Of a DNA stretch of 64,000 bases, positions 1 to 64,000 are shown one piece after another; position 1 is the first letter of the stretch, and each line of letters opens with the position of its first letter. Both the position numbers and the translations under genes were made by a program. The notes beneath the pieces were generated by a model, which saw only the letters and a list, made by a program, of their open reading frames with translations, made no database searches and had not been told where the DNA came from. The stretch lies in the NCBI GenBank assembly GCA_903857865.1, contig CAIOGO010000009.1:1-64000 (forward strand). The letters are read 5' to 3'. This stretch comes from an uncultured bacterium. Its GTDB lineage: Bacteria; Bipolaricaulota; Bipolaricaulia; UBA7950; UBA9294.

Positions 1-1
1 G

Positions 2-301
2 ATCGTCGAGCTCGCCTCCACGGAGCGACTGTTCGCGGAGCCGAAGCACCCCTACACAGAGGCCCTGGTGTCTGCCGTGCCCGTGCCCGAGCCGGACTAC
101 ACCGTGGAGCGCATCATCCTCGAGGGGGACGTGCCGAGCCCAGTGAACCCGCCGTCGGGCTGTCACTTCCATCCGCGGTGCCGCTACGCAGCCGACGTCT
201 GCAAGACCGACGCGCCGCTGTATCGCGACCTCGGTAGCGAGCACTTCGTCGCCTGTCACCGCGCCGACGAATTGAACCTCCAGCCGATTCGAGGGGCGTA
301 G
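2..301 (+). CDS. Oligopeptide ABC transporter ATP-binding protein, C-terminal part (OppD/OppF type), cut by window start
   Basis: The reading frame is open from base 2 to the stop at 299-301, so only the last 99 codons are present. The visible part has the peptide-transporter signature HPYTEAL (about residues 16-22), followed by the oligo_HPY extension with [15 protein letters not shown], whose cysteines are typical of OppD/OppF/DppD/DppF proteins. The Walker motifs lie upstream of the window. By family knowledge it would power import of di- or oligopeptides together with permeases outside the window. D versus F subunit cannot be decided from the tail alone. Confidence 0.9.
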
Positions 302-380
302 GCGCCGTACTCCCTCAACAGCTGGATAGGTCCCAAGATGCTCGGCGCGAGCCACAGCCCAAGAACGAGGACAGCACGCG

Positions 381-848
381 ATGGAACCTGCAAAGCCGAG
401 CACGCGGGAGGAGCAAGAAGGCTTCGTCGATGCGGCCCTGGAGCGCGGGGAAGCGCTGCGTAGGAGTGGCGAATATGACGAGGGGATCCGCATCCTCGTC
501 GATGCCCTCAGCCACCAGATCCATCGGGCGGCAATCTACTTCCGCCTCGGCAACCTCTACGTTGACAAGGGAGACCTCGAACGCGCGGAGGATGCCTACA
601 ACTGCGCCCTCGAGGTCGATCCCGATCACGCGAACGCGCTTCACAACCTCGCGGTTGTCTACAAGCGGCAGAAGCGAATTCACTTGTTCGTGAAGACGTA
701 CAAGGAGATCCAACGCAGGCCGCTCCGCCACTCTCTCGCCTCCACCCTGCGACAACGCGGGAGACCGCGCATTCGAAGCTACGGGTTCTGGCTCCTGGTC
801 GTTGTGGTTCTAGTTCTGGTCTCACTTCTGATCGTTCGTGGCCGCTAG
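381..848 (+). CDS. TPR-repeat protein with C-terminal membrane anchor
   Basis: A 155-residue protein. Residues about 17-85 form two tetratricopeptide-like helical repeats (LGNLYVDKGDLERAEDAYNC is a clear TPR core, followed by ALEVDPDHANALHNLAVVYK). It ends with one hydrophobic segment (about 133-151, FWLLVVVVLVLVSLLIV) and a short basic tail, so it looks tail-anchored with the TPR domain facing the cytoplasm. A GAGG ribosome-binding site lies about 10 nt before the ATG. TPR domains are protein-interaction scaffolds. No catalytic motif is visible and the partner is unknown. It stands alone between the transporter tail and the S66 peptidase gene. Confidence 0.75.
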   Translation: MEPAKPSTREEQEGFVDAALERGEALRRSGEYDEGIRILVDALSHQIHRAAIYFRLGNLYVDKGDLERAEDAYNCALEVDPDHANALHNLAVVYKRQKRIHLFVKTYKEIQRRPLRHSLASTLRQRGRPRIRSYGFWLLVVVVLVLVSLLIVRGR

Positions 849-1036
849 ACCGGTCTGTAGTTCCGACAAAGGGCGATGTTCAGATCTTGTCTTGCGGTAT
901 GGGGTCCCGTATCGGGGTGTACGCCCTGGGCGACTGCATCCCAGCCGGGGAGTTGCGTTCGAGTGTCAGACCAACTCCCGGGGGCAGGCCAACCCCCTGG
1001 TTCTCCACTTCCGGGCCACAGAGAGACGCGTCCGAG
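849..1036. other. Intergenic region with one inverted repeat
   Basis: No gene is evident between the TPR gene and the S66 peptidase promoter. GGGAGTTG at 948-955 pairs with CAACTCCC at 972-979 around a 16-nt loop, and the G/C-rich flanks could extend the stem. There is no T-run after it, so a terminator role for the TPR gene is only a possibility. Confidence 0.3.
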
Positions 1037-1065
1037 TTGATCCAGCTGTCCTACCCTCATACGAT
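1037..1065 (+). promoter_or_regulatory. Sigma-70-like promoter that would make the S66 peptidase mRNA leaderless
   Basis: TTGATC at 1037-1042 and TACGAT at 1060-1065 are separated by exactly 17 nt (4 of 6 consensus matches in each box). The -10 box ends 8 nt before the ATG at 1074, so transcription would begin at or within about 2 nt of the start codon. No Shine-Dalgarno sequence precedes that ATG, which agrees with leaderless translation. This is inference from sequence only. Confidence 0.4.
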
Positions 1066-1073
1066 GGCACGTC

Positions 1074-2108
1074 ATGGTCCGTTTCCCTAAGCCGCTTCTT
1101 GCCGGCGATCTCATCGCCGTCACGGCACCGTCCTCTGGCGTGTCACGCCCTGCGATTGCACGGCTGGAGGTGGTTCTCAGTAATGTTCGTTCACAGGGCT
1201 ACCGTGTCATCGAGGGCGAGTGCCTCCGCGGGCAGCACAAGGACGCTAGCGCTCCGCCCGCCCAGCGGGCCCATGAACTGATGCGCTTCCTCACCGATCC
1301 AGCCGTCTCGGCCATCATGCCGCCCTGGGGCGGAGAACTCGCAATCGAGTTGCTTGGCCTGATGGACTTCGAGGCACTGCGCTCCGTGTCGCCAAAGTGG
1401 CTTCTCGGGTACTCGGACCTTAGCACCCTGCAGGTACCGCTCACGATCATCTCCGGCTGGGCAACTGCGCACGGTCCCTGCCTGATGGACCTGGCGCCAA
1501 CTCAGACCGATCCGCTGACTACGTCGGTACTCAAGGTCCTGTCCGCGGACTTCTCACGTCCCGTCGCGCAGGACGCCTCCACTCGCTATCAGAAGGAATG
1601 GATGGACTTCGAGATGCACGCTGACGCTCCGCTGAATCTCACGGAACCCACATGCTGGAAGCGGCTTGACGGCTCTGCCGTGCCCGTCGATTTCCGTGGC
1701 CGCCTGATCGGCGGCTGTCTCGACACCATTGCGCCGCTGGCTGGCTCCCCCTACGGCGATATCCCCGGTTTCGTGCGCGAGTCCGGCAACGCCGGAGCGA
1801 TCCTCTATCTTGAGAATGCAGAGCTTAGCCCCACAGGTCTTGTCCGCACGCTGTGGGGTCTTCGGCTGAACGGTTGGTTCGAGGACCTGTCAGGCTTGAT
1901 GCTCGGCCGCAGTACTGGACCTTTGCCGGAGAAGGCTGGCAGTCTCACCTACGAGGAGGCCCTGTTGGCCGTTCTGGCCGACCTGCCGTACCCGGTCCTC
2001 TATGACGTAGATATCGGGCATATGCCGCCGCAGTTCACCTTGATCAATGGCGCTACGGCTCAGGTCACTCTCGAGGCCGGGCGAGGTCGCATCACTCAAG
2101 GGAGATGA
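1074..2108 (+). CDS. LD-carboxypeptidase / MccF-like serine peptidase (family S66)
   Basis: A 344-residue protein, normal length for family S66. Family enzymes cleave the L,D bond of muropeptide tetrapeptides during cell-wall recycling, or cleave peptide-nucleotide antibiotics (MccF). The Ser-Glu-His triad can be placed: Ser114 in GYSDLS, Glu247 in YLENAE and His316 in IGHMPP. The N-terminal GDLIAVTAPSSG is also typical. There is no signal peptide, so it is cytoplasmic. No Shine-Dalgarno precedes the ATG, and a promoter-like -10 box lies 8 nt upstream. The 3' end abuts a recombinase remnant, so the last residues could have been altered by a past rearrangement. Recycling versus immunity cannot be separated from sequence. 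Confidence 0.88.
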   Translation: MVRFPKPLLAGDLIAVTAPSSGVSRPAIARLEVVLSNVRSQGYRVIEGECLRGQHKDASAPPAQRAHELMRFLTDPAVSAIMPPWGGELAIELLGLMDFEALRSVSPKWLLGYSDLSTLQVPLTIISGWATAHGPCLMDLAPTQTDPLTTSVLKVLSADFSRPVAQDASTRYQKEWMDFEMHADAPLNLTEPTCWKRLDGSAVPVDFRGRLIGGCLDTIAPLAGSPYGDIPGFVRESGNAGAILYLENAELSPTGLVRTLWGLRLNGWFEDLSGLMLGRSTGPLPEKAGSLTYEEALLAVLADLPYPVLYDVDIGHMPPQFTLINGATAQVTLEAGRGRITQGR

Positions 2109-2109
2109 G

Positions 2110-2265
2110 GGAGTGACCTACGCCTCGATGCTCTGCCGCGCATCCCACTTCAGTATCCGCCTCGTTCGGAAGCAGCTCGGCCACCGCTCTATACAGACGG
2201 CGCAGATCTACACCGACGTCCTGTCCGAGGATGCGGCGTTGGCTGTAGAGGAACTCCCGCAGTAG
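2110..2265 (+). pseudogene. Remnant of a tyrosine recombinase (phage-type integrase), C-terminal end only
   Basis: In the frame ending at 2265 the translation contains RLVRKQLGHRSIQTAQIYTD, which matches the final catalytic box of tyrosine recombinases (LGH...TxxYTxV, with the histidine and the nucleophilic tyrosine). The core-binding domain and the first catalytic arginine box are absent, and upstream the frame runs into the S66 peptidase gene. It looks like the last 45-50 codons of an XerC/D- or phage-type integrase left after deletion or rearrangement. There is no separate start or ribosome-binding site, so it is probably not expressed as a functional protein. Confidence 0.65.
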
Positions 2266-2269
2266 GTTG

Positions 2270-2298
2270 TTGACGGGTCGCGACGTCCACGATACAGT
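2270..2298 (+). promoter_or_regulatory. Sigma-70-like promoter of the MoxR/vWA operon
   Basis: TTGACG (2270-2275) and TACAGT (2293-2298) are spaced by 17 nt, with 5/6 and 4/6 matches to consensus. It lies about 100 nt before the first gene of the seven-gene operon and just after the recombinase remnant. The predicted 5' leader of about 95 nt shows no obvious riboswitch. Confidence 0.5.
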
Positions 2299-2399
2299 CA
2301 GGCTGTGGCGTTCCGGAGAGCGGCGGTCAGATCGTCTGGAACGTTCCCCCATTGCCGCGGTCCCGCTCTCTCGGAAGCTCCGAAGGAGCCGGGGGTTCG

Positions 2400-4106
2400 A
2401 TGATGAGGCGGCGAAGGCGCACGTTGTTGGCGGTGTCCTTGGCCCTTGCCGGTCTGATGGCAGGCCACGCGGCCTGCCGCGCGGCAACCACCTTTGAAGT
2501 GGTGGTGGGGCTCGGTGGCCATGTCGTACCGGGTCGCCTGGCCCCCATCCGTTTGACGTTCACCGGCCTTCCGGGCGACGCGGCTCGTCTTCGCGTCCTT
2601 CAGGACGTCGGGAATGCGTGGAGCGGAGAGACCACGATGTCCTTCGAGGTCCCGCTCATCTTGTCGGACGCCGGCGACTGCGAGGAGGTCCTGCCGTTCT
2701 ACGACGTCGCCCTTCCCCTCCGCATCGAGCTCCTCTCCGCGACCGGGCGGGTCCTGGCCCAGAAGGAGGTCGAACTCCGCTCCAAGAAGGAGGATGAGCC
2801 CTTCCCTGTCGGGGTTGGGGCCTTCTCTACCCCCTTCGCTGACCGGTCGGTCCTCCTCTCCCCCGCGGAGCTTCCGCGGGACTGGTCCGCGTACGCCGCC
2901 GCGGAGAGCGTCTGGATCGGCCGCACGCGCAACGGCCTCGATGCTGACCGGTGGGATGCCCTCGCGCGCTGGGTTCTCTCCGGGGGCACGCTCGTCGTCT
3001 TCACGGGCGGCGACTTCTTCCTCCTCGACGCGCCCCGGCTGCGTGACCTCTTGCCCATCGCGAATCCGATCCTGACGGAGCGCGAGGACGGAACGCGCGC
3101 CCTCACGGGCGACCTTCGCGGCGACGCAGCCGTCCTCCTGTCGAAGGACGGCGTTCCCTGGCTCATCGTCCGGCGCTACGGCGGAGGGAGCGTCCTCTTC
3201 GTGAGCACGGACGCCTTCAGTCTGGATCGCGAGGAGTTCGCGGAGATCCGAGGCCACGTCCCCCCCACGCGTGCCCTGTCGCTCGTGGAGGCGACCTCGG
3301 ACCTCCTTGATCGGCAGCCGATCGACCATCCTGACGCTTGGGCCGCTGCCCTCTTGGTGGGTCTTGCCGTCATCGCCCTGCTCTCCCTCGTCGCGCGGCG
3401 CGAGTGGCGGCCTTCGATGGGGCGGGCGCTGCTCGGCGTCTTCGGCTTTCTTGCCCTCTCATCTTGGCTGTATACAAACCCGCCGCGTGTCGTGAGCGAC
3501 ATGTATCAGACAGATACGAGACTATCGGTCTATAGCTCACTCGGCATATCTGTGTCGTGTTCTGCCCTATTCTCGTCGTCACGGCAGCCGGCGGAAGCAG
3601 AAGTGAGGCTGGACAGCGCTCCCTTCGAGTTCCTTCCGCGCGGCTTCGAGTCTGGATCCTACGGCCTCTCTTACAACGAAGGGACGGCGCGGATCGAACT
3701 CGCGCTCGGTGAACGGCGTCTCCTCGCCGCACACGGGACCGCGCCCGCGAGCCTTCAGGCACGGCTTACCGGCGATGAGGAGGCTCGCCTGACGAGCCGT
3801 CTTCCCCGCCGGATTCCCGACGCTCTCCTCCTGATCGACGGCGAGGCCTTCCTTCTGCCGGCCCTCGAGCCGTGCGAGGAGGCCACGGTCTACTTCGGGA
3901 GTCCTCTTCCTTCGGGTATGGTTCACTTGGGAGTCGAAGGCGGCCCGCTCGACCGTCTCCTCGCCGCTGCGGCGCGCATCCTCCCGCTCGATCGGGGGGC
4001 CTGGCTGGTCGCAGGAGAGGTCACGGAGGAGAGGCGGGCAGGAGACGGGGCACGGACGAAAGTGAGAGATGTGAGCCTCTATGTCGTGGAGGTGGAGCGT
4101 GACTAG
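2400..4106 (+). CDS. Secreted or membrane protein of the MoxR/vWA operon, function unknown
   Basis: A 568-residue protein if started at the first of two adjacent ATGs at 2400, behind GAAGGAG. The N-terminus (MMRRRRRT plus a hydrophobic stretch ending near GHAACRAA) is a signal peptide. Residues about 30-300 are extracytoplasmic and include a Rossmann-like stretch (ALARWVLSGGTLVVFTGGDF) resembling the amidotransferase-like modules often found beside vWA proteins. Two membrane spans follow (about 312-330 and 340-358), then a second soluble domain of about 190 residues. It is the first gene of an operon whose other members encode a MoxR ATPase, a DUF58 protein and vWA proteins. The enzymatic role is not recognisable. 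Confidence 0.7.
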   Translation: MMRRRRRTLLAVSLALAGLMAGHAACRAATTFEVVVGLGGHVVPGRLAPIRLTFTGLPGDAARLRVLQDVGNAWSGETTMSFEVPLILSDAGDCEEVLPFYDVALPLRIELLSATGRVLAQKEVELRSKKEDEPFPVGVGAFSTPFADRSVLLSPAELPRDWSAYAAAESVWIGRTRNGLDADRWDALARWVLSGGTLVVFTGGDFFLLDAPRLRDLLPIANPILTEREDGTRALTGDLRGDAAVLLSKDGVPWLIVRRYGGGSVLFVSTDAFSLDREEFAEIRGHVPPTRALSLVEATSDLLDRQPIDHPDAWAAALLVGLAVIALLSLVARREWRPSMGRALLGVFGFLALSSWLYTNPPRVVSDMYQTDTRLSVYSSLGISVSCSALFSSSRQPAEAEVRLDSAPFEFLPRGFESGSYGLSYNEGTARIELALGERRLLAAHGTAPASLQARLTGDEEARLTSRLPRRIPDALLLIDGEAFLLPALEPCEEATVYFGSPLPSGMVHLGVEGGPLDRLLAAAARILPLDRGAWLVAGEVTEERRAGDGARTKVRDVSLYVVEVERD

Positions 4107-4740
4107 AGCGTACGTTCTGATCGATCGCGAGAGCTGGCGTCCCTTCTTCAATCTTGTCTTTTTCTGCGGGGTCGCGCTCGTCCTCTCCATCCCGGGCGCC
4201 CGCGTCGTGCGGGACCTCGCGTCCGCATCGTTTCTCTCCCGCTCTCCAACCTTCTTCTACGCGTACGCCCTGTTCATGGGCCTCCTTGGGCTTGGACTCG
4301 GCGCTACGAGCGCCGAGCGCGGGGAGCACGGAGCGCGGATGCTCTTCTGGCTCGCTTCGCGCGTCCTCTTGGGACAGCTCTTCTGCCTTCCCTACCTCGT
4401 CTTTTCGCGCGCCCTCTTCCCCGGCCGCGAAGGAGCCCTCGCCCTCATCTTCCTCTTTACGACGCTCGTCTCGCTCCTCTGCGCCGTGCTCAGCCGGCTC
4501 GTCGAGCAGCCACTGCGCTGGGGATCCTCTACCGGCTTCGTCGCGAAGTACGTCTTCTTCCTGTGCTACAATGCCATCCCGCTCGTGGGGACCCCGCTCT
4601 TCTCGCCGCTCGGGGCCGTCCGGCTCCTTCTCGAGGGCGTGACTCCCCTCCAGGCGCTCCTCGCATTCGCCGTCCCCGCCGCTCTCCTGGCGGGCCTCTC
4701 CTCGCTTGCGGTCCGGCTCGGAAGTGAGGCCCGTGTTTAG
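4099..4740 (+). CDS. Polytopic membrane protein, ABC-2 permease-like
   Basis: About 213 residues from the GTG at 4099, which overlaps the previous stop by 8 nt and sits just after GGAGGTGG; an in-frame ATG at 4081 is an alternative. The protein is almost entirely hydrophobic with about six predicted spans (for example FFNLVFFCGVALVLSIPGAR and ALALIFLFTTLVSLLCAVLS). There are no catalytic motifs. Family resemblance to ABC-2 type permeases is weak and is suggested only by length and hydropathy. Overlap with both neighbours indicates translational coupling within the MoxR/vWA operon. Confidence 0.6.
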   Translation: MTRAYVLIDRESWRPFFNLVFFCGVALVLSIPGARVVRDLASASFLSRSPTFFYAYALFMGLLGLGLGATSAERGEHGARMLFWLASRVLLGQLFCLPYLVFSRALFPGREGALALIFLFTTLVSLLCAVLSRLVEQPLRWGSSTGFVAKYVFFLCYNAIPLVGTPLFSPLGAVRLLLEGVTPLQALLAFAVPAALLAGLSSLAVRLGSEARV

Positions 4741-6205
4741 CCTGAGCCGGCTAGAGAGGGACATCGCGCGACGGTCCAGGGCCTTACACGGACTCCGGGG
4801 AGCGGGGATCGCGTTCGCGGCGGCCGTCGGGGTCGTCCTTGCCGCGTCCGTCGCGGAACGCTTCGGGGCCTTCGCTCCTCGCCTCGACCTCTCCCTAGGA
4901 GCGCTCCTCTTCGTCGGGCTTGCCGCCCTCGCCGGGCACTTTGTCGGGCGCGCCCGGAGGCCGAGCATCCCCCGCCTCCTCCTCTCGATCGATCTCGCGC
5001 TCGCGACAGGGGAGCGCCTCTCTTCCCTGCACGAGCTCCGCTCGCGCGGCACCGCTCTTCCTCTTCAGAAGCGGATCGAGGAGAGGCTTGCCCAAGCCCC
5101 GCCCGCCTGGCGCCGTGTCCTGCGCATCCGCCGGACGGAGGTCCTCCCTTGGGTGGCCGGGGGCGCTGCCCTGGCGCTTGCCATTTTCCTCGCTGTCACC
5201 ATTGCCCCCCCTGTCCCCGCTACGGCCGCGGACCCAGGCGAGCGGTCTCGAACCTCGAGCAAGGGCACGGCAGTCGGTCCCTCCGGTTCCGGCGAGGCCG
5301 AGAGTGACGGCATCGCGGCCCGCCGGCTCGACCCCGGCCAGGGTGAGCCCGCTCTACCCCTCGTCGATACGCTCGCCGAGATCCTGCCTGCGCCCCCCTC
5401 TCGGGGCCTCCTGGGTGCTCTGACGGACGAGGAGGTCGCGCAGGGAAGCGAACCCGCTCGGGACCCCCGCGAGGCGCTCTCCGAGCTTCTCTCGCAACTC
5501 ATGAGCCGGGCCCAGATCGACCCCCGACAGAGCTTCGCCCTGACCGAGCAGGAGAAGACAGCCCTCCGAGATCTCCTGCAGGACCTGCCGGGCTCGGGCC
5601 TCCGCCAGTCCCTTTCGTCGCTCCTGAGCGGAGAGACCGGGGACGCCTTGAAGGACCAGATCGCGGAGTCGAAACGGCTCCTCGACAGTCTGAACCAGAG
5701 CGCAGAGGGAGAGGGGAACGCGCAGGTCGACAGGGCACCCGAGGACCAGAAGGCCGACGTAAGTGAGGACGGAAGCGGGTCGATCGGCTGGGTCCCCCCG
5801 GCGACGTCGTCCGAAGGAAACACCGGGAGCACCGAGGGGGGCGAGCAGCAGTCGGGAACGAAGCTCGAGGGACCGGGAACGGAGGACGAACTCGCTCCTC
5901 CCCTCAACGAAGAGGGGGGCACGGCCGCTGGGCGCGCAGGTCCGGGCGAGGGATCCGCTCCTCCTCCCGGCGCTGGGTTCGTCCCAGAGGATCTTCTGGG
6001 GAGCCTTGGCGCCGGTGGAGACATGCGCCGCTTCTTCACAAAGGGAATCCCGTTCGAGCCGCCGGCCGAGGAGCGTGGGCCTGCTGCCGTCCTCTCCCTC
6101 GACTACGAGACCCTGCGGGCTCTGCTCGAGGCGCGCACCCTCGCGCCCGGTGTCCAGGCCCTCGTCCGCACCTACTTCGAGAAGATCACGCAAGGAGGAC
6201 CATGA
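4724..6205 (+). CDS. Membrane protein with long acidic low-complexity region (DUF4175-like), MoxR operon
   Basis: About 493 residues. The start is uncertain among TTG 4706, GTG 4724 and GTG 4733, all overlapping or nearly overlapping the previous gene. An N-terminal pair of hydrophobic spans (about 25-75) is followed by a helical segment (LLLSIDLALATGERLSSLHE), a third span (about 145-165) and then about 300 residues rich in Gly, Glu, Ser and Pro. This arrangement resembles the DUF4175-type proteins found in MoxR clusters, but I cannot confirm the family. The low-complexity part probably faces the outside. It ends in an ATGA overlap with the MoxR gene. Confidence 0.6.
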   Translation: MRPVFSLSRLERDIARRSRALHGLRGAGIAFAAAVGVVLAASVAERFGAFAPRLDLSLGALLFVGLAALAGHFVGRARRPSIPRLLLSIDLALATGERLSSLHELRSRGTALPLQKRIEERLAQAPPAWRRVLRIRRTEVLPWVAGGAALALAIFLAVTIAPPVPATAADPGERSRTSSKGTAVGPSGSGEAESDGIAARRLDPGQGEPALPLVDTLAEILPAPPSRGLLGALTDEEVAQGSEPARDPREALSELLSQLMSRAQIDPRQSFALTEQEKTALRDLLQDLPGSGLRQSLSSLLSGETGDALKDQIAESKRLLDSLNQSAEGEGNAQVDRAPEDQKADVSEDGSGSIGWVPPATSSEGNTGSTEGGEQQSGTKLEGPGTEDELAPPLNEEGGTAAGRAGPGEGSAPPPGAGFVPEDLLGSLGAGGDMRRFFTKGIPFEPPAEERGPAAVLSLDYETLRALLEARTLAPGVQALVRTYFEKITQGGP

Positions 6206-7185
6206 TCACTGAGAGAGACCTGGATCAAGCTCACGCTCTGCTCGGACGCCTTCGCGGGGCGATCGACGAGGTCATCGTCGGTCAGAAAGCCGTTGTGGAT
6301 GCGACCCTCATCACGCTCCTCTGCCGCGGCAACCTCCTCCTGGAAGGCGTCCCTGGCCTGGGGAAGACCCTCCTCGTCCGCGCCCTGGCAAGCGCCCTGG
6401 GGCTCCGCTTCTCGCGGATCCAGTTCACTCCGGACCTCATGCCGGCCGACATCCTGGGGACGAACATCCTTTCCGAAGACGGCGGGCGACGGCAATTCAC
6501 GTACTCCCCTGGCCCGATCTTCGCCAATGTGGTCCTCGCCGACGAGGTGAACCGCGCCACTCCCAAGACGCAGTCGGCTTTGCTCGAGGCGATGGAGGAG
6601 CGGACGGTCACGGTCGGCAAGGCCACGTACCCCCTCGAGGCCCCGTTCATCGTCCTCGCCACGCAGAACCCGATCGAGATGGAGGGAACGTACCCCCTTC
6701 CCGAGGCGCAGGTCGACCGGTTTCTCTTCAAGGTGTCTGTCGGCTATCCCTCCCTGGAGGACCTCACCGCAATCACCGAGCGGAACACTGAGTGCGCCGG
6801 GCTTTCCCTTCCGAAGCCCGTCGCAACGGCCGAGGAGGTCCTCTCCGCTCAGGCGGTCGTGCGCGAGATCCCGATCGCCAAGCCCCTCCGGCAGTACGTC
6901 TCTCGGCTGGTCCTCGCGACCCATCCCGAGAGCGACCACGCCCCGAAGGACGTCAAGTCGTTCGTCGAGTACGGGGCGAGCCCCCGCGCGGCGATTGCGA
7001 TCATTCTGGGCGCCAAGGCGCACGCCCTCCTCGCCGAGGAGCCGAATGTGCGCAAAGTGGACATCGAGGCGGTCTTCCGCCCGGCTCTGGTTCACCGCGT
7101 CATCCTGAACTTCAAGGGCGAGGCCGAGGGCGTGAGCGTGCCGACCCTCCTCGAACAAGTGTGGAAGGGGACGCCGGTCCTGTGA
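6202..7185 (+). CDS. MoxR-family AAA+ ATPase
   Basis: A 327-residue protein of normal MoxR length. The Walker A motif is GVPGLGKTLLV (about residues 51-61), the Walker B region is VVLADEVNRATPKTQSALLE, and the sensor-1 region is FIVLATQNPIEMEGTYPLPE. This combination is diagnostic for MoxR. These ATPases act as chaperones that assemble or activate partner vWA-domain proteins, and the DUF58 and vWA genes immediately downstream are the expected partners. The ATG overlaps the previous TGA, and its own stop overlaps the next ATG. Confidence 0.95.
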   Translation: MITERDLDQAHALLGRLRGAIDEVIVGQKAVVDATLITLLCRGNLLLEGVPGLGKTLLVRALASALGLRFSRIQFTPDLMPADILGTNILSEDGGRRQFTYSPGPIFANVVLADEVNRATPKTQSALLEAMEERTVTVGKATYPLEAPFIVLATQNPIEMEGTYPLPEAQVDRFLFKVSVGYPSLEDLTAITERNTECAGLSLPKPVATAEEVLSAQAVVREIPIAKPLRQYVSRLVLATHPESDHAPKDVKSFVEYGASPRAAIAIILGAKAHALLAEEPNVRKVDIEAVFRPALVHRVILNFKGEAEGVSVPTLLEQVWKGTPVL

Positions 7186-8063
7186 TGGAGCCAGTGATCG
7201 ACGAGACCTTCCTCGCCCGCCTCGCCAACCTCAAGGTGATCGTCAAGGGACGGCGGAAGGGGAGGCTCGCGGGCCTCCACCCCTCCCCGCGCGCCGGCGT
7301 GAGCGTGGAGTTCGCCGACTACCGCGACTACACGTCCGGCGACGACTTCCGCTACATCGACTGGAACATCTACGGGCGTCTGGATCGCGTCCTTGTCAAG
7401 TCGTTCGTGCACGAGGCGGACCTGCCGATCTATCTTCTGGTCGACCTCTCGGCCTCGATGCGCTTGGGGACTCCGTCCAAAGCGCGGTACGCCGCTCGCC
7501 TGGCCGCAGCCCTCGCCTACCTCGGGCTGCGCGGACTGGACCGGGTGGGCCTCTATCCGTTTACCGACCGCCTCCTCCCGATCGTCGCCCCGCGCCACGG
7601 AATGGGACAGATGACCCACGTCGTCCACGCGCTCGAACGGATGCCCTCCGCGGGCAAGACGTCGATCGATCGTGCGCTTACGGAGTTCGTCTCCAAGAGC
7701 CATGAAAGCGGCCTCGTCTTCCTCCTCTCCGATTTCCTCTCCGACGCCGGCTACGAGGAGGGTCTCTCGCGCCTCTTGCATCGGGGCGACGAAGTCGTGG
7801 TGATCCAGATCCTCGGTCCCGAGGAACTCCGGCCGACGATCGAGGGGAGCGTCCTCGTCACCGATGTTGAGACCGCCGGCAAGACCCCCATGGTCATCGG
7901 GCGCGGGACGCTCGCGCTCTACGAGCGTCGGCTTGGAGCCTATCTTGCGAAGCTTCGCGCGTACCTCTCCGATCACCGGGTTTCCTACGTCCTCGCCCCG
8001 ACCGACGTCCCCCTTGAGGTCTTGATCCACGAGCGGCTGCGCGCGGGAGGGATCCTCCAGTGA
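7185..8063 (+). CDS. DUF58 family protein (vWA-like), MoxR partner
   Basis: A 292-residue soluble protein starting at ATG 7185, which shares one base with the MoxR stop. It carries the DUF58 signature around GDDFRYIDWNIYGRLDRVLV (about residues 50-69) and a vWA-like metal site LVDLSASM (DxSxS). DUF58 proteins are nearly always encoded directly after moxR and are thought to be its substrate or partner, although their biochemical role is not settled. The end overlaps the next gene by 4 nt (GTGA). Confidence 0.92.
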   Translation: MEPVIDETFLARLANLKVIVKGRRKGRLAGLHPSPRAGVSVEFADYRDYTSGDDFRYIDWNIYGRLDRVLVKSFVHEADLPIYLLVDLSASMRLGTPSKARYAARLAAALAYLGLRGLDRVGLYPFTDRLLPIVAPRHGMGQMTHVVHALERMPSAGKTSIDRALTEFVSKSHESGLVFLLSDFLSDAGYEEGLSRLLHRGDEVVVIQILGPEELRPTIEGSVLVTDVETAGKTPMVIGRGTLALYERRLGAYLAKLRAYLSDHRVSYVLAPTDVPLEVLIHERLRAGGILQ

Positions 8064-9850
8064 TCTTCGCGAGCCCCGTGTACCTCTCCCTCCTCGCCCT
8101 GGCGGCCGGGATCATCCTCCTCTACTTCCTGCACACGCGTCGCCAACGGCACGAGGTCTCGGCCCTCTTCCTGTGGGAAGAACTCCCGAACGACCCGCGG
8201 ACGCGCGCCGCGCGGATCCGGGTCCGGATCGATGCCTTGCTCCTCCTGCAGCTCCTCGTCCTCGTCGCGGTGGTCCTTGCCCTCGCTCAACCGGCGTTTC
8301 TGACGAAGAAGCCTCGCCTCGCTGGGCTGGCGATCGTTCTGGATGGGAGCGCGAGCCTTCGCGGGCGCAGCGCGGACGGGCGCCTGGCCGCTGACCTCGC
8401 CCGGTCGGAGGCCTCGGCCCTGCTGGATCGCTACCCGACAACGCCCGTCGCTCTCCTCGAACTCTCGACCTCCCCTCGCGTCCTCGCGCCGGTTTCCACT
8501 GACCACGAGCGGGTCCGGCGGGCCATCGCCGCCTGGGAGCCCACCTGGTTCGGGAACGGCACGGGAGAGGATCTCACCGGCCTCCTGGCAAGCCAACGGG
8601 GCACCTTCGAGCGGGTCGTCCTCCTGACCGACGGGCAGCCCGCGTTCTCTCTCCCCGATCTCGAAGTCGTCCCGTTCTCCCCGGGGGAGAACCTCGCGCT
8701 CACCGCGTTCAGCGTGCGTGAGGATCCGAGCGGGATAGGGTCGATCGCCTTTGTGCGCATGCGCAACGACACGCCCTCGTACCGCGAGGTCACCGTGCGC
8801 GTGAGCGACGGATCCCGGCGCATCCTCTTCCCTGCCCTCATCGCGCCCGGCGAAGAGCAGGCCTACGTCCTCCCCTTCCCCACGTCGGTCGGACCGGTCT
8901 TCACCGCGACGATCGACGGCGCGGACACGTTCCCCGCGGACGACTCCCGCCTGTTCAGCCTTGCCCGCCGGACGGAGTGGCGAATCCGGATCGTGGGGCA
9001 GATTGACCGCTACCTCCGCGCTGCCCTGGCCTCCGTCGGCGCCGTCCGCTTCCTCGAGGCGTCCGACCCGACCTCCGCCGATATCAACGTAGCGTACGGC
9101 GTTCCCCTCCCGGCGGGTGTCTCGGGGAGTGTCCTCCTCGTCCACGGCTCTCTCCCCGGGGTTGTCGAGGTCGGGGAGGACCAGGAGGGGGACGCGGGGA
9201 CCCTTGCCGTCGATGCCCCCGGAGACCCTCTCCTCGCAAACGTCGATCCGCTCGACTTCGTCGTCCGCCGCGCCCCGGTGGTTCGACCCCTGGCGGCCGG
9301 CGTCACCCTCCTCTCTGCCGGAGGGGAGCCGGTTCTCTGGCGGGCCGACCTGCCGGAGCGACGCGTGGTCCTTCTCGCTCCCGATCCGGTCAAGACGAAC
9401 CTTCCGTTGACCGTCGACTTCCCGATCCTCGTGTGGAATATCCTCCACTGGCTCTCGCTCGCGGATCCGTCCGCCCCGCCTCCCGCCCTGGTCGCTGGCG
9501 AGCCGATCCCCTTCGCGCCGTACGGGGTCCCTGAGCGCCTGAAGGATCCCTCCGGCCACGAGACGGAGATCGACCCCAACTCCGTCGGCTTCCTTGCGAA
9601 GGCCCCTGGGATCTACCAACTCACCACGTCGTCCGGAGCCTACGCGATCGCCGTGAACGTGGACTGGAACGAGTCGCCTCGCCCCGCAGGCGCGGGAACT
9701 GTCGCGCCGCCCGCCCGCGAGGGGGCCACAAACACTCTCGAGGCTGCCCTGCTCTCTGCGTGGCCGATCGCTGCGGTCCTGGCCCTCGCCCTCCTCGTCC
9801 TGGAGAGCGCCATCTATCAGCGGCCCGGACTTCCGAGGAGGCGAGAGTGA
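8060..9850 (+). CDS. BatA-like membrane protein with von Willebrand A domain
   Basis: A 596-residue protein starting at GTG 8060 (4-nt overlap). The first 80 residues match the BatA/aerotolerance N-terminal layout: a span (SPVYLSLLALAAGIILLYFL), a motif ending LFLWEELP and a second span (LLLLQLLVLVAVVLALAQPA). A vWA domain follows with the MIDAS-type sequence VLDGSASL (about 94-101), then an extracytoplasmic beta-rich region and a C-terminal span (AWPIAAVLALALLVLESAIY). In Bacteroides the Bat genes were linked to aerotolerance; the role here is inferred only by family and operon context. Confidence 0.85.
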   Translation: MIFASPVYLSLLALAAGIILLYFLHTRRQRHEVSALFLWEELPNDPRTRAARIRVRIDALLLLQLLVLVAVVLALAQPAFLTKKPRLAGLAIVLDGSASLRGRSADGRLAADLARSEASALLDRYPTTPVALLELSTSPRVLAPVSTDHERVRRAIAAWEPTWFGNGTGEDLTGLLASQRGTFERVVLLTDGQPAFSLPDLEVVPFSPGENLALTAFSVREDPSGIGSIAFVRMRNDTPSYREVTVRVSDGSRRILFPALIAPGEEQAYVLPFPTSVGPVFTATIDGADTFPADDSRLFSLARRTEWRIRIVGQIDRYLRAALASVGAVRFLEASDPTSADINVAYGVPLPAGVSGSVLLVHGSLPGVVEVGEDQEGDAGTLAVDAPGDPLLANVDPLDFVVRRAPVVRPLAAGVTLLSAGGEPVLWRADLPERRVVLLAPDPVKTNLPLTVDFPILVWNILHWLSLADPSAPPPALVAGEPIPFAPYGVPERLKDPSGHETEIDPNSVGFLAKAPGIYQLTTSSGAYAIAVNVDWNESPRPAGAGTVAPPAREGATNTLEAALLSAWPIAAVLALALLVLESAIYQRPGLPRRRE

Positions 9851-12354
9851 TCCGCTTCGCGACCCCGCTCGTCCTTCTCGCCCTCCCAGCGCTTGCCGTT
9901 CTACTCTTCCTCGGCCGAAACCGCCTGCGCGAGCTCGTCCTCCCCGCCCTCGCTGTGCTCGTCCTTATCGTGGCCCTGGCGGGACCTGAGCTGCGGCAAG
10001 AGGAGCGCCAGGAGAACGTCTACATCCTTCTCGATTGCTCTCCGAGCGTCACCGCCGCCGTTGCGGAAGGCGAGGTGGAGGATGCCTTGGCTTCCATCCG
10101 CGCGGCGAACCCGGGCCAACGATTCGGGACGGTCTCCTTCGCCTCGCGGGCGACGATCTCCGATCCCCTCTCCGACGAGTCGATCCCCTTTGCCCTCCTC
10201 TCCGAGATCCGTGATCTTGGGGCACGGACGGACCTCGCCCCCGCCGTGAGCCTTGCCCTCGCCGCGCTGCCCGAGGGGGGCGCGAACCAGATCGTCCTTG
10301 CGAGCGACGGGCGGATCACGGATGGCCTGCTCGAGGCCGTGAGCGCGGCGCGCGCGGCGAACGTGCCCATCTCCGCTCTCCCCCTCGGCCAGACTGTCGG
10401 GGCCGACGCCTCCCTCGTCCGCCTCGAGATTCCCGCTCGCGTGGAGGTGGGTCGGCCCTTCCAGGTTGTGGTCAGCATCGAGTCCTCGACGCCCGGAGAG
10501 GCGATCCTCGCCCTCTACCGCAACGGCGAACTCGTCTCATCCACCCCCATCTCTCTGGAGGACAAGCTCTCCCGCTTCCAGATCCCGGACACCCTCAGTT
10601 CGGTCGGCGCTCAGACCTACCGTGCGGCGGTGAAACGTTCTGGAGACCCGATCCCGGAGAACGACTCCCTCTCCGTCTTCGCCCAGACCGGCCCCCATCC
10701 TCCGCTCCTCGTCGTCTCGCCGGGGGCCTCCAGCGCCCTTGTCGCCCTCCTCGCGGCCTCCGGGAAGCCCTACACGGCGAGCCCGGTCGTCCCCCCACTT
10801 GGGGAGCTCGCCGACTACCGCGAGATCCTCCTCACGGGACTCCCCCTGAGTGGACTCGCGTACGACGACATCGAAACGCTGCGCTCCTTCGTCACGGATC
10901 TCGGCGGTGGCCTCCTCATCGCCGAGGGCGAAGCGGAACTCCGCGGGATCCGGGGTGGCGGAATTGAGGATCTCCTTCCCGTCTCCTACACGCTTCCCCA
11001 GCGAGCGGAGCAGGCGAGCCTCGCCGTCGTCTACCTCCTCGACCGCTCGGCGAGCATGCTCGGGCACGCTGAAGGCGCCGTGAAGATCGACGTCGTGAAA
11101 GAGGCGGCCGCCGCCAGTGTCAGCCTCCTCGACCCTGACGCCTTGGCCGGAGTCGTCGCCTTCGACCGGAACTTCAAGTGGCTCCGACCCGTCGCCCCAG
11201 TCCTCGACGGGCGCGAGATCTACGAGTCGCTCCGGACGCTCGAGGCGAGCGGGGGGACCGACATCTACTACCCGACGGTCGCCGCGCTCGACGCCCTCGA
11301 GCAGGTCTCGGCGCGCGTCAAGCACATCCTCATCCTCTCCGACGGCAAGACGGTCGACGAGCCCCGTGACTGGGATGGCCTTTTCGCCCATCTGGAGGCG
11401 CAGTCCGGCGTCCACCTCTCCGTGATCGCCGTCGGCCCCCAGCCAAACCGCCCGCTCCTCGACCGCCTGGCTGAGGCCGGGCACGGGTCGGTCTACGTCG
11501 CGGCGGACTTCTCGACCCTCCCGCAGGTCTCGATGGAGGCGACCCAGCGCCTCTCGCGGAGCCGCTTCGTGACCGAAGAGACACCGGTGGCCGGCCCGCT
11601 GGCGGCCGGGGACCTCGCCGCGATCCCGTCGCTTCAGGGCTATGCCCTGACCTACCCCCGTCCGACGGCCGAGGTCCTCCTCTCAGCGGGGAATGACCCG
11701 ATTCTTGCCCGCTGGCGGCTTGGCCTGGGGCGGGCCGGCGTCCTGAACACCGATCTCGCCGGGATGTGGTCGCGCGACTGGCTCTCCTGGAGCCGTGCCC
11801 CTCTTCTCCTCGAGGCCGTGCTCGGGAGCGTCGAGGCCGAGACCTGGGTCGCCCAGGGCCTTCGGCCGTCCACCGAGGTCGGGGAGTTCGGCGTTCACGT
11901 GCGTGTCGAGGCGCGGGAGTCCGACGGGGCCTTCGCCGACTTCCTCGACCTCGAGGCCGTTCTCCTCCCTGGCGGTACGGTCACTCGGCTCGAGCAAACG
12001 AGCGTCGGCCTCTACGAGGCGACGCTCCCCGCTCTCGCGGAGGGAGGCTACGCCTTGAGAGTCGTCGACCGGACGCGAGATCGGGTCGCCCTCCTCCCCT
12101 TCTCCGTCCCCTACCCGGAGGAGTACCGCCAGACCGGCGTCGACGAGGCGACCCTCCGCGCAGTCGCCCGAGCGACCGGCGGGCGCCTCCTCGTGGACGA
12201 GGTCCTCCCCAAACCGTCCGCCGCCTCGGCGAACCTCTCCTACGTTCCCATTCACCAGCAAGCTCTTCTCCTCTCCCTCGCCCTCTTCCTCCTCGAGCTC
12301 GGACGTCGGAAGCTCCCTCGTCGCCCGACGAGGCCGACACCGCGGGCCGACTGA
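9847..12354 (+). CDS. Large membrane protein with two vWA domains and an amidotransferase-like domain
   Basis: 835 residues from GTG 9847 (4-nt overlap with the BatA-like gene). Two N-terminal spans precede a first vWA domain with ILLDCSPSV near residue 58, an Ig-like segment and an amidotransferase-like Rossmann region around residues 290-380. A second vWA domain with YLLDRSASM follows at about residue 398. A C-terminal span (ALLLSLALFLLELG) leaves a short basic tail. Tandem vWA plus amidotransferase-like architecture is typical of the last gene in MoxR-DUF58-BatA clusters. It is the last gene of the operon, and the gap after it meets a convergent lipoprotein gene. Confidence 0.85.
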   Translation: MIRFATPLVLLALPALAVLLFLGRNRLRELVLPALAVLVLIVALAGPELRQEERQENVYILLDCSPSVTAAVAEGEVEDALASIRAANPGQRFGTVSFASRATISDPLSDESIPFALLSEIRDLGARTDLAPAVSLALAALPEGGANQIVLASDGRITDGLLEAVSAARAANVPISALPLGQTVGADASLVRLEIPARVEVGRPFQVVVSIESSTPGEAILALYRNGELVSSTPISLEDKLSRFQIPDTLSSVGAQTYRAAVKRSGDPIPENDSLSVFAQTGPHPPLLVVSPGASSALVALLAASGKPYTASPVVPPLGELADYREILLTGLPLSGLAYDDIETLRSFVTDLGGGLLIAEGEAELRGIRGGGIEDLLPVSYTLPQRAEQASLAVVYLLDRSASMLGHAEGAVKIDVVKEAAAASVSLLDPDALAGVVAFDRNFKWLRPVAPVLDGREIYESLRTLEASGGTDIYYPTVAALDALEQVSARVKHILILSDGKTVDEPRDWDGLFAHLEAQSGVHLSVIAVGPQPNRPLLDRLAEAGHGSVYVAADFSTLPQVSMEATQRLSRSRFVTEETPVAGPLAAGDLAAIPSLQGYALTYPRPTAEVLLSAGNDPILARWRLGLGRAGVLNTDLAGMWSRDWLSWSRAPLLLEAVLGSVEAETWVAQGLRPSTEVGEFGVHVRVEARESDGAFADFLDLEAVLLPGGTVTRLEQTSVGLYEATLPALAEGGYALRVVDRTRDRVALLPFSVPYPEEYRQTGVDEATLRAVARATGGRLLVDEVLPKPSAASANLSYVPIHQQALLLSLALFLLELGRRKLPRRPTRPTPRAD

Positions 12355-12542
12355 GTCGGGTTCAAGCGACGGCAGGAGCGTTCTTCCCGGCCTCGTTTCA
12401 GCCGCTCGGAGGGCCCCGCGCGGGCGGGTCGCACACAGTCGCCGCCTTAGAGGCTTCCCGAGTCCAGGTGGACTCTTGGCGGTGTCCACGGGTGTTCAGA
12501 CTGAGACGTGAACGGGATCCTTGGCGAGCGATACTCCTGACT

Positions 12543-13028
12543 CTAGCGCCGCTTGTAGGCAGCCAGGCCTTCTCGCGCAGCGTCCATCTTCGCAGCGGCG
12601 GAGTTCCAGAGGATGCGAATCGCATAGTCCGCGTCCGTGTCTTCCATGGCGAACTCGGGATGGACAGCTTTGAACTTGCGCCATGCACATTCTTCGCACT
12701 CGTCGAACTTCGTCCCCCAGGCACGCATGGCGTTCTGGTATGCGTAGAGCGCCTCCGCAAGATGAGAAGCGACTTCGCGAGCCTCGTCGTCCTCAGGCTC
12801 GTAGGCCATGAGGGCAGTGGAGGCGCTGGGAACCCGCTGTGCGTAGTCCGCGTAGGGCACGCCCGTTTTCGTGGCGGACTCGACCGCGGCAACCGCGTCA
12901 TATGCCGCTTGGAGCTTATCAAGACGCTGCGCCCGGTCGGCAGCAGCACGATTCTGCTTGGTGCAGGCAGTGACAAGGCACGCCAGGCAAAGAATGACTA
13001 CCCCCACAACAAACAGCCGCCGTTGCAT
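12543..13028 (-). CDS. Small predicted lipoprotein
   Basis: A 161-residue protein with a basic N-terminus, a hydrophobic core (LFVVGVVILCLACLVTAC) and a lipobox-like VTAC, so Cys22 is the likely lipidated residue. The mature part is helical and contains a CEEC motif (ECEECAWRKF) that could bind a metal or form a disulfide. AGGAGGAG lies about 7 nt before the ATG. I do not recognise the family. The gene is transcribed alone toward the end of the MoxR/vWA operon. Confidence 0.65.
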   Translation of the reverse strand: MQRRLFVVGVVILCLACLVTACTKQNRAAADRAQRLDKLQAAYDAVAAVESATKTGVPYADYAQRVPSASTALMAYEPEDDEAREVASHLAEALYAYQNAMRAWGTKFDECEECAWRKFKAVHPEFAMEDTDADYAIRILWNSAAAKMDAAREGLAAYKRR

Positions 13029-13346
13029 CTGATCGCTCCTCCTGAGCAGGGTGATGCATCCAGCCTACGAGAATTGCGTTGCTGAAGCAAGATCTATAGG
13101 CCACGGGTCTCTTGGTGGACTCCTGAGAGTGTTGCTCCGGTCACTCTTTCCTTTCTCCCAACCTCCAACCGTCGCCGACTGCAAGCACTTCTGTGAACCT
13201 GGACACACTCGTGCATACCGATCCCGCTTCTGCTGCAGACCCGGTTACGTGCGGCAAGAAGAACCCAGCAGCTAAGCTTGGCTGTGGCCTCCAAGCTCCC
13301 GAAGCGTCGGGAGAAGGGGCTTTCCGGGCGCAGCAGCAATTGCTGG
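13029..13346. other. Intergenic region between oppC stop and the lipoprotein gene
   Basis: No convincing gene is seen on either strand. It holds two overlapping inverted repeats near the oppC end (AGCTTGG/CCAAGCT at 13275-13297 and the hairpin at 13296-13313). The rest would be the promoter and leader of the lipoprotein gene, but I see no confident -35/-10 pair. Confidence 0.35.
13296..13313 (-). terminator. Candidate terminator hairpin of the minus-strand oppABC operon
   Basis: CTCCCGA at 13296-13302 pairs with TCGGGAG at 13307-13313 around a 4-nt loop, about 35 nt after the oppC stop. A second inverted repeat, AGCTTGG/CCAAGCT, overlaps it. There is no clear U-run on the minus strand, so intrinsic termination is uncertain. 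Confidence 0.35.
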
Positions 13347-14309
13347 CTAGCGCCGCGTCTGGCGCGGATCGAAGGCGTCGCGGACCCCATCGCCGAGGAA
13401 GTTGAACGCGAACAGGGTGATCGAGATCGCGAGGGCCGGCCACAGGACGAGATGGAAATGCGACCGCATCGCGACATACCCCTCGGAGAGCATCATCCCC
13501 CAACTCGGGGTCGGCGGGTTCACCCCCAGGCCGATGAAGGAGAGGAAGGCCTCGTATAGGATGAATCCTGGGATCTGGAGCGCCTGAGCGACGATGGCCG
13601 GGCCGAGGACGTTGGGAAGGACGTGACGGCGCAGGATCTGGGAGCGCGGCGTCCCGACCGCCCGCGCCGCCTCAACGTAGTCCTTTCCGCGCACGGAGAG
13701 GACCATCCCGCGGACCAGTCGCGCCATCCCGAGCCACGAGGTGAGTCCGATCCCGAGGAAGATGAAGAACATCCCGCCCGTTGCCCGGTCGATGTTCGAG
13801 AGGGCGCCCCGGAATCCCCCTTCGGCGACGCCGGAGACAGAGAAGCTCGACTTGAAGAAGACCATGAGGAGGATAATGAGGAGAAGGGTGGGGAAGGAAT
13901 ACATGATGTCGACGAAGCGCATCATGATGTTGTCCGTCTTCCCGCCGAAGAACCCCGCGATAAGGCCGAAGGTCACGCCGATGACGAAGGCCGTGAGCGC
14001 GCCGATGAGCCCCGCGGAGAGGGAGATCCGCGCCCCGAAGATGAGACGAGACAGCATGTCCCGCCCCATGAAGTCGCACCCGAGGGGGTGGGCCGCACTA
14101 GGCCCAGCGTAGTTGTTCCTGATGTTCCCCTCCGTGATGCTGTAGGGCGCGACGAAGTCGGCGAAGACCGCTGCTAGGACGATGACGAGAAGGATGGCCC
14201 CGCCCGCTACGGCAGCCCGGTTCTTCAAGAGCCGGCGCATGGCGTCCCGCCCCAGGCTTCGCGGCTTGTCCGAGGTTTGTTCACCCGATTGCGGTTTGCG
14301 GCGGGCCAT
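13347..14309 (-). CDS. oppC: Oligopeptide ABC transporter permease, OppC/DppC type
   Basis: 320 residues from the ATG at 14309, which has GGGGGAG just upstream; an upstream in-frame ATG at 14354 would add 15 residues and overlap oppB. The N-terminal OppC-type segment has the first span followed by HPLGCDFMGRDMLSRLIFGARISL. Five further spans and the permease EAA loop (YVEAARAVGTPRSQILRRHVLPN) follow. It forms the inner-membrane pore with OppB. It is the last gene of oppA-oppB-oppC; the operon has no ATPase genes of its own, so it probably shares ATPases with another locus. Confidence 0.93.
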   Translation of the reverse strand: MARRKPQSGEQTSDKPRSLGRDAMRRLLKNRAAVAGGAILLVIVLAAVFADFVAPYSITEGNIRNNYAGPSAAHPLGCDFMGRDMLSRLIFGARISLSAGLIGALTAFVIGVTFGLIAGFFGGKTDNIMMRFVDIMYSFPTLLLIILLMVFFKSSFSVSGVAEGGFRGALSNIDRATGGMFFIFLGIGLTSWLGMARLVRGMVLSVRGKDYVEAARAVGTPRSQILRRHVLPNVLGPAIVAQALQIPGFILYEAFLSFIGLGVNPPTPSWGMMLSEGYVAMRSHFHLVLWPALAISITLFAFNFLGDGVRDAFDPRQTRR

Positions 14310-14328
14310 ACCGTCTCCCCCTTTCTTC

Positions 14329-15246
14329 CTAGTTGTAGCGGATCCGTGGGTCAAGCAGGGCGTAGCTGATGTCCACGAGGAGGTTCATAAGGATGATGAG
14401 TAGGGCGAAGATGAGCGTCGTCGCCATGATCACCGGGTAGTCGCGGTTCCCAATGCTCGTGACATAGTACTTGCCGATGCCCGGGATGCCGAAGATCTGT
14501 TCCACAACGAGAGAACCCGTAAGGATGTCCGCGAACGCGGGGCCGGCGATCGTGGTCACTGGGATGAGGGCGTTGCGGAAAGCGTGCTTCAGGTTGACGA
14601 CCGACTCCCGTATGCCCTTAGCGCGAGCGGTGACGATGTACTCCTCACGAGTGACCTGAAGCATCGAGGCGCGGGTGATCCGCGCGAAGCGAGAGAGGTA
14701 GAACGTCGACAGGGTGAGGGCTGGGAGGATGATGTGCGCCGGCGTTCCCCACGTCGCGACCGGGAGCCACTTGAGCTTGAGGGCGAAGATCCAGATCAGG
14801 AACGGTCCGAGGGCGATGCTGGGAATGGACACGCCCAACATCGCCACCACCATCGAGGAGTGATCGATCAGAGTGTTCTGCTTGACCGCAGAAAGGATGC
14901 CGAGAGGAATCCCTAGACACGCTGCGAACACGAAAGCGACCGCACCTAGGGTCATGGTGACGGGCCACTGCTGCGCCAGGATCTCGTTCACGGTCCGTGC
15001 GCGATAGGCAATCGACGGGCCGAAGTCGAGGCGGATGAAGCCCCACATGTATTCGCCGTACTGTTTCCAGAGAGGGTCGTCAAGGTGGTACTTCGCCTCG
15101 AGGTTCTTCTGGATCGCCGCCGGCAGCGCTCTCTCCCGGGTAAATGGGCTACCCGGCACAGAGTGCATCAGGATGAACGTCAGCGCCGACACGACGAAGA
15201 TGACCGGGATCGTCCACAGCATCCGCCGCAGGATAAACTGGAACAT
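14329..15246 (-). CDS. oppB: Oligopeptide ABC transporter permease, OppB/DppB type
   Basis: A 305-residue protein with the classic OppB start (FILRRMLWTIPVIFVVSALT), six spans and the EAA loop YIVTARAKGIRESVVNLKHA. A strong GGGAGGGAG site precedes the ATG. It pairs with the OppC gene 19 nt downstream. A 10-bp G/C hairpin lies between it and the substrate-binding-protein gene, which should lower permease transcript levels relative to the binding protein. Confidence 0.94.
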   Translation of the reverse strand: MFQFILRRMLWTIPVIFVVSALTFILMHSVPGSPFTRERALPAAIQKNLEAKYHLDDPLWKQYGEYMWGFIRLDFGPSIAYRARTVNEILAQQWPVTMTLGAVAFVFAACLGIPLGILSAVKQNTLIDHSSMVVAMLGVSIPSIALGPFLIWIFALKLKWLPVATWGTPAHIILPALTLSTFYLSRFARITRASMLQVTREEYIVTARAKGIRESVVNLKHAFRNALIPVTTIAGPAFADILTGSLVVEQIFGIPGIGKYYVTSIGNRDYPVIMATTLIFALLIILMNLLVDISYALLDPRIRYN

Positions 15247-15272
15247 CTAGAACTCCCTCCCTCAGAGAGATA

Positions 15273-15298
15273 GGGGGGGGCGGGACGACGCCCCCCCC
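15273..15298 (-). terminator. Strong G/C hairpin between oppA and oppB (attenuator)
   Basis: Eight Gs plus CG (15273-15282) pair perfectly with CG plus eight Cs (15289-15298) around GGACGA. It is a 10-bp all-G/C stem with no U-run. Its place between a binding-protein gene and its permease gene suggests partial termination or stabilisation of the upstream mRNA. Confidence 0.55.
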
Positions 15299-15326
15299 TG
15301 TTACGGCTCTAGTACCTCCGGCGACC

Positions 15327-16931
15327 CTAATGGTCGAGGATGTCCCAGTTCTTCCACGATTCGCCGCCGATGGCAGCGAACGTCCGCACGACATAAGGCT
15401 TCGTCAACTGGTTGAAGGTGTAGAAGTAGATCGGAATGAACGCGACGTCCGTGTCGCAGATCAGGATCTCGGCCTGCTTGTAGAGGTCAAGACGCACAGC
15501 CGGATCCAACTCCACGGCCGCCTGCTCGACGAGCGCGTCGAACGCGGGGCTGTTGTACTTCTCGTAGTTATTTCCCGACCCCGAATGGAAGACGTCGTTC
15601 ATCCAGTTGTTGCCGTCCGGGTAGTCCGCGCACCAACCCATGCGGAAGACCTGCGGCGCGTCGGCGGAGCAGGTGGCGAGGTAGACGCCCCACTCCTGGT
15701 TCGTGATGTTGATCTTGATCCCGAGGGTGTCCATCCAGCCCTGACCGATGAACTGCGCGATCTTCATGTGCGCCTGGCTGGTGTTCACCATCAACGTGAC
15801 CTCGGGGAAGCCCACGCCGCCCGGATACCCGGCGTCGGCGAGGTACTGCTTCGCTGCCTCAGGGTCGTACGGATACCCAATCCCGAGGGAGACGCCGTCC
15901 ACGTACCCGAAGATTCCGGGCGGGGTCCAGGTCTGGGCCGGCTTCTGGTTCCCCTTCAGGACGTAGTCAATCAGGGACTGCCGGTCGACCGACGAGGCGA
16001 GGGCCTTGCGAACGAGGATGTTGTCAAGCGGCGGCTTCGCGGAGTTAAGCCCGTAGCGGTACGTGCAGAGGCGCGGGGCCTGCTGGAGCTCCAGAGATAG
16101 GACGGGATCGGACTTAATCCGGTCCATGTCCTCGAGCGGCGGGGTGTCGTCGACATCGAGAACTCCTGCCTCGTACATCGCCATGGCCGTCGACGCCTCG
16201 TTGACCATGGTGCAGTAGACCTCGTCGATCTTGACGCTAGCCACGTCGTAGTAGGCGACGTTCTTCACGAGCACCAGGTGATCCTCGTGCACCCACTCAC
16301 CGAGGACGTACGGGCCGTTGGTGACGATATTCGCCGCCTCTGTCCACTTATCCCCGTACCTCTCGATTGCAACCTGGGGCAGCGGAGCGCAGAGCCAGAG
16401 CGCGGCCATGGTTGGGAAGTACCCAGCCGGGAAGTTGAGGGTGATGGCCACCGTGTGGTTATCGAGGGCCTTAACCCCTACGTCATCCGCGCTCCCAACA
16501 CCGGTGTTGTACGCCTCCGCGCCCTTGATGAGGTAGAGGACGTACGCGTACTCGGATGCCGTTTCCGGGGCGAGGAGCCGCTTGATCCCGTATTCGACGT
16601 CCCCCGCGGTAACTGGGATTCCGCTCAGCGTCCAGTTCCGGTCCGTCCAGTAGACGTCGCTTCGAAGGTGGAAGGTCCAGGTGACTGTCGCCGCGTCGAA
16701 TTCCCAGCTCGTCGCGAGATCCGGGAGGACGGCCATCGTCGCGTCGTCGAACTGGCAGAGGCTGATGAACATCGCCTTGAGGATCTGATGAGATGTCGTA
16801 TCCGTCGCCAAGCTTGGATCGAGGGATGGAGGTTCGGTCGCGAGGTTCCAGTGAAGCGTCTTCGCTTGTCCGGCAACTACAACGCCGGCAAGCAGCGCCA
16901 CGACGAGAGCAAAGAGCCACAGTTTCTTCAC
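15327..16931 (-). CDS. oppA: Oligopeptide-binding protein, extracytoplasmic solute-binding family 5
   Basis: 534 residues, started at a GTG with AAGGAGGAAA 5 nt upstream. A signal peptide (KKLWLFALVVALLAGVVVAG, cleavage probably after GQA) is followed by the family-5 opening LHWNLATEPPSLDPSLATDT. There is no lipobox, so it is likely periplasmic or otherwise exported rather than lipidated. Length and motifs are normal for OppA/DppA. Peptide specificity cannot be read from sequence. A promoter-like pair lies at 17076-17104. Confidence 0.93.
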   Translation of the reverse strand: MKKLWLFALVVALLAGVVVAGQAKTLHWNLATEPPSLDPSLATDTTSHQILKAMFISLCQFDDATMAVLPDLATSWEFDAATVTWTFHLRSDVYWTDRNWTLSGIPVTAGDVEYGIKRLLAPETASEYAYVLYLIKGAEAYNTGVGSADDVGVKALDNHTVAITLNFPAGYFPTMAALWLCAPLPQVAIERYGDKWTEAANIVTNGPYVLGEWVHEDHLVLVKNVAYYDVASVKIDEVYCTMVNEASTAMAMYEAGVLDVDDTPPLEDMDRIKSDPVLSLELQQAPRLCTYRYGLNSAKPPLDNILVRKALASSVDRQSLIDYVLKGNQKPAQTWTPPGIFGYVDGVSLGIGYPYDPEAAKQYLADAGYPGGVGFPEVTLMVNTSQAHMKIAQFIGQGWMDTLGIKINITNQEWGVYLATCSADAPQVFRMGWCADYPDGNNWMNDVFHSGSGNNYEKYNSPAFDALVEQAAVELDPAVRLDLYKQAEILICDTDVAFIPIYFYTFNQLTKPYVVRTFAAIGGESWKNWDILDH

Positions 16932-17075
16932 AGCTTTCCTCCTTGGTTGTCACCGCTAACGCCGCATCCAAGGAGAGGAAGCCTTCCGCCGCCATCCCGG
17001 CTGCGCCGTTCAGCACTTCACTGCAAGGCTCCCGCTGGGAACCTTGCTACATCGATCCAACAGAGAGGCGAGATT

Positions 17076-17104
17076 AGTATGCGTTGTGGCCGCCAGCAAG
17101 TCAA
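17076..17104 (-). promoter_or_regulatory. Sigma-70-like promoter for minus-strand oppABC
   Basis: Read on the minus strand, TTGACT (17104-17099) and CATACT (17081-17076) are 17 nt apart (5/6 and 4/6 matches). Transcription would start near 17069 and give a leader of about 135 nt before the oppA GTG. Confidence 0.45.
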
Positions 17105-17137
17105 CAGGATCGACGTGGAACCTCCAAGGAGTGGGGC

Positions 17138-17166
17138 TTGTCTTGACTTGGAGCGACCTGTATACT
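17138..17166 (+). promoter_or_regulatory. Sigma-70-like promoter for the secreted-protein/SBP transport operon
   Basis: TTGTCT (17138-17143) and TATACT (17161-17166) are spaced by 17 nt. It is divergent from the oppA promoter with only 33 nt between the two -35 elements, so one bound regulator could control both operons. The start codon at 17266 is about 95 nt from the expected transcription start. Confidence 0.5.
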
Positions 17167-17265
17167 GGCATCACTCTCCACTAGGCTTGCACAGGCAGTG
17201 CGGTGGTGCCTCGGCAGTGCCGCAATGCACTGTGTGTTCCAACACGAAAAGGAGGCTCCGTAGTG

Positions 17266-17709
17266 ATGAAGAGACTCGTAACTGGTCTTCTCCTCGCATC
17301 CCTGCTCTTGGTTGCCGGGGTGGCGTCTGCAAAGACCATCTCCATCTATGACGACCCGAACGTGACGCTACTGGTCAAGTCGGACGGATCGACCGCGTGG
17401 CTGTTCGTCATGAATGCGGGCGCGGGTGCCATGAACCAGCTGTACATCAACTTCCTGCGCAACGCGAACGTCGATCTCGCGGGTTCGTATGTCTACAAGG
17501 CGGATGGGACCGTGGTCGCGTTCACGCTGACGGACACGGATGCTCGCGGGTGGGATGTGGCGACGAACGGCGACGGCACGATCCAGCGCTTCTGGCTGCC
17601 TGCCGATGTCCTTCCGTACGAGTACGTCGTCGTGAAGATCGACCTGGACAGCACGGCTGGGCCGATCGGCGTCTTCTTGGCGCAGCTCGGCTTTTTCAGC
17701 GTCCAGTAG
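17266..17709 (+). CDS. Small secreted beta-rich protein, function unknown
   Basis: 147 residues from ATG 17266 (AAAGGAGG about 10 nt upstream; GTG 17263 is an adjacent alternative). The signal peptide is MKRLVTGLLLASLLLVAGVA with a likely cut after ASA. The mature part of about 125 residues is predicted to be all-beta, with no cysteines and several Gly/Asp turns (SDGSTAW, ADGTVVAF, NGDGTIQRF). I recognise no family. It is the first gene of the plus-strand peptide-transport operon, so it may be an accessory exported protein of that system or simply co-regulated. Confidence 0.65.
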   Translation: MKRLVTGLLLASLLLVAGVASAKTISIYDDPNVTLLVKSDGSTAWLFVMNAGAGAMNQLYINFLRNANVDLAGSYVYKADGTVVAFTLTDTDARGWDVATNGDGTIQRFWLPADVLPYEYVVVKIDLDSTAGPIGVFLAQLGFFSVQ

Positions 17710-17729
17710 CCGGTGACGTAGCGGCCGAC

Positions 17730-17773
17730 CTCACGTAGTGCGTCGGCGCGCTGCGACGCAGGGTCAACGTGAG
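17730..17773 (+). terminator. Two-part hairpin between the secreted-protein gene and the SBP gene
   Basis: CTCACGT (17730-17736) pairs with ACGTGAG (17767-17773), and inside it TGCGTCG (17739-17745) pairs with CGACGCA (17754-17760). The nested 7+7 bp stem lies 21 nt after the stop and has no U-run. It could act as an attenuator or mRNA 3'-end stabiliser. Confidence 0.4.
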
Positions 17774-17842
17774 TGTGCGGCTCGTCGGCGGGGCGTGGAA
17801 AGAGGGCGCCTCCCGAGGGGAACGCAACAAGGAGGGAAGTAC

Positions 17843-20401
17843 ATGAGGCTTCGCGGAATACTTTGTATGGTTCTGATTCTTGGAACCTTCGTGGGGCTGC
17901 TCGCTGTAGCCGAGCAAGGCCCGTTCGCGGACTCGATCGTCTTCGACGTCCGCATGCAGGAAGAGATCGCGATTCAGGACGTTGCCGCCGGCAACAGCGA
18001 CATCTTCTTCTACGCCGTCTCGGGAAGGACCATCAGCGGCGTGGACCAGGCGACGCTCGACAAGCTCGAGCTCTACGTTTCGCCTGGAACGTCGTACTCG
18101 CTGCCGTTCAACCCGTATCCGAATGTCGCGCCGTACTTCGCGGCGGATATCGATGACGGTGTCGAGTACTTCAACCCGTTCGCCATCCAGGCCGTGCGCT
18201 TCCAGATGCACAACCTGGTGAACCGCCGGCAGATCGTGGACGAGCTCCTCCTGGGCAGCGGCGAGACGGCCATCCTCTCGGTCACCCCGAGCTCGGCTGG
18301 CGCGTTCAAGCTCTACCTCGAGGCGAGCAAGCTCGGCCTCACGGACGTCGGGAACAAGGACCTCGCCCGAACCGAGATCCTGAAGGCGATCGAAGCCGCG
18401 GCCGCACTGCCCGCGATGGGCGGCAGGCTGACGAAGGTCACCGCTGCCGACGCCGCCGGGAAGAACGAAGGCGGCTGGTGGTGGACATTTGACGGACAGC
18501 CCGTCACGGTCAAGTTCTTGATCCGCGTCGACGACCCGAACATCCGACTCCCGATGGGTCGTTTCATTGCGGCCGATGTCGAGACGTGCCACATCAAGGT
18601 GGATCGCATCGAGCGCAACCGCTCGTTCTGCATTCCGGAGTACCAGACGGACCCCGCGCGATTGCAGTGGCACATGTACACGGAGGGATGGGGCGGCGGC
18701 GGCGTGAACAAGTGGTGGGAAGGCTCCATCGCCCAGTACTACTCTGGTTGGTATTCCGGCGCGTATCCTGGCTGGAACGATCCCGGCAACTACTGGACGT
18801 TCACGAACCCGATTTCGGAAGACGTGACGAAGCGCCTCATCTTCGGGCAGTTCCAGACGATGGATGAGTACTGGGACCTCATGGCCACGGCGGCGCGCGA
18901 AGGCTTGAAGGACTCGATGCGCGTCTACCTCGCCGGCCAGCTTGGCTACTACGCCGTCAACAAGGCGGCGTTCGAGAGCCGCTTCCTCTACGGACTCGGT
19001 GTCGGCCTCAACTGGTCGTCGCAGTACTCGATGATCCCGGTGAACAACGATCGGCCGGTCCGCATCACGCAATTCTCGTCGATCGGCTCGCTGTTCCTCA
19101 ACCCGTGGGATCCAGTCGGCACGGAAGGGTTCAACGACCTCTACGCGTCGACGATCTCGAACGTCTGCACGGACCTCTTGGCGCAGAACGCCATGGGATC
19201 GGCCGTTGAGACGGGACTCCTCACCAAGTGGGAGAACGTGACGTCGGGCATCGACTTCAGCGGCGCCGAGCCGGTAGGTACGATCGACGTTCCGGCCGCG
19301 GCCACCGAGTGGAATTCCGGCACGAAGGCGTGGACGTCCACGGGCAACGAAGTCTCGTGGGCCAAGGCCGATTTCGTGATGAACATGCCGAAGTGGCAGG
19401 ACGGGAGCGACTTCTCGCTGCTTGACTTTGCCTGCGCGGAAGGGTTCGCCACGAACTGGGCCACGCTCGACTCCGAGAACGATGCGGAGTACGACTCCGG
19501 ATACTCGGCTCAGGTGTCGCCGGGATTCGCTTACGCCCACGGGTCGATCTACAACTGGGCAACGAACACGATCACCAACTTCTACGACTACAACTTCCCG
19601 GACACGAACCGACTGGGCAGCGCGGGAATCCCGAGCCTCTGGTCGCGAGCCGCGAACTTCGGCCAGGGCGTCAAGTACCCGATTTACGAGGCGTTGGGCC
19701 GCATCGTCGCCTCGGGCACGAGCGAGTCGGGCACGGTGTACGCGTTCACGTTGAACCCCGGCTTTGTTGAGCCGGACGTCCTGACGCCGTCGTGCGTCGC
19801 CGACATCCGCGCCGAGCTGGTCAAGATGGCCGCCGAGAAGTTCGTGCCGGCATATCTCGTCCCGCTCCTCCCGGCAGCCGGGAAGACGGCCGATGACATC
19901 GCCAACGACTATCAGTTGGCGATCAACTTCATCGACACCTACGGGCACGCCTACCTCTCGAACGGCGGGTACATCATCACGAAGTTCGATCCCGCCAACA
20001 ACCAAATCACGGTGAAGGCGAACCGCGATCCGAGCTACGGCTTCACGACGCAGACCTGGCTTGACCTCTTCTCGGTCGGCGAGGCGCGCATCGACGAAGT
20101 CACGCCGCCGTTCGTGGCGGTTGCCGGGCAGGACGCCTCGGTCACCCTCAAGGTGAGCCAGGCGATCTTCCCGTACGACGAGTTCGAGCCGGCGACGACG
20201 CTTGCCGTCACCCTGATCTTTGTCGGGCCGAAGGGCGAGGTCACTCTGAACGCTACCAAGGCGGCGCCGGGCGAGTACTCGGTCGTCATCCCGGGCAGCG
20301 CGACGAAGGGTCTCTCTGCCGGCGGGTACGTCATCGTGGGCGTTGCGGCTCCGGCCGACGGCCTTGCCGTCTCCCTTGGCGCAACGCTGCTCATCCAGTA
20401 A
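17843..20401 (+). CDS. Unusually long family-5 substrate-binding protein of a peptide ABC transporter
   Basis: 852 residues from ATG 17843 behind AAGGAGGGA. A signal peptide (MRLRGILCMVLILGTFVGLL) is followed by a family-5 solute-binding fold; the motif FAIQAVRFQMHNLVNRRQIV (about residues 113-132) is typical of this family. It is about 250-300 residues longer than usual. The extra length includes Trp/Tyr-rich middle insertions and a C-terminal beta domain of roughly 110 residues (from about EARIDEVTPPFVAVAG) ending in a predicted strand without a membrane anchor. The permease and ATPase genes follow on the same strand, so it is the receptor of that transporter. Ligand unknown. Confidence 0.8.
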   Translation: MRLRGILCMVLILGTFVGLLAVAEQGPFADSIVFDVRMQEEIAIQDVAAGNSDIFFYAVSGRTISGVDQATLDKLELYVSPGTSYSLPFNPYPNVAPYFAADIDDGVEYFNPFAIQAVRFQMHNLVNRRQIVDELLLGSGETAILSVTPSSAGAFKLYLEASKLGLTDVGNKDLARTEILKAIEAAAALPAMGGRLTKVTAADAAGKNEGGWWWTFDGQPVTVKFLIRVDDPNIRLPMGRFIAADVETCHIKVDRIERNRSFCIPEYQTDPARLQWHMYTEGWGGGGVNKWWEGSIAQYYSGWYSGAYPGWNDPGNYWTFTNPISEDVTKRLIFGQFQTMDEYWDLMATAAREGLKDSMRVYLAGQLGYYAVNKAAFESRFLYGLGVGLNWSSQYSMIPVNNDRPVRITQFSSIGSLFLNPWDPVGTEGFNDLYASTISNVCTDLLAQNAMGSAVETGLLTKWENVTSGIDFSGAEPVGTIDVPAAATEWNSGTKAWTSTGNEVSWAKADFVMNMPKWQDGSDFSLLDFACAEGFATNWATLDSENDAEYDSGYSAQVSPGFAYAHGSIYNWATNTITNFYDYNFPDTNRLGSAGIPSLWSRAANFGQGVKYPIYEALGRIVASGTSESGTVYAFTLNPGFVEPDVLTPSCVADIRAELVKMAAEKFVPAYLVPLLPAAGKTADDIANDYQLAINFIDTYGHAYLSNGGYIITKFDPANNQITVKANRDPSYGFTTQTWLDLFSVGEARIDEVTPPFVAVAGQDASVTLKVSQAIFPYDEFEPATTLAVTLIFVGPKGEVTLNATKAAPGEYSVVIPGSATKGLSAGGYVIVGVAAPADGLAVSLGATLLIQ

Positions 20402-20412
20402 GACGGTGCTTG

Positions 20413-20438
20413 GCGGGCTCGGCGTGAGCCGAGCCCGC
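20413..20438 (+). terminator. First hairpin between SBP and permease genes
   Basis: GCGGGCTCGGC (20413-20423) pairs perfectly with GCCGAGCCCGC (20428-20438) around a GTGA loop, 12 nt after the SBP stop. An 11-bp G/C stem without a U-run suggests partial termination or 3'-end protection of the SBP mRNA. Confidence 0.55.
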
Positions 20439-20469
20439 TAGGTCCTAGGATTGAAGGTTGTTCTAGATA

Positions 20470-20513
20470 GCGGGCGGTGTTGGGTGCGCACTGCGCCGAC
20501 ACTGCCCGCTTTC
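20470..20513 (+). terminator. Second hairpin between SBP and permease genes, with short T-run
   Basis: GCGGGCGGTGT (20470-20480) pairs with ACACTGCCCGC (20499-20509) with one G-U pair. An inner GCGCA/TGCGC stem lies in the loop, and TTTCC follows. Together with the hairpin at 20413 it makes a double attenuator ahead of the permease gene. Confidence 0.5.
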
Positions 20514-20553
20514 CTGTGATGACGCCCCACGTGGGGGGAAAGGAGGAGAGTGC

Positions 20554-21609
20554 ATGTACTGGAAGTACTTCGTGCGCCGCATTCTCTACGCGGTGATGAT
20601 TCTAGCCATCACCGTGTTCGTCTTCTCCGCACTCTTCAGCACCGTCGCCGAGCAGGTTCTTCGGGCGCAGATCATTGAGCAGGTGAACGCCGAGGCCCTG
20701 ACCCTGGCGCGCCAGCGGACGAGCCTCGACCCGAATGCCGCGCAGGTGTTCCGCGAGTACCGAACGCAGCAGCTCATTCGGCGTCACAGCCTCGATCAGC
20801 CGATGGCCGTACGAGTCGTCAAGCGCACGTTGGACGCGCTGACGCTCCAGCTCGGCAACTCGACGCAAATCAAGTCGGCGGCGGGCGAGACCGACGTGAT
20901 GACGATCATCGCCGAGCGAATCCCGCGCACGCTCTTGCTCTTTGGCGTGGTCGCGGTGATCGACATCGTTGCCGGCGTCTGGCTTGGCATGAGGAAGGCG
21001 AGACAAGCGGGAAAGCTCATGGATCGGTCGACGGACATCGTGACGATGATCGTCTTCGGGCTGCCCACCTGGTGGCTTGGCATGCTCTTGATCATGGTGT
21101 TCGCGTTCGCAATCCCGATCTTCCCGTCGGGCGCCATGCACGCCTCGCCTCCCCCCGAGTCCTCGCTTGGGTACTTCCTTGACCTGATGTATCACCTGGT
21201 GCTCCCCGTGTTCACGTTGGTCATCCTGGGATTCTGGGGACGGGCCTACATCACGAGGAACATCGTCCTCAGCACACTGCAGGAGGACTTCATCATGTCC
21301 GCCCGGGCGCGCGGCCTCTCGGAGCGACGGATCCTGTTCGGGCACACGCTGCGTGCCGCGGCGCCGCCGATCGTGACGATGTCTCTTCTCGCGCTCTTGG
21401 GCAGCGTGGGGGGTGCGCTCATCTTCGAGGGCATCTTCAGTTGGCCGGGGCTCGGCAACCTCTACTGGGTCGCGGTTCAGCAGAACGACATCCCCGTCCT
21501 CATGGGCAATCTCACCGTGACCACGGCGCTCTACATCGGCGGACTGGCGTTCCTCGATCTCATCTACGGGTTCCTCGACCCGCGCGTGAAGGTAGGAGGT
21601 AAGGCATGA
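20554..21609 (+). CDS. Peptide ABC transporter permease, OppB/DppB type
   Basis: A 351-residue protein with AAAGGAGGAG before the ATG. It has the OppB opening (VRRILYAVMILAITVFVFSA), six spans and the EAA loop FIMSARARGLSERRILFGHT. A segment of about 70 residues between the first two spans is longer than in the minus-strand OppB. It is the first permease of the locus, overlaps the next gene by 4 nt and should pair with it in the membrane. Confidence 0.92.
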   Translation: MYWKYFVRRILYAVMILAITVFVFSALFSTVAEQVLRAQIIEQVNAEALTLARQRTSLDPNAAQVFREYRTQQLIRRHSLDQPMAVRVVKRTLDALTLQLGNSTQIKSAAGETDVMTIIAERIPRTLLLFGVVAVIDIVAGVWLGMRKARQAGKLMDRSTDIVTMIVFGLPTWWLGMLLIMVFAFAIPIFPSGAMHASPPPESSLGYFLDLMYHLVLPVFTLVILGFWGRAYITRNIVLSTLQEDFIMSARARGLSERRILFGHTLRAAAPPIVTMSLLALLGSVGGALIFEGIFSWPGLGNLYWVAVQQNDIPVLMGNLTVTTALYIGGLAFLDLIYGFLDPRVKVGGKA

Positions 21610-23003
21610 AGGGCGCGCGTTTCTCGGGCCTGCGGCGGTTCTGGGACGAGTATCGCCAGGTGAAGTCCGGGCTCATCGGCATCGGCCTCCTCGTTGTGTT
21701 CATTCTCATCGTGCTCCTTGAGCCCGTGGCCTTGCCGTACCGTCAGGCCAACGAGCGGTGGCGCGATATCAACTACTGGCAGGACAGCCCGCGCCTCGCG
21801 CTCCCGGTGTGGGTGAACTGGTTCACGTCGAAGGACTACCCGCGCTCGACCGTCATTTCGGAGCCAAAGCGCGAAGAGGTCGCGACCGGAACCTTGCGGG
21901 TCATCACGATGGAAGTCCCCTACGAGTTCACGTCGGGCCATCCGCCGTCCGACCTGTACTACAAGCTCTACTTGACCGGGCGCGCGTCGATCGCATTTGA
22001 GTTCATCCGTCCGGACGGAGAGAAGGTCGAGTTGCGCCGGTCGACGGCCGTCGACGGCGCGCAAATCCTGAGACTCTCGGCCATCGAGACGCTGCAGGAG
22101 CGCGCCTACGCCTTGGGGGCGAAGTACGAGGACCCGAACGTGGCGAAGAGCCGCAACCCGCGCATGATCGACACGATGGGTGTCTTGTTCGGCCAAGCCG
22201 CGAGGGGCATCTTCATCAAGCCCGCCATCCTGGACGGCACGTACAGGATGAGGATCCAGGTGGCACTCGTCAACGAACAGTCCCAGCTCAACAAAGCGGA
22301 GTTCGTCGTGCTCGGCGGCGTGTCCGGGATCCTCGGGACGGACGGCGACCGGCGCGACCTGTGGTGCGGGTTCATCGCCGGGACGAAGTGGGCGTTGTTG
22401 ATCGGGCTCCTGACGTCGCTCATCTCGGTCGTGGTCGGCGTGGTGTACGGCGTGGCGGCGGGCTACTTCGGCGGCTGGATCGATGCTCTGATGAACCGTA
22501 TCTTCGAGGTGGTCTTGAGCATCCCGCTCCTCCCTATCCTGATCGTCATGAGCGCGGTGTTCAACCCGAGCATCTGGATCATCATCGCGATGATGTGCCT
22601 CTTCTTCTGGGTCGGGCCGGTGAAGACCGTTCGGTCGATGGCCCTACAGATCAAGGAGCACAGCTACATCGAAGCGGCAAAAGCCCTCGGGGCGTCGCAC
22701 CGCCGGATCTTGTTCCGGCACATGATTCCGCAGCTCATTCCGTACTCCTTTGCCTCGATGGCGCTCTCCGTGCCGGGCGCGATCTTGTACGAGGCGAGCA
22801 TCAGTCTTATCGGGCTCGGCGACCCGACGATCGTCAGCTGGGGGCAAGTGCTGCGCGACGCGTTCTCCAGTGGAGCCGTGCTCCAGGGGATCTGGTGGTG
22901 GATTATCCCGCCCGGGGTGGCCATCGCCTTGATGGGGATGACGTTCGCGTTTATCGGGTTCGCGATGGACACGATCCTCAACCCGAAGCTCAAGACGAGG
23001 TAG
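21606..23003 (+). CDS. Peptide ABC transporter permease, OppC/DppC type with a large soluble insert
   Basis: 465 residues against about 300-320 for ordinary OppC. The first span (GLIGIGLLVVFILIVLLEPV, about 22-41) is followed by about 200 extracytoplasmic residues before the remaining five spans, which start near DRRDLWCGFIAGTKWALLIG. The C-terminal half is a normal permease with the EAA loop YIEAAKALGASHRRILFRHM. The insert probably forms a folded external domain that contacts the long SBP. The ATG overlaps the previous TGA by 4 nt. Confidence 0.9.
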   Translation: MKGARFSGLRRFWDEYRQVKSGLIGIGLLVVFILIVLLEPVALPYRQANERWRDINYWQDSPRLALPVWVNWFTSKDYPRSTVISEPKREEVATGTLRVITMEVPYEFTSGHPPSDLYYKLYLTGRASIAFEFIRPDGEKVELRRSTAVDGAQILRLSAIETLQERAYALGAKYEDPNVAKSRNPRMIDTMGVLFGQAARGIFIKPAILDGTYRMRIQVALVNEQSQLNKAEFVVLGGVSGILGTDGDRRDLWCGFIAGTKWALLIGLLTSLISVVVGVVYGVAAGYFGGWIDALMNRIFEVVLSIPLLPILIVMSAVFNPSIWIIIAMMCLFFWVGPVKTVRSMALQIKEHSYIEAAKALGASHRRILFRHMIPQLIPYSFASMALSVPGAILYEASISLIGLGDPTIVSWGQVLRDAFSSGAVLQGIWWWIIPPGVAIALMGMTFAFIGFAMDTILNPKLKTR

Positions 23004-23006
23004 AGA

Positions 23007-23984
23007 ATGGCGAAGGAACGAGTTCTGGAGGTCAGGGATCTTGAGCTGCACTACTTCACCCGCAAGGGTGTCGTGAGGGCGGTCGACAAGATCAGCTTCG
23101 ACTTGCGGCAGAGCGAGACGTTGGGCGTCGTCGGGGAGTCGGGCTGCGGCAAGACGACCATGGGGACGGCGCTGTTGAACATGCCGACGCCGCCCGGCCG
23201 GATCGTCGGGGGGCAAATCCTCCTCGATGGGCACGACGTACTCAAGCTGTCGGAGACGGAGATCCGGCGAAGGGTGCGCTGGGAGACGATCTCGATGGTG
23301 TTCCAGGGGGCGATGAACTGCCTCACGCCGGTGTACACGATCAAGAAGCAGATGAAGGAGACGCTCCGGCAGCACCGCGAGATGTCGAGGCAGGAGATGG
23401 ACGCGAGGATGAAGAAGTACCTCAACCTCGTCGGCCTGTCGGATGACGTCCTGCGGCGATACCCTCACGAGCTGTCGGGAGGCATGAAGCAGAGGGTGGT
23501 CATCGCGATGGCCCTGTTCCTCGAACCGAAGGTCGTCATCTGCGACGAGCCCACGACGGCGCTTGACGTCGTGGTCCAGGCGCAGGTCATCAACCTCCTG
23601 AAGGATCTGAAGGACGAGCTCCAGGTGTCCTTCATCTTCATCACGCACGATCTGTCGATCGAGGCCGAGGTCTCCGACCGCATCATGATCATGTACGCCG
23701 GGCGGATCGCCGAGATCGGAACGAACGAGCAGATCTACGGCCCTCAGGGTCCCGCTCACCCCTACACGCAGCGGCTGCTCGCCGCCACGCCACGGCTGCA
23801 CGAGGAAGTAGCGGAACTCGCCTTCATCCCCGGAACTCCTCCGGATCTGGTGGCGCCGCCGACGGGCTGTCGGTTCCACCCGCGGTGTCACGTGGTGATG
23901 GAGCGGTGCTCGCGCGACGATGTGGGGCTGCGGGAGATCGAGCCCGACCACCTGGTCGCCTGCTGGAGGTGCTTCAATGACTGA
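23007..23984 (+). CDS. Peptide ABC transporter ATP-binding protein, OppD/DppD type
   Basis: A 325-residue ATPase starting 4 nt after the permease stop. Walker A is GESGCGKTT (about 43-51), the signature is LSGGMKQR, Walker B is VVICDEPTTALD, and the H-loop is FITHDLS. The C-terminal oligo_HPY region has HPYTQRLL and a cysteine-containing GCRFHPRC motif. It energises import through the two permeases upstream together with the following ATPase, whose start overlaps this gene by 8 nt. Confidence 0.95.
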   Translation: MAKERVLEVRDLELHYFTRKGVVRAVDKISFDLRQSETLGVVGESGCGKTTMGTALLNMPTPPGRIVGGQILLDGHDVLKLSETEIRRRVRWETISMVFQGAMNCLTPVYTIKKQMKETLRQHREMSRQEMDARMKKYLNLVGLSDDVLRRYPHELSGGMKQRVVIAMALFLEPKVVICDEPTTALDVVVQAQVINLLKDLKDELQVSFIFITHDLSIEAEVSDRIMIMYAGRIAEIGTNEQIYGPQGPAHPYTQRLLAATPRLHEEVAELAFIPGTPPDLVAPPTGCRFHPRCHVVMERCSRDDVGLREIEPDHLVACWRCFND

Positions 23985-25047
23985 GCCCATTCTCGTTGCC
24001 GAGAACCTGACCAAGTGGTTCCCGGTCAAGAGGACGTTGACCCAGATCACGCGCGGAGAGCGGACCTGGGTTAGAGCCGTCGACGGCGTGTCGTTCTCGA
24101 TCAACAAGGGGGAGATCTTCGGCCTGGTTGGCGAGTCCGGCTGCGGGAAGACGACGACGGGCAAGCTGATCATGAAGCTTCTCGACATCACCGACGGCCG
24201 ACTGCACATGCATGGCGATGACGTCACGCACATCCAAGGCGCGAGGCTTGCGAAGCATCGGCGGGAAGTGCAGATGATCTTCCAGGACCCGTACTCCTCG
24301 ATGAACCCGCGGTTCACCGTGCGCGACGTCTTGATGGAGCCCTTGGAGATCCACAAGGTGGGTCAGAATCTGCAGGAGAGGGAGGTCTGGGTTCGCGAGA
24401 TCTTGAACGAAGTCAAGCTCTCTCCACCCGACGAGTTCCTCGTCCGCCATCCCCACATGTTGAGCGGCGGACAGCGGCAGCGGGCGGCCACGGCGCGGAC
24501 GCTGATGCTGAACCCGAGCGTCATTGTCGCGGACGAGCCGGTGTCGATGATCGACCTATCGACGCGGGCCGAGATCCTGTCCATGATGCGCCAGCTGCAA
24601 CGTGAGCTGGGGCTGACGTACGTGTACATTACGCACGACCTGTCCACGGCCCGCTACTTCGTGGATCGGCTCGCCGTGATGTACCTCGGCAAGATCGTCG
24701 AGATGGGACCGGCAGGAGTGGTCATCGATCGCTGCCTGCATCCGTACACGCAGGCGCTCATCGGCGCGGTTTGCGAGCCAAAGTCTGGCCGAGTCAATCA
24801 AATCAAGGACGTGCCGATCAAGGGCGAGATCCCGGCCGCGACGAACATCCCTCCCGGTTGTCGATTCCACCCTCGGTGCCTGTTCAGCGTCCCCGAGTGT
24901 TGGGAAGAGGTCGAGCCCACGCTCGTCGACGTTGGCGGCGGGCACATGGTGGCCTGTCGGCGGCATGAAGACATCGAGAAGCGCGGAGCCGCGGCGAGGA
25001 CGTCCGACGCGTCACTCGGCGTGCGCCGCTCGAGCTTCGAGGCTTGA
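23977..25047 (+). CDS. Peptide ABC transporter ATP-binding protein, OppF/DppF type
   Basis: 356 residues from ATG 23977, which overlaps the OppD-type gene. Walker A is GESGCGKTT, the Q-loop is MIFQDPYSSMNPR, the signature is LSGGQRQR and Walker B is VIVADEPVSMID. The Walker B/D-loop reads VSMID where most ABC proteins have TSALD, as is common in OppF proteins. The C-terminal HPYTQALI and GCRFHPRC motifs mark the peptide-transporter family. It is the last gene of the operon. Confidence 0.95.
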   Translation: MTEPILVAENLTKWFPVKRTLTQITRGERTWVRAVDGVSFSINKGEIFGLVGESGCGKTTTGKLIMKLLDITDGRLHMHGDDVTHIQGARLAKHRREVQMIFQDPYSSMNPRFTVRDVLMEPLEIHKVGQNLQEREVWVREILNEVKLSPPDEFLVRHPHMLSGGQRQRAATARTLMLNPSVIVADEPVSMIDLSTRAEILSMMRQLQRELGLTYVYITHDLSTARYFVDRLAVMYLGKIVEMGPAGVVIDRCLHPYTQALIGAVCEPKSGRVNQIKDVPIKGEIPAATNIPPGCRFHPRCLFSVPECWEEVEPTLVDVGGGHMVACRRHEDIEKRGAAARTSDASLGVRRSSFEA

Positions 25048-25175
25048 GACGGACGGGGTCCCGGAGGCAGAATCTGTTGCCGGGGCCTCGTGTCTTTCTG
25101 GGGAGGGCAGCGCCCGGCGAAGCGAGGTCGTTCGCGCGGACGACGTGAGCTAGACTCGTGCCAAAGGAGGGGGGC

Positions 25176-27572
25176 ATGGAACAGATCGAGCGAGTGTTCA
25201 TCGAAGAGGAGATGCAGCAGTCGTACATCAACTACGCGATGAGCGTCATCCGCGGCCGCGCGATCCCCGACGTACGCGACGGCCTCAAGCCGGTGCAGCG
25301 CAGAATCCTCTTCGGCATGCACGAACTCGGCGTTCTTCCCGGGAAGCCTCATCGCAAGTCGGCGCGCGTCGTCGGAGAGGTGATGGGAAAGCTGCACCCC
25401 CACGGGGACCTCGCCATCTACGACACCATGGTCAACATGGCGCAGGGGTTCTCGTACCGCTACCCGCTGGTGGACGGGCAAGGGAACTTCGGCTCGATCG
25501 ACGGAGACGCTGCGGCCGCCACACGCTACACCGAGGCGCGGCTGACGCCCATCGCGACCGAGTTTCTCGAGGAGTTGGGCGAGAAGACGGTGGACTGGTC
25601 GCCCAACTTCGACGAGTCGCTCGAAGAGCCGACGGTGCTCCCGGCGCGGGTCCCCCATCTCTTGATGAACGGGGCGTGGGGCATCTCCGTCGGAATGACG
25701 ACACAGATCCCGCCGCACCATCTCGGCGAACTGATCGACGGCGTCATCGCGCTCATGGACAACCCCTTCGCCTCGGCGAAGGACCTGATGCAGTACATCC
25801 AGGGGCCCGATTTCCCGACGGGCGGGACGATCATGGGCCGGGCCGGCATCGAGGAGATGTACCGCACGGGCCTCGGGAAGATGACCGTGCGCGGCAAGGC
25901 CACGATCGAGGACGCTCAGATCATCATCCACGAAATCCCTTTCCAGGTCAGGAAATCGACCATCGTCGAGACGATCGCCGAGAAGGTGCAATCGGGCGAG
26001 ATCGACGGAGTCTCCGACCTTCGCGACGAGTCGGACCGCGAGGGGTTGCGCATTGTCGTGGACCTGAAACGTTCGGCGAACCCGAATGTCGTCTTGAATC
26101 AGCTCTACAAGTTCACGCCGCTCGAGCGAACATTCTCCGCCATCTTCCTTGTGATCATTGATGGGAACCCGCGCACACTGTCGCTGAAGGAGATCCTGAA
26201 TTCGTTCATCGACTTCCGCCGCGAGGTCGTGCGCCGCCGGACCGAGCACCGCCTCGATGTGGCGGAGAAGCGAGCCCACATCCTCGAAGGGTTCCAGATC
26301 GCGCGGCGCGACATCGATCGCGTGATCGCCGTCATCCGCGGATCGACCGACAGCGCGGCGGCGGCGCGCGCCCTCGCAGGCGAGTTCGCCCTGTCCGACG
26401 AGCAGGTCGACGCCATCCTCAAGATGCGGCTGTCGCAACTGACGTCGCTCGAGGGCGAGAAGATCGATGCGGAGTACGAGGAGAAGAAGCGTGCGATCGC
26501 CGACTACGCGCACATTCTCGGGAGCGAGGTCGTGCTCGACGAGACGATCAAGCGCGAGCTGCGCGAGATCGCCGACCGTTATCTCGATGCGCGGCGTACG
26601 ACGATCGAGAGCGCCGAGGGCGGAGTCGACTCGGCCGATCTCATCCCGGACTACGACCTCATGGTCACCGTCACCCGCCGCGGGTACATCAACGCTCCGC
26701 GAGCGCACGAATTCCGCAGCCAGGGGCGGGGCGGGAAGGGCGTGATCGGCCAGCGGACGAAAGACGAGGACTACGTCGAGGTGACCACGCTCGTCAACGC
26801 CCGCGATGAGCTCCTCATGTTCAGCGACCGGCGGAAGGTCTACCGGACGCAAGGGCACAAGCTTCCCTCCCTCGGGCGCGACGCGTCGGGCAAGAACGTG
26901 CGGAGCTTCATTCCGCTAGAGCAGGACGAGTTCGTTCGCTCGATCCTCCCCGTGCGCAACTTCGCCTTGGTCGAGGGCGACCTCTGTCTGATGGCGACGG
27001 CGAACGGGATTGTGAACAAGAACCGGCTGACGGACTACTCGAACGTCCACGCCGGCGGAATCATCGCCCTGAACGCCGACGAGGACGACCGACTGGTCGA
27101 CGTCGCGGTGGGCGACGGCGATCTCATCCTCGCGACGCGGGCGGGGCAGACGATTCGTTTCCGCGACGAAGATGTGCGCCTGACGAAACGTCCGTCGCGG
27201 GGCGTGATCGGCATCCGGCTCGAAGAGGGCGACCACGTCATCGGCATGGCGTGCCTAGGACGCGAGATCACCATGGAGAAGAAGCTGCTCATGGTGGCGG
27301 AGAGGGGCCACGGGAAACGCGTCTCGCTTGACGAGTTCCCGCTCCAGGGGCGGGGCGGCAAGGGCGTGCAAGGGATCAAGCTGGACACGGAGTCGGGACT
27401 CCTCGTGACCGTGCTCGTCGTTTCCGACCAGGATGAGATTATCATCACCACCGAGCAGAAAGTGATCCGCATCTTGGCCGGGGACATCAACGTGTATCGC
27501 CGATACGCGCGCGGCGTGCGCCTCATTCAACTCGAGGACGACGACCGCATCGTTTCGGTCGTGAAGGCGTGA
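25176..27572 (+). CDS. gyrA: DNA gyrase subunit A
   Basis: 798 residues from ATG 25176 behind AAAGGAGGGG; an upstream ATG at 25158 overlaps the ribosome-binding site and is less likely. With GyrB it introduces negative supercoils. The catalytic Tyr118 lies in [10 protein letters not shown]. The C-terminal beta-pinwheel carries a GyrA-box-like QGRGGKG (residues about 516-522), which argues for gyrase rather than topoisomerase IV, and a second QGRGGKG blade near the C-terminus. The residue equivalent to E. coli Ser83 is Leu79 ([10 protein letters not shown]), a change that gives quinolone resistance in E. coli. There is no acidic C-terminal tail. gyrB is not in the window. Confidence 0.94.
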
Positions 27573-27581
27573 GGGCAGGCC

Positions 27582-28787
27582 ATGGCAAGACCGAAAGAGG
27601 GGGCAGAAGAACGGCTCCTGCGCGGCACGGGCGCGGTGATTCCGCAGGAGGAGCTTGTCGCGAAGCTCAAGCGATCGGCGGCCGACAAGCGGCCGCTTCG
27701 GGTCAAGCTGGGCATCGACCCGTCGGCACCGCATCTCACCTTCGGCCACTCCGTGCCGCTGCGCAAGATGCGGCAGTTCCAGGACCTCGGGCACACGGGC
27801 GTTCTCGTCGTCGGCGACTTCACGCGGCGGATCGGCGATCCGTCCGGCCGCTCCTCCACGCGGGTCCTCATGTCGCAGGCGGACATCGAGAAGAACATGG
27901 CCACGTACCAGGATCAGGCGTTCAGGATCCTCGACCCGCAGCGGACCGAAGTGCGCTTCAATTCCGAATGGCTCGGAGCCATGTCGTTTGCTGACGTCAT
28001 TCACCTCACGGCGAAGTACACCGTGGCGCGGATGCTGGAACGCGACGACTTCGCGAAGCGGTACGCCGAGGGTCGCTCGATCAGCGTGCTCGAGTTCCTC
28101 TACCCGCTCGCTCAGGCCTACGATTCGGTGGCCGTCCAAGCCGACGTCGAGTTGGGCGGAGCCGACCAGCTGTTCAACCTGCTTGTCGGCCGCGACATCC
28201 AGCGCGAGTACGGCCAGGAGCCGCAGGTCGTGATGACCGTGCCCCTCCTCATCGGGATCGACGGCGAGCGGGCGATGAGCCAGACCGTGGGCAACTACGT
28301 CGGAATCGGTGAGCCGGCCGACGTAATGTACGGGAAGATCCTGTCGATTCCGGACACGCTCATCGAGCCGTACTACACGTTCCTCACCGACATTGCGATG
28401 AACGAGGTTCGCGGCGAGATTGAGTCCAGTCCGCGGGACGCCAAGCGTCGCCTGGCCAGAACGCTCGTCGGCATGTACCACGGCGTGGAGCCTGCGTCCG
28501 CGGCGGAGGTGGAGTTCGATCGCATCCACGTCCATCACGAGCGGCCGAGCGACGTGGCGCGGAAGACGCTCGACCGGTCGCAGCTCAAGCAGGGTGGGAC
28601 GATCTGGATCGTCGACCTCTTGCAGGCATCGGGACTCGTGCAGAGCCGTGGCGAGGCGAAGCGTGTCATCCAGCAGGGCGGGGTGCGGGTGAACGAGGAA
28701 CGCATCGACTCGCCCGACGCGGACGTGCACTTCGCCCCCCCCATGCTCGTCCAGGTGGGGAAACGCTCGTTCGTCGAACTGGTGTAG
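27582..28787 (+). CDS. tyrS: Tyrosyl-tRNA synthetase (TyrZ-type), with degenerate KMSKS loop
   Basis: 401 residues. It charges tRNA-Tyr. The class-I HIGH equivalent is HLTFGH (51-56), with typical TyrRS sequences GDFTRRIGDPSGRSSTR (78-94) and ADQLFNLLVGRDIQ. The C-terminal S4 RNA-binding domain lies at about 335-400 (LVQSRGEAKRVIQQGGVRVN). The loop that should read KMSKS before GNYIGI reads AMSQT (231-235), so both lysines are missing. The rest is intact and well conserved, so either activity relies on other residues or another TyrRS does the essential work. The gene lies 9 nt after gyrA. Confidence 0.92.
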   Translation: MARPKEGAEERLLRGTGAVIPQEELVAKLKRSAADKRPLRVKLGIDPSAPHLTFGHSVPLRKMRQFQDLGHTGVLVVGDFTRRIGDPSGRSSTRVLMSQADIEKNMATYQDQAFRILDPQRTEVRFNSEWLGAMSFADVIHLTAKYTVARMLERDDFAKRYAEGRSISVLEFLYPLAQAYDSVAVQADVELGGADQLFNLLVGRDIQREYGQEPQVVMTVPLLIGIDGERAMSQTVGNYVGIGEPADVMYGKILSIPDTLIEPYYTFLTDIAMNEVRGEIESSPRDAKRRLARTLVGMYHGVEPASAAEVEFDRIHVHHERPSDVARKTLDRSQLKQGGTIWIVDLLQASGLVQSRGEAKRVIQQGGVRVNEERIDSPDADVHFAPPMLVQVGKRSFVELV

Positions 28788-28789
28788 AC

Positions 28790-29212
28790 GTGGCCGCCTA
28801 CCTCCTCGTCGGGGAAGCGCCGAGTGCGGAGTTCGCGGCGCGGATCGCCGCGCAGTACAAGGATTGCCCTCACGTCCACTTCGTCGCCTCGTTCGGTGCG
28901 ATGCTCGTCGGCGTCTGGTACCTGCCCGAGACCAAGCGCTGGTGGCTCGAGTTCGTGGCGGAGAACCCGCAGGTCGCGCTCGGGCTCCACCGCGCCGCCG
29001 TCTATCGCACGGAACACCCAAGCCACCCCGAGGACGCGCCCCAGCGTCCGATTCTTGCGGCGGGGTCCCTCGCGCCCTGCGGCTCGGATTGCCACGCCTG
29101 CGACCACGCCTCGCCGTCCGGCGATGCCGCTCGCGGCGAGGCCGCCTGCGGCGGCTGCCCGGCCCTCGCGGGCCGATGCCCTGGGTCCGCCGAGGCCAAC
29201 GCGCCTACTTGA
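28790..29212 (+). CDS. Small protein with cysteine-rich C-terminus
   Basis: 140 residues from a GTG 2 nt after tyrS. Residues 1-85 look like a small alpha/beta domain (YLLVGEAP, PHVHFVASFGAMLVGVWYLP). The C-terminal 50 residues hold CGSDCHACDH, then CGGCPAL and a final Cys (about 102-132). This pattern (Cx3Cx2C...Cx2C...C) resembles the start of DUF3795-like zinc or Fe-S binding modules, but the resemblance is weak. No ribosome-binding site is evident, so it may be translated by coupling to tyrS. Its 3' end overlaps the convergent surface-protein gene by 8 nt. Confidence 0.55.
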   Translation: MAAYLLVGEAPSAEFAARIAAQYKDCPHVHFVASFGAMLVGVWYLPETKRWWLEFVAENPQVALGLHRAAVYRTEHPSHPEDAPQRPILAAGSLAPCGSDCHACDHASPSGDAARGEAACGGCPALAGRCPGSAEANAPT

Positions 29213-32200
29213 TCTCGATCTCGACGCTGATGGAGTCGCTGTTCCCAGCATCGTCCACCACGGTCAGCGTCACAGAGACAACGCCAGGCTGCGGGAACGC
29301 ATACACGGCGATCGCATCGGCCGAGTCGGGCATGCCGTCGCTGTCGAAGTCCCAAACGTAGGCCACCACGCGCCCGTCCAGGTCGACTGATGCTGTGGCG
29401 TTGAATAGGACCGGCTCGTTGGCGCTAGGGCTGGATGGAATGTACTGCAGCGCGGCGATCGGTGGCTGCTGGCTGGCCCCTGCCTGCGGCGCACTCGATC
29501 CGAGAACGAGGATCGGCTGGGTGATCGAGTTCGACAGTCCGCTCGCGGCGACCACGGTCAGCGTGACGGGGTAGGTGCCGGGGGCGGAGAACGTCCACTC
29601 CGAGATGGGTCCATCGCCGTCGCTCGTCCCATTGCCGTCGAAGTCCCACGCGTAGTCGAGGGTGCCACCGACAGGATCGACGGACGATGACGCGTCGAAG
29701 TCCACGGCGTCCCCGGCGCGCGGAGCGGCCGGGGTGTAGACGAAGCGGGCCGAGGGGCCGCTCGGCATGGCGGGGAGAATCTGGGGCACTCCCTTGACAT
29801 CCACGGTGTAGGCGATGGTGTCGCTCGTCCCGACCGCGTCGGCCACGGTCACGGCGACATCGTAGGAGCCCGGCGCGGAGAACGTCCACTCGACGGTCAC
29901 GCCCTCGGCGTCCGGGTTGCCGTCGGCGTCGAAGTCCCAGGCGAACCGAACGATGGGTCCGTCGAAGTCGACGGACGCAGAGGCATCGAACGTGACGGGT
30001 TGTCCGACGACTGGCGACACCGGGGCGTAGGCGAAGTCGGCCACGGGCGGGCGAAGGGCGCTTCCGGTCGTGGAGGGGGCGACGGGAGCTCGTGTGGTCT
30101 CGGCTTCGGCCACGTCGATTTCCAGGATCCACGTGTCGCTGTTGCCGGCGTTGTCGGTGACGGTCAACGAAGCTCGGTAGTGTCCCGCAGCGCCGAAGAC
30201 GTGGGTCGTTACCGCGTCTGTCGAGTCGATGTCGCCGTCGCCGTCGACGTCCCAGGCGTAGCCCACGATCTCTCCATCGAAGTCGAACGACGGAGACGCG
30301 TCGAACGTCACGACCTCGCCGACTCGCGGCGCGGCGGGCGTCGCCACACCGTCGGCGGTCGGAGGTTGGAATGTGACGATGACCTCGCGGGGGCGGATGA
30401 ATCCGCCAAACACGATGCGATCCCCCGATGACGCGTCTACGGCCTGTGATTCGGGGGTGGTGAAGGAGAATCGCTCCGGGAGCGTGCTCGCGTCGATCGA
30501 CGCGATGTAGGTTCCTGGACGAGCATTGGCCCATGCGAAGTCGCCGCGCGCGTCGGTCGTCGCCGCGACCGTCTCGCCGGCCTCCCGCTGCAGGCGGACG
30601 CGAATGCCGGCGAGCCCCATCTCCTGCGGCTGCCGCACTCCATCCTGGTTGGCGTCCTCGAAGACGGCGCCGCGGAGGATGAGGATCGGCGCCAGGGGAA
30701 CGTCGACAGCCCGGCGCTCCCCAGCGCCGAGCCGGATCTCGATCGGACTTCCGAAGCTGGTGTCGAGCGGCAGTTCGCACGCGGACAGGTGATGGATCCC
30801 CGGCGAGAGCGGCGGGAAGCGGAACTCGCCCGAGGCGTCTGTCGACACCTCGCTCTCTTCGACGAAGACCACGACGCCGTCGGCAGGAGCCTCGCCCTCG
30901 TCGAGGAAGCCGTTCGCGTTGCGGTCGACGAAGACTCGGCCTTCGATGCGGCCCTTGGTGACCAGGAACGGGAAGGGCACGCCGAACGTGGCGTTGACTC
31001 CCACGCTCCATCCGAAGCGGGCGCCGGCCTGGTTTCCCCTGTCCCAGCGGGCGAACCCATCAAACGTCACGTCAAGGTCGTCCGTGGCGTGGACGATGAG
31101 CGACGCGTCGAGATCGAACGTGTCGCCTTGAGAGCGGAACTCAATCGCCGCCTCGTGGCGCGCCCCTTGAGGCCGGACGGCGAGCGACGCGCTCGCCGCC
31201 GAGCTGAGGACGAGGTCGTGCACGAGATCGACCACCCGTTCCTCGCTTAGCGTGAGGAGGACGGAGAACTCGTCGACCGAGAGGCCGACCTTTTGGGTGT
31301 GCGCCAGCGTTCGTTGGCTCGTCATCACGAGGCGATCGACGCGGTCGGCGACGCGTCCGGTGAAGGCATAGGGGAAGGCGCCCTCAGTTTCTATCACGTT
31401 GTAGGCAAGAAGCGTATCGACATCGTCGCGGGGAGTTCCGTCGGCCTGGTGCCTCCGGACCAGTGCTAGCGTGGTCTGAACAGTCGGGCCGTCGTCCCAT
31501 GGCGTCGCGGAGAGGTTGACGCCCAACGAATCGCTCACCAGCGTCGGGACGAGCGGGTCCCGAACGACATTGTCCCAGGCGTGGCGGATGGACAACCCGA
31601 GCGAGAGAGACGTCAGCCGAAGACGCTGGGACACTTCGACGCCGGCCGTGTCGTTTCGTGGCCCGGGGAAGTAGGTGTCGACGGAGAAGGCGCCGGCACT
31701 GAGGAAGTAGGCCTCCGAATCGATGGTGGTCCCCACGAATCCTGCGCGACCGGGTCTTCCGTTGTCCGTGCCCAGCCCCCCCTCGCCGCGCAGGATCCAG
31801 CCGTCGAGGGGCTCGGCCTGGGCGGTGCCGGTCCACGTGGCCCATCGGGCGGCCTCGTTGCGCCGATCGGAGTAGGCGAGTCCAAGCTGGGCCTCCTCCG
31901 GACCCAGGGCGAGTAGGCCGCCGAACTTGGTCTCCTCACCGCTTCCCCCGGCGATCAAGGAGACGTCGACCATCGTGCCGTCGATGGCGATGGAGCCGCC
32001 GTCGCACGACACACTGACGAGATCCGTCAAGGATTGCGACACATTGCCGACGGCGTACGACGCCGTATCCAGGCGGTAGAGAAGGGAGGTTGCGGTGACG
32101 TCCACCGGACCCGATCCAAACGGGTGAAGGGCCACGCAAGACGCGGAGAAGGTCCCGCCGAAGACGGGCCCGGACGTAGCGAGCGAGATTTGGCTGTCCA

Positions 32201-33005
32201 TGGTTCCCGCGGTCTCGTCCCTATCTACTCCGACGTGGACCCGCAGGGGAAGGACTTCGAGGAGGGATCCTCCCACGGCGCTAGGGCCTGGCGGAAGGAT
32301 GGTCGTGAAGATGGCGATCTCGTCCTCTACTTCGGCGTACAGCGTGGACGACGCGCGCACGGTGGTGACGTCGCGTCCCGGGCCCGCGTCGGCGGGGACC
32401 GCGAGGACGACAGTAACGGTCCGGCTCTCGCGTGGGGAGAGTTCCAGCGATGCGGTCGATACGTTGACCGCGTACCCACGCGAGGAGACGGCGGCGAGGG
32501 AAAAGACATCCTGAGCGTTGCCGCGGTTGACGACGAGGACGTCGTAGGACACCGATCCGCCGGGAGACAGGCTGCCCCCCGCGGGGGGGACGAGTTCGAC
32601 CTGATTGACGACGGTGACCCGCGTCGCCACGCCGGCCGACGCCTCGTCCGCCGCATCCATCTGCGACGTGGCGTGGAGGGAGAGCACGTAGGATCCTGCT
32701 GCGGCGTCGGAGGGGACGGTCAAGGTCAGGAAGATCACGCCCTCGTCTCCGGTGGCCACGGCGATCTCCGGCGGGGCGCCGAGGAGCGTCCAGCCTGCCG
32801 GTACGTCGTAGGTGAGGGTGAACGTTTGCCCGGAGGGCTCGTCGTGCGACACGGCGAAGACGTGCGTTACGACGTCGCCCGGCGAGGCGTCCTTCACGCT
32901 GGAGAGAAGGTCGACGTGCACGGCACCGGCCGCAGCCTGAGCCGAAGCGAAGACGGCGACGACCAGCGTCGCCACGATTCCCCAGATTCTCGTTCGGGAC
33001 GCCAT
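29205..33005 (-). CDS. Large surface protein: NEW3-like, beta-rich region, SdrB-like and four PKD domains
   Basis: 1266 residues from ATG 33005 (a TTG codon precedes it). Signal peptide: SRTRIWGIVATLVVAVFASA. Domain order: two NEW3/CARDB-like beta domains (about 30-220; PGDVVTHVFAVSHD, PGGSVSYDVLVVNRGNAQD); about 470 residues of alternating strand pattern resembling an outer-membrane barrel or beta-solenoid (220-690); two SdrB-like domains (RVFVDRNANGFLDEGE at about 700 and AVFEDANQDGVRQPQE at about 800); and four PKD repeats (about 900-1266, each with YAWDFDGNG-type cores). There is no LPXTG, membrane anchor or catalytic motif. It is probably exported and surface-attached; adhesion or structure is inferred. 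Confidence 0.75.
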   Translation of the reverse strand: MASRTRIWGIVATLVVAVFASAQAAAGAVHVDLLSSVKDASPGDVVTHVFAVSHDEPSGQTFTLTYDVPAGWTLLGAPPEIAVATGDEGVIFLTLTVPSDAAAGSYVLSLHATSQMDAADEASAGVATRVTVVNQVELVPPAGGSLSPGGSVSYDVLVVNRGNAQDVFSLAAVSSRGYAVNVSTASLELSPRESRTVTVVLAVPADAGPGRDVTTVRASSTLYAEVEDEIAIFTTILPPGPSAVGGSLLEVLPLRVHVGVDRDETAGTMDSQISLATSGPVFGGTFSASCVALHPFGSGPVDVTATSLLYRLDTASYAVGNVSQSLTDLVSVSCDGGSIAIDGTMVDVSLIAGGSGEETKFGGLLALGPEEAQLGLAYSDRRNEAARWATWTGTAQAEPLDGWILRGEGGLGTDNGRPGRAGFVGTTIDSEAYFLSAGAFSVDTYFPGPRNDTAGVEVSQRLRLTSLSLGLSIRHAWDNVVRDPLVPTLVSDSLGVNLSATPWDDGPTVQTTLALVRRHQADGTPRDDVDTLLAYNVIETEGAFPYAFTGRVADRVDRLVMTSQRTLAHTQKVGLSVDEFSVLLTLSEERVVDLVHDLVLSSAASASLAVRPQGARHEAAIEFRSQGDTFDLDASLIVHATDDLDVTFDGFARWDRGNQAGARFGWSVGVNATFGVPFPFLVTKGRIEGRVFVDRNANGFLDEGEAPADGVVVFVEESEVSTDASGEFRFPPLSPGIHHLSACELPLDTSFGSPIEIRLGAGERRAVDVPLAPILILRGAVFEDANQDGVRQPQEMGLAGIRVRLQREAGETVAATTDARGDFAWANARPGTYIASIDASTLPERFSFTTPESQAVDASSGDRIVFGGFIRPREVIVTFQPPTADGVATPAAPRVGEVVTFDASPSFDFDGEIVGYAWDVDGDGDIDSTDAVTTHVFGAAGHYRASLTVTDNAGNSDTWILEIDVAEAETTRAPVAPSTTGSALRPPVADFAYAPVSPVVGQPVTFDASASVDFDGPIVRFAWDFDADGNPDAEGVTVEWTFSAPGSYDVAVTVADAVGTSDTIAYTVDVKGVPQILPAMPSGPSARFVYTPAAPRAGDAVDFDASSSVDPVGGTLDYAWDFDGNGTSDGDGPISEWTFSAPGTYPVTLTVVAASGLSNSITQPILVLGSSAPQAGASQQPPIAALQYIPSSPSANEPVLFNATASVDLDGRVVAYVWDFDSDGMPDSADAIAVYAFPQPGVVSVTLTVVDDAGNSDSISVEIEIK

Positions 33006-33215
33006 CAACGATGAGCCTACTTGCAGAAAACACCGTCCTCTAGGACCTTCACTTGCTCGTCCCGGGACATTCGTCTCTGACCGAGGGGGACCTTGGCCAA
33101 ACGTGGAGCCCGAGCGGAATGGCCAGCCAAGTGTCCCTCGCCCGCGGGGCGCGCGGACGCCTTGTCGCAGGGGATCGAGTTAGCCTTCGTCGGGGAAACG
33201 CAGCGCGGAGGTTCG

Positions 33216-33620
33216 ATGCGGGAGGCGAGGCTGGTTCAGGAGATTGTGATTGAAGACGTCGACCGCGTCGGCGTCGTCGCCGACATCAGCCGTCTTCTCG
33301 GCGACATGGGCATCAATCTCTCCGCCGTCTTCGCCAACGTGGTCGGCGAGTCCGTGCGCATCCACTTGATCACGAGTTCGCAGTCCTACGCGCGGGACGC
33401 GTTGCGCGACGCGGGGTACTCCCTTCGGGAGAGGGACGTGATCGCGATGGAGCTACCCCACCATCCGGGGTTTCTCTGCCGGATCACGGAGGCTCTCGCG
33501 CGCCGCGACCTGACGATCACCGAACTCTATGCGACCGTGCCGGAAGACGGAGGCATGGGCCTCGTCGTGCTCAGCTGTTCGAACAACCTCCACGCGCTCC
33601 AAGTCTTGCGAGGGCGCTGA
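33216..33620 (+). CDS. Tandem ACT-domain protein
   Basis: 134 residues from ATG 33216 with GCGGAGG just upstream; in-frame upstream ATGs exist but would extend into poorly conserved sequence. The protein is two ACT-like halves: VEDVDRVGVVADISRLLGDM-type at residues about 10-65 (written IEDVDRVGVVADISRLL) and LPHHPGFLCRITEALARRDL at about 75-130. Stand-alone double ACT proteins bind amino acids or other small ligands and act as regulators. No enzyme domain is attached. The gene is divergent from the surface-protein gene. Confidence 0.8.
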   Translation: MREARLVQEIVIEDVDRVGVVADISRLLGDMGINLSAVFANVVGESVRIHLITSSQSYARDALRDAGYSLRERDVIAMELPHHPGFLCRITEALARRDLTITELYATVPEDGGMGLVVLSCSNNLHALQVLRGR

Positions 33621-33627
33621 AAGGGCC

Positions 33628-33647
33628 GCCCGCCGGCTGCGGCGGGC
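33628..33647. terminator. Hairpin between converging ACT and alpha-2-macroglobulin genes
   Basis: GCCCGCCG (33628-33635) pairs with CGGCGGGC (33640-33647) around GCTG, 7 nt after the ACT stop and 20 nt before the opposite stop. The symmetric stem could terminate both transcripts. There is no U-run on either side. Confidence 0.45.
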
Positions 33648-33666
33648 GAACCCTGGGGCTCCGTAA

Positions 33667-36600
33667 CTAGTCCGATGGAAGCACGATGAATGCTCGGCCT
33701 TCCGATCTTCCGAACACCTCTGGAAAGTAGAACTCGCGCGCGATCGCCGGAAGGACCTTGAACTCGCCCGGCTGAACGGCGCGGACCGTGTAGCGGTAGG
33801 TGTAGGTGCCGGCCGGGAGGTAGTCGGCGAACAGCGCCACCTTCTCGTCGCGCAGCTCGCTGCGCGAGTACCAGCGCCACCACCACCAGGGATATCGCAT
33901 CGAGGTCCCGCCCGACGACTCGCGGCGGATGCTCGGCCCGGTTTCCAGAACGCTCGTCGTGTCGAGCGTCGTGTTCACCGCCTCGCAGCCGGCGGGCAGC
34001 GGGTCTTCGACCACGACGTAGTAGAGGTCGTTCGGCGCAATGATCGTCAGGCGCACTTCGTACGTCTCTCCGACCGTCGCTTCTCTCACATCCGGGCATG
34101 TCGCGTCGAGATCGCATCCGCTCGGCGCGTACTGACGCGTGACGATGATCCCGCGCGCCAGGGCGCCCACTTCGTCGGCGGGCAGCTGGAGGTTGAGGTG
34201 GGCGGTGTAGTAGAGGACGCCGGGGCCTTCCTCGCGGAACACGGTGAGCGCGTGCCGATCGCTCGTCGAGAGCTCGCTGCCTGGGACGCTCACCGTGGCT
34301 GAGTCGCGCACCGTCTCCTGGGTTGCGGTGCCTTCGAGTTTCTGAGCCCCATCCCAAAGGACGCCGAACGCGTAGTCCGCGTCGAGTTCGCCCGTTGCGA
34401 CCATCCAGTCCGTCAACGAAACGAGGGCCCACGCGGTCTCCTGCGTCGTCTCCCAGATACCGCTCTTCCGTGCCACCATGAGCCAGCGGACGACGTTCGG
34501 AAGGAGCGCGTTCTTGGGGTCGAGGGCCACGAACGCGTCCAGGATGACGGCCGTCGACCGCGTGTCGGTGTTCATCGCCCACCCGTCGTAGTTCGCCTCC
34601 TCCCAGTGCATGCCGGTCGCGCTCTGGATCGACTCGTTCACCAGGTCGGAGAGGAGCGTGTCGATCTCCGTTCTCGGTCGCCCGAGCCGATCGAGTGCCA
34701 TGGCGAGGAACGCTTTGCCATAGTGACTGAGCTTGGCGCGATGGTCGAACAGCTGGTCGGCATACAGGCCGGCAGGATCGTTCCTTCCGGCGAGCGAGAG
34801 CACGAAGAGTATCCAGGCCTGGCGATTCGCCTCTCGGAAGGTTCCGAGATCCTCCTGCGACACGAGCGTCGACTCGAGACGGCGTGTCGCGCGGTCGAGA
34901 ACCTCGGGCCGCACGAGGATGTCCGCCTCCTGGAGGCGGAGGAGAGCGTAGGTGGCGTAGGCTGTGAGATACGGGCTCGATGCCTCGTCGGCCCACCAGC
35001 CCCAGCCTCCGTCGCCGTTCTGGCGGACGTAGAGCTTCTCGAGGCCCTCGAGTACCAGATCGTGGAGGCGGCTGGCGAGATCCTCATCCTCGATGCCGAG
35101 GAGCGTCAGGGCGCGGTAGGTCAGGACGTTTGGCAGGAATCGGCTTACCACCTGTTCCGTGCACTCGTACTCGAAGTGCTCGAGATAGCTGAGCCCTTCG
35201 GTCATCGCGGCCGCGAGCGAGGCGTCGAGACGCACGTCGAGCCGGCTTGTGTCCGGATCGTAGCTCTCTGGCAGGGCAATCGTCTCCGTGCGGCCGCCGG
35301 CCTTGCGGAGTTCGCCCGCCGTGCCGACGATCTCGGGAGCCGTGTAGCGGTGTACCGGGATCGTCCCCTCGGGCCCCGTCGTGAGTCGAGGCCGCGCGGC
35401 GTCCGACAGATCGCCGGACGTGGCACTCCACGCCACGTCGACGGCCTCCACGTCGAGCACGGTGACCCACCACACGGCCTGACTCTCCGAGCCCGCCAGG
35501 ACGCGAAGCGTCTGGCCCACCGGACCCTCGAGCTCGAGGCCCGCGGAGGCGAGCGTAACGTTGACGTTGAGATTGTCCTGCGTCTGATTGGTCACTGAAG
35601 CAGCCAATCGCACGCGGTCGCCCACGACGAAGAAGCGGGGCGCGACCGGACGCACGAGGAGCGGCTTCGTCACGAGGGTCTCCGTCGTCCCCTCGCCGAC
35701 CTTCGTATCGGTGGTGATGCCGACGGCGCGCACGACCCATGTCGTCAGGTTGTCCGGGAACTTGACGTTCAAGGTGGCGCGGCCGTCGGCGCCGGTGGTC
35801 ACCGTCGGGTTCCAGTAGGCGGTGTCGGCGAACGCCTCGCGCAGAGCCACCCCGGCCGGGAGCTGCGCGGCCGCCGAAGACCGCCCCGCGGCCTCGTCGA
35901 GGCCCGCCGTCGCCATCATCGGCGCGGGCGCCCCGGGCAGGGGGCCACGGCCTTCGGCGGCGACCTTGGTCATGTTCGCTGCGCCCATATCCCGCAGCTG
36001 TTCCAGAACGAGGCGCGACAAGGAGAGCGTGAGGGAACTCGACGTGCCCACACCGAGACCTCGCGGGCCGTAGAACGTCGAAGCGACGCGGTCCGGCTCG
36101 CGCGGGCTCAGGGTGAGAATGGCCTTGTCCACCACGTCGAGGGAGAACTGGCCCTGGACGGGCACTCCCTCCGCGTCCGTCACTGTGAGGGTGTAGCTCG
36201 CCGTCTGGCCGGGCAGGAGGCTCTCCTGCGGGCCTTCGAGCGAAACGTGGAGGAGGCGCGGCTCCGGATCGACGGAGAGGGTCACGTACCCCACCTTCAT
36301 GCTCGCGGTGTCGAGCCCGCCGGCCGCTCGCGCGGCCGTTCGGCCCTGGACAAGGACCACGCTCACGTAGATGTTCGGGACGTGGTCGTCTGTGATAGGG
36401 ATCGGTAGGACCGTGCTGTTCGATGGCAGGTGGAGAACCTGCTGCGACAGCACGCCGCCGCGCTCGACGGTGACGAGAGCCCACTGCTCGCCCGGGTAGG
36501 GACTTGGAACGAGGATCTGAGCCGTCTCCCCGACCTGGTAGGTCGTCTTGTCGCTGATGAGCGTCACCCGGTCGTCGTTGCTGCGGCGCCACGACACGGC

Positions 36601-39600
36601 CTCCGGCCCACTCACCCAAACGAAGACGCTGGTGCGCGTCGTGCGCTCCAACTCATCCAATCCTTCCACGGTGACCTTGTACGACCCGCCGGTCGGCGGC
36701 GTGAACGCGAAGGATCCGTCGCCCCGCTCGTCCGTGACCAGCGATCCGCTGTCGATGTCGATGTCCTCCGTCGTCCACTTCCACGTCCCGCCGCCCGACG
36801 CGTCGGACTCGAACGTGTTCTTCCACTCGCGGCGAACCACCGTGTAGCGTACGGCGCGCCCACTGGCTCGTTCGCCGGCCCAGTCGATCGAGACGGCGTT
36901 CAGCGTCATCGCCCGGCCCGCCTGGCCGATCGTCTGAGCGGCGGCGAGGCCGGCGTAGAACGAGGCTTGGTGGACCACGATCGTGGTGCGTCCGGAGATC
37001 GTGGATCCGTCGCGGCCGTAGGCCGTGGCCTCCACGGTGAGGAGGCGGCTTCCTCGCGCGACTCCGCCTTCGGCCTGCGGATCGCGCGAGGCGATGTCGC
37101 TCGGGAGTTCGATCAACAGAGCGCCCGAGGCGTCAGTTCGGCCGCTGCCATCGAGCACGGGCGTCGGCGGTGTCGGCGTCTGCCACCAGCAGCCGCGGCA
37201 AGTCCAGGGGTCGTCGATGTCGGAGAACGAGTACTGGCTAAACGCCGAGGGGGAGAACGTGTAGGACGACGATAGGACGCGCCACTCCACGCGCGCGTCG
37301 GCCACCGGAGCGCCGAAGAAGTACGACGCCTGAACCACGGCGTGCGCAGGGTCGCCCTTCGCGATTTCGTCTCGGTCAGCGGCGACGGTGACCTCGAACT
37401 CCGGCGCTCGGTACGCGGCGACCTGGAACGCGTGGGACTCCGACCGGTCTCCGACCTCGACGCTTAGCGTGTAGTCGCCGAGCGCCGCGTCGGCTGCGAG
37501 CGCGTGCTCACCGGAGATAGCGCCGAACTCGTCCAGGGCAAGCGTCTGCTCGTAGACCATATTCCAGTTTGCATCCCTGATTTGGACGTGCGCCTCGCGG
37601 ATCGCGGGCAGCGCGTAGTGAGCGTCCGCTTCGTCGCGCAGGAGGGCGCGGAAGTAGACCGTTTGGCCGGCTCGGTAGATGGGGCGATCGGAGTCGAGGT
37701 AGGCGCGGCCGGAAGGAGGCGTCTCGCTAGTGAAGCCGAACTCCCATGGCGTGATTCCGTCGCTCCATTCCGAACTCGAGAAGGCGAACGGGCTCTTCGC
37801 GCTGACCGTGAGGCCACGCCAGTCGAGCGAGGCGGTGCCGGGGAAGCGCGCCAGACCGCGACTGTCGCTGACGTCGACGTCGACCGTCTCCCCGTCTGCG
37901 TTCATGCCCGACAGAATCAGTCCGGCCACCGGCGCGCCGGTCTCGAGATCCGTGGCCCAGACGAGGGTCTCGGCCTCCGACGTCTTCATGACGAGGTGCG
38001 TCGGCGTCGAGATGAGCACGTGACGCCCTTGCCAGCGACTCCACTCCACGCCGTCGGCCTGGAGGTCGATGACGTAGATCCCAGGGGCAAGAGGGCCGCC
38101 GTCCTCGACGAGGTCGATGGGCGTGTAGCCGACCTCGTTCAGCGGGGATGAGACGGCGACGGACCACGTCCGACCGCGGCCACGCGCGGGCGGCGTGAAG
38201 TCGTACCAGTCCCTCATCGCTTCGAAGTACTCGGGGAGGTCCACTTGCGTCAGCGTGAGCGCGAGGCGGCTGGTGTTTCGATACGCGACGACGATGTGCG
38301 CCGGCTCGTAGGAGCTGTAGGTCCCCACGTTCCCGGGAACCTGCAGCCAAGTGGCCGGGTCGAGGGGCGCCGTCGTGAAGCGGACGGCCAGCTCCTGAGT
38401 CGTCTTGTTCCCGTAGGGGTCCTCGATTCCCGGACTGACGCTCACGGTGTACGTTTGGCTCGGCTGCGGAGAGAAGTAGATGACGTAGCGAAGGTCCCAC
38501 GAACTGAAGTAGCCGTACACGTCCTCCGGTTTTGGGGCGGGCTCGATCGTCACGTGCTTGAGGACGGTGCCTTCGTTGACGGGTGCAGTGAACTCGATGA
38601 TGAACGGCGAGTAGGGGTCGGTGTTCGTCTCGCCGGCGCGAGGCGTCGTTCCGAGAATCCGAAGCGTCGGCACAGTTCGGAACCGGAAACGGACGAAGTC
38701 GGTCGTGCCCAGTCCACCCGCCTGTGCGACTACGCCGGGTTCCAGCGTGACGACGTAGTGGCGGTTGAAAGCGAGGGGGGCGGCGGGTTCAAAGACGAGG
38801 TCGTTTCCGTCCGCCGAGAGGGTTCCTTGCACAGGGGAGGTCCAGAGCCCGAAGGCCGAGACCTCTCGCACCGAGAGACGCTTGCGCGCGGACTCCACGC
38901 CGATCGGCATGTTGAACGTCACGCGCAGGGAGTCGATGAGAGAGACCATCTCATCGCCGTCGCGCGGGTTCGTCCACACGACTTCCGGCCGGACGGTCGC
39001 GAAACGCCAGACCACGTCCGAGGCGAGGAGACCGCCGGTCGTGTCGGACAGGCCCGCGCGAACGGTCACGGTGTACTCCGTTCCTCCGAGAAGCGGTTGG
39101 CTCGGGGTGAAGACGTAGATCGAGGTGTTCAGCCACTCTCCCGTGCCCGCGACATCGGGCTCGAAGGCGAGGGGATCGGGCAGGGGGGTTGTTCCCGGCG
39201 CGGACAGGGCCGAGAGCGCGACGACGGGGCGGTTGAACAGAACCGTGATCGAGCTGTCTGCGGCGATGCCGGTCGCGCCGTCGACCGGGACGACTTGCGT
39301 CACGGTGAGGAATCCCACCGTGTGTAGCCGCAACGAGAAGGGGTCTGCAAGCGGGATCGCGTTCCGGTCGCGGGCCGTGGCGGCCACGCTCACGGTGTAG
39401 ACGGCGTCGCGTTCCCAGGGTTGCGACGGGGTGAATTGGATCGTCGCGTCCGACGTCCACTCCCAGCGTCCAGCCGTCTCGGGCGCGATCCCGACGGCGT
39501 CCTCAAGCGAGGCGCGGTCCATCGGTCGGTCGAAGACAAGTCGGATCGCTCCATTGACAGCCAGTTCTTCGCCGCGCGTCGGCGAGGTCTCCACGACTCG

Positions 39601-39726
39601 TGGAGGAGCGATCTCCGCGTTCGTCGCGGAGGATGCAGCGCCCCACGTCGGACACGCTGCCGCAAAGGCAGACACTCCCAAGAGAACGAGGACTCTCAAC
39701 GCCCTTTCCGCCGACCTCATATTCAT
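33667..39726 (-). CDS. Bacterial alpha-2-macroglobulin with thioester
   Basis: 2019 residues. Family members trap attacking proteases through a bait region and a reactive thioester. Signal peptide, then Cys25 in FAAAC; Ala rather than Leu at -3 makes it a poor lipobox. Four Big_5-type Ig-like repeats open the protein (ETSPTRGEELAVNG, VVPVDGATGIAAD, WTNPRDGDEMVS and GTTPRAGETNTD). Macroglobulin domains follow (DSDRPIYRAGQTVYFRALL is the MG2-type core), then the A2M domain and the thioester CTEQ at 1522-1525 (bases 35152-35163) with the alpha/alpha barrel. The C-terminal domain has WWWWRWYSRSELRDEKVALF. It exceeds E. coli YfhM (about 1650 aa). No PBP1C gene is adjacent. Confidence 0.92.
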   Translation of the reverse strand: MNMRSAERALRVLVLLGVSAFAAACPTWGAASSATNAEIAPPRVVETSPTRGEELAVNGAIRLVFDRPMDRASLEDAVGIAPETAGRWEWTSDATIQFTPSQPWERDAVYTVSVAATARDRNAIPLADPFSLRLHTVGFLTVTQVVPVDGATGIAADSSITVLFNRPVVALSALSAPGTTPLPDPLAFEPDVAGTGEWLNTSIYVFTPSQPLLGGTEYTVTVRAGLSDTTGGLLASDVVWRFATVRPEVVWTNPRDGDEMVSLIDSLRVTFNMPIGVESARKRLSVREVSAFGLWTSPVQGTLSADGNDLVFEPAAPLAFNRHYVVTLEPGVVAQAGGLGTTDFVRFRFRTVPTLRILGTTPRAGETNTDPYSPFIIEFTAPVNEGTVLKHVTIEPAPKPEDVYGYFSSWDLRYVIYFSPQPSQTYTVSVSPGIEDPYGNKTTQELAVRFTTAPLDPATWLQVPGNVGTYSSYEPAHIVVAYRNTSRLALTLTQVDLPEYFEAMRDWYDFTPPARGRGRTWSVAVSSPLNEVGYTPIDLVEDGGPLAPGIYVIDLQADGVEWSRWQGRHVLISTPTHLVMKTSEAETLVWATDLETGAPVAGLILSGMNADGETVDVDVSDSRGLARFPGTASLDWRGLTVSAKSPFAFSSSEWSDGITPWEFGFTSETPPSGRAYLDSDRPIYRAGQTVYFRALLRDEADAHYALPAIREAHVQIRDANWNMVYEQTLALDEFGAISGEHALAADAALGDYTLSVEVGDRSESHAFQVAAYRAPEFEVTVAADRDEIAKGDPAHAVVQASYFFGAPVADARVEWRVLSSSYTFSPSAFSQYSFSDIDDPWTCRGCWWQTPTPPTPVLDGSGRTDASGALLIELPSDIASRDPQAEGGVARGSRLLTVEATAYGRDGSTISGRTTIVVHQASFYAGLAAAQTIGQAGRAMTLNAVSIDWAGERASGRAVRYTVVRREWKNTFESDASGGGTWKWTTEDIDIDSGSLVTDERGDGSFAFTPPTGGSYKVTVEGLDELERTTRTSVFVWVSGPEAVSWRRSNDDRVTLISDKTTYQVGETAQILVPSPYPGEQWALVTVERGGVLSQQVLHLPSNSTVLPIPITDDHVPNIYVSVVLVQGRTAARAAGGLDTASMKVGYVTLSVDPEPRLLHVSLEGPQESLLPGQTASYTLTVTDAEGVPVQGQFSLDVVDKAILTLSPREPDRVASTFYGPRGLGVGTSSSLTLSLSRLVLEQLRDMGAANMTKVAAEGRGPLPGAPAPMMATAGLDEAAGRSSAAAQLPAGVALREAFADTAYWNPTVTTGADGRATLNVKFPDNLTTWVVRAVGITTDTKVGEGTTETLVTKPLLVRPVAPRFFVVGDRVRLAASVTNQTQDNLNVNVTLASAGLELEGPVGQTLRVLAGSESQAVWWVTVLDVEAVDVAWSATSGDLSDAARPRLTTGPEGTIPVHRYTAPEIVGTAGELRKAGGRTETIALPESYDPDTSRLDVRLDASLAAAMTEGLSYLEHFEYECTEQVVSRFLPNVLTYRALTLLGIEDEDLASRLHDLVLEGLEKLYVRQNGDGGWGWWADEASSPYLTAYATYALLRLQEADILVRPEVLDRATRRLESTLVSQEDLGTFREANRQAWILFVLSLAGRNDPAGLYADQLFDHRAKLSHYGKAFLAMALDRLGRPRTEIDTLLSDLVNESIQSATGMHWEEANYDGWAMNTDTRSTAVILDAFVALDPKNALLPNVVRWLMVARKSGIWETTQETAWALVSLTDWMVATGELDADYAFGVLWDGAQKLEGTATQETVRDSATVSVPGSELSTSDRHALTVFREEGPGVLYYTAHLNLQLPADEVGALARGIIVTRQYAPSGCDLDATCPDVREATVGETYEVRLTIIAPNDLYYVVVEDPLPAGCEAVNTTLDTTSVLETGPSIRRESSGGTSMRYPWWWWRWYSRSELRDEKVALFADYLPAGTYTYRYTVRAVQPGEFKVLPAIAREFYFPEVFGRSEGRAFIVLPSD

Positions 39727-40059
39727 GACTGCCCCCTAGTGGTTGTGTCGCGTCGTATGGTTCGTGCCACTGTGGTCCATTCCCGTGACCCCGTCAACCC
39801 GCCTGTAGCATACCCAACACCGCCGCCCCCTCCGTCGTTTCGTTCCCGCCGAGGCAGAGAGACTCGAGGGTGCGGGGAGGCGCAAGAGCAGCAGCCGGCG
39901 GATGTCTAACAGTAGGGTGTGGGTGGCACAATCAGGTCGTTGTTCCTTGACAAGTGAACAGAGACAGACCGAAACCCGCAGTGCGGGTGTTTGAACCTCG
40001 ATCTGAAGATTGCGGCGGGTGGTCCGCCGCAATGCACAAGTCCTCATTCGAAGTATCTA
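39727..40059. other. Long noncoding leader region with two perfect hairpins
   Basis: This stretch precedes the riboswitch. ACCCGC/GCGGGT (39974-39988) forms a 6-bp stem with an AGT loop. ATTGCGGCGG (40009-40018) and CCGCCGCAAT (40024-40033) form a perfect 10-bp stem with loop GTGGT. TTGACA at 39947-39952 is a perfect -35, but no acceptable -10 lies 16-18 nt downstream, so the transcription start is not fixed. The left part (39727-39940) shows nothing recognisable beyond the minus-strand promoter region of the macroglobulin gene. Confidence 0.45.
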
Positions 40060-40151
40060 CCAAAGGCAAACCAACCGAAAGGATGGGACGCAAAGCTACG
40101 GACCTTCTAGGCAGCTCTGCGTCGGCTCTCAAGGCCGGCGCGAACTCTTGA
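40060..40151 (+). ncRNA. Upstream GEMM-I-like element, 5' half conserved, 3' half divergent
   Basis: AGGCAAACC at 40064-40072, a GAAA-capped hairpin at 40071-40086 and GGGACGCAAAGC at 40085-40096 with ACGGAC after it match the first half of the c-di-GMP-I (GEMM) consensus and the second copy 90 nt downstream. The closing GGGTTGCC strand expected at the 3' end is missing. Instead TCTCAAG (40127-40133) pairs with CTTGAGA (40147-40153), linking it to the next aptamer. It may be a decayed or variant aptamer in a tandem arrangement. Confidence 0.55.
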
Positions 40152-40239
40152 GAAACGCAAACCAGGGGAAACCCTGGGACGCAAAGCCACGGACCCTCAG
40201 GCGACCGAAAGGCCGCCGGGTAGCCGGGTTGCCGCAGCG
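40152..40239 (+). ncRNA. Cyclic-di-GMP-I riboswitch aptamer (GEMM-I)
   Basis: All conserved GEMM-I blocks are in order: ACGCAAACC (40155-40163), a hairpin capped by GGAAAC, GGGACGCAAAGCCACGGA (40176-40193), a second hairpin with a GAAA loop (40202-40215), and AGCCGGGTTGCC (40222-40233), which closes P1 with GCAAACC. The base just 5' of CAAACC is G, as in c-di-GMP-binding members; cGAMP-selective GEMM-Ib members have A there. It lies 62 nt before the start codon of a secreted protein gene. Known family function: binds c-di-GMP and controls surface and motility genes. Confidence 0.9.
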
Positions 40240-40291
40240 CCTAATGGTGGCCGAGCCGCTAGATGCGCTCGAACAAACAACCATTAGGAGG
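40240..40291 (+). promoter_or_regulatory. Riboswitch expression platform: stem sequestering the Shine-Dalgarno
   Basis: CCTAATGGT (40240-40248) is perfectly complementary to ACCATTAGG (40280-40288). The right arm overlaps the ribosome-binding site AGGAGG (40286-40291), which lies 9 nt before ATG 40301. An inner GAGC/GCTC pair lies in the loop. The left arm begins directly after the P1 strand of the aptamer, so ligand binding could decide whether this stem forms. It points to translational rather than terminator control. On or off direction cannot be told by eye. Confidence 0.7.
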
Positions 40292-40300
40292 TGCTTTGTA

Positions 40301-40771
40301 ATGAGGATGCTTAAGGTAGTGGGTATGGCGATGTTGGTGGCGGCGATGGTCGTTGGCATGGCAGCGGTTTCGTTCGCGGCGTCTTCGGCAGTGTCCGCGA
40401 ACGCCTCGTTCTCGATTCCGTCGTGGATCTCTCTCTCCATCGTCGGCAACGGCGACGTGAGCTTCGCGAGCATCACCGGCCCTGGGACGTACAACGGCTC
40501 GAACGGCACCCAGCTTCGCGTGCTGAGCACGGCGAACTGGTCACTGTCGAACACGATTCTCTGGGCGAGCCCGAGCTCGAAGATGCCTGTTGGCGCGAGC
40601 CAGGCCACGATTGACGCGAGTCTCCAGCGGACGTTCGACAAGACGTCCGGGGCCTGGGGTAGTCAGACGGTGAACGTCTCCTACAGGCTCGTCCTCACGA
40701 GCGACGACCTGGCGACCCTGCCGCAGGGCGACTACAGCTTGGTCGTCCAGTACACGGCGACGACGAACTAG
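40301..40771 (+). CDS. Small secreted beta-sandwich-like protein under c-di-GMP riboswitch control
   Basis: 156 residues from ATG 40301; longer in-frame starts upstream lie inside the riboswitch and are not credible. The signal peptide (MRMLKVVGMAMLVAAMVVGM to AAVSFA, cut before SS) leaves about 130 residues. The mature chain alternates strands and ends with LPQGDYSLVVQYTATTN, a pattern common in pilin-, coat- and WxL-like structural proteins; I cannot assign a family. It has no cysteines and no sorting signal. c-di-GMP control suggests a surface or biofilm role. Terminator-like stems follow at 40807 and 40963. Confidence 0.8.
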   Translation: MRMLKVVGMAMLVAAMVVGMAAVSFAASSAVSANASFSIPSWISLSIVGNGDVSFASITGPGTYNGSNGTQLRVLSTANWSLSNTILWASPSSKMPVGASQATIDASLQRTFDKTSGAWGSQTVNVSYRLVLTSDDLATLPQGDYSLVVQYTATTN

Positions 40772-40806
40772 CCGCAACATCAGCAGAACCACCCTAGAGA
40801 TGAAGG

Positions 40807-40838
40807 AAAGGGGGCGGCGATCCGCCCCCTCTCCGTCT
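40807..40838 (+). terminator. Terminator-like hairpin after the riboswitch-controlled gene
   Basis: AGGGGGCGG (40809-40817) pairs perfectly with CCGCCCCCT (40822-40830) around CGAT, 37 nt after the stop. It is followed by CTCCGTCTGTCC, a weak pyrimidine tract. Confidence 0.6.
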
Positions 40839-41000
40839 GTCCCCTGTTCACGACGTCTCATGGATTCCTCAAGCGAGCCTCACAGATCCCTCACAACGAC
40901 CTTCTAGGCTCCTTCTGTTCTAACGAAAGTTAGACATCTCGCACCCCCGATACCAGCCCTCCGGGAGAGGGACATTCGTGTCCCTCTCCCTTGGCTTTTC
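40839..41000 (+). ncRNA. Candidate small structured RNA ending in a 12-bp UUCG terminator
   Basis: Between the two stems lies about 120 nt without an ORF. It contains TCTAAC-GAAA-GTTAGA (40919-40934), a perfect stem with a GNRA loop, followed by the very stable terminator stem at 40963-40990. The 12-mer GACCTTCTAGGC at 40898-40909 also occurs in the upstream aptamer-like element (40101-40112). It could be a separate sRNA or just the 3' UTR of the secreted-protein mRNA. No promoter was identified. Confidence 0.3.
40963..41000 (+). terminator. Strong intrinsic terminator with UUCG tetraloop
   Basis: GGGAGAGGGACA (40963-40974) pairs perfectly over 12 bp with TGTCCCTCTCCC (40979-40990) around a TTCG loop. 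TTGGCTTTTC follows. It lies 66 nt before the next start codon. Confidence 0.8.
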
Positions 41001-41065
41001 AAGGCCTCGGTGTCCTCTTCCCCTTTCCCTCAGCTCTCCCTTCTGGGAAGATAGAGGCGAGGATC

Positions 41066-41878
41066 ATGCTGACCAAGGCCGAGACGCGCGTTGTGGTGTC
41101 ACTCCAGGAGAAGAAGGCTCGCGAACGCCTCGGCCTCTACGTCGCTGAGGGGGACAAGCTGGTCCGCGAGGCGCTCGCCCTCGGGTGCGCCGTGGAGACC
41201 GTCTACGCGATTTCCGGATGGATTCGTGACACCTCGAGTCTGTTGGAGGCTTTCCCGGGAGCAGTCGTCGAAGTGTCCGCCGACGAGCTGCGCCGGCTGA
41301 GCGCGCAGAAGACACCGAACGGCGCTCTTGCCCTCATTCGGCAGTCCCGCCCCCCACTCGACTGGAGAGCCATCGGTGCGGACCTTGTGCTCGTCCTCGA
41401 CGCGGTGCGGGACCCCGGCAACCTCGGCGGTCTCCTTCGCGTCGCCGCGTGGTTCGGGATCGCGGACGTCGTGGCGTCGCCCGACAGCGCGGACGTCTTC
41501 CAGCCCAAGGTTGTGCAGGCAAGCATGGGCGCGCTCTTTCACGTGCGTGTGCACTCTCTCGAAGTGGCGCCGTTTCTCGTCGAGGCGCGGGATCGCGGAC
41601 TGCCCATCTACGGTGCGGTGCTTCAAGGGGACTCGATCTACGAGGTCGACCTTGAGCGCCGCGGCCTCATCCTGTTCGGAAACGAGTCCTCCGGCCTGTC
41701 GGAGCAGCTGCTACGGTTCGTGTCCCATCGCCTCGTGATTCCGGCGTGGCGAGAAAGCGGTCCCGGACGGGATTCCCTCAACGTGACGATGGCCGCCGCC
41801 GTCGTCTGCTCCGAGTTCCGTCGCCGCGCCTCCCGCTCGGGTGCTGGCGAGGAGGAACGCCGCAAAGTACGGGCGTGA
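41066..41878 (+). CDS. SpoU/TrmH-family RNA 2'-O-methyltransferase
   Basis: 270 residues from ATG 41066 (GAGG 8 nt upstream). The N-terminal part (about 1-95) is the L30e-like substrate-binding domain. The SPOUT knot has the three family motifs: NLGGLLRVAAWFG (motif 1), LFGNESSGLSEQLL (motif 2) and DSLNVTMAAAVVCSEF (motif 3). Such enzymes methylate ribose 2'-OH in rRNA or tRNA using SAM. Size and motifs fit RlmB or TrmH-like proteins, but the target nucleotide cannot be assigned. It precedes gltX by 44 nt on the same strand. Confidence 0.88.
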   Translation: MLTKAETRVVVSLQEKKARERLGLYVAEGDKLVREALALGCAVETVYAISGWIRDTSSLLEAFPGAVVEVSADELRRLSAQKTPNGALALIRQSRPPLDWRAIGADLVLVLDAVRDPGNLGGLLRVAAWFGIADVVASPDSADVFQPKVVQASMGALFHVRVHSLEVAPFLVEARDRGLPIYGAVLQGDSIYEVDLERRGLILFGNESSGLSEQLLRFVSHRLVIPAWRESGPGRDSLNVTMAAAVVCSEFRRRASRSGAGEEERRKVRA

Positions 41879-41922
41879 CCCGCCGGAGTACAATGCCGGC
41901 ACGAGAAGAGGGGGGTCTAGGC

Positions 41923-43230
41923 ATGGTTCGAGTCAGGTTTGCGCCGAGTCCGACCGGGTACCTCCACGTCGGGGGAGCACGCACGGCTCTGTTCAACTGG
42001 CTTTTCGCACGGCACTCCGGCGGCGCCTTCGTGCTGCGCATCGAAGACACGGACCGCGAGCGATCGACCGACGAGGCGATCGAGCAGATTGTCGCCTCGC
42101 TGCGCTGGCTCGGACTGGACTGGGACGAGTACTACCGCCAGGCCGAGCGTCACGAGCGCCACCTGGAGGCGGCGGAATCGCTCCTTCGCTCCGGCGCCGT
42201 GTACGAAAGGGACGGCGCGTGGTGGTTCCGCGTTCCCGAGGCTGGCGCGACGGTGGTTCACGATGAGCTCGTCGGCGACGTCCGCTTCGACAACGATCAA
42301 CTCAAGGACTTCGTCATCCGACGCTCAGACGGCACGTTTGTCTACAACTTCGTCGTGGTTGTCGACGACGTCGACATGGGCATTACGCACGTCATTCGGG
42401 GCGACGAGCACCTGAACAACACGCCGAAGCAAATGCGCATCTACCAGGCGCTCGGGTACCCGATGCCGCTGTTCTACCATTTGCCGATGATTCTGGGTGC
42501 AGACCGCGGGAAACTGTCCAAGCGGCACGGCGCCACATCGGTTCTCGAGTATCGGGATCGGGGAATCCTGCCGGAGGCGCTGGTCAACTTCCTGGTTCGC
42601 CTCGGCTGGGCATACGGGGACGAGGAAGTGTTCGCGCGTGACGATCTGGTGCGGCTGTTCGCACTGGGGGACCTCAACAAGTCCGCGGCCGTGTTCGAGG
42701 ACGCTAAGCTCCTCTGGCTCAACCAGCAGCACATGAAGCGCGCCGATCTCGATTCGCTCGTCCATCTCGTCGAGCCGCTGGTCATCGCTCGCGGTCGCGT
42801 GACAAGCGAGATGTGGGCGCGCGTTGAGTCGGAGCGACTCCGCGTCGGCGCGAATCTCCTCCGGGATCGAGCGAAGACTCTGCATGATCTGGCCGCGACG
42901 ATGGAGATCCTCTTTCCGGTCCCCGTCGAGTGCGAGGACGGAGCGGCCGTGTCGGAGACCCAAGCGCGCCTGATGCGCGCTGTGGCAAGTGCGATCGAGT
43001 CTCTCTCGCCCTACACGCCGGAGACGATCGAGTGCGCCGTGCGGGGGGTCCTCGAGCGTGAGGGCGCCACGCTGAAAGACGTTGCGCTCGCCTGTCGCCT
43101 CGCCGTGACGGGCCGCAAGGCGGGTCCCGGGCTGTTTGAGATTCTCGCTGCGATCGAACCGGCCACGGTCGTTGCGCGGCTGCGCGCCGCTCACGCCCGG
43201 CTGAGCGGCGCGGGGGAGGGCGGCTCGTGA
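41923..43230 (+). CDS. gltX: Glutamyl-tRNA synthetase
   Basis: 435 residues from ATG 41923, preceded by AGAGGGGGG. It activates glutamate and charges tRNA-Glu (or non-discriminatingly also tRNA-Gln). The HIGH-type motif is in APSPTGYLHVGGARTALFNW (7-26), the KMSKS equivalent is KLSKRHG, and RIEDTDRERS is characteristic. It is a little shorter than the usual 460-490 residues, mainly in the anticodon-binding part. The gene ends with a GTGA overlap into the TlpA-like gene, so it heads an operon with the redox cassette. Confidence 0.95.
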   Translation: MVRVRFAPSPTGYLHVGGARTALFNWLFARHSGGAFVLRIEDTDRERSTDEAIEQIVASLRWLGLDWDEYYRQAERHERHLEAAESLLRSGAVYERDGAWWFRVPEAGATVVHDELVGDVRFDNDQLKDFVIRRSDGTFVYNFVVVVDDVDMGITHVIRGDEHLNNTPKQMRIYQALGYPMPLFYHLPMILGADRGKLSKRHGATSVLEYRDRGILPEALVNFLVRLGWAYGDEEVFARDDLVRLFALGDLNKSAAVFEDAKLLWLNQQHMKRADLDSLVHLVEPLVIARGRVTSEMWARVESERLRVGANLLRDRAKTLHDLAATMEILFPVPVECEDGAAVSETQARLMRAVASAIESLSPYTPETIECAVRGVLEREGATLKDVALACRLAVTGRKAGPGLFEILAAIEPATVVARLRAAHARLSGAGEGGS

Positions 43231-44363
43231 GGATCGCGCTTCTCGCGGCGGGAGTCTGGATGGCGCTTGCCGCAGCGGGTGGCGGGGTGGAGGTCCCTCT
43301 CGATGTCGTAGACGGCGTCACCTCGCTCACCACAGAGGGCTTTCTGCAGGCGATCGGTCTCTCCGGGCCCGGAACCCTTGAGGGGACCCTACGGCTTTGC
43401 GGCTGCGACCGCGCCGTGCGCGTCGAGTTTGCCGCCGACGGAGCGCCTGGACTCTTGGCCGACCTCGCCGGACGCGGTGTTCTCGAAACGATAGAGTGGG
43501 ACGGCGTCTCTGCGGACGGAAGCTACGTGGCGCGGCCCCAGTTCCTGCTTCCCGGCGAAGTTGGCGGGGAAGAGCCCGCCGCCTATCGCCTCCTCGTGAT
43601 CTGGAATCCTAACCTTCCCACCGTGCTTGTCTACATACGCGACACGTACCGCACCGGGCGGGCGGAGTTGGGTGGGCGAGCCGTGCGTCTGGCCGTACTC
43701 GACGAGGACAGCGATGGCGCGTACGACGATCTCCAGCACAACGCGCTGATCGTCGACGTGGACGGCGACGGCAAGCTGTCGGCGGCCGGAGACTCCCACG
43801 AACGCTTCGTTCTCGGCGAGCCGTTCTTTCTGGATGGACGGACCTACGCCGTGACGGTCGCGGCGCGAGACGGCTCGAGGATCACGGTCAACGAATCCCC
43901 GGTGCTTGCGACTCCTAAACTTCCGCTTCTTCCCGGCTTCCCGGCTCCACTCTTCGAGGCGACCGATCTTGAAGGACAGCGTTTCTCGCTCGGCGAGCTG
44001 CGCGGATACATCGTCCTCCTCTACTTCTGGGCCGGCTGGTGCGCCCCGTGCGTGGCGGAGCTTCCGACGATTCGGCGCGTGCAGGAGGACTATGCGTCGC
44101 GCGGCGTGGTCGTCGTCGGCGTCTGCATGGATCGCAGCGAGGCGGCGTGCCGCGCTGCTGTCAGCGACCACGGGATTGCGACTGCGCAGATCTTCGACGG
44201 GTCGGCCGGAGCCCTTGGCGCGCTGTATCGGATCCACGGGATCCCCATGACGTACCTGATCGACCGCGACGGAAGGATCTGGGCCCGTGGCCTGCGTGAC
44301 GAGGCCCTGCTGGCCGAGGTCGACGTCCTCGTGTGCCGCGTGCCGGAGGGTGACGGGGGATGA
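43227..44363 (+). CDS. Secreted TlpA/ResA-like thioredoxin-fold protein
   Basis: 378 residues from GTG 43227 overlapping the gltX stop. A short signal peptide (MRIALLAAGVWMALAAAGGG) is followed by about 210 residues of novel N-terminal domain with a CGC pair (about 58-60) and an Asp-rich stretch VDVDGDGKL that looks like a calcium loop. The C-terminal thioredoxin domain (about 230-370) has the active site FWAGWCAPCVAELP and cis-Pro IPMTYLID. By family it reduces or exchanges disulfides outside the cytoplasm. Electrons may come from the two membrane proteins encoded immediately downstream (inferred). Confidence 0.85.
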   Translation: MRIALLAAGVWMALAAAGGGVEVPLDVVDGVTSLTTEGFLQAIGLSGPGTLEGTLRLCGCDRAVRVEFAADGAPGLLADLAGRGVLETIEWDGVSADGSYVARPQFLLPGEVGGEEPAAYRLLVIWNPNLPTVLVYIRDTYRTGRAELGGRAVRLAVLDEDSDGAYDDLQHNALIVDVDGDGKLSAAGDSHERFVLGEPFFLDGRTYAVTVAARDGSRITVNESPVLATPKLPLLPGFPAPLFEATDLEGQRFSLGELRGYIVLLYFWAGWCAPCVAELPTIRRVQEDYASRGVVVVGVCMDRSEAACRAAVSDHGIATAQIFDGSAGALGALYRIHGIPMTYLIDRDGRIWARGLRDEALLAEVDVLVCRVPEGDGG

Positions 44364-45391
44364 GACAGGCTCTCGCCGTTCTCCTCGCAGCTCTTGGTCT
44401 CTGTGTCTTTTCGGGCGCCGTTTGGCCCCAGGAGGGAATCCTCACGTTCGCGGTGGAACCGGATGCGCTTGACGTTTCTGCCGGCGGGCAGGCAGTCGCG
44501 CGGGTGCGGATTGTGAATACGACGGCACGGGAAGCAGATGACATCGAGCTTGTGTGGGCGGGTCCGGAGGGATTCTCTCGTGATCCTGGCCCCGCGAGCG
44601 TCGCCGTGCTCGGTGCGTTTGCGTCCACCACCATCGAGCTGACCGTTGTCGTTGAGGCGACAGCGCCGCAAGGGGAGACGCGAGGGCATCTTGAGGCTAT
44701 CTACACGTACTGCATCGATGATCTCTGCTATCAGATCGTTGCGCCCCTTGTTCTGACGCTTCGCGTCGCCGCCCCGACGGGAGCAACTCCGGATACTACG
44801 AGCGATGTCGGAACCCCGGCAAAGGCGGAGATCGAGATCCCGGGTCGCGTTCCGTGGCGGGGAGTCGCCTTCGGAGTCATTGGGCTACTGCTCGCTGTGG
44901 CAGGGCTCCTCTGGCGAACGCGACACCGCACGGTGCTCGCTGCAACCCTTGTCATCGCGGGCGGCGTGGCCCTCGGACTCGGCGTGTCGCTCAACCAGCA
45001 CAAGCAGGCGCAGGCCGTGGGTGCCGTGCTGTGCACGTCGTGCGTCGGGATCGAAACCGTGCAGACCCTGCGCGCCCGACTGTCGCTATCCCAGGCGGCT
45101 GCCGTCGAGCAGCTCACCGCACCGATCGAATTGCTTGTGTTCTACGCGCCGTGGTGTCGGTCCTGCCCGTACGCCGAGGAGTTGGTCGGCCTCGTCGCAG
45201 CCCGCAACCCGCTAGTTCGCTATCGCCTCGTGAACGCTGAGGCAGAGCGCGACCTCGCCGTCCAGCATGGAGTCACGCGCGCCGGGCGAACCGTCGTCCC
45301 GGCGATCGTCCATCTCGGAACGGGGAAGGTGCTGTTTGGAGCCGAGGACCTGGGCAATCGACTCGTCTCCCTCCTGCAGGAGGCTCCATGA
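44360..45391 (+). CDS. Membrane-bound thioredoxin-like protein with beta domain
   Basis: 343 residues, ATG overlapping the previous TGA. A signal peptide or anchor is followed by a NEW3/CARDB-like beta domain (about 28-125) with a CIDDLCY pair. Two spans follow (about 163-181 and 189-208), then a CTSC motif just after the second span, and a C-terminal thioredoxin fold with FYAPWCRSCPYAEE and cis-Pro TVVPAIVH. The three separated Cys pairs suggest stepwise thiol transfer across or along the membrane. The side on which the Trx domain lies cannot be fixed by eye. The stop overlaps the polyferredoxin start. Confidence 0.78.
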   Translation: MRQALAVLLAALGLCVFSGAVWPQEGILTFAVEPDALDVSAGGQAVARVRIVNTTAREADDIELVWAGPEGFSRDPGPASVAVLGAFASTTIELTVVVEATAPQGETRGHLEAIYTYCIDDLCYQIVAPLVLTLRVAAPTGATPDTTSDVGTPAKAEIEIPGRVPWRGVAFGVIGLLLAVAGLLWRTRHRTVLAATLVIAGGVALGLGVSLNQHKQAQAVGAVLCTSCVGIETVQTLRARLSLSQAAAVEQLTAPIELLVFYAPWCRSCPYAEELVGLVAARNPLVRYRLVNAEAERDLAVQHGVTRAGRTVVPAIVHLGTGKVLFGAEDLGNRLVSLLQEAP

Positions 45392-46155
45392 GGATGACGA
45401 CCGGGCGGCGCGCCGTCCAGGGAATGGGCGTCGTCCTTGGCCTGTTCGGCGTCACCGGGATCGGCATGACGCACATTCTCTTCCCGGGTCTTCACTGCTA
45501 CGCCTGCCCGTGGGCCATCACGGTCTGTCCGGTGGGTCTTGTTCAGAACCTCGTGATCTTCGGCACCGTGCCCTTCTTCTGGGTGGGCGCCATGATCGTC
45601 TACGGCGTGGTTGCGGCGCGCGGCTTTTGCGGTTGGTTCTGTCCTTTCGGGACGTTGAACGACCTGCTCTCGTTTCGTCGGGCGCGCATTCGGTCCTCCC
45701 TCTCCTACGGCAAGTTCCTGATCCTCCTCGGGACGCTCGTTGGGGCGTGGGCGCTCACTGACACGATCTTCTGCAAGCTCTGCCCCGCTGCGTCGCTCGA
45801 AGCCTCCCTGCCGTACCTGTTCCTTGGCGTGGCCAAGGTGAATGGCCCCTTCCTCATCCACATGGCGACGCTCGGCGCAACGCTCCTCGGCATGGTCCTC
45901 ATCGCTCGTTTCTGGTGCCGCTATCTCTGTCCGATGGGCGCCATCCTCGCCCTGTTCAACCGCGTGAGTCTGCTCCACCTGGAGTGGAACCGCACCGAGT
46001 GCACCGGCTGCGAGACGTGCGTCGACGCTTGCCCGATGGGCATCGACCCGCGGCAGGAACACGATGGGCACAACTGCATCAAGTGCGGCGCGTGCACTGA
46101 GTCGTGTGTTCCGGACTCGCTCAAACTCCGCTGCGGGCCAAGGAAGGCGAAGTGA
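45388..46155 (+). CDS. NapH/CcoG-like membrane polyferredoxin
   Basis: A 255-residue protein with about four to five spans. Two CxxxCP motifs near the membrane (CGWFCPFG and CRYLCPMG, typical of NapH/NosR/CcoG proteins) are followed by two 4Fe-4S ferredoxin motifs at the C-terminus: CTGCETCVDACP and CIKCGACTESC. A further CYACPW is near residue 33. Family members move electrons between quinol or ferredoxin and periplasmic acceptors. Here the genes before it encode two thioredoxin-fold proteins, so the inferred acceptor is a disulfide. It overlaps uppP by 4 nt. Confidence 0.9.
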   Translation: MRMTTGRRAVQGMGVVLGLFGVTGIGMTHILFPGLHCYACPWAITVCPVGLVQNLVIFGTVPFFWVGAMIVYGVVAARGFCGWFCPFGTLNDLLSFRRARIRSSLSYGKFLILLGTLVGAWALTDTIFCKLCPAASLEASLPYLFLGVAKVNGPFLIHMATLGATLLGMVLIARFWCRYLCPMGAILALFNRVSLLHLEWNRTECTGCETCVDACPMGIDPRQEHDGHNCIKCGACTESCVPDSLKLRCGPRKAK

Positions 46156-46940
46156 TCTCCTACTTGGTCCTTGGCCTCATCCAGGGTTTGACGGAGTTCC
46201 TGCCGGTCTCAAGCTCCGGCCATCTGGTCCTTGCAGAAAGGCTCTTCGGCCTCACCTCGCCCGGACTCGTGTTCGAAGCCTGTCTTCATCTTGGGACGGT
46301 GGCGGCGATTCTCGTGTTCTTCCGCTCGGACCTTGCGGCGCTCGCTCGCGCGCTCACGCCGCGCGGGGACATCGGCCGACGCAAGGAAATCGGGCTCCTT
46401 CTCCTCGGCACCGTGCCGATCGTGGTCGTCGGCCTCGTCTTGCGCGGATCGGCGAACAGCTGGTTTCACTCGCTGTGGGTGGTCGGCGTCGGCTGGATGG
46501 CGACGGCGGGCATGCTCCTCCTGGCGGATCGTCGTGCCTGCCCGTCAGGCGCAGCTCAGCCTTCCGTTGCCGGCGCTCTCGCGATGGGTGTGGCGCAATC
46601 CGCGGCGCTCGTGCCTGGCGTGTCCCGGAGTGGATTCACCATCGGTGCGGGGATGCTCGCCGGGGTTCGCCCGGAGCGCGCGGCGCGCTTCTCGTTCCTT
46701 CTCTCCATCCCGGCTGTCGTGGGTGCGGCGGGACTCACTCTCTGGGACGGTTTGCAGGAACACGCTCTCGGCGACTCGAACGTCCTTGGGATCCTCCTCG
46801 GGGCGGCCGCCGCGTTCCTCGTCGGACTTCTGGCGCTGCGCGCCTTTCTCTCGCTCCTGGCGCGGACGCGATTGTGGCCGTTCGCCCTCTACTGCGCCGC
46901 GCTTTCGGTGACGGCGCTCCTCCTCGCTGCTCTGCGCTGA
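46152..46940 (+). CDS. uppP: Undecaprenyl-diphosphatase
   Basis: 262 residues from GTG 46152 (GTGA overlap). It recycles the undecaprenyl carrier for cell-wall synthesis by dephosphorylating undecaprenyl pyrophosphate. Both signature motifs are present: GLTEFLPVSSSGHLVL (12-27) and the PGVSRSGFT phosphate-binding loop. About seven to eight spans and family-typical length. There is no clear mechanistic link to the redox cassette; it is likely just co-transcribed. Confidence 0.95.
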   Translation: MISYLVLGLIQGLTEFLPVSSSGHLVLAERLFGLTSPGLVFEACLHLGTVAAILVFFRSDLAALARALTPRGDIGRRKEIGLLLLGTVPIVVVGLVLRGSANSWFHSLWVVGVGWMATAGMLLLADRRACPSGAAQPSVAGALAMGVAQSAALVPGVSRSGFTIGAGMLAGVRPERAARFSFLLSIPAVVGAAGLTLWDGLQEHALGDSNVLGILLGAAAAFLVGLLALRAFLSLLARTRLWPFALYCAALSVTALLLAALR

Positions 46941-46945
46941 GCCCT

Positions 46946-47839
46946 TCAGGGCATCGTCTTCGTGACGACGAAAATGACGGCGGCGACGAGGGACAGTGCG
47001 ACCAGGAGCACGGCGATCGTGGATGCGGCGCTCGGCTGCAACGGAGGCAGAGGACTCACAATAGGGGACGGTAGAGCGAGATCGGGAAGCGCATTCAGGA
47101 GCGTCGGATCCCCCGCCGTGCGGGAGACGACGACGAAGCGATCGATGATGTAGTTGCCTCTCGACCCTTTGTCAAGCGTCGTGCGCAGGCCTGTCGGGCT
47201 CGTCGTGTCGGGATTGTAGGGATCGACGATCGCGTACGTGGTCCCCACCTTCCCTGTCAGGACCACCCAGTGGCAGTCCTCGGTCTGGGACGACCCGCTG
47301 CGGCAGGCTGAGTTCCAGTGCACGCCGGCAACGATCGGGTTCCCTTGGCGCAGCGCGTGGTCGATGATGACGGCGGCCACGGGGTTCAGCCCGACGTTGC
47401 TGCGGTTCGTGTGGAAACTCAGCGCCACGCCCTTGGGCAGGTTGCTCCACTCCAAGCAGCATGAGCCGAGCGGATCCTGCGAGCACCCCCCATACCCGCG
47501 GCGGGCACGGAGCCAGTCATTGAGGATTCGAGGATCCATGCCCTGTTCCACGCTGCCGGTGGACGAGTGGGCCGCGGGGATCGTGAGAACGATCTCATCG
47601 TAGGAGAGCACGGCCGAGAACGCCGTGATCAGGCAGCCCGTGCCGCGAATTCGGTCGGGGCAGCCGTCCGTCCCTAGGGCGCAATCGCCCCAGGCTCCGG
47701 GACCGCTCGTGTACGCCTGGTTGAACGACGGCATGGCGTGCGGCAGCGCGATGGATTCCGCGTGTGCGGCGACGGATCCGAGACAAGCGACGAGGACAAG
47801 CGCGGCGAGAGCCGTGCGGAACGGCAGACTGCGGTTCAA
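46946..47839 (-). CDS. Exported, membrane-anchored C39-like cysteine peptidase
   Basis: 297 residues if started at TTG 47839, chosen because it forms a TTGA overlap with the HAD stop and has GAGGTGAT 5 nt upstream. Signal peptide about 1-27 (ending in AHA). The domain resembles peptidase_C39_2: Cys69 in RGTGCLITAFSAVLSY, His in CHWVVLTGK and Asp in IVDPYN. Extra cysteines (CSQDPLGSCC, NSACRSG) could form disulfides. A C-terminal span (TIAVLLVALSLVAAVIFVV) with a short KTMP tail anchors it, catalytic domain outside. Substrate unknown; it converges on uppP with a 5-nt gap. Confidence 0.75.
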   Translation of the reverse strand: MNRSLPFRTALAALVLVACLGSVAAHAESIALPHAMPSFNQAYTSGPGAWGDCALGTDGCPDRIRGTGCLITAFSAVLSYDEIVLTIPAAHSSTGSVEQGMDPRILNDWLRARRGYGGCSQDPLGSCCLEWSNLPKGVALSFHTNRSNVGLNPVAAVIIDHALRQGNPIVAGVHWNSACRSGSSQTEDCHWVVLTGKVGTTYAIVDPYNPDTTSPTGLRTTLDKGSRGNYIIDRFVVVSRTAGDPTLLNALPDLALPSPIVSPLPPLQPSAASTIAVLLVALSLVAAVIFVVTKTMP

Positions 47840-48558
47840 AGGATCACCTCTCGGACATCGACGGCCCTCGGAAACGCGAACAGCGGGACGACATTGCCTG
47901 GAAGCGGCGTCCCCTCGGGGCGAACCCACGCGGTGGCCAGCCCGGCCGCATGCGCGCCAAGGACATCCATCTCGTACGAGTCGCCGACGAACAGCGCCGT
48001 GGGCGCACGCGCGCCGAGGCGGTCCAGCAAGACGGCAAACGCGCGAGGATCCGGCTTGTAGACGTCGACGTCGCCGGCAACGACCACCGCGTCGAAGTGA
48101 TGCTCGATGTGCAGAGAGCGGATCTTCTCCCATTGGCCATCGGCGAGCCCGTTCGTGAGAAGGCCGAGCCCGTAGCCCGCGGCGCGAAGGTCGAACAAGA
48201 GCTCGCGGGTGCCGTCGAACAGGCGAACGCCGTTCGCGCGGCGGACGGCCCCGTACTTGGCGGCGATCCGCACGGCGAGTCCATCGGCGGAGAGGCCCCG
48301 TTCCGTCAAGAGCCGTCGCCAAACAGCCAAGCGTAGCTCGTCGGTCGACCCGGCGTCGCGCTCAAGGGCCACCCAGAGCGCGTCGTAGCGAGAGGCAAGG
48401 TCACGCACCGACCCGAACGGCTCGAGCGAGAGCCGGAGGCGATCGAAGGTCACCGCCACCACGCCGGCAGTCGACAGCGGATAGTACGAGAGCGTGTGAT
48501 CGAGGTCGAAGAGAATGTGGGAGAACGTCCGCTGGCCTGTCATCAGTTGATCGACCAC
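47836..48558 (-). CDS. HAD-superfamily phosphatase
   Basis: 240 residues from GTG 48558 (AGAGAGGGGG directly upstream); an in-frame ATG at 48543 is an alternative. The four HAD motifs are visible: FDLDHTL (motif I, the first Asp is the nucleophile), LLTNGL (motif II), KPDP lysine (motif III) and GDSYEMD (motif IV). The cap between motifs I and II is helical, as in YjjG/HDHD4-like enzymes. Probable small-phosphate-ester phosphatase, for example nucleotides; the substrate is not determinable. It is the first gene of a two-gene unit with the C39-like peptidase. Confidence 0.85.
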   Translation of the reverse strand: MVDQLMTGQRTFSHILFDLDHTLSYYPLSTAGVVAVTFDRLRLSLEPFGSVRDLASRYDALWVALERDAGSTDELRLAVWRRLLTERGLSADGLAVRIAAKYGAVRRANGVRLFDGTRELLFDLRAAGYGLGLLTNGLADGQWEKIRSLHIEHHFDAVVVAGDVDVYKPDPRAFAVLLDRLGARAPTALFVGDSYEMDVLGAHAAGLATAWVRPEGTPLPGNVVPLFAFPRAVDVREVIL

Positions 48559-48640
48559 GCCCCCTCTCTTATCCTCTTCCCATGCCGTGGCAAAGAGAGC
48601 GATCTTAGCCCACGCGGTTCCGTGCCTTCAAGGAGAGCTC

Positions 48641-49234
48641 ATGCGGATCATCGGCGGAGAACGGCGCGGCCGGAGGCTGGTCGAGTGGGACGACTCGGCC
48701 ATACGGCCGATGCGCGACTTCGTGCGTACGGCTCTCTTCAACATCCTCTGCGACTTCGTTCCCGACGCCGCCTTCCTCGACCTCTTCTGCGGGACGGGCA
48801 GCGTCGGCCTTGAGGCGCTGTCACGCGGCGCGCGGTCCTGTACGTTCGTCGACCGCTCGCCGGACGCCTGTGGCATTGTGCGGAGAAATCTCGACCTATT
48901 GGACTTCCTCCCCCGCGGCGAGGTCATCCGAGGCGATGCCTTTGGGACCTTGGAGACCCTGCGACAGGTGGGGCGGCGGTTCGATCTCGTGTTCGTCGGC
49001 CCGCCGTACTACAAGGAGCTCGTTCCGCGGGCGCTCGAGGCGCTCGGCGACGGCGCTCTCCTGGGCAGCGATCCTGTGGTCGTGGCTGAGATCCACAGCA
49101 CCGAGTCGATCGCCGAAGCGGTCGGGGAACTGTCCCTCGTCGATCGGCGGCGGTACGGGGACAACCAGCTTTGGCTCTACCGCACGGCCGGCGGCTCGGA
49201 TGACGCGGCCGCGGGAGGAGGAGACGAATCATGA
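48641..49234 (+). CDS. rsmD: RsmD-like 16S rRNA (guanine-N2) methyltransferase with altered motif IV
   Basis: 197 residues from ATG 48641 with AAGGAGAG just upstream. The start MRIIGGERRGRRL and RPMRDFVRTALFNIL are typical of RsmD, and FLDLFCGTGSVGLEALSRG is the SAM-binding loop. RsmD methylates G966 of 16S rRNA. The catalytic motif, DPPF/Y in the family, reads GPPY here (residues 120-123). The change may lower or alter activity. The gene overlaps surE by 4 nt. Product identity is secure; activity is less so. Confidence 0.88.
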   Translation: MRIIGGERRGRRLVEWDDSAIRPMRDFVRTALFNILCDFVPDAAFLDLFCGTGSVGLEALSRGARSCTFVDRSPDACGIVRRNLDLLDFLPRGEVIRGDAFGTLETLRQVGRRFDLVFVGPPYYKELVPRALEALGDGALLGSDPVVVAEIHSTESIAEAVGELSLVDRRRYGDNQLWLYRTAGGSDDAAAGGGDES

Positions 49235-50046
49235 ACGGCGAGGCGAAGCAGGAACGACTCATTCTGATCACCAACGACGATGGGATCACCGCTCCGGGCC
49301 TTCTTGCCCTCAAGCGCAGCCTCAACTCGCTCGGTCGAACGGAAGTCTACGCTCCTGACCGGAACTGGTCGGCGGCCAGCCGAACGCGCACATTCCACAA
49401 GCCGCTTCGCGTCGATCCCGTCCCGCTGCTTGACGGCAGCGTCGGATACGCCACGAGCGGGACGCCGTCGGACTGCGTGTCGCTCGCTCTCTTGGGCCTC
49501 CTCGACCGGCGCCCAGATCTCATCGTCTCGGGCATCAACGCCGGACTCAATCTGGGGCGCGATGTCTCATACTCCGGGACCGTCGCCGCGGCGATGGAGG
49601 GGGCACGATCGGGGGTCCCGGCTGTGGCTGTGTCGTACGACACCCTGCAGGCGCCGAGTGACGATCTTGACTACGACCGCGCTGCGGACTTCCTCCGTCG
49701 CCTAGCGGGTTTTCTCCTCGATCGTCCACCACTGCCCCCGGGCATTCTCCTCAACGTCAACGTCCCCTACTCCCCCGGCGGACGGACTCTGCGCACCCGG
49801 TTGACACGACTCGGCGGGGAGGCGTACTCGAACTACCTCGTCACGGGGAAGGATCCCCACGGCCGTGAGTACTACTGGATCACCGGCGACCCCCTCACGG
49901 GCGCCTCCGCCGGAGGGAGCGGCACCGACATTGAGGCGATCGCCGAGGGGTACGTGTCCATCACGCCGATCCACCTCGACATGACGGAGCACGCGCTGCT
50001 CACCGAGTTGCGGCCTTGGGAGCAAGAACTCGATCTCGCGGCGTAG
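49231..50046 (+). CDS. surE: 5'/3'-nucleotidase SurE
   Basis: A 271-residue protein of normal length. The metal-binding NDD is at 15-17 (LITNDDGITAPG), the second site is in the ATSGTPSDCV region, and the hallmark SGINAGLNLGRDVSYSGTVA is intact. SurE dephosphorylates nucleoside monophosphates and short polyphosphates. It is translationally coupled to rsmD (ATGA overlap). Confidence 0.96.
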   Translation: MNGEAKQERLILITNDDGITAPGLLALKRSLNSLGRTEVYAPDRNWSAASRTRTFHKPLRVDPVPLLDGSVGYATSGTPSDCVSLALLGLLDRRPDLIVSGINAGLNLGRDVSYSGTVAAAMEGARSGVPAVAVSYDTLQAPSDDLDYDRAADFLRRLAGFLLDRPPLPPGILLNVNVPYSPGGRTLRTRLTRLGGEAYSNYLVTGKDPHGREYYWITGDPLTGASAGGSGTDIEAIAEGYVSITPIHLDMTEHALLTELRPWEQELDLAA

Positions 50047-50134
50047 TTGGGTCCCATGCTCCAGGTTCGTGCCCAGAACTTGTCTTTTCCGAAAGGAGAA
50101 GATAGGAAAGGGAGCGCGTTGCCATGGAGGTGTC

Positions 50135-50506
50135 GTGACGGACCAACAGGAGCGAGGACTCGTACTTCTGGTGTGCGCGGGGCTCCTCGTCGGCGGCGTC
50201 GTCCTGCTGTGGCCGAGGGCGAGGGACGCACACCCGTCGTGGGTACGTCCAATCCACGTGGCCGATGTGGTCGTCGTCGTCCCGACGTTCGTTGCAGCGG
50301 GCAAGGTGAATGTCAACACCGCGGACGCGACCGAGTTGACGAGATTGCCGGGCATCGGCGACGTGCTCGCGGCTCGCATTGTCGCGTATCGCTCGGCACA
50401 CGGTCCGTTCCGTACGCTCGACGATCTCGTCGCCGTCAAAGGGATCGGCCCATCTACCCTTAGCGGATTCCGCGAGTTGGCCACCGTCAGCGACGAGGGT
50501 CAATAG
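50135..50506 (+). CDS. ComEA-like helix-hairpin-helix protein with N-terminal membrane anchor
   Basis: 123 residues from GTG 50135 (GGAGG 4-8 nt upstream). One span (GLVLLVCAGLLVGGVVLLWP, about 8-27) is followed by a short linker and a ComEA-type double HhH domain: VNVNTADATELTRLPGIGDV plus VAVKGIGPSTLSGFREL. In ComEA this domain binds incoming DNA during transformation. The protein is shorter than Bacillus ComEA, lacking the SLBB domain, as in many Gram-negative homologues. No other competence genes are in view. The stop overlaps the convergent DUF2419 gene. Confidence 0.82.
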   Translation: MTDQQERGLVLLVCAGLLVGGVVLLWPRARDAHPSWVRPIHVADVVVVVPTFVAAGKVNVNTADATELTRLPGIGDVLAARIVAYRSAHGPFRTLDDLVAVKGIGPSTLSGFRELATVSDEGQ

Positions 50507-51465
50507 GAGGTCGTCCTCGTGCGGTGACGCGGCGCTTCTTTGTAGCGGGGTGACTGGCCGCGGTTCCACAGGGCGATGTCGACCTCGCGTGCGGTGACGT
50601 CGTGGCCCTTCGCGCGGAGGTTCTCGACGATCAACTCCACGGCGTGCAGGGCACAGGCGCGGATCTCCACCTCATTCTCGGATCCCGCTGGGAGGAGCTC
50701 GCCGCGCGCGATGCGCTCGACGAGGTCGGGTGCGTACGCGAGGATGCCGTCAAGCTGGAGCACGTGGGGCACGAGGTTGTCGGCGAAGATGGTGAGCGCG
50801 TTCAGGTCCTCGAATTGCCCGAAGCTGCGGCCGCCGAAGGCGAGCGCGAGGTCGGAGACGAGGATCTGAGCGCGTTTGTAGAACGGGACCTCATCTCCTC
50901 GGTAGATCGAGACGTCGTGGAACAGTGGCTGCCGGTCGAGGAGCGACACGAGTCGCGCCGCGGAGGCATCGGCTTTCTCGACGAGAGCCGTGAAGGATCC
51001 GCCGAATCGGTCGTGGAGGTTGCGCCCGAGGTCATTCCACGCCTGGGCGAAGAGCGCCATCAGGTCTGCGATCGGCGGAGTCGAGAGGTCCTGGCCGAAC
51101 AGCCGCGCGCATCCGGCGGGAGTGAATGCGGCCATCTCGCTTGAGGTCAAAGGCCCCTCGGTGCGAAAGCGTTCGGTCAGCGATTGAGCGATCGTGCCGT
51201 AGCCCGAGTGTCCCGGACGTTTGGCGAGGTACGGGAAGTAGCCCGACCCGAAGTTGACCGCGTCGAGCGTCACGAGGTAGGTCACGGTGTCGTACGGCCG
51301 TCCGCGGAAGTGGAGAACGTCGTCGTAGACGGGTGTCTGGAGGGGAAGAGACGCGAGATCCCCCGCGTATCCAGCGATCGCGCTCTCCACGATGCGCACG
51401 CGCTGCGCTTGGCCGGCAACATCTCGGCAGCGCCGGCGTATGCGGTCGAACACTCCGTCCTCCAT
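50500..51465 (-). CDS. Queuosine salvage protein (DUF2419, Q-nucleotide N-glycosylase family)
   Basis: 321 residues. Long collinear similarity to the queuosine-salvage family is recognisable: YDTVTYLVTLDAVNFGSGYF, the YLAKRPGHSGYG segment, RFGGSFTALVEKADASA, VPFYKRAQILVSDLALAFGG, the LTIFADNLVPHVLQ block with GILAYAPDLVERI, and NEVEIRACALHAVELI. It ends with YKEAPRHRTRTTSY, like the IPFHRTR end of eukaryotic members. Family enzymes release queuine base from queuosine 5'-monophosphate so that it can be re-used for tRNA modification. There is no signal peptide, so it is cytoplasmic. Other queuosine genes are outside the window. Confidence 0.88.
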   Translation of the reverse strand: MEDGVFDRIRRRCRDVAGQAQRVRIVESAIAGYAGDLASLPLQTPVYDDVLHFRGRPYDTVTYLVTLDAVNFGSGYFPYLAKRPGHSGYGTIAQSLTERFRTEGPLTSSEMAAFTPAGCARLFGQDLSTPPIADLMALFAQAWNDLGRNLHDRFGGSFTALVEKADASAARLVSLLDRQPLFHDVSIYRGDEVPFYKRAQILVSDLALAFGGRSFGQFEDLNALTIFADNLVPHVLQLDGILAYAPDLVERIARGELLPAGSENEVEIRACALHAVELIVENLRAKGHDVTAREVDIALWNRGQSPRYKEAPRHRTRTTSY

Positions 51466-51563
51466 GAAATGAGAGTACCCGACGGACGGGCTGGAGATCG
51501 CTTCGCTGCCCGCCCCAGCCTCGATACGATGATCGGCGGGAAACGTACGCTAAGGGGGACGAC

Positions 51564-51980
51564 ATGAAGTGGATCTTGTTCGGCTGCGTTGTCGGTGGAA
51601 TCGTCGGCTTGGCTCTCGGAATTCCGATGGAGACTCAGACTCATCTCGTTCCCCTAGCTGACGTAGGGGCGCTCGCCTCGGCGGCTTCGCGAACTTCGGC
51701 GGAGCTTGACGCTCGGCTCTTCGTCCTGCTTCTGCCTCGCGGCGCGGGCGCTGTCGTGCTGCGCGCGATGCCGAGGTCGGAGTGGGGGTCATTCCAGGTT
51801 CGCGCCGTCAGCTGGGAGGTCATCGAGCGCGAGATGCTGGCCGCGACCGTCGTGCAACCGGCGATCACTCCCGCCGACGCGGCCGGAATCGCGCCGGACC
51901 TGTCCGCTCTCCTCAAGCGTGCCATCAACGAGGCGAGCGGGTTCGAGGTTTTCCCCGACGTTCCCTTGCCGAACCTGTAG
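51564..51980 (+). CDS. Small membrane-anchored protein, function unknown
   Basis: 138 residues, with AAGGGGGA about 7 nt before the ATG. A single N-terminal span (WILFGCVVGGIVGLALGIPM) is followed by a soluble alpha/beta domain of about 110 residues (for example LDARLFVLLLPRGAGAVVLR and SWEVIEREMLAATVVQP). I recognise no family and see no catalytic motif. It lies alone between the DUF2419 gene and the ECF module. Confidence 0.6.
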   Translation: MKWILFGCVVGGIVGLALGIPMETQTHLVPLADVGALASAASRTSAELDARLFVLLLPRGAGAVVLRAMPRSEWGSFQVRAVSWEVIEREMLAATVVQPAITPADAAGIAPDLSALLKRAINEASGFEVFPDVPLPNL

Positions 51981-52064
51981 GCAGGAGCGTGAAGGCAAGA
52001 GGAAAGTCGTCCGCGTCGCTTTTGCGGGCGGGACGACTCTCCTTGCTCAGCTTGGCGCGCTCCT

Positions 52065-53294
52065 TTAGTTCGAGCAGGGCTCGCAGGGCTCAGCCGGTTC
52101 GGCCGGCTCCGCCGGCTGCGCAGGCTTGGATCGTTGCGAGCGCCGGAAAGGATCGAAGTTCGGACCCAGCGGATCGGAATCCGGTCCCGGGATGTCGCCA
52201 CAGCCGCAGCCGTGCTTCGACTTCCGCGATTTCATCTGCATCTGCATCTGAGACTGTAGATTGTCGAAGTGCTGGCGAGTCATCTCGGCAGCCAGGTAGT
52301 CCGGCATGCCCGAATCGACGAGCGTCTTGTAGAAGCTCGCGAAAGCCTGCGCCGTCGCCTGGACCTGCTCCGGCGAGTAGACGCTCTCGTGCATCCCGCG
52401 CATGAGGTGAGGGATCCGATCCGACACGACGTCGAGCATCTCGCGGATGCCTTCGATGCCTTCCACCTCGAGCTCCTCTGCGGCGTCGTCGAGAGCCTCC
52501 TCGCGCGCCTCCAGCTCTTCCTCGATCTGCTCCAAGCGCTCCTCCTGCCGTTCAAGACGCGTCTCCATCTCCTCTTGGGCGCGCTCGACCTTCTCACGCT
52601 CTCGCTCGAGCTTCTCGCGCTCGCGTTCGAGGGCTTCGCGCTCTCGCTCGAGGCGCTCCCTTTCCTTCTCCAGCCTTCCCGCCGACTCCGCGCCGTTTCG
52701 CCTTTCCAGATCAACCATGTCCTCTCCTCCCTTGTCTACGCGGTGTTCACCATGCTGGGCCCAGCGCGGGCGACCCCTTTCGATGGGCGCCCGCGCCGAC
52801 TCAGCGGCCTCGGCGCTGCAACTCGCGAAGCTCTCCACGAACGAACTCGCCGCGGCAGGCGGCGTCCCGGCCGCCCGCTGAATGTGAATCGCTGACTCCA
52901 TCTCTTCAGCCAGCGCGACGACGGCCGCCGTCTTGTCTCCCACGGCGCCCTCGGCCAGTCTCCACGCGTCGTTGCGGGTCATGCCCGCTTCTGTGAGGCG
53001 GCGGATGAGGGCCGCGATGGCGTCGGCGTGGGCGCGCGGGACGGACACATCCGTCCCGGCGAGGCCGGCGAGAAGGGTTCCCGCTTCCTGGCTCGAGAAG
53101 CCGTCCTCCACCAGCCGTTCGTAGAAGGCGGCGAGACTCATTGCGCGCGCGGTTGTCAGGGGTCGGTCGCCGCGGGCCGCAAGCTCGCGGACCCGCTCCT
53201 CCGCGATCCCGGCGACGCGAAGCACGGCGCCCGCTGTACCGGCGCGCTCAAGCGGCACACCCAACGTCACTGTGCGTCCTTCGGCGTCTCGCAT
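52065..53294 (-). CDS. Coiled-coil protein of the ECF sigma module, with duplicated helical domain and Cys-rich tail
   Basis: 409 residues from ATG 53294 (GGAGGG upstream); GTG 53270 overlaps the anti-sigma stop as GTGA and is an alternative. Residues about 50-130 are helical with SLAAFYERLVEDGFSSQEAG; residues about 305-350 repeat the pattern (FASFYKTLVDSGMPDYLAAE). Between them is a charged coiled coil of about 95 residues (EREREKLEREREKVERAQEE). The tail has CGCGD, a PAEPAEPAEP repeat and CEPC. ATG 52718 has its own GGGAGGAG, and the sequence before it looks poorly conserved, so a second 217-aa product or two fused genes is possible. Function unknown. Confidence 0.6.
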   Translation of the reverse strand: MRDAEGRTVTLGVPLERAGTAGAVLRVAGIAEERVRELAARGDRPLTTARAMSLAAFYERLVEDGFSSQEAGTLLAGLAGTDVSVPRAHADAIAALIRRLTEAGMTRNDAWRLAEGAVGDKTAAVVALAEEMESAIHIQRAAGTPPAAASSFVESFASCSAEAAESARAPIERGRPRWAQHGEHRVDKGGEDMVDLERRNGAESAGRLEKERERLEREREALEREREKLEREREKVERAQEEMETRLERQEERLEQIEEELEAREEALDDAAEELEVEGIEGIREMLDVVSDRIPHLMRGMHESVYSPEQVQATAQAFASFYKTLVDSGMPDYLAAEMTRQHFDNLQSQMQMQMKSRKSKHGCGCGDIPGPDSDPLGPNFDPFRRSQRSKPAQPAEPAEPAEPCEPCSN

Positions 53295-53665
53295 TCTTCC
53301 CTCCGCTGGGTTCCGACGATGCGAACGTTGTGTCCCATCACGCGCAGGCTGGCACGCACCGGGGAGCCGGGGCGCCTCGCATTCACGCCAAGTCGGAACC
53401 CAACGAGGAAGGATCCGATGTCCACGTTCGCCGTGTCGCGGAAGCCCGCCCTGGTCATCACGCGGCGCCACACGCGCTGCCGAACGCCCGGCATGCTTGC
53501 CGACGTCGCTCCAACGGCCTGGCGAACCCACACGATTTCGGCTAGCTCGAGACGGCACGCCCCGCACGATTGGACGTGCGCGGCAACCGCCCCAGCGTCG
53601 GCAACGCCGAGCTTCCCGGTGACGTACCAGGGCAACAACTCGATAGTCCTCTCGCAGTCCGTCAT
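53267..53665 (-). CDS. Zinc-type anti-sigma factor (ZAS), soluble
   Basis: 132 residues whose ATG overlaps the sigma stop (ATGA). The N-terminal 50 residues carry the ZAS pattern: Cys4, then His30-x3-Cys34-x2-Cys37 (AHVQSCGACRLEL), as in RsrA/ChrR-type anti-sigmas. There is no membrane span, so it is probably cytoplasmic and senses an internal signal, perhaps redox or zinc. The remaining 80 residues show no known sensor domain. It should bind and inhibit the ECF sigma encoded just before it. Confidence 0.85.
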   Translation of the reverse strand: MTDCERTIELLPWYVTGKLGVADAGAVAAHVQSCGACRLELAEIVWVRQAVGATSASMPGVRQRVWRRVMTRAGFRDTANVDIGSFLVGFRLGVNARRPGSPVRASLRVMGHNVRIVGTQRREECETPKDAQ

Positions 53666-54168
53666 AGGAGTTCCTTGGCAAGGGCCTTCCGTGCGTAGAA
53701 CAGGCGTGACTTCACTGTTCCCTCCGGGATGCCGAGCACGGCGGCCGCGTCAGCCAGGCTCATCTCTTCGAAGAAGACGAGGTGAAGCACTTCTTGCTGC
53801 TCCGGACTCAGCGTCTGCAGCGCCCGCGTGACGCGCACGTCAATCTCTGCCGCCTCGGCCGGATCGGGCTCCCCCTTAGGGTCCTCGGGAAGCCGTTCCC
53901 CCTTCTTTTCGCGACGGAGAAGACTGTGCGCTTGGTTTCGTGCGATGCCCAGAATCCACGTCGTGGCCTTCGACGCGCCACGGAAACTCGCGGCGTTCTT
54001 CCATACGGTGAGCATGGTCTCTTGCAGCACCTCCTCAGCGAGATGGGCGTTGCGCACGAGCGAGATCGAGAAGCGGTAGACCCGCTCGGCATGTCGGTCG
54101 TACAGCTCGCGGAACGCCTGTCGATCCGCTCGGCCGACGGCGCGCAGCAAGGCTTCATCGGTCTTCAC
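53662..54168 (-). CDS. ECF (sigma-70 family group IV) RNA polymerase sigma factor
   Basis: 168 residues. Region 2 spans about 10-85 (ELYDRHAERVYRFSISLV, EEVLQETMLTVWKNAASF, with KATTWILGIARNQAHSLLRR for -10 recognition). A Pro/Glu-rich linker of about 20 residues follows, then region 4 (about 112-165; LSPEQQEVLHLVFFEEMSLA, IPEGTVKSRLFYARKAL). Regions 1 and 3 are absent, as in all ECF sigmas. It is co-transcribed with the anti-sigma gene (4-nt overlap) and the coiled-coil gene. I could not identify an autoregulated ECF promoter upstream. Confidence 0.95.
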   Translation of the reverse strand: MKTDEALLRAVGRADRQAFRELYDRHAERVYRFSISLVRNAHLAEEVLQETMLTVWKNAASFRGASKATTWILGIARNQAHSLLRREKKGERLPEDPKGEPDPAEAAEIDVRVTRALQTLSPEQQEVLHLVFFEEMSLADAAAVLGIPEGTVKSRLFYARKALAKELL

Positions 54169-54333
54169 GCGTTGTCCCTCATCGCGTCGTCAACTCCTCC
54201 GACTTCGTTCTTCTACTGCATGAGTGCCCGACCGGGCGCGTTCGGTTCATCGCCGGTGCCGCGGTGTCTCTCCGGCCGAAGGCACGATGTGGGCGGGGTC
54301 GTCCCTGCCGCAATGGTCCGGCCCCAGCTGGGC

Positions 54334-54573
54334 CTACCCCCCTCCGACAGGGGGGAACAGGGCGACGCGGTCGCCGTCGGCCAAGCGTACGGCGCGATCA
54401 TGGTGGATCCGCCCGTTGACGATCGCGAGGTGCACGAGATCCGGCTGGATCCCAAGATGCGAGAGAAGGTCGGAGAGCGTCGCTCCTTCTGCCAGCGGCA
54501 CGGAGAGCGCGTCGCCGGACGAGCGGACCGACTCAGCGCGGAGTCCGGCGTAGAGTCGAACCTCGATGTTCAT
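54334..54573 (-). CDS. MoaD/ThiS-like sulfur-carrier protein
   Basis: 79 residues from ATG 54573, overlapping the stop of the preceding ubiquitin-like gene. It is a beta-grasp protein (NIEVRLYAGLR, LAEGATLSDLLSHLGI, GDRVALFPPVGGG) and ends in Gly-Gly-Gly, as needed for activation and thiocarboxylation by a MoaD-adenylating enzyme. With AOR in the same operon the likely role is supplying sulfur for the pterin dithiolene of the tungsten or molybdenum cofactor. No MoeB/MoaE gene is in the window. Confidence 0.88.
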   Translation of the reverse strand: MNIEVRLYAGLRAESVRSSGDALSVPLAEGATLSDLLSHLGIQPDLVHLAIVNGRIHHDRAVRLADGDRVALFPPVGGG

Positions 54574-54854
54574 TGATCTGCCGCCTTCGGCCGGAAGTAC
54601 CACTTGTACAGGAGCTGCATGTCGTCGGGAAAGAGCCCGAGGCGCGCCTCGTCCTCGACCGGGCTCGAGAGGTCGGCGTAGCGGCCGTCGACGAACAGGT
54701 TGCTGCCGAGCTCCTCGACGGGGACGCCGAGGCGGGCGACGACCGATCCCACCGTGTCGGCGGGGCAGTAAGGGACGTCGACGATCGACTCCGATCGCGG
54801 ATCCGCATCCGCTGCGAAACGCCTTAGCTTCCCGTACAAGTGGACGTGGAGCAT
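54570..54854 (-). CDS. Ubiquitin-like (MoaD-related) protein without C-terminal Gly-Gly
   Basis: 94 residues, 39 nt after the AOR gene. The beta-grasp pattern is visible (HVHLYGKLRRF, DTVGSVVARLGVPVEELGSN, DEARLGLFPDDMQLLYKWYF), but the protein ends FRPKAADQ with no diglycine, so it cannot be a normal sulfur carrier. Similar short genes occur beside AOR genes. It may be a structural partner of AOR or a diverged carrier (inferred). Confidence 0.7.
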   Translation of the reverse strand: MLHVHLYGKLRRFAADADPRSESIVDVPYCPADTVGSVVARLGVPVEELGSNLFVDGRYADLSSPVEDEARLGLFPDDMQLLYKWYFRPKAADQ

Positions 54855-54893
54855 GGAAAGATGGGCCGGACCCGGCGGCCCGGCCCAAGAGCG

Positions 54894-56639
54894 CTACTTC
54901 GCGAACACCCTGTCGATCTCGCTGTCCGCGATGTCCCAGACCGTGTTGTGCGGCGGCAAGGGCTCGCGCGACATGAACTCCGGGAGCCGATCGTCGACGG
55001 CCGTGAATCCAGCCTTACGGTTGAAGTCCAGCTCGAGGTCGAGCACCGCCTTGCCGATTCGCCCGACGTCGTCCATCGTCCACTTCGTCCCGAGGACACC
55101 CGAGCACTCTTCGACCACGCCTTCGAATCCCGAGGCGATGTCGAGGATGGCGAACGCGATGAACAGGCAGTGGCCCGTCGTGTCGATGAAGCCGGTCGCG
55201 TACTGGAAGTTGCGCGCCAGCTCGGTCTTCTTCGAGTCGAGTGGGTCGAGCTTTCCGGAGACTCCGAGAATCTCGGGTGCGATCGTGTAGCCCGACGTGT
55301 GGTCGGCGCCCATGGTCGACACGGCGTAGGTCATGCCGATGCCCTTGACCGCGCGCGGCTCGTAGGCCGGCATGCTCTGGCCCTTCACGTGCGGCACGCG
55401 GGGGACGCCGAACGCCCGCCCGGTGACCACGGCACCGTTGCCGAGGATTCGGCCGAGCGGGGTGGCCTTGCCGATCTCGTGGACAAGCTCAATCGCCCGC
55501 TTCCCGTCTCCGAACGCCCACAGTCCGCCCTCCGCCGCTACGGCAAGCGTGCCGCCGATCTCGATTGTGTCGAGGCCGTACTCGTTGCAGAGGAGATTGA
55601 GCTCTGCGATCTGGTCCAGATCGCTGATCCCGCAGTCGGCGCCGAAGGCCCAATCGGACTCGTACTCGATGCACGACGTGTGCTCGCTTCCGTCCGGGCG
55701 GTGCCACGTGTTGGAGCAGGCGATGATGCACCCGGGCGAGCAGGGATGGTTGTACAGCTCGCGTCCCAAGCGCTCCTTGTTCCCGGCGAAGATGGCCTCG
55801 CCGGCGATCTTCGTCGCGCCCTCGAATCGGCCCTCGCGGAAGTTGCGCGTCGGCAGGCCGCCGGCCTCGTTCAGGATGTTGACGAGGACCGCCGTGCCGT
55901 AGGTGTTGAGGGCGCCCTTCGGCTTGGTGATCGCGTGCTCGCCGAGAGCGGCGGCCAGCTTCTTGCGGCCGGCGTCGAAGGTGGCCTTGTCCGCGATGGG
56001 AACGTCTGCGGCCCCCGAGTCGTTGACGACGATGGCCTTGAGCCCCTTGCTCCCGAGGACGGCGCCCAGTCCGCCGCGCCCGGCGTAGCGCGTGGGGCGC
56101 CCTTCCCGGTCCGTGAAGCAGATCCCGGCCGCTCCCATTCGGCGCTCGCCCGCGACCCCGATGGAGCAGACATCGACGTGATCCTTGCCCCCGAACCGCT
56201 CGGCGAGGGCGGGGACGACGTCCGACAGCTTCTTTCCCGTCCACGCGTCGGCCGACTCGAATGCCGCTCCTTTCGCGTCCACCTTCAGGAGCCAGAATCG
56301 GCCGTCTTGCGGCTGACCCTCGACGACAAGGGCGCGGATTCCCAGGCGCGCCAGGCGGCGGCCCCAGCCGGTGCCGGAGTTCGCTTCCTTGATGCCTCCG
56401 GTGAGCGGCGACTTCCCACCGACGGAGATGCGCGACGACGTCGGGGCGGGCGTTCCGGTGACAATGCCCGGCGAGAAGACGACCTTGTTGTTCGGGCCAA
56501 GAGGGTGACACGTTGCTGGCACCTCGTCGTGCACGATGCTCGAGGTCAGCCACCGGCCCGCTCGGTTCTTGTACGAAGAAGGCACGGGCTCGAATCTCGC
56601 CGTGCGGTCAGCCATATTGACCCGCAGAATTCGTTCCAT
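54894..56639 (-). CDS. Aldehyde:ferredoxin oxidoreductase, tungsten-pterin family
   Basis: 581 residues from ATG 56639 (GGGAG upstream); an in-frame ATG at 56666 would add nine. Family members oxidise aldehydes, or reduce acids, with ferredoxin. The N-terminal beta-barrel has MERILRVNMADRTARFE, then SRISVGGKSPLTGGIKEANS. Cluster ligands are CSPGCIIAC (spacing Cx3Cx3C; the classical P. furiosus enzyme has Cx2Cx3C) plus Cys in TTGHCLFIAF. Pterin-contact segments such as YAGRGGLGAVLGSKGLKA are present. Oxygen-sensitive enzyme, cytoplasmic. It heads an operon with two ubiquitin-like genes. The natural aldehyde is unknown. Confidence 0.93.
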   Translation of the reverse strand: MERILRVNMADRTARFEPVPSSYKNRAGRWLTSSIVHDEVPATCHPLGPNNKVVFSPGIVTGTPAPTSSRISVGGKSPLTGGIKEANSGTGWGRRLARLGIRALVVEGQPQDGRFWLLKVDAKGAAFESADAWTGKKLSDVVPALAERFGGKDHVDVCSIGVAGERRMGAAGICFTDREGRPTRYAGRGGLGAVLGSKGLKAIVVNDSGAADVPIADKATFDAGRKKLAAALGEHAITKPKGALNTYGTAVLVNILNEAGGLPTRNFREGRFEGATKIAGEAIFAGNKERLGRELYNHPCSPGCIIACSNTWHRPDGSEHTSCIEYESDWAFGADCGISDLDQIAELNLLCNEYGLDTIEIGGTLAVAAEGGLWAFGDGKRAIELVHEIGKATPLGRILGNGAVVTGRAFGVPRVPHVKGQSMPAYEPRAVKGIGMTYAVSTMGADHTSGYTIAPEILGVSGKLDPLDSKKTELARNFQYATGFIDTTGHCLFIAFAILDIASGFEGVVEECSGVLGTKWTMDDVGRIGKAVLDLELDFNRKAGFTAVDDRLPEFMSREPLPPHNTVWDIADSEIDRVFAK

Positions 56640-56681
56640 CCACACTCCCGTTTCCCCGGGATCCATGCCGGAGAGCGCTCA

Positions 56682-56711
56682 GGTCTACCACGTCGCGGCC
56701 CTGGATGTCAA
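56682..56711 (-). promoter_or_regulatory. Possible promoter of the AOR operon
   Basis: On the minus strand a perfect TTGACA (56711-56706) is followed 18 nt later by TAGACC (56687-56682), a weak -10. The start codon is about 40 nt downstream. It lies in the 140-bp gap after the GH57 gene, which otherwise holds only a GCGGCC/GGCCGC inverted repeat. Confidence 0.35.
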
Positions 56712-56781
56712 CGGCCGCGGCGCGCGGCGCGTTCTCTCGTTGGAACCGAACGCGTGCGACGCTACCGTGCGCAGACGACGC

Positions 56782-59154
56782 TCACTCCTCCAGGATGCCA
56801 ACTGCGATGCCGAGCGCGCTCCCCAGGCGTTCGAGGGATTCGGGCAGCGCCGCGCCAAGGTCCGCTGCCTTGGCATCGCGCCATCGGCGGGCGAGATCGA
56901 GGTAGCCATTCTGCGCGCGCCACAAGTTGACGTTCTGCGCCAATGCGCGGACGAGCTCCACGGCGCGGGCGAACGGATCGCAGGTGGCCGCGTCCGCGGC
57001 AGCGAGTTCCCGTTCGATGGCGTCGGTCAGGCGGCGCGCGACGAGAGGCCCATCGACAGGAACCGACGCGGCCTGGGCCTGCCGCAGCAGGCGCTCGATG
57101 CGCGGGACGTCGAGAGGCGCACTCGCGGCCAGGGAGAGCAGTCTGCGGTGGACGGTGCACGCCGCGAATCCGCGGAGATGGATCGGGATTGAAGAGCCTG
57201 GCTCGTCGAGAAGCGCGAGGACGGAGATCGCGCGCTCCGCTTGCTCGGTCGCGGCCGCGGCCACCGCGGTGAGGAAGTCCCACCGCTCGGCGGGCGAGAG
57301 GATCCCGGCGACGTCGTTGGGTGGCGGGAACGTCGATGCGATCCTGTCCGAGACGGCAGCGGCGTCGCCGCGATCGAACAGGTCACCGAGCACGGGAAGG
57401 AACGCCGAAGCGTCCAGGCCCGAGGCGAGGCGAGCGCCCAGGCGGACGTCGTCCGCCGCGCTGAGGACGGCGTAGAGGATCTCCCGAACCTGCCCCGTCC
57501 TTCGGACTGTGACACGCGCCAGACCGGCAACGAGGCGCTCCGCCTCTCGTGTTCGTCGCACTTCCACCAGCGGAGTGACGGCGTGACCCCGCGATGCGGG
57601 GAGCGCATCGTGTCCGAACAGCTCAGCCACGGCGAATCGTGCGGCGGCCCGCGGCGCGCCGACGGTGGATGGTCGGACGTGACGATCGAAGACGCTGCGT
57701 CCGTCTCCCTGCGCGGGGTCGTTGCTCTTCGCCTTCTCGAGTTCGGCGAGGAACACCGCCTCGGTCCCGTCCCCGGCGAGCTGTTCGGCGAACTCGATCG
57801 CTCGTCCGGTGTACCGCAGGATCTGGATCGCCTCGATGCCGGCGAGGTCGGCGAAATACCAGCCGCAGCTCGTCGCGGCGAGCAACGCGTGGCGCTGCAT
57901 CTCGAGAAGTGTGAGCGCGTCGACGCGCTCGTCGGGCGCGAGCGCGGGCGGCGCGAGGCGGGCGAAGAACGCGTCGACCGATTCAGGTGCGGGGTCCAGA
58001 ACGACGTCGATGTACCCATCCCGCGCGGCCCACGGATCGCGGAACAGCGCGCCGGCGCGCGCGGCGAAGAGGCCGTCTACCCTACTCTGCAGAGTGTCCA
58101 CCGCGGCGCGCAGGGGGGCGCGCCACGCTTGATTCCACCCCGGCCGGTTGTCGGTCGTGCACCCGCAGTCGGAGCGCCATCGCTCGACGCCGTGCGGACA
58201 ACTCCACGATGTGCTTGGCGCGATCTGCGCTTCGTGCGTCGGCGGATTCTTCTCGAGCCACTCCCCATAGTTCGTGAGGCGCACGTCCTTTCTCGCCTCG
58301 ATGCGGTCGAGGACGTAGGCGAGCGCCATCTCGCCGAACCGGTGGTGATGACCGTACGTCTCGCCGTCGGTGGCGATGTGCACGAGTCCCCCGGCGTCGC
58401 CGCGGAACCCGCCGAGCAGGCGTGCGAGGAAGCGGTCGCCGTTCTTGAGAAGGTCGCCGAACGAGACGCCGTGGGCGATGGCCCCGTCGTAGACGAAGAT
58501 GGCGATGTCTGCGCCCGACGGCAGGCGGACAACGTACGGCATCGTCGTGTCGACGGAGGCGGCGTCCACGGGTTGCCACGCCTCGCTCCCGAGTCGACGC
58601 ACGCGGCGAACTTGGTGCGGCGCGAGGATGGTGAATCCAATTCCCTGGTGGGCGATGACCTCGAGCGTTTCGAGGTCGACGGCCGTCTCGGGCATCCACA
58701 ACCCCTCGGGTCGGCGACGGAATCGATGCTCGAAGTCGCGGATGCCCCAGACCACCTGCGTCGTCTTGTCTCTGCGGGACGCGAGCGGAAGGATCGCGTG
58801 ACCGTAGGCTTGGGCGATGGCCGACCCGTGGCCGGAGAACCTCGCCTGGCTGTCAACGTCTGCATCGAGGATGGCGCGGTAGACGTTGACGTCGGCCGTC
58901 TCCATCCACGAGAGGAGCGTCGGCCCCACGTTGAAACTCGTCCGCCCGTAGGTGCAGAGCGTGCGGCGGACGCGGCCCTCCGCGTCGAGAATGCGTGCCG
59001 CGGTGTTCGGCGCATAGCACTCGGCCGCGATGCGCTCGTTCCAGTCATGGAACGGGCTGGCCGAGTCCTGGACCTCGATCGTCTCGAGCCAAGGGTTCTC
59101 GCGCGGCGGCTGGTAGTAGTGGCCGTGGATGCAAATGGCGCGATCGCGGGTCAT
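56782..59154 (-). CDS. Glycoside hydrolase family 57 protein with DUF3536 domain
   Basis: 790 residues. The N-terminal half (about 1-330) is a GH57 domain: [13 protein letters not shown] (motif 1), the nucleophile-type [10 protein letters not shown], and [14 protein letters not shown], which carries the second catalytic acid. The C-terminal half corresponds to DUF3536, helical with [15 protein letters not shown] (a cysteine cluster typical of the family). It probably acts on alpha-1,4/1,6-glucans such as glycogen, as amylase, transferase or debranching-type enzyme. The ATG overlaps the glgB stop by 4 nt, supporting a role in glycogen turnover. No signal peptide. Confidence 0.88.
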
Positions 59155-61136
59155 GCGATCCTTTGCGTGGCGTTCGACGATTCCGCCTGCGACGCAGCAG
59201 GTGCGCCGTCACTCCGCAGGAAGAGAACCGCGAGCGGAGGCAGGGTGAGCGCTACGGAGAATGGCCGTCCGTGGAAGGGCACGGCGCTCGCGCTCACGCC
59301 TCCGAGGTTGCCCGTCCCGCTGCCGCCGTAGTCGGCGGCGTCGCTGTTGAGGAGCTCGCGCCAGAAGCCGCCGCGCGGCACGCCGACGCGGTACGCGGTA
59401 CGCGGAACCGGAGTGAAGTTCGCCACCACGACGACCTCGCCGCCCTCTCGGGTTCCCTTGCGCAGAAGGCTGACGACGCCGGCGTCCGCGTCGCTGCAGT
59501 CGATCCACTCGAATCCCGCCGGGTCGAAGTCGCGCACATGGAGCGCGTCCTCCGTTCGAACCAGGCGGTTGAGATCCGCTACCCACCGTTGGAGCTTGCG
59601 ATGTGACTCTCCCTCCAGCGCGCGCCAATCTACGCCACGCTCATGGTCCCACTCGCCCCACTGCCCGATCTCGCCGCCCATGAACAGGAGTTTCTTCCCG
59701 GGCTGGGCATACATGGTTCCGTAGAGCAAACGGAGGTTGGCGAACTTCTGCCACTCGTCGCCAGACATTCGCCCGAGGAGGGATCCCTTTCCGTGCACGA
59801 CCTCGTCGTGGGACAGCGATAGGACGAAGTTCTCGTGGAACGCGTAGAGAAGACGGAACGTGAGCAGGTTCTGGTGGTACCTGCGATGGACGGGATCCTT
59901 CGACATGTAGAGGAGCATGTCGTGCATCCAGCCCATGTCCCACTTCATGCCGAAGCCGAGTCCTCCTGCGTACGTCGGGCGCGACACCATCGGCCACGCG
60001 GTCGATTCTTCGGCGATCGTCTGCACGTCAGGGAAGTTGGTGTAGACGGCCTGGTTGAGGCGGCGGAGGAAGTCGATGGCCTCGAGATTCTCGCGCCCGC
60101 CGTAGCGGTTCGGAATCCACTCCCCCTCGCGGCGCGAGTAGTCGAGGTACAGCATCGACGCCACGGCGTCGACGCGCAGGCCGTCGGCATGGTACTTGTC
60201 GAGCCAGAAGAGCGCGCTACTCGTCAGAAACGACGGAACCTCCGACCGTCCGTAGTTGAAGATGAGGCTGTCCCAATCGGGGTGCAGTCCTTGCCGCGGG
60301 TCTGCGTGCTCGTACAGACACGTTCCGTCGAACTGAGCGAGCGCGTGCGCGTCCCGCGGGAAGTGGGACGGGACCCAGTCGAGGATCACGCCAATCCCCC
60401 GCTGGTGCAGGGTGTCGACGAGAGCCATGAAGTCCTGCGGCGTCCCGTAGCGACTCGTCGGCGCGAAGTAGCCCGTCACCTGGTAGCCCCACGACCCGTA
60501 GAACGGGTGTTCCATCACCGGCAGGAACTCGACGTGTGTGAACCCGAGCTTCTCGACGTAGTCCGCGAGGCGAGGCGCGAGGTCTCGATAGGAGAGACCC
60601 CGCGATGGATCGGCGGGATCGCGCGCCCAGGAGCCGAGGTGGACCTCGTAGATCGTCGTCGGCGCCCCGAGGGCGTTTCGCGCGCGCCGCGACGCCATCC
60701 ACTCCGCGTCGCTCCAGGTGTAGTCGAGGTTCCAGACGATCGAAGCCGTTGCCGGCGCCGTCTCGGCGAACGTGGCAAACGGGTCGGCCTTGTCGAGCCA
60801 CGTCTTCGCGCCCCGCGGGCGGAGGTGGATCTTGTACTTCGCCCCGGCCGTCACGCCGGGCACGAAACCTTCCCAGACGCCGGAGGAGCCGTGCGGGCTG
60901 AGTCGATGCTTGCCGGGACGCCAGTTGTTGAAGTCGCCGATGACGTGCACCTCTTCGGCGTTCGGCGCCCAGACCGCGAACAGCGCCCCGGCCACACCGT
61001 CCTCTGTCGCCAGGTGGGCTCCCATCTTCTCGTACAGCCGGTAGTGCGTCCCCTCGCCGAAGAGGTAGACGTCGTCGTCGGTCAGGCGATAGGGCGACGG
61101 CGCCTGCGGTTCCTGCGTTCGCTTCACCTTGTGCAT
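59151..61136 (-). CDS. glgB: 1,4-alpha-glucan branching enzyme (GH13)
   Basis: 661 residues from ATG 61136 with GAGGAAAG just upstream. An N-terminal CBM48 domain ([20 protein letters not shown]) precedes the GH13 barrel: [34 protein letters not shown] (catalytic Asp), [12 protein letters not shown] (catalytic Glu) and [13 protein letters not shown] (third carboxylate). It forms alpha-1,6 branches in glycogen. It is the first gene of the glgB-GH57 pair and divergent from glgC. Confidence 0.96.
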
Positions 61137-61392
61137 CTTTCCTCCGCGTCCCCCGGGAGTGTATGTCGGTGCGCGCCTTGGCACCAAGGAGTCGAGGCGC
61201 GTGGCACGTGCACCAAGGCTGCATGCAATTGACCTTGCGCTGGGAATCCGCTATGCATGGGCGGCGGACGCCAGCGTGGGACCAGGCGTCCGACGCCCAT
61301 GGCATCGGACTGCGCTATGGTGTGCGGTAGGAGTCCGATGCGAGGCGTTGTCCTGTGCCGACGCGGAGCGCCAAGGGCGAAAGGGGCGGGCC
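61137..61392. other. Divergent glgB-glgC intergenic region with a palindrome and repeated half-sites
   Basis: CCTTGGCACCAAGG at 61176-61189 is a 14-bp palindrome. Its right part GCACCAAGG recurs at 61210-61218, 29 bp on. These repeats between divergent glycogen genes could be operators for one regulator. The region also holds the glgC promoter candidate at 61229-61257. No coding potential is convincing. Confidence 0.35.
61229..61257 (+). promoter_or_regulatory. Possible glgC promoter
   Basis: TTGACC (61229-61234) and TATGCA (61252-61257) are separated by 17 nt. The -35 is good (5/6) and the -10 poor (3/6). The repeated GCACCAAGG half-site ends 11 nt upstream of the -35. Confidence 0.35.
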
Positions 61393-62622
61393 ATGCGCGA
61401 CATCCTGACATTCATCCTCGCCGGAGGGCGCGGCGAGCGCCTGCATCCACTCACGCGGGATCGCGCGAAGCCGGCCGTCCCGTTCGGCGGCCACTACCGC
61501 ATCATCGACTTCGCCCTGAGTTCGTGCGTGCACTCCGACTTGCGCCGTATCTTCATCCTCACGCAGTACAAGTCGCTGTCGCTCGAGGAGCACATTCGCG
61601 ACGGCTGGACGGTGCTCAGCCCCGCGCTCGACGAGTTCCTGCAGACGATCCCGCCGCAGCAGCGGACGCGGACGGATTGGTACCTCGGCACCGCCGACGC
61701 GATCCACCAGAACTGGTACTGCGTCGATCGGTTCGCCATGGAGCACGGGAGCCCCTCGGCGATCCTCATCCTCGCCGGCGACCACGTCTACAAGATGGAC
61801 TACCGCGCGATGATGGACTTCCACCGCGAGAAGGACGCGGATGTGACGGTCGCCGTCCTGCGCCTGCACCACGACGAGGTGCGGGCGAAGCTCGGCGCGC
61901 TCGTCGTCGACGAGGACTCCCGAGCCGTCGCGTTCGAGGAGAAGCCGTTGCGTCCGACGGGCATGCCCGGCTCGCCGGACCACTGTCTTGCGTCCCTCGG
62001 CATCTACGCGTTCCGCCCGGAGGTCCTGCGCGACGAACTGGACAGGGACGCGGGCGACGACGCGTCGAATCACGACTTCGGCCGCAACCTCCTGCCGGCG
62101 ATGATCGGCCGCCGCCGTGTGTACGCGTTCCCGTTCGAGCTTGGGAACCGCAACACGGGCGTGTACTGGCGTGACGTCGGCACGATCGACTCGTACTGGG
62201 AGGCGCACATGGACCTCGTCGGCGTCGTGCCGCGCTTCGACCTCCACGATCGCTCGTGGCCGATCCACACGGTGAACCGCCCGCGCCCCCCAGCGAAAAT
62301 CGTGCGCGGCGAGGGCGACGTCCCGGGAGCCGCGTTCGATTCGCTCGTCTCCTCAGGTGCCATCATCTCCGGTGGCACCGTCGTCCGCTCGGTCCTCTCG
62401 CCCGGCGTCGTCGTGCAGTCGGGCGCGCACGTCGAAGAGTCCGTGCTTCTCGACCGCGTCACCATCGGGCGCGGAGCGCGGATTCGCCGCACCATCATCG
62501 ACAAGCGCGTCTCCGTGCCGCCCGGCGCGACTATTGGCTACGACCGTGCCGCCGACGAGAAGGCGTACACCGTCACCGAAAGCGGCATCACTGTTGTGCC
62601 CAAGGACCCGTTTGTCCAGTGA
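61393..62622 (+). CDS. glgC: Glucose-1-phosphate adenylyltransferase
   Basis: 409 residues from ATG 61393 (AAAGGGGCGGG upstream). It makes ADP-glucose for glycogen synthesis. The N-terminal nucleotide loop is FILAGGRGERLHPLTRDRAKPAVPFGG, followed by YRIIDFALSSCVHSDLRRI, the GTADAIHQN block, ILAGDHVYKMDY and GIYAFRPEVL. The C-terminal left-handed beta-helix has hexapeptide-like repeats (ISGGTVVRSVLSPGVVV). Length and motifs are typical. It is divergent from glgB. Confidence 0.95.
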   Translation: MRDILTFILAGGRGERLHPLTRDRAKPAVPFGGHYRIIDFALSSCVHSDLRRIFILTQYKSLSLEEHIRDGWTVLSPALDEFLQTIPPQQRTRTDWYLGTADAIHQNWYCVDRFAMEHGSPSAILILAGDHVYKMDYRAMMDFHREKDADVTVAVLRLHHDEVRAKLGALVVDEDSRAVAFEEKPLRPTGMPGSPDHCLASLGIYAFRPEVLRDELDRDAGDDASNHDFGRNLLPAMIGRRRVYAFPFELGNRNTGVYWRDVGTIDSYWEAHMDLVGVVPRFDLHDRSWPIHTVNRPRPPAKIVRGEGDVPGAAFDSLVSSGAIISGGTVVRSVLSPGVVVQSGAHVEESVLLDRVTIGRGARIRRTIIDKRVSVPPGATIGYDRAADEKAYTVTESGITVVPKDPFVQ

Positions 62623-62649
62623 CGCCCGCCCCGCGATGAAGAAGGCCGG

Positions 62650-64000
62650 GTGAAGAACGAGCTCGTTGCGCGGATCTTGTACGAGATCGCCGACCTCCTC
62701 GACCTCGACGGTGTGGCGTTCAAACCGCGCGCCTACCGCCGCGCGGCCGAGGTCGTCGAGTCACTCGGCGAGCCGATTGAGGATCTGGTCGCGTCAGGCC
62801 GGCACGCCGAATTGCCCGGAGTCGGCGAAGCGATCGCGAAGAAGATCGCCGAGATCGTCGAGACCGGCCACCTCGCCTATCACGACGAGCTACGAGCCAA
62901 GCTGCCGATCGACCTATACGCGCTCACCCGCGTCGAGGGTGTCGGGCCGAAGACGGCCAAGCTCCTCTACGAGACGTTGGGAGTCAGATCGCTGGCCGAT
63001 CTCGAGATCGCAGCGCGCGAGGGCAAGGTGCGGACTGTGAAGGGCCTCGGTGAGAAGACCGAAGAGAAGATCCTCCGCGGCCTGGCCGAGACGCGCGGCG
63101 TTGAGGGGCGCATGCTGCTCGGCCTCGCGTTGCCGCTCGCCGAGAGCCTGATCGCGAAGCTGCATGAGACCGGCCTCTTCGAGCGGCTCGAATACGCCGG
63201 GTCGCTGCGCCGCGGCCGCGAGACGATCGGCGACCTCGACCTGCTCGCCGTCAGCGCCGACCCCGCGCGAGCCGCCGATGCGTTCGTTGGCCTGTCTGAC
63301 GTGGCCGAGGTTCTCGCACACGGCGAGGCGAAATCGTCGGTGCGTCTGGGCAATGGAATGCAGGTGGACCTGCGCATTGTGCCCGCCGAGTCGTTCGGCG
63401 CGGCGCTCCAGTACTTCACGGGGTCCAAAGCCCACAACATCGCTCTGCGGAAGGTGGCGGTCGCCAAGGGTTGGAAGCTGAACGAGTATGGACTCTATGA
63501 CGATGAGGATCACCCAATCGCAGGTGCCGATGAAGACGGCGTCTACCGAGCGCTCGGCCTCGAGCCGATTCCGCCCGAGCTGCGCGAGGACGCCGGCGAG
63601 CTGGAACGCGCTGCCTCTGGCAAGATCCCCCATGTTGTCGAGCTCGGCGACCTCCACGCCGACCTGCACGTCCACACCGATGCGTCGGATGGCACAGCGT
63701 CGCTCGAAGAGATGGTCGCCGCCGCGCGGGCGCGCGGCCTCGAGTACATCGCCGTCACCGACCACGCCCGCTTCGCAGAAGTCATCGGCGGCCTCACGCC
63801 CGACGGCCTACGGGCGCAGATCGACGAGATCGCCAGGTTCAACGAGACTCTCAGCGGCTTCCGCGTCCTCACCGGGATCGAAGTCAACATCCAGCCCGAC
63901 GGCTCGCTCGACATGCCCGACGACCTTCTCGCGCGCCTCGACTGGGTCGTCGCCTCCGTTCACTCTCACTTCCGCCAGACGAAAGACGAGATGACGGCGA
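62650..64000 (+). CDS. polX: DNA polymerase X with PHP domain, 3' end beyond window
   Basis: Open from GTG 62650 (AAGAAGG upstream) to the window edge, about 450 of an expected 570-580 codons. N-terminal 8-kDa-like domain with HhH (PGVGEAIAKKIAEIVETG; VEGVGPKTAKLLYETLG). The nucleotidyltransferase site is GSLRRGRETIGDLDLLA, with later TGSKAHNIALRKVAVAKGWK as in PolX palm/thumb. The PHP domain starts at DLHADLHVHTDASDGTASLE with metal histidines. Bacterial PolX fills gaps in base-excision repair and has PHP-dependent 3'-5' exonuclease activity. It lies 27 nt after glgC on the same strand. Confidence 0.95.
   Translation, partial: MKNELVARILYEIADLLDLDGVAFKPRAYRRAAEVVESLGEPIEDLVASGRHAELPGVGEAIAKKIAEIVETGHLAYHDELRAKLPIDLYALTRVEGVGPKTAKLLYETLGVRSLADLEIAAREGKVRTVKGLGEKTEEKILRGLAETRGVEGRMLLGLALPLAESLIAKLHETGLFERLEYAGSLRRGRETIGDLDLLAVSADPARAADAFVGLSDVAEVLAHGEAKSSVRLGNGMQVDLRIVPAESFGAALQYFTGSKAHNIALRKVAVAKGWKLNEYGLYDDEDHPIAGADEDGVYRALGLEPIPPELREDAGELERAASGKIPHVVELGDLHADLHVHTDASDGTASLEEMVAAARARGLEYIAVTDHARFAEVIGGLTPDGLRAQIDEIARFNETLSGFRVLTGIEVNIQPDGSLDMPDDLLARLDWVVASVHSHFRQTKDEMTA

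Follow-up and report, generated by a model that had tools for sequence, protein, structure and literature searches.

The question raised by this locus is how a riboswitch leader could control the translation of a gene for a small exported protein, and which parts of the leader would do so. The window, by which we mean the whole analysed stretch of 64 kb, was described in a first-pass annotation as carrying a single complete c-di-GMP-I (GEMM-I) aptamer at 40152-40239, followed by a hairpin platform that sequesters the Shine-Dalgarno (SD) sequence. Absent from that description were a second aptamer, with its 5' half starting at 40053, and an 18-bp complementarity between 40041-40058 and 40289-40307. 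In our reading, the leader at 40041-40307 is very probably a translational riboswitch made of two nested GEMM-I aptamers, in which an outer c-di-GMP-I aptamer would switch expression ON and the inner, previously reported aptamer would help (Table 1). The genome (2.24 Mb in 22 contigs) can be assigned to Candidatus Bipolaricaulota from the named closest relatives of the encoded protein, in agreement with the poorly studied lineage suspected at first; to our knowledge, this phylum has no cultured experimental models.

Table 1. Features of the putative nested leader and its gene (positions in the window)
Feature	Position	Strand	Basis or remark
Conserved stem-loop TTGCGGCGG..CCGCCGCAA	40010..40032	+	5' side of leader; compensated changes in most f1 leaders
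RBS-burying strand UCCUCAUUCGAAGUAUCU	40041..40058	+	3' part is outer P1 5' strand; P1 extension 40047-40051
Outer aptamer, P1 5' strand GUAUCUA	40053..40059	+	Pairs with 40260-40266; 100% of cells, compensatory changes
Outer aptamer, core (J1/2, P2, P3 5' strand)	40060..40104	+	RF01051 match, contact residues; G20 = 40065, A47 = 40092
Outer aptamer, P3b 5' strand UAGGC	40108..40112	+	G-C/A-U covariation with 40239-40243
Inner GEMM-I aptamer, in outer P3 loop	40147..40237	+	RF03167 64 bits, RF01051 67.1 bits; C20 = 40156, A47 = 40183
Switching strand GCCUAAUGGU	40239..40248	+	Proposed bound: outer P3b/P3 3' strand; free: anti-SD-flank (40240-40248)
Outer aptamer, 3' strand of P3, followed by C92 (40259)	40246..40259	+	Rfam aligns equivalent 3' half in L053, L055; model R1
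Proposed ligand-free hairpin GAGC..GCUC, competitor of outer P1/P3	40253..40270	+	C-G/U-A covariation, columns 385/396
Outer aptamer, P1 3' strand UAGAUGC	40260..40266	+	Alignment pairing; extension UCGAA 40269-40273
SD flank ACCAUUAGG and SD AGGAGG (40286-40291)	40280..40291	+	Sequence; covarying helix
RBS/start stretch AGGUGCUUUGUAAUGAGGA	40289..40307	+	Partner of 40041-40058
Gene for 156-aa exported beta-sandwich protein (predicted)	40301..40771	+	Alignment; AlphaFold2 pLDDT 85.6; weak donor-strand pilin matches

The aptamer reported first holds up as a fold. The covariance-model check of the 40152 element gives a match at 40147-40237 that exceeds the gathering thresholds of both RF01051 (67.1 against 35 bits) and RF03167 (64 against 59 bits, E 8.2e-13). 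The claim that every conserved block is present does not extend to position 20 (positions 20, 47 and 92 being numbered after the Vc2 aptamer), where a C at 40156 (AAACGCAAACC) stands and the G contacting c-di-GMP is absent. Rfam clan competition files this stretch under RF03167 (c-di-GMP-I-GGC) despite the missing hallmark of that family, a G for A47 (GACGCGAA in the family consensus); both aptamers of the window have GACGCAAA. Automatic annotation will therefore mislabel such aptamers. We regard 40147-40237 as an aptamer of GEMM-I fold whose ligand is uncertain and should not be presumed to be c-di-GMP, because C20 replaces G20 at a ligand-contact position.

Seven GEMM-I matches are present in the genome itself, and some are found in 32 of the 33 genomes of its family. 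Relatives of the window protein occur in nine genomes of the family, the full-length ones directly behind GEMM-I aptamers. Pairs of GEMM 5' halves separated by 25-55 nt were sought in 100 genomes of the phylum, and 26 loci in 22 genomes matched this pattern. Together with one locus from a relaxed pattern, and after removal of two cut by contig ends, this left 25 complete nested leaders, distributed over 20 Bipolaricaulota genomes from two families and preceding genes for short exported beta-proteins.

A direct Rfam scan detects the outer aptamer only as an RF01051 match at 40055-40133 (41.2 bits), composed of the 5' half and a poor local 3' half. Such a match could be read as the upstream member of a side-by-side tandem, completed by a degenerate 3' half at about 40113-40133, with each aptamer working independently. 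Rfam indeed puts a local 3' half there, in another leader with a higher score (L045, 54.1 bits), and c-di-GMP-I doublets are common, 347 being counted in a published survey (PMC9481103). We nevertheless consider a tandem highly improbable. In most relatives the upstream match is a 5' half whose 3' part is skipped or truncated (38-42 bits, 49-78 nt), and the local stretch, which was rejected as a 3' half, has by eye neither C92 nor P1 pairing. Both are present in all 25 leaders in a distal 3' half located beyond the inner aptamer (GGUGGCCGAGCCGCUAGAUGC, 40246-40266), which holds the P3 3' strand, C92 and the P1 3' strand. Moreover, the shared platform serves only the outer P1 and P3. Instead of two complete consecutive aptamers, comparison of the sequences thus displays a nested anatomy, in which a second GEMM-I aptamer of the c-di-GMP-I class, split into two halves (40053-40104 and 40246-40266), encloses the reported one in its P3 loop.

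Several lines of evidence recover the complete P1-P2-P3 fold of this outer aptamer. In the alignment of the 25 leaders, every cell of outer P1 (100%) is paired, U-A being replaced by C-G in places, and P3b shows G-C to A-U changes; for the outer helices, 93.8% of cells are paired, as opposed to 20-35% after sliding the partner strand. A point against it is that in outer P3, A39-U is replaced by A-C in 19 of the 25 leaders. From the excised outer halves, with the inner aptamer removed, RNAalifold recovers the GEMM-I fold, in which seven pairs are doubly changed, and a covariance model built from these halves only matches, end to end, two contiguous single aptamers located ahead of homologous genes, L053 (97.1 bits) and L055 (77.7 bits), in which Rfam aligns the equivalent 3' half. 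L053 lies in the genome of the window (contig C20:204517-205110; C20:205005) and belongs to a paralogue of the window gene, 68% identical, with the outer aptamer alone; a plain hairpin at the position of the inner aptamer makes it a natural deletion control.

Strands of the outer aptamer also find partners around the start of the gene. Helix (a) joins 40041-40058 to 40289-40307, comprising the remainder of the SD, the spacer, the AUG and codons 2-3, by 18 bp with one bulge. In a scan of the 64 kb, none of 21,328 scan windows reached its energy of -23.1 kcal/mol, which includes a flanking base. A similar duplex is found in all 25 nested leaders and in both single-aptamer leaders, and codon 2 is AGG in every one of these leaders, a codon that accounts for 4.5% of Arg codons in nearby genes. 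Helix (b) is the pairing noticed at the outset, between CCTAATGGT (40240-40248) and its exact complement ACCATTAGG (40280-40288), which overlaps AGGAGG. The complementarity was confirmed, and its nine nucleotides are not a chance match because a version of it recurs in 25 of 25 leaders with compensating changes (the second family has, for example, GCCUAUUGGUGG:CCACCAAUAGGC); in members of f3, the anti-SD helix ends short of the SD. Helix (c) is a small hairpin that covaries between GAGC..GCUC and GAGU..ACUC.

What did not survive is the role given to 40240-40248 as the main sequestering strand, since the main RBS-burying strand would be the 5' strand of outer P1, and the separate hairpin platform, since the anti-SD strand forms part of the P3 stem of the enclosing aptamer. 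It would be extremely unlikely that a single c-di-GMP-I aptamer at 40152-40239 operates with the SD-sequestering hairpin and that the upstream match is irrelevant, even if the score of that aptamer is well above gathering and the 9-nt anti-SD is perfect. The homologues L053 and L055 retain the outer aptamer without the inner one, the outer halves covary across 25 leaders, and the reported aptamer has no base in common with the anti-SD hairpin, which leaves no obvious route to switching.

Helix (a) takes the 5' strand of outer P1 and helix (b) the 3' strand of outer P3/P3b, and a complete outer aptamer consequently excludes both. Comparison of the leaders shows these competing folds and their tie to one family of exported proteins; the ON direction and the coupling of the inner to the outer aptamer are inferred. 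In the absence of ligand, the outer P1 5' strand and the preceding UCCUCA would pair with the SD, spacer and start codon, and CCUAAUGGU would pair with the SD flank, burying the ribosome-binding site. Upon ligand binding, the outer aptamer would take both strands for P1, P3 and P3b and set the ribosome-binding site free. The folded inner aptamer would close the gap of about 130 nt between the outer halves and in this way favour the outer aptamer, with P3b in particular; by inference, this is the simplest role for it. If it binds c-di-GMP, a cooperative response would be expected.

Computed ensembles, when left unconstrained, correspond to the buried state, with SD accessibility of 0.01-0.10 in 21 f1 leaders and 0.43 in f3. 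Forcing the outer aptamer raises the SD accessibility of the window from 0.01 to 0.53, and the remaining members of its family reach 0.38-0.63, which favours an ON switch. With the bound fold imposed on the window, AUG accessibility is 0.10, the start codon being still mostly paired with UCCUCA, and the buried fold is lower in computed free energy by about 5-26 kcal/mol, ligands and tertiary contacts being uncounted. Duplex energies barely discriminate cognate from non-cognate RBS and anti-SD helices within f1, because those strands are nearly invariant; only some f1/f3 swaps are weaker.

The same nested RNA could alternatively act as an OFF switch, if UCCUCA were free to clamp the start codon once the outer aptamer is bound, and if the ligand-free hairpin left AGGUG usable. 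The bound fold allows UCCUCA:UGAGGA beside extended P1 (0.94 for the window), and the anti-SD helix ends before AGGUG. However, the ligand-free ensemble also binds AGGUG and the AUG through the outer P1 5' strand, and formation of the outer aptamer removes this strand, raising SD accessibility in every f1 leader. We find an OFF switch unlikely, yet some weight is kept on it and on kinetic control because the start codon is partly paired and the energy gap is large; the switch itself may be kinetic. A pairing of CCUC with GAGG of the SD, which would go with ligand-OFF, was tried and rejected: once the start codon is taken into account, the partner of CCUCA is UGAGGA, and the longer duplex of the P1 5' strand favours ON.

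In regard to the ligands, G21, A47 and C92 are kept in all 25 leaders, in inner and outer aptamers alike, and among the contacts G20, G21, A47 and C92 only position 20 varies. Five leaders of genus g9 have A20 in the outer aptamer, and the window and G004 have C20 in the inner one; the other complete leaders have G in both. The G003 leader, truncated by a contig end, also has inner C20, which thus occurs in three genomes of the genus. The outer aptamer of the window probably binds c-di-GMP, since G20, A47 and C92 are all intact. Of the c-di-GMP-dependent translation originally proposed, SD sequestration and a surface or matrix protein find comparative support, whereas c-di-GMP as the ligand of the reported aptamer is put in doubt by C20. 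The G20A mutant of GEMM-I binds cGAMP (PMC7288161), and A20 marks cGAMP-type variants, with a Desulfobacca example (PMC9481103). This mark is missing from the window (outer G, inner C), and only the outer aptamers of the five g9 leaders carry it, which makes them putatively cGAMP-like. No Hypr GGDEF, the cGAMP maker, was found in G000, G016, G018 and G019, where all non-degenerate GGDEF domains are canonical GHxxGD.

The inner aptamer is complete and present in both families, but absent (lost or never gained) from L053 and L055, and is, as far as these leaders tell, evolutionarily dispensable. In the genus of the window it may be a ghost aptamer, or may sense something else. That C20 abolishes ligand binding and the inner aptamer only props the outer P3 stem is a real, if less probable, option: three genomes of the genus have C20, a plain hairpin takes the place of the inner aptamer in the single-aptamer paralogue L053, and ghost aptamers are known among glycine riboswitches (PMC9481103). 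On the other hand, a mere prop would not need A47, C92, G21 and the remaining core, all of which are kept, and the inner aptamer scores 67 bits. It is also conceivable, although rather unlikely, that each of the two nested aptamers senses a cyclic dinucleotide of its own, the pair forming a single-platform logic gate, with outer c-di-GMP and a new specificity of inner C20 in the genus of the window, and an outer cGAMP-type A20 aptamer around an inner c-di-GMP aptamer in g9.

In g9 (L124 in G016:C1, L125-L127), two adjacent genes each have a nested leader; in G017, G018 and G019 the outer position 20 is A in one leader and G in the other, and in G016 it is A in both. A GEMM-I aptamer with A20 (cGAMP-like) is also present in the genome of the window, ahead of a 109-aa protein (L005 1501-1598; C4:2003-2100, minus strand), and another aptamer, about 400 bp beyond it (C4:1533-1607), lies ahead of a secreted PKD-type protein.

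Neither the GEMM aptamer class nor its use in ON control or in the regulation of surface proteins is new. With c-di-GMP-I aptamers (RF01051, clan CL00126) both aptamers of the window share the P1-P2-P3 fold, the P2 tetraloop, A47 and C92, and the outer one G20; the differences are the insertion of one aptamer into the P3 loop of the other and the inner C20 in this genus. Tandem c-di-GMP-I riboswitches, such as Bc3-5 of B. thuringiensis (PMC4759541), likewise have two GEMM-I aptamers per leader, but in these sources, the 2022 survey with its hundreds of doublets (PMC9481103) included, they are complete riboswitches side by side with several platforms, in contrast to the single translational platform proposed here. 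The cGAMP (GEMM-Ib) riboswitches, e.g., pilM (PMC9262584), are also ON switches in which an aptamer strand and a repressing fold are mutually exclusive; pilM acts on transcription, and its A20 is shared by the outer aptamer of the five g9 leaders, not by the window. Tandem glycine riboswitches combine two like aptamers with one platform and proposed cooperativity, as here, but the aptamers are consecutive and differ in ligand and fold.

We found no description of nested riboswitches or aptamers in the open-access literature, and in the consulted part of the 2022 survey (PMC9481103) nested GEMM-I aptamers with one platform are not described and the word "nested" is absent. The placement of one GEMM-I aptamer within the P3 loop of a second, with one platform, therefore appears to be new with respect to the open-access literature. 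Known multi-aptamer riboswitches are aptamers in succession, and an aptamer within an aptamer with one shared switch strand would provide cooperativity or two-input RNA logic with a direct physical basis. The 25 natural variants with differing combinations at position 20 make the design testable at once. Under standard annotation with covariance models, such an element is mistaken for two neighbours or for one aptamer.

The controlled gene was correctly recognized as encoding a 156-aa exported, beta-rich protein of no known family: a signal peptide is evident by eye, and searches of Pfam, NCBIfam and PDB sequences were negative for the window protein, with weak DUF4402 matches in four of its 29 relatives. 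The relatives align over one domain, and most are encoded under nested leaders. The AlphaFold2 monomer model (pLDDT 85.6) is a beta-sandwich with an extended N-terminal segment, and its structural neighbours include many donor-strand pilins, TLP-1 and TasA, at Z 5.6-7.5 (<8) and Foldseek E >0.01. The window protein is probably a surface fibre subunit, possibly of the donor-strand type, in which an incomplete Ig fold is completed by the N-terminal strand of a neighbour. TasA, chaperone-usher-type pilins and TLP-1 (9IKJ, 9IKK) are secreted beta-sandwich proteins of similar size with an extended N-terminal segment, but no sequence relation to them was found, and Z <8 may mean a common fold only. 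The nested leader would in this way tie c-di-GMP-type signalling to a probable surface-fibre protein family in Bipolaricaulota.

In one locus (G007:C84:394941-401862; L054/L049/L061), two nested-leader genes flank a gene for a larger secreted protein (about 300 aa), which is related to the window protein through its C-terminal domain. The conserved stem-loop at 40010-40032, immediately ahead of the riboswitch, has no T run and is therefore not an intrinsic terminator. Farther upstream, about 300 bp from the leader and divergent from the riboswitch gene, 33667-39726 encodes a bacterial alpha-2-macroglobulin of 2019 aa with four Big_5 stretches.
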